Part shown: positions 1 through 8,778 of the stretch, piece after piece
Layout: every line of letters begins with the position of its first letter
Position numbering within the stretch: the first letter of the stretch is position 1
Translations under genes and position numbers: made by a program
Assembly (NCBI GenBank): GCA_030613505.1
Contig: JAUWLW010000077.1
Coordinates: 1-8,778, forward strand
Length of the DNA: 8,778 bases
Reading direction: 5' to 3'
Source: Candidatus Zixiibacteriota bacterium
GTDB taxonomy: Bacteria; RBG-13-66-14; B26-G2; WVWN01
Notes under the pieces: model-generated
What the model saw: only the letters and a program-made list of their open reading frames with translations
Database searches by the model: none
Told to the model about the DNA's origin: nothing

Positions 1-267
1 ACGAAGCCGGCGGCCTTCGCCCTCTACCAGAACGCACCCAACCCCACGCGCGGGAAGACGACGTTCACGTTCTCGCTAACCGCGGCGGGCCCGGGAGAGC
101 TGGCCGTCTACGACCTCGCGGGCCGCGAGGTCTGGCGCCACGAGGGTACTTTCGCCGAGGGCGAAAACAAGCTCAAGGCAACCTTCGATCTGGCACCCGG
201 CGTCTACGTGTACCGCCTCCAGGCCGGCGGTAAGGCCGCGGCGAAGAAGATGGTGGTCGTCAAGTAG
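1..267 (+). CDS. C-terminal part of a secreted protein with a Por-secretion (T9SS type A)-like sorting tail
   Basis: Partial gene; the 5' end lies outside the window. The 88 visible residues match the pattern of type A C-terminal domains: FALYQNAPNPTRGKTTF at residues 6-22, then a beta-rich stretch containing VYDLAGREVW, then GVYVYRLQAGGK and a lysine-rich end, KKMVVVK, before TAG. In Bacteroidetes-type type IX secretion this domain guides export across the outer membrane and is then removed. In other candidate phyla the same fold is often annotated as a FlgD-Ig-like domain without proof of T9SS. The enzymatic or structural part of the protein is not visible, so no function can be given. The stop overlaps the ribosome binding site of the next gene, which suggests co-transcription with it. 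Confidence 0.85.
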   Translation, partial: TKPAAFALYQNAPNPTRGKTTFTFSLTAAGPGELAVYDLAGREVWRHEGTFAEGENKLKATFDLAPGVYVYRLQAGGKAAAKKMVVVK

Positions 268-270
268 GAG
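265..270 (+). promoter_or_regulatory. Ribosome binding site of the PfpI gene, overlapping the upstream stop
   Basis: TAGGAG contains both the TAG stop of the preceding gene and a GGAG Shine-Dalgarno core, seven bases before the ATG at 278. It fixes that start and makes translational coupling of the two genes likely. Confidence 0.7.
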
Positions 271-277
271 CTTAGCT

Positions 278-796
278 ATGACGTTGGCAGGCAATAGAAT
301 ATTGATGTTCGTAGATGAGGGGTACGAAGACCTCGAGTTCTGGTATCCCAAGATAAGGCTGGAAGAGGAGGGCGCGGTGGTGGACGTGGCCGCGGCCCGA
401 AAGGGCGTCTACCACGGCAAATACGGCTACCCCGCCCGGGCCGACCTGGCATATAAAGACGTTGACGCCGCGGCCTACGACGCGCTCGTCATTCCCGGCG
501 GCCACGCGCCGGACCGCATACGCCGGTTCAAAAACGCCGTCGCGATCGTAAAAGAGATGGTCCGCGCGCGAAAGCCCGTGGCCGCGATATGCCACGGCCC
601 CCAGGTACTGATATCCGCGGACGCGCTGCGCGGCAAACGGGCGACGTGCTTCGAGAGCATCAAAGACGACGTAATTAACGCCGGCGCGGAATTCGTCGAC
701 GCGGAGGTCGTCGCGGACGGCGGCGTAATAACCAGCCGTACCCCCGCCGACCTGCCTGCCTTCTGCCGAGCGATAATCGCGGCCTTATCGGATTAA
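278..796 (+). CDS. pfpI: DJ-1/PfpI family protein (intracellular protease / glyoxalase III-like)
   Basis: Complete 172-residue protein, the usual length for single-domain PfpI proteins. The nucleophile elbow AICHGPQ gives Cys105 and His106. The N-terminal EGYEDLE motif carries Glu17, equivalent to the acidic residue that tunes the active-site cysteine in the archaeal enzyme PH1704. The segments VIPGGHAPDR (71-80) and IKDDVINAGAEFVD (128-141) are also characteristic. The family forms cytosolic oligomers with reported protease, glyoxalase and protein or nucleotide deglycase activities; which applies here cannot be told from sequence. In PH1704 the third catalytic residue is a Glu in the PGG-RAPE segment; by my alignment this protein has Asp79 there, a conservative change. 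It lies 10 bases after the secreted-protein tail. The family assignment is secure, the reaction is not. Confidence 0.95.
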   Translation: MTLAGNRILMFVDEGYEDLEFWYPKIRLEEEGAVVDVAAARKGVYHGKYGYPARADLAYKDVDAAAYDALVIPGGHAPDRIRRFKNAVAIVKEMVRARKPVAAICHGPQVLISADALRGKRATCFESIKDDVINAGAEFVDAEVVADGGVITSRTPADLPAFCRAIIAALSD

Positions 797-804
797 GGGT
801 ACGT

Positions 805-945
805 ATGCAAAGGCCGGCTGCGGTCAAAGCGTTGTATACGGACCCGCCGGACCCTTGGCAAAACGTGTCCGACCACATGGAAGGAACGGGGAACGTACTC
901 GAGTACGATTATTACGACGGCCAACTTATCTTCGCGCTTGGATAA
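805..945 (+). CDS. Possible small ORF, 46 residues, unknown
   Basis: An ATG eight bases after the PfpI stop opens 46 codons ending in a TAA TAG double stop. The peptide is acidic and aromatic (YDYYDGQLIF near the end) with no signal peptide, membrane segment or recognised domain. Support: tight spacing after PfpI, codon use like its neighbours, and a hairpin terminator beginning ten bases after its stop, so it fills the space between gene and terminator. Against: the ribosome binding site is weak (AAGGGT close to the ATG) and I recognise no family. It could be a real small protein of the PfpI operon or a chance ORF in a 3' untranslated region. Confidence 0.4.
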   Translation: MQRPAAVKALYTDPPDPWQNVSDHMEGTGNVLEYDYYDGQLIFALG

Positions 946-954
946 TAGGACAGG

Positions 955-980
955 GGGGCGCGCCTTAAGCGCGCCCCTTT
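955..980 (+). terminator. GC-rich hairpin, probable intrinsic terminator
   Basis: GGGGCGCGC (955-963) pairs perfectly with GCGCGCCCC (969-977) around a CTTAA loop, followed by TTT; a run of six T follows at 993-998. It probably ends the PfpI transcript. Only 18 bases separate the first T-run from the ATG at 999, so it may also fall in the leader of that gene. Confidence 0.7.
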
Positions 981-998
981 GAAACAAATCAGTTTTTT

Positions 999-1808
999 AT
1001 GCGGGCGCTATTAGTATTGATAAATTGCGCTCTCGCGTGTTCCGCGCTAGCGACGTACCCGGGTAGCGTAATATCGTCGTTCTACGCGGCACCGCTTAGG
1101 TACGGAAGCATAACGTACTTCCCGCAAGGCCTAACGTACGGCGGCGGTTACATCTGGGTTATTTACGCCGACGGGATCGTTACCAAACGTCAATTCCCGA
1201 ACGGCTCCATAATCGCGACGTTCGTATGCCCGCCGCCGGCTTGGGGCCACGAACTCGCCTGGGATGCTCGCCGTAAATATCTATATATGACTAGCATGTG
1301 GTCGGGCGTTTACTGGGTGGACCCCACTACGGGTTCCATTATTGGCTCCTTCGACGATCCGCCCGGGGCCGGCCCGTTATGGGGCATAGAATATAACGAC
1401 TATTATGCTGGCCGTCCTATTTGGGTTGGCGATTATCATAAAGTATTTAACCTCAATACCTTGGGGTCCGTAATCAAAAGTTTCGACCTTTCTACGTGGC
1501 CGTACCGGCCTAGGGCCTACGCCTTCGATAGCGATACGTCGGGCGGGCCTTATATCTTCGTCGGAGCGGTACGCCCCGGCGTCTACCCTTGGTTATATGC
1601 AGTCAACCCTGCGGACTTCTCAATCGTAAGCTCTTTTGTTTCGCCTTTATTTCCAAGTAGCTTAGCGGATATTACCTGGGACGGCCAATATTTGTGGGGC
1701 TTAGAAAATTGCGAGACCACCGTCGGGTGGGTTAAACGTTTTGTAGCCTATTCCTCGCCCGCCGTCGCGCCCGCGTCGCTCGGTAAAATAAAAGCACTAT
1801 ACAGGTAA
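999..1808 (+). CDS. Secreted beta-propeller protein with C-terminal GKIKALYR tag
   Basis: Complete 269-residue protein. Residues 1-18 form a signal peptide (hydrophobic core LLVLINCALACSALA, likely cleavage ALA|TY). The mature part is built of roughly 40-residue units that alternate a GS(V/I)I-x-(S/T)F strand with a segment like WDGQYLW; I count about five, as in a small beta-propeller whose N-terminal GSVISSF strand may close the ring. There is no catalytic motif; family resemblance is to lactonase, NHL or glutamine-cyclotransferase-like propellers, too loose for a name. The last 13 residues end in ASLGKIKALYR, almost the same as the end of the paralogue at the right edge of the window. No Shine-Dalgarno sequence precedes the ATG, only TTTTTT, but no other start keeps the signal peptide. 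Its codons are more AT-rich than those of PfpI. Cell-surface or extracellular location is inferred; function is unknown. Confidence 0.85.
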   Translation: MRALLVLINCALACSALATYPGSVISSFYAAPLRYGSITYFPQGLTYGGGYIWVIYADGIVTKRQFPNGSIIATFVCPPPAWGHELAWDARRKYLYMTSMWSGVYWVDPTTGSIIGSFDDPPGAGPLWGIEYNDYYAGRPIWVGDYHKVFNLNTLGSVIKSFDLSTWPYRPRAYAFDSDTSGGPYIFVGAVRPGVYPWLYAVNPADFSIVSSFVSPLFPSSLADITWDGQYLWGLENCETTVGWVKRFVAYSSPAVAPASLGKIKALYR

Positions 1809-1827
1809 GGCGTGCGTTATACGAAGC

Positions 1828-1853
1828 AAAAGGCCGGCTCGAGCCGGCCTTTT
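1828..1853. terminator. Perfect palindrome, bidirectional terminator
   Basis: A 26-base perfect palindrome centred at 1840/1841: AAAA, then GGCCGGCTC / GAGCCGGCC, then TTTT. Each strand reads as a GC stem followed by T residues. It lies between two convergent genes (ending at 1808 on + and 1883 on -) and can terminate both. Confidence 0.85.
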
Positions 1854-1882
1854 CTTTGCTGCGTTACCGAGGGGTCGAAATC

Positions 1883-2839
1883 TCAACGCCACGCCAGGCG
1901 GTACGCCGTCACGGCGCTACCGCCCTCCTCGTCGCTACACGCGACGACCCACGAGCCGTCGCCGCTCGCCGCGACAGCCGACCCCTTTCCGACGAAAACC
2001 GCCTCGCCGCCGTCGGGCCGCCAGAAAAACCCGGCGCCGCCTTTCTCGAAGGACCCGCCCCGCGCCGGCACGGCGACTTTCACCTTAGATAAGCCAACCT
2101 TTTCTCCCGGCGCCGGCGCGAGCCGCCAGGCCGCCGGCAGGTACGGCGAGTCGCGCACGTCGGCCGAAAGCCTATCGCCCAGCTTAGCAACGGCCTCGTC
2201 GCGACCGGCAAGGTACGTCCAATGGTCGTTTTCGAGGTTATACCCGTATAATTCCAAGGCGCTTACGCCGGGCGTCTTCCGCGCTCCGGCCTCGCGGCCT
2301 ATCACCAAATGCCACTCGCCCGCCCAGTCTACAAAATCGCCGCCCGCTATCGGCAACGGCTTACGAGCGCCGGAATCCAAGTCGTATACCACGGGCCTGG
2401 TTATGTAGCCGTTCCCGACGAAGCCGTCGTAATACAGGGCGGCTTCCAAGGAAGCGGCGTCCATACCGAGTTTGCGGCAAAAGAGGCTCGTCCGGGCGAA
2501 CGGCGGCTCGAGCGTATTGTCTATCACTTCGACTTGTTCGCCCACCGCCAGCCGGCGCCACTTTTCGTCGAGCGCCGCGGACCATACGCCGCTTAGCTCG
2601 AACGGCGGCCCCTCGCCCTTCAATAACGCGACGGTCCCCGCGTGCGGCTCCCCTTCGAAAGTAGGCCAAATGAAGACGGCGAGCGCGTTCCCCTCGTCGC
2701 CCGCCACCGCCACGTGCGTTACCGGCGCCCGAGGCGCCCGTAGCCGGTACTCCGCCGCCACGTGCGGCGTCGACGCGCCGGCCAGGAACGCGAGGGACGT
2801 AAAGCCGGCGACTGCTAATCCGATTCTAGTTTTTTCCAT
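1883..2839 (-). CDS. Secreted propeller-like protein, unknown function
   Basis: 318 residues from the ATG at 2839; an in-frame TTG at 2857 would add MRPDAF. I prefer the ATG because it gives a standard signal peptide: MEKTR, a hydrophobic core (IGLAVAGFTSLAFLAGA) and a possible site near HVAA|EY. The mature part shows scattered strand-like repeats, for example FWRPDGGEAVFVGKG followed by AVAASGDGSWVVACSD, in the style of TolB-like or WD-type propellers where each blade reports a value. No enzyme motif and no GKIKALYR tag; it ends YRLAWR. The start overlaps the 3' end of the aconitase-like gene by 25 bases, so the two are almost certainly co-transcribed and translationally coupled. No good Shine-Dalgarno sequence sits before the ATG (a GGGGAG lies about 18 bases away), as expected for coupling. 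Real gene, unknown role. Confidence 0.8.
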   Translation of the reverse strand: MEKTRIGLAVAGFTSLAFLAGASTPHVAAEYRLRAPRAPVTHVAVAGDEGNALAVFIWPTFEGEPHAGTVALLKGEGPPFELSGVWSAALDEKWRRLAVGEQVEVIDNTLEPPFARTSLFCRKLGMDAASLEAALYYDGFVGNGYITRPVVYDLDSGARKPLPIAGGDFVDWAGEWHLVIGREAGARKTPGVSALELYGYNLENDHWTYLAGRDEAVAKLGDRLSADVRDSPYLPAAWRLAPAPGEKVGLSKVKVAVPARGGSFEKGGAGFFWRPDGGEAVFVGKGSAVAASGDGSWVVACSDEEGGSAVTAYRLAWR

Positions 2840-4017
2840 AAAGGCGTCGGGTCGCAAAGCTCCCCGGCCAAAGCCGCGGCGGCGGCGCTCGCCGAACTAA
2901 CGTAGTAGACTTCCACTTCGCTCTCAACGCATACTTTAAACGCGCACAGGCCGGTGGTCGCGACCGCGGCGTCATCCGACGTGAGCTCCTCGGCCCACGG
3001 CAGCGTACAGGACGGCAGCACCGTCGCGCCGGCGTCTATCAAGTCCATGAGGTAGCCCTTGGCGAGGGCTTCGAAATGGGCCTGGCGCGACGCGGGCGAT
3101 ACCCACAGTTGAACCTCGGAATGGACGGATTTGCCGGCCAGCACCCGCGCGGCAGCTTGAAGCTCGGCGGCCGACGCCGCAGGGCCGATGACGACGCGGC
3201 CGACGAAAGCGTGGGAAACCTCCGCCACCGGCGCCACCTCGAAACCGGCGCTATCCTTTCCCCTTCTAGCAAACTGAGGCGTTAGGGGCGTGAAGTCGTA
3301 ATCGAACAAAGCGTTGTATCCTTCGGCCTCGGTCCCCGGCGCGCATAATACCGCCGCGGGCTCGCACAGCGCAGCCGCGGCCGCCATCCCCTCGCGCTCC
3401 CCTTCGCCCATAACGTCGACGACGGCGCCGCCGAATTCCAGGAGCGCGCCCGGCGCGCCGTCCGGGCCGAATTGGCCGGCGACGTATAAACCCACGTCCA
3501 CGCCGCCCACGGCCGGCGCGAGCTCGCCGCGGCACTCGAGGCGGTGGATATCCGGTACGTCGGCCTTATACGTGCCCCGCCGCAATATCTCTTCCAGCGA
3601 ACCGCCGTCCACGGGCCAAACCAACGAACCGTGGCCCGACGTCTGGCCCCCCGGCAAGCCCAACACCGCCACGAGGTCGCCCGGACCCGCCAGCCCCCGC
3701 TCGTGCAATACCGGGACGGCACAACCCGCCGCCGGGTGGACGAGGCGGAGGCCGAAAGCGTCCGCCTGAGCGCGCGCCCGCGCCGCGAGCCGCGACGAGC
3801 CGCGGCCCCGACAATCGCCCGAAAAAATTATCGCGCGGTTAGCGTCCCAAGCGCGGGTCGCCGGGGCCCGCGCCGACTCCAAAGCCGCCAAACCCTCGTC
3901 GCCGCCCAAAGCGAGCGCGTCCGGCCGGAGCGTCACCCGCGCGCCCTCGCCTTCGCCGCCGTCGCGGGCGTGGTCCCGAATTATCTCGCGCGCGGTTTTA
4001 TACTCGGCGGAAAAGAT
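2815..4017 (-). CDS. LeuC/aconitase-fold protein lacking most active-site residues (apparent pseudoenzyme)
   Basis: 400 residues if begun at ATC 4017; a gene caller would likely choose the GTG at 3936 (373 residues). The order of segments follows the large subunit of isopropylmalate/homoaconitate dehydratase: an EKILxxHA-like start (TAREIIRDHA), a segment like GI-H-vl-E-g-l-PGdlv (GCAVPVLHERGLAGPGDLVA), then FGPDGAPGALLEFGG, a C-terminal GPAASAAELQAAARVLAGK-like stretch, PAS, AGATVLPSC and the closing SSASAAAAALAGELCDP. The chemistry is missing. DSHT, which normally contributes catalytic and cluster residues, reads LPGG (121-124). The CTN cysteine is Ala280. In the last CxxC only Cys337 remains, the second being Pro340. 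The substrate-binding NRNF motif is absent. Normal [4Fe-4S] binding and dehydration are therefore unlikely, yet the frame is intact over family length (about 420). It overlaps the secreted gene downstream. It may be a recruited fold, a regulator or a decaying gene. Confidence 0.8.
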   Translation of the reverse strand: MFSAEYKTAREIIRDHARDGGEGEGARVTLRPDALALGGDEGLAALESARAPATRAWDANRAIIFSGDCRGRGSSRLAARARAQADAFGLRLVHPAAGCAVPVLHERGLAGPGDLVAVLGLPGGQTSGHGSLVWPVDGGSLEEILRRGTYKADVPDIHRLECRGELAPAVGGVDVGLYVAGQFGPDGAPGALLEFGGAVVDVMGEGEREGMAAAAALCEPAAVLCAPGTEAEGYNALFDYDFTPLTPQFARRGKDSAGFEVAPVAEVSHAFVGRVVIGPAASAAELQAAARVLAGKSVHSEVQLWVSPASRQAHFEALAKGYLMDLIDAGATVLPSCTLPWAEELTSDDAAVATTGLCAFKVCVESEVEVYYVSSASAAAAALAGELCDPTPLWKKLESD

Positions 4018-4045
4018 TGACCTCCTCCCCTTTATCGGTTATAAT
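4017..4045 (+). promoter_or_regulatory. Near-consensus sigma70-type promoter of the small secreted protein gene
   Basis: TTGACC (4017-4022) and TATAAT (4040-4045) are separated by exactly 17 bases. Initiation would fall near 4052, leaving a leader of about ten bases before the ATG at 4062. The -35 box overlaps the apparent ATC start of the divergent aconitase-like gene, and the spacer holds its ribosome binding site. The -10 region reads similarly on both strands (TTATAATAA / TTATTATAA), so a divergent -10 element is possible, but I see no good -35 for it. Confidence 0.7.
4021..4030 (-). promoter_or_regulatory. Very strong ribosome binding site with only ATC as a start
   Basis: On the minus strand GGGGAGGAGG is followed by TCA ATC TTT TCC. 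There is no ATG, GTG or TTG at normal distance in any frame. From the GGGGAGG core to ATC is six bases. ATC opens the frame that supplies the missing N-terminal segment of the aconitase-like protein, so it is the best candidate start. Confidence 0.6.
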
Positions 4046-4061
4046 AATCTACGGTGACGGA

Positions 4062-4505
4062 ATGCGAAAGAAGTTCTTAATAAGTTCGTTGCTGCTCGTC
4101 GCGCCGGCATTTTCAGCTTTCGCCGACGCGCCCGAACCGGTTGAAACGACGGCCGAGGGGGAAGCCGACGCCGGATACGTCGTTCGCGAAGAGACGGTCG
4201 TAAACTTCGAAACCGGAAAAATCGAGACGGAAACGGTCATCGAATTCCCCGAGCTCGAGGTATTGCCCGAGCTCGCGCGCCCCATCGGAATAATAATTCC
4301 GCGCACCAAGCCCGACTTCGACTCAATGCCCTTCACCATCTACAACAACGAACCGTCGCCATATCTGCCGGAGGAATACCGGCTGCGGTACTATCGCCGC
4401 GCACCGACCGGCGGCGACCAGGGCGACGTCAAGACGGGCGACATGTTCATGGCCGACGATTCGGGGGACGGCACGGAAGAAACCAGCGAACGAAACGGCG
4501 GTTAA
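4062..4505 (+). CDS. Small secreted acidic protein, unknown
   Basis: 147 residues from the ATG at 4062; a TTG at 4017 would add 15 residues but lies inside the promoter, so I reject it. MRKKFLISSLLLVAPAFSAFA is a classic signal peptide with likely cleavage AFA|DA. The mature chain is rich in Glu, Asp and Pro: an acidic N-terminal part, then paired strand-like repeats EETVVNFETGKIETETVIEF (43-62), then a tyrosine/arginine-rich segment (EEYRLRYYRR, 104-113) and a low-complexity acidic tail. No cysteines in the mature part and no known domain. A weak GGTGA lies four bases before the ATG. It is a single-gene transcript between its own promoter and a terminator. Periplasmic or surface location is inferred. 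Confidence 0.75.
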   Translation: MRKKFLISSLLLVAPAFSAFADAPEPVETTAEGEADAGYVVREETVVNFETGKIETETVIEFPELEVLPELARPIGIIIPRTKPDFDSMPFTIYNNEPSPYLPEEYRLRYYRRAPTGGDQGDVKTGDMFMADDSGDGTEETSERNGG

Positions 4506-4545
4506 AGCCGCTCCATCCGAGCTCCGCTCGCCGCGTTAGTTACGA

Positions 4546-4567
4546 CCGCGCTCTCGCGGCCTTTTTT
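4546..4567 (+). terminator. Probable intrinsic terminator
   Basis: CCGCG (4546-4550), loop CTCT, CGCGG (4555-4559), then CC and six T. The stem is short but the T-run is good, and it lies 40 bases after the stop of the small secreted protein, between convergent genes. Confidence 0.55.
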
Positions 4568-4606
4568 ATTCCCTTTCCAACCCGCCGCCACGAGACTCTC
4601 GTAGCG

Positions 4607-4891
4607 TTAAGCCTTAGCCTTGTCCTTGGCCTTGGGCTTGTCCTTATCCTTCTTGGCTGACAGCTTGGCAATAACGTCCTTCGACTCTTCTACGAAGCCG
4701 TCGACGCGCTCTTTCGCATCTTTGGCGAACTTTTGCGTTTCCTTCTTAATTTCGGCCGTGGCCTCGGCGATATCCTCCCGGGTCTCCTTGCCCGACTTCG
4801 GCGCGAAGAGTATACCGAGAACGCCACCGGCGATGCCGCCTACGATGAACGATAGTAAAACCAAACCGGCGTTGCTATCTCTTTCCGCCAT
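4607..4891 (-). CDS. YtxH-like membrane protein
   Basis: 94 residues. A single membrane segment at residues 9-29 ends in the family signature GGVLGILFAPKSGKETRE (22-39), followed by a charged amphipathic helix, probably coiled coil (EIKKETQKFAKDAKERVD), and a Lys/Ala/Asp tail (KDKDKPKAKDKAKA). This is the standard layout of YtxH-like (PF12732) proteins, small membrane-anchored helical proteins linked in Bacillus to general stress responses; their biochemical role is unknown. AGGAGG overlaps the stop of the upstream DUF948-like gene and sits eight bases before the ATG, so the pair is translationally coupled. The short family length fits a complete gene. Confidence 0.85.
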   Translation of the reverse strand: MAERDSNAGLVLLSFIVGGIAGGVLGILFAPKSGKETREDIAEATAEIKKETQKFAKDAKERVDGFVEESKDVIAKLSAKKDKDKPKAKDKAKA

Positions 4892-4903
4892 TACGCGTTC
4901 CTC

Positions 4904-5341
4904 CTAATCAATCTTGTTCTGCGCGGCACCTTCGCCCGCCCCTTCTCCCGGGGCGGTCGGTTTGTCCTTCTTGCCCGCAAGGCGCTCGAGCCAAGAACCT
5001 ACCAAAACGAAAAGCGGCGCCAGTGCCGCAAACTTGGAGAGGATGGTCTCGTCCAGAAACTTCACCGCCTCGCGCACCCTCTCGACGAGTAAACGTACGG
5101 CCGCGGCGCCGTCCCGTATCACCGACGACGCCTCCGCGACGTCCGACGTAACTTGCTCGGCGTTTTCCAACACTTTCCGAACGCTGGCGGAGGCGGCGGG
5201 AACCTCTTTACGGACGTCGGCGATAACCTGGTTGACGCGGCCTACCGTCCCCGCGCACCGTACGATTAGCCACGTCAGCGCCGCCGCGATAATAACGATC
5301 GCGAGCGCGAGCGCCCAATATACGCCGTCAACCGCGTTCAT
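4904..5341 (-). CDS. DUF948-like membrane-anchored coiled-coil protein
   Basis: 145 residues. An N-terminal membrane segment (7-27) is followed by a long helix of heptad-like repeats, from VNQVIADVRKEV (36-47) to RLLVERVREAVKFLD (83-97), then a second moderately hydrophobic stretch, FAALAPLFVLVGSWL (104-118), and a Gly/Glu/Lys tail. Size and pattern fit the DUF948 family (PF06103), often found beside YtxH genes, as here. Function is unknown; a membrane-bound scaffold role is inference only. AGAGGG six bases before the ATG supports the start. The gene lies 22 bases after the cysteine desulfurase and 12 bases before the YtxH gene, so all three form one operon. Confidence 0.75.
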   Translation of the reverse strand: MNAVDGVYWALALAIVIIAAALTWLIVRCAGTVGRVNQVIADVRKEVPAASASVRKVLENAEQVTSDVAEASSVIRDGAAAVRLLVERVREAVKFLDETILSKFAALAPLFVLVGSWLERLAGKKDKPTAPGEGAGEGAAQNKID

Positions 5342-5363
5342 AGTATACCCTCTTTCGGATACG

Positions 5364-6524
5364 TCAGTCGTTCGTCGGCGATACCGCGCGCAGCCGCTCC
5401 ACGACGGGCGGCAGGACCTCCAGCACGCGGCCTATGTCTTCCTCGATCGTATATTTCCCCAGGCTGAAACGGATCGAGCCGCGCGCGACCTCGGGGGGGC
5501 AGCCCATCGCGGCGTGGACGTGGGAGGGCTCGCTCAAGCCGCTGACGCACGCCGAGCCCGTGGCCACAGAAATCCCCTCTATATCGAGCGCCAGCATTAT
5601 AGCCTCGCCCTCTATGCCCGGGAAGCAAACGTTCAACGTATTGGGCAAAGCCTTTCCGGCGGGCGTCATAACGACTACCGACCCCGGCATCGCCAGGATA
5701 CCACCCTCCAACTTATCGCGAAGGCGGGCTAGCCTTTCGCCCTCCTCCTCCCGACCATCGGTCGCCAGCTCGAGCGCGCGGGCGAGGCCGATAATACCCG
5801 GCGTGTTGTGGGTCCCGGCGCGACGCCCTTCCTCCTGGTGGCCGCCGTGAATCACCGGCACTAGCTCGACGCCGTTCCGGACGTAGAGGACGCCCACGCC
5901 CTTCGGCCCGTAGAACTTGTGGGCCGATATGGAGAGCAGGTCGACGCCGAGGTCCACGACGTTTACGGGAATTTTGCCGGCGGACTGGACGGCGTCGGTG
6001 TGGAAGAGGACGCCGCGCTCGCGGGCGACGGTCGCGAGTTCCGCGATCGGCTCGACCGTTCCAACCTCGTTGTTGCCGTGCATAATAGAGACCAGGACCG
6101 TGTCCGGGCGGATGGCGGCCGCCAAGGCGTCGGCGTGTACGACGCCTTCGTCGTCCGGCGAGAGGAACGTAACGTCCCAGCCCTCGTCGGCGAGCCACTC
6201 GCAGGTCACGAGGACCGCCGGGTGTTCGATGGCGGAGGTTATGACGTGGCGGCCTCGGCCTCGGGAGGCGTACGCGACGCCCTCGACGGCGAGGTTGTCC
6301 GACTCGGAGCCGCCGCTCGTGAAGATAATTTCGTCGGGGGAATCGGCGCCGAGGAGCGCGGCTACTTTCTCACGGGCCTCGTCCACGGGGCCGCGGGCGC
6401 GCTGGCCGAAGCGGTGGAGGTTGAAGGGATTCGCGAAGTTGTCGGTGAAGAACGGCGCCATAGCCTCGACGACTTCGGGCGCCGTCGGCGTGGTGGAATT
6501 GTAGTCGAGGTAAATGCCTTCCAT
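5364..6524 (-). CDS. nifS: Cysteine desulfurase (NifS/IscS class)
   Basis: 386 residues, normal for the family. This PLP enzyme removes sulfur from L-cysteine, giving alanine and a protein-bound persulfide for Fe-S clusters and thio-compounds in the cytosol. Visible motifs: YLDYNSTTP (5-13) at the start, the cofactor phosphate loop TSGGSESDN (69-77), His101 in SAIEHPAV stacking on PLP, NNEVGTVEPI (151-160), HTDAVQSAGK (175-184), the Schiff-base Lys203 in SAHKFYGPKG, GGHQEEGRRAGTHN (227-240), and the catalytic Cys326 in ATGSACVSGLSEPSHV. All key residues are present. The start at 6524 is set by YLDYNS and by AAGGA six bases upstream; the frame stays open for 92 more codons, but these have no family resemblance. 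No IscU, regulator or tRNA-thiolation partner follows; the next genes are the two small membrane proteins. Confidence 0.97.
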   Translation of the reverse strand: MEGIYLDYNSTTPTAPEVVEAMAPFFTDNFANPFNLHRFGQRARGPVDEAREKVAALLGADSPDEIIFTSGGSESDNLAVEGVAYASRGRGRHVITSAIEHPAVLVTCEWLADEGWDVTFLSPDDEGVVHADALAAAIRPDTVLVSIMHGNNEVGTVEPIAELATVARERGVLFHTDAVQSAGKIPVNVVDLGVDLLSISAHKFYGPKGVGVLYVRNGVELVPVIHGGHQEEGRRAGTHNTPGIIGLARALELATDGREEEGERLARLRDKLEGGILAMPGSVVVMTPAGKALPNTLNVCFPGIEGEAIMLALDIEGISVATGSACVSGLSEPSHVHAAMGCPPEVARGSIRFSLGKYTIEEDIGRVLEVLPPVVERLRAVSPTND

Positions 6525-6552
6525 AATCCGTCCTTCTACGAGCCGGGCGAAG

Positions 6553-6581
6553 ATATTATCAAAAAACGATAAGTTCCGCAA
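6553..6581 (-). promoter_or_regulatory. Possible promoter of the cysteine desulfurase operon
   Basis: On the minus strand TTGCGG (6581-6576) and TAATAT (6558-6553) are 17 bases apart, about 30 bases before the start codon. Both boxes match the consensus only partly. The rest of 6525-6720 is AT-richer intergenic DNA between divergent genes; it also contains a six-base inverted repeat, GTAACG (6623-6628) / CGTTAC (6642-6647), of unknown meaning. Confidence 0.35.
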
Positions 6582-6720
6582 CCTCAACTTAAAATCCGCG
6601 GCGGAACCGCTAACTGCATCGCGTAACGATAAAAAGTGCCGCGTTACTAATATTAAAAAGTAGGACGCGATATTTTGCGCAAGGCGTTGCTTTACAAACG
6701 TACCCGGGCGAAGCGAAACT

Positions 6721-7722
6721 ATGTTAAGCAAAAAATTCGTACTAGTCGTATGTATTTTTACCACGGCCGTAGCCACCTTAAACCGTTGCGACAATCCCAC
6801 TGGCGAAAATCCGCCCGAACGTTGGAATTACGGGCCTTGGGATTATTATAGATTGAATATTGAAAAAAACACCAAAGTAAGAACGATTTATATGTCTACT
6901 AATGAGAAGGGGTGGGTCGCCATTAGCGGGCCGATATTTTTAGAATATAAACGCGGCGAATGGTTAATCTTTAAGGATTTTAAAAAAGAAAAAGGTAAAA
7001 TAATTGCGCCATATATGAACGACATTGATTTTTCGGAACGCAACGACGGCTGGGCCGTAGGCCATAATTTAACGCCTAGCGAAGGTTTCGTCTTTCATTA
7101 CGACGGGGTCGACTGGGAAGAGGTAACGCCTTATCCTATGCGGCCTCTTTATTGCGTGGCCGCGGTGGCGCCGGACGACGTGTGGGCCGCGGGGTGGTAC
7201 GGCACGATGTACCACTACGACGGCTCGAGCTGGGCCCAAGTCCCGTTCCCGGCCAGCCCCGAAATATGCGCCCTCCACTTCCCGGCCCCTAACGACGGCT
7301 GGGCCGTGGGATATTCCGGTTCGTACTTCCACTACGACGGCAGCGCGTGGGAGCCGGCCCGCGTAAACGACGCCGAGGTCCGGTACGGCGTATTCTTCCC
7401 CACCCCCGACGAGGGCTGGGCCGTAGGAGGGGGCGGCGTGATACCGGAGTACCCCGCCCAATACCCGATATTCCATTACGAGAACGGCGAATGGAAAAAA
7501 ACGTTCCGCGCGCAAATGCGTTTCGAGAGCGTCCACTTCGCCGCGCCCGACGACGGCTGGGCGGCGGGTTCCCACGTCCTCCGGTACGATGGAAAAGAGT
7601 GGCACGTCATCACCCCCCCCGGGAAACTCTACGTTTACGACATCTTCACCCTCGGCGGCGACGACGTTTGGCTCGCCTGCTACCCCGGGACGATATGCAA
7701 GTATAACCCGAATAAAAAATAA
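6721..7722 (+). CDS. Secreted seven-repeat beta-propeller protein
   Basis: 333 residues. The N-terminus MLSKKFVLVVCIFTTAVATLNRC is a signal peptide; Cys23 could be lipidated, but LNRC is a poor lipobox. The mature protein holds seven copies of a (D/E)GW-A-(V/A)-G type core at residues 63, 109, 153, 192, 231, 278 and 315, spaced 37-47 residues, most followed by a FHYDGS-W strand. Seven units match a seven-bladed propeller of the BNR/YCF48-like kind, where such strings report per-blade loops. No catalytic residues are apparent. The ribosome binding site is weak (GAAG about nine bases before the ATG). The first 130-140 codons are strikingly AT-rich and the rest strongly GC-rich, though the repeats run across the change. 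It is divergent from the cysteine desulfurase and has its own terminator. Binding or envelope role is inferred; function is unknown. Confidence 0.85.
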   Translation: MLSKKFVLVVCIFTTAVATLNRCDNPTGENPPERWNYGPWDYYRLNIEKNTKVRTIYMSTNEKGWVAISGPIFLEYKRGEWLIFKDFKKEKGKIIAPYMNDIDFSERNDGWAVGHNLTPSEGFVFHYDGVDWEEVTPYPMRPLYCVAAVAPDDVWAAGWYGTMYHYDGSSWAQVPFPASPEICALHFPAPNDGWAVGYSGSYFHYDGSAWEPARVNDAEVRYGVFFPTPDEGWAVGGGGVIPEYPAQYPIFHYENGEWKKTFRAQMRFESVHFAAPDDGWAAGSHVLRYDGKEWHVITPPGKLYVYDIFTLGGDDVWLACYPGTICKYNPNKK

Positions 7723-7757
7723 GCTTTACGAAAAACGAGCCGAAACCCAATCAAAAT

Positions 7758-7780
7758 GGCGCCCGACCGGCGCCCTTTTT
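7758..7780 (+). terminator. Intrinsic terminator of the seven-repeat propeller gene
   Basis: GGCGCC (7758-7763), loop CGACC, GGCGCC (7769-7774), then C and five T, 36 bases after the stop codon. Confidence 0.8.
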
Positions 7781-7799
7781 CAAACGCCAAAGACGGGGC

Positions 7800-7828
7800 T
7801 TGATTGCGCAACCGGTTTATCATAGATT
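7800..7828 (+). promoter_or_regulatory. Possible promoter of the CstA remnant
   Basis: TTGATT (7800-7805) and TAGATT (7823-7828) are 17 bases apart, each matching four of six consensus positions, about 27 bases before the ATG at 7855. A GAGGT sits six bases before that ATG, so both transcription and translation signals may survive. Confidence 0.4.
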
Positions 7829-7854
7829 ATATGCAAAGGAGCTGAGGTCCAAAG

Positions 7855-7992
7855 ATGTCCGGCGCTCTCGTTATCGCGATATCGCTGGCCTTTCTCGGCC
7901 TGGGTTATATTTTCTAAGGCCGCTTCGTCACGCGGCGTCTGGGCGTGGACCCGAGCAGGCCCACGCCCGCCCACGAGCTCCCGGCCGATTAA
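7855..7992 (+). pseudogene. cstA: N-terminal remnant of carbon-starvation transporter CstA, with an internal stop
   Basis: From the ATG one reads a 20-residue membrane-type peptide, MSGALVIAISLAFLGLGYIF, then TAA (7915-7917). Continuing in the same frame gives GRFVTRRLGVDPSRPTPAHE and LPAD before a second TAA. Together this matches the start of CstA proteins, where the first membrane helix is followed by a -GYRFYGRF- segment and an arginine-rich LDPSRPTPAHE motif. The premature stop sits where the family has Tyr, one base from TAT or TAC. CstA is normally a multi-helix inner-membrane peptide/pyruvate transporter of roughly 500-700 residues; here everything after about 45 codons is gone, and a terminator hairpin follows 25 bases later. 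A 20-residue membrane peptide could still be made because a good GAGGT ribosome binding site remains. Most likely a gene fossil; alternatives are a deliberate micropeptide or stop-codon read-through. Confidence 0.75.
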
Positions 7993-8011
7993 CCAGCACT
8001 TCAACCTGTAT

Positions 8012-8035
8012 AAAAAAGGCGCCCGCCCGGGCGCC
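8012..8035 (-). terminator. Intrinsic terminator of the right-edge propeller gene
   Basis: GGCGCCCG (8018-8025) and CGGGCGCC (8028-8035) form a strong stem. On the minus strand it is followed by TTTTTTATA, 20 bases after the TAG of the propeller gene. On the plus strand GTCTCTTTT follows, so it may also act for the CstA remnant. Confidence 0.8.
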
Positions 8036-8055
8036 GTCTCTTTTAACAATAATGA

Positions 8056-8778
8056 CTATCTATACAACGCCTTTATCCTACCTACGCTCGCCGGCTTTAC
8101 GCCAATATCCGTAATATACCGCATCTGCAATGCTAAATTTTCTATGACTCCTCCGTCATTATGTATCCCCCAAAGATATTCGCCGTCGTAAGCCAACCCG
8201 GCGGCACCGTAATCGGGAACCGGCCAAGCCGCGCTGTCCAAGATAGAGCCTGTAGTGGTTATACAGTAAACAATAGCTTGCGAATTTAAGCCGTAAGGCC
8301 GGGTAGCGCAAAATAGATACGGGGGACCCGGGTTTTTTACGTACGCAAGTCCATGAGGCCTTTCGAACCCTAAACTGAACGAAGCTACAACGGAACCGCC
8401 GGTATTCAACTTATATATACCTCCTGCCAACGTATCGGCGAAGTATAGAAAACCGCCTTCGTAAGCGAGGCCTGCCCCCCACGTCACGCGCGGGTATGGA
8501 AAACTCCCAACGATGGCGCCGCGGGAAGGATCGAATTTATAAATATGGTAAGTATCCCAAACGTCCGTGGTATAAAGGTAAGTGCCGTCGTAGGCCAAGC
8601 CTCCGGACCAAATTCGGCCAACGCTGTAGGTAGCTACGATCGAACCGCCCGGCGAAATACGTTTCAAGAAGTACCCGTCGACCGTTGTCCAAAGGTACTG
8701 GCCGTCGTGTTCAATACTCGCTGCGTAGAGTGTCCAAGGCCCGCCGGGGTTGAATTTGGGATCGAACGAGGATATAAC
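8056..8778 (-). CDS. Secreted beta-propeller with C-terminal GRIKALYR tag, 5' end outside the window
   Basis: The frame is open from the TAG at 8056 to the window edge, 240 residues. The first visible residues, VISSF, match residues 24-28 of the paralogue at 999-1808, so probably only the signal peptide and a few residues are missing. The TTG at 8667 is internal and not a start. Units of about 40 residues repeat the pattern (H/Y)DG-YLW/Y followed by GS-IVASF: examples are HDGQYLWTTV, YDGTYLYTTD, YEGGFLYFAD and YDGEYLWGIH, giving about five blades. The protein ends KPASVGRIKALYR, matching the paralogue's APASLGKIKALYR. No catalytic motif. It is on the opposite strand to its paralogue, has its own terminator and uses many AT-rich codons. 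Exported location is inferred; ligand and function are unknown. Confidence 0.85.
   Translation of the reverse strand, partial: VISSFDPKFNPGGPWTLYAASIEHDGQYLWTTVDGYFLKRISPGGSIVATYSVGRIWSGGLAYDGTYLYTTDVWDTYHIYKFDPSRGAIVGSFPYPRVTWGAGLAYEGGFLYFADTLAGGIYKLNTGGSVVASFSLGFERPHGLAYVKNPGPPYLFCATRPYGLNSQAIVYCITTTGSILDSAAWPVPDYGAAGLAYDGEYLWGIHNDGGVIENLALQMRYITDIGVKPASVGRIKALYR

Follow-up and report, generated by a model that had tools for sequence, protein, structure and literature searches.

A short C-terminal tail on many Sec-exported proteins of uncultured bacteria, a probable post-Sec sorting signal

Introduction

The type IX secretion signals known from Bacteroidota are domains of ∼75–100 residues. 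PEP-CTERM, GlyGly-CTERM, MYXO-CTERM and LPXTG are short C-terminal tags found on many unrelated exported proteins per genome, and all of them carry a hydrophobic membrane-spanning stretch with a cluster of basic residues after it. Among the type IX signals, type A (PF18962/TIGR04183) is an Ig-like domain of ∼75 residues with a basic and hydrophobic extreme end, carried by varied Sec-exported bodies. Types B (TIGR04131) and C are regions of ∼100 residues with several motifs, which occur as alternative C-terminal signals beside type A. In type A signals, efficient secretion requires the last 13 residues, notably the lysines of motif E, and GFP can be secreted with only the final 22 residues of HBP35 (PMC10202324). 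Genes for type B substrates are often followed by a gene for a SprF-like shuttle (PMC12618676).

Here we describe a tail of ∼14 residues that resembles these signals in position and in the proteins that carry it. The window, 8,778 nucleotides in length, is the whole of one contig (C3) of a 2.86-Mb draft genome of 100 contigs that is 93% complete and is inferred to belong to Candidatus Coatesbacteria. A first-pass annotation of the window had proposed that the C-terminal peptide shared by two of its propeller-like proteins was a candidate sorting or processing tag.

Results

The two tails of the window

The features of the window are listed in Table 1, together with a set of untagged proteins discussed below. 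On re-reading the sequences, the tails APASLGKIKALYR (gcg ccc gcg tcg ctc ggt aaa ata aaa gca cta tac agg taa) and KPASVGRIKALYR (aag ccg gcg agc gta ggt agg ata aag gcg ttg tat aga tag) were identical at 10 of 13 residues, with only the codons GCG, GGT and ATA in common, exactly as had been noted. The two proteins are paralogues with 40% identity across the aligned part and therefore this pair alone cannot show selection on the tail. The earlier inference of selection cannot rest on the pair; it is the genome-wide set described below that shows it.

The first tagged protein had no Pfam or NCBIfam match. Its AF2 model consists of successive beta-strands over residues 33–236 at moderate confidence, with the tail lying beyond the propeller at low pLDDT. 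The second showed a weak resemblance to DUF6923/PQQ_2. A further protein of the window (6721–7722, + strand) is PSII_BNR/Ycf48-like and untagged, with a cysteine near the end of the signal region (ATLNRCDNP); Ycf48-like paralogues elsewhere in the genome are tagged.

Table 1. Features of the window and untagged NHL lipoproteins used for comparison
Feature	Position	Strand	Basis or remark
Last part of a protein bearing a type A sorting domain of type IX secretion (...KKMVVVK)	1–267	+	PF18962, 32.7 bits (cut-off 27 bits)
Propeller-like exported protein, 269 aa, tagged	999–1808	+	ORF; genome-wide paralogues
Predicted Sec signal peptide MRALLVLINCALACSALA-T	999–1055	+	Cleavage site by heuristic only
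C-terminal tag APASLGKIKALYR	1767–1805	+	HMM A2 match 1758–1805, E 1.3e-9; stop codon 1806–1808
Second tagged propeller-like protein	8056–8778	-	ORF; 5′ end lost at contig end
C-terminal tag KPASVGRIKALYR	8059–8097	-	HMM A2 match 8059–8106, E 2.3e-8; stop codon 8056–8058
Untagged NHL lipoproteins	L416:3360, L416:4418, L466:917, L468:6187, L468:12743, L475:996, L477:557		

The tail is conserved at the protein level and in register with the C-terminus

Used as a whole-protein query, the first tagged ORF gave many matches within its own genome, confined to the last 20–25 residues. A 17-column HMM built from 34 tails then gave at least 150 matches in the window genome, with E-values from 1e-10 to 5e-4. 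The ORFs analysed were those from the searches and from DNA stretches around 150 matches, and do not amount to a full proteome count. Nearly all of these 150 matches lie at a stop codon: 144 end within one residue of the profile end and three more within two residues; the few exceptions to the terminal position include ORFs that are extended or that run into a contig end. Of 142 tails that were aligned, 141 have exactly seven residues between an invariant glycine and the stop.

The consensus of ∼14 residues is V-x-P-[ATS]-S-[LVFI or W]-G-x-[VI]-K-A-L-[FY]-[RK]-stop. The window genome has L, V, F or I before the glycine, R or K and then V or I after it, and F or Y followed by R or K before the stop. 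Across 141 tails, the counts at the main positions were V 130, P 140, S 138, G 141, K 128, A 127 and L 127. Synonymous codons varied at nearly every position, with all six serine codons used at one of them, and GC3 was 0.79 in the tails, close to the 0.76 of the bodies. The conservation of the tail is at the level of the protein and in register with the terminus.

The possibility that the tail is a chance or compositional similarity, or the translation of a DNA repeat at gene ends (a terminator or mobile element), draws some support from a few short orphan ORFs that carry it. However, the diversity of synonymous codons, a GC3 like that of the bodies and the constant reading frame all run counter to this, as does the absence of any match to the general HMM in a 7-Mb Pseudomonas genome. 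We consider this explanation refuted, with next to no chance of being correct.

The short orphan ORFs with the tag are 28–36 residues long (C67:14924, C64:5379, C96:59566 and C41:28859 of the window genome) and are probably remnants of frameshifted or decayed tagged genes. In another genome (G002 C12; L159, L164), two paralogues have PTSLGKIKSLF followed by a conserved extension, TPQLEYSGGGGRIGRPAPHRSWMMGLRG, and no stop.

Comparison with described C-terminal signals

Neither NCBIfam nor Pfam holds a model for the tail and the literature searched gave no name for it, in agreement with the initial view that it belongs to no named family. Searches of the literature on the motif, on Coatesbacteria and type IX secretion, and on C-terminal sorting in these phyla found nothing relevant. 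Among the NCBIfam matches listed for 137 tagged proteins, none was to a CTERM or type IX tail model.

Like type A signals, the tail is C-terminal, sits on varied Sec-exported bodies, has a basic and hydrophobic extreme end and is found in the same genome as type A itself. In contrast to type A, it is only ∼14 residues long, does not have the Ig-like fold and lies beyond a closed propeller. No type A model was among the families listed for its carriers, and its consensus PxS[LW]GxIKA is unrelated to type A. With types B and C it shares the role of an alternative C-terminal signal beside type A. A possible likeness to type B in gene order is seen only at two syntenic WOR-3 loci, where a shuttle-family gene comes directly after the tagged gene; that neighbour is PorV2-like, whereas the shuttles of type B are PorP/SprF-like. 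The tail is far shorter than types B and C and matched no model for either, and neither an Ig-like nor a type B domain is present together with it.

The ‘P-S/T-S/T-W’ of the tail superficially recalls PEP-CTERM, and its presence on many unrelated exported proteins per genome is a property of all the short tags. However, it has neither the hydrophobic span nor the subsequent basic cluster of the PEP-CTERM, GlyGly-CTERM, MYXO-CTERM and LPXTG tags; the aligned ends read G-[RK]-[VI]-K-A-L-[FY]-[RK]. The tests made place the tail outside both the type A and the type B family. It probably acts in a similar way, and the results on the last 13 and last 22 residues cited above (PMC10202324) make a short basic tail plausible as a signal.

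The tail is carried by unrelated Sec-exported proteins

The first-pass annotation had named two outcomes that would refute its proposal: confinement of the motif to one paralogous propeller family, and equal frequency in cytosolic proteins. Neither was observed. NHL repeats were found in 36 of 137 carriers, and others include Ycf48-like proteins and further propellers. The non-propeller carriers comprise single cupredoxin, DNRLRE/CBM96, InhA-like MAM and Omp28-like proteins, as well as ThuA-like proteins (named by eye) and orphan folds.

A Sec signal peptide was predicted for 104 of 113 tagged ORFs vs 52 of 138 untagged ORFs drawn from the same DNA stretches (p = 3e-20). The heuristic used was home-made, and the controls probably include some spurious ORFs; the two sets were handled in the same way.

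To our AF2 model of a tagged NHL protein from Coatesbacteria bin961, a member of the window genome's genus, a mean pLDDT of 89.9 was assigned. The propeller is complete, with nearly all of it above 90, while the last 15 residues are below 50 and lie outside the fold. In Foldseek, the propeller aligned over ∼279 of 319 residues to closed NHL propellers. The model of the window protein gave a similar picture with less confidence.

These data bear on the idea that the tail is a structural element of the propeller, a closing strand or capping helix, inherited by paralogy. Most carriers are indeed propellers, counting many propeller-like proteins beside those with NHL repeats. Against this, the tail is also found on the cupredoxin, DNRLRE/CBM96, MAM-like, Omp28-like and ThuA-like proteins, the untagged NHL paralogues end at the last strand, and the modelled propeller is complete without the tail. 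We therefore rejected a structural role in the propeller, which remains only a very slim possibility.

The tail itself was modelled as a short helix of low confidence. An amphipathic helix was considered and set aside: the helical hydrophobic moment was no higher than in shuffled sequences, and so we claim no conformation for the tail.

Among the NHL paralogues, lipoproteins (judged by eye) made up 7 of 16 untagged proteins and 0 of 36 tagged proteins (p = 9e-5). The untagged lipoproteins (Table 1) have a clear lipobox followed by a polar linker, and their chains stop at the last propeller strand. Two lipoproteins on contig C89 depart from this, with degenerate tags, PASLGKVLALFR and PASLGKVLATYY. 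The tag and the lipid anchor look like alternatives.

Further C-terminal variants of the NHL propeller exist besides the tag. A cluster of untagged NHL propellers (L468, C68:26000–44000 of the window genome; L471) ends in ...YFRP(A)AxDDK, and two end in a C-terminal transmembrane segment.

Distribution over genomes and phyla

With the general HMM, the tag was observed in all 14 genomes examined from the window genome's phylum, at 12 to at least 150 copies each. The copy number was 112 to at least 150 within the genus, 72 in the sister family and 12–40 elsewhere in the phylum. Outside the genus, tryptophan is frequent before the glycine, as in PASWGEIKAGFSD and PASWGRIKALYQ.

This W-form was sought in 84,980 species genomes with a DNA pattern for P-[AST]-S-W-G-x-[IV]-K-A-x-[FY]. 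The scan is a sample rather than a census and misses other forms of the tail. The matches listed came almost only from Eisenbacteria, Krumholzibacteriota, Latescibacterota, Coatesbacteria, Delongbacteria, WOR-3, Aegiribacteria/Fermentibacterales and unnamed MAGs; none of those listed was from Bacteroidota. Among 81 occurrences that were read, the distance to a stop codon was at most two residues in 66 and at most nine in 10 more. The remaining long read-throughs (e.g. in Pseudomonas and Pantoea) look like chance hits. A C-terminal tag is present in Eisenbacteria, Krumholzibacteriota, Latescibacterota, Delongbacteria, WOR-3 and relatives of Fermentibacteria.

On a 125-kb contig of Gemmatimonadaceae COS4_bin_9 (L349), tagged paralogues from a single small family (HIGDQIYPFYELLDEDLDRIDLTDGSVEDWLE...) stand in an array. 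This points to local duplication in a genome of the Gemmatimonadota, possibly following transfer.

Type IX machinery beside the tag

The window genome has 33 type A tails, SprA (TIGR04189, 313 bits against a cut-off of 200) and ten PorV-family matches. As a whole-protein query against PDB sequences, its SprA gave no match. With 33 type A tails beside at least 150 tags, the genome does hold two C-terminal signals, as the first reading of the window had supposed it might.

In a survey that included G004, G006 and others, with low scorers re-tested, SprA (SprA_N or TIGR04189) was present in every tested genome with more than one tag match at threshold, and also in Delongbacteria and WOR-3 genomes with a single tag. 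Four genomes lacked it, each with either no tag match or a single one presumed to be due to chance (Pseudomonas, Pantoea, Acidimicrobiia and a Syntrophobacterales MAG). This evidence is correlative, and the co-occurrence is confounded by shared ancestry. The converse does not hold: Calditrichaeota J004 has SprA and 21 PorV-family matches without the tag, and the presence of type IX therefore need not mean that the tag is there as well.

Gene neighbourhoods were less uniform. In two WOR-3 genomes, the sole detected tagged gene, which is lamin-tail-like (named by eye), directly precedes a PorV2-like gene (NF052325, E 4e-33). The adjacency is suggestive given the order of type B genes and SprF-like shuttles (PMC12618676). 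However, the surroundings are conserved between the two loci, which therefore represent one syntenic event, and a tagged gene adjoined a PorV-family gene at only these 2 of 80 loci scanned and not at the other 78. We therefore rejected this arrangement as a general rule. The same applies to sprA: a tagged NHL gene is its divergent neighbour in the window genome and in G004, and this was absent from the sprA neighbourhoods read in other genomes. With about one tagged gene per 19 kb, the adjacency in those two genomes is weak evidence.

When NHL homologues in other genomes were examined for a swap between the tag and a type A tail, they mostly had last-strand ends or were unrelated ORFs.

Two other arrangements were seen. 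Downstream of sprA in the window genus lie two ExbB/TolQ-like genes and two that are ExbD-like (L413:8856–11359, on C76 of the window genome; L414:11048 onward; L415), which might be the energy source of its type IX system. One gene downstream of a tagged NHL protein on C83, a PorV-family barrel is fused to TPR repeats (L416:1443–3218).

Discussion

The tail has at least 150 copies in a single genome, on unrelated bodies and in association with Sec signals, and has held up as a candidate sorting tag. We conclude that it is very probably a new, undescribed short C-terminal signal for sorting after Sec export.

We lean, by a little, towards the type IX system as the likeliest reader of the tail; there is no direct evidence that type IX handles it. 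In the mechanism we propose, the tail follows complete domains in proteins whose way out of the cytoplasm is Sec. Sec would export the tagged precursor and signal peptidase I would remove the N-terminal signal. The free tail may then be bound in the periplasm by the type IX system, inferred here to be the SprA translocon with a shuttle of the PorV/PorQ family, and the protein moved to or through the outer membrane. Recognition by type IX, the identity of the shuttle and the final location are all inferences. The genome's larger type A domains would take a parallel route.

Alternatively, an unknown machine independent of type IX could read the tail as a signal for sorting or anchoring, either with docking of the secreted protein to an outer-membrane receptor, S-layer or LPS, or with cleavage by a dedicated peptidase. 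The lack of resemblance to any known type IX C-terminal domain is in keeping with this, as is the apparent exchange of tag for lipid anchor. The copy numbers of the two signals are also uncoupled, with ∼22–33 type A tails vs 112 to at least 150 tags in the genus and 31–58 vs 22–40 in family f5, and the Calditrichaeota genome shows that type IX can be present where the tag is not. On the other hand, no genome with more than one tag match at threshold lacked SprA, in WOR-3 the gene directly after the tagged one is of a shuttle family, and no candidate machine was found. We regard a type IX-independent reader as possible without favouring it. A bolder proposal, which we make tentatively and at odds somewhat below even, is that the tail is a minimal export address without a domain of its own, read by an unrecognised outer-membrane machine or a specialised PorV-family shuttle, and that this address serves a large part of the surface proteome in several uncultured phyla.

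The tag occurs on ∼150 proteins in a genome of 2.9 Mb, and dozens of proteins in related phyla carry it too. As a sorting signal, it marks exported proteins with a common destination. The lineages that bear it are uncultured and most of the tagged proteins are unnamed. If type IX handles the tag, it would be a minimal signal for this system outside Bacteroidota; if type IX does not, the tag would point to an export route that is missing from current lists.
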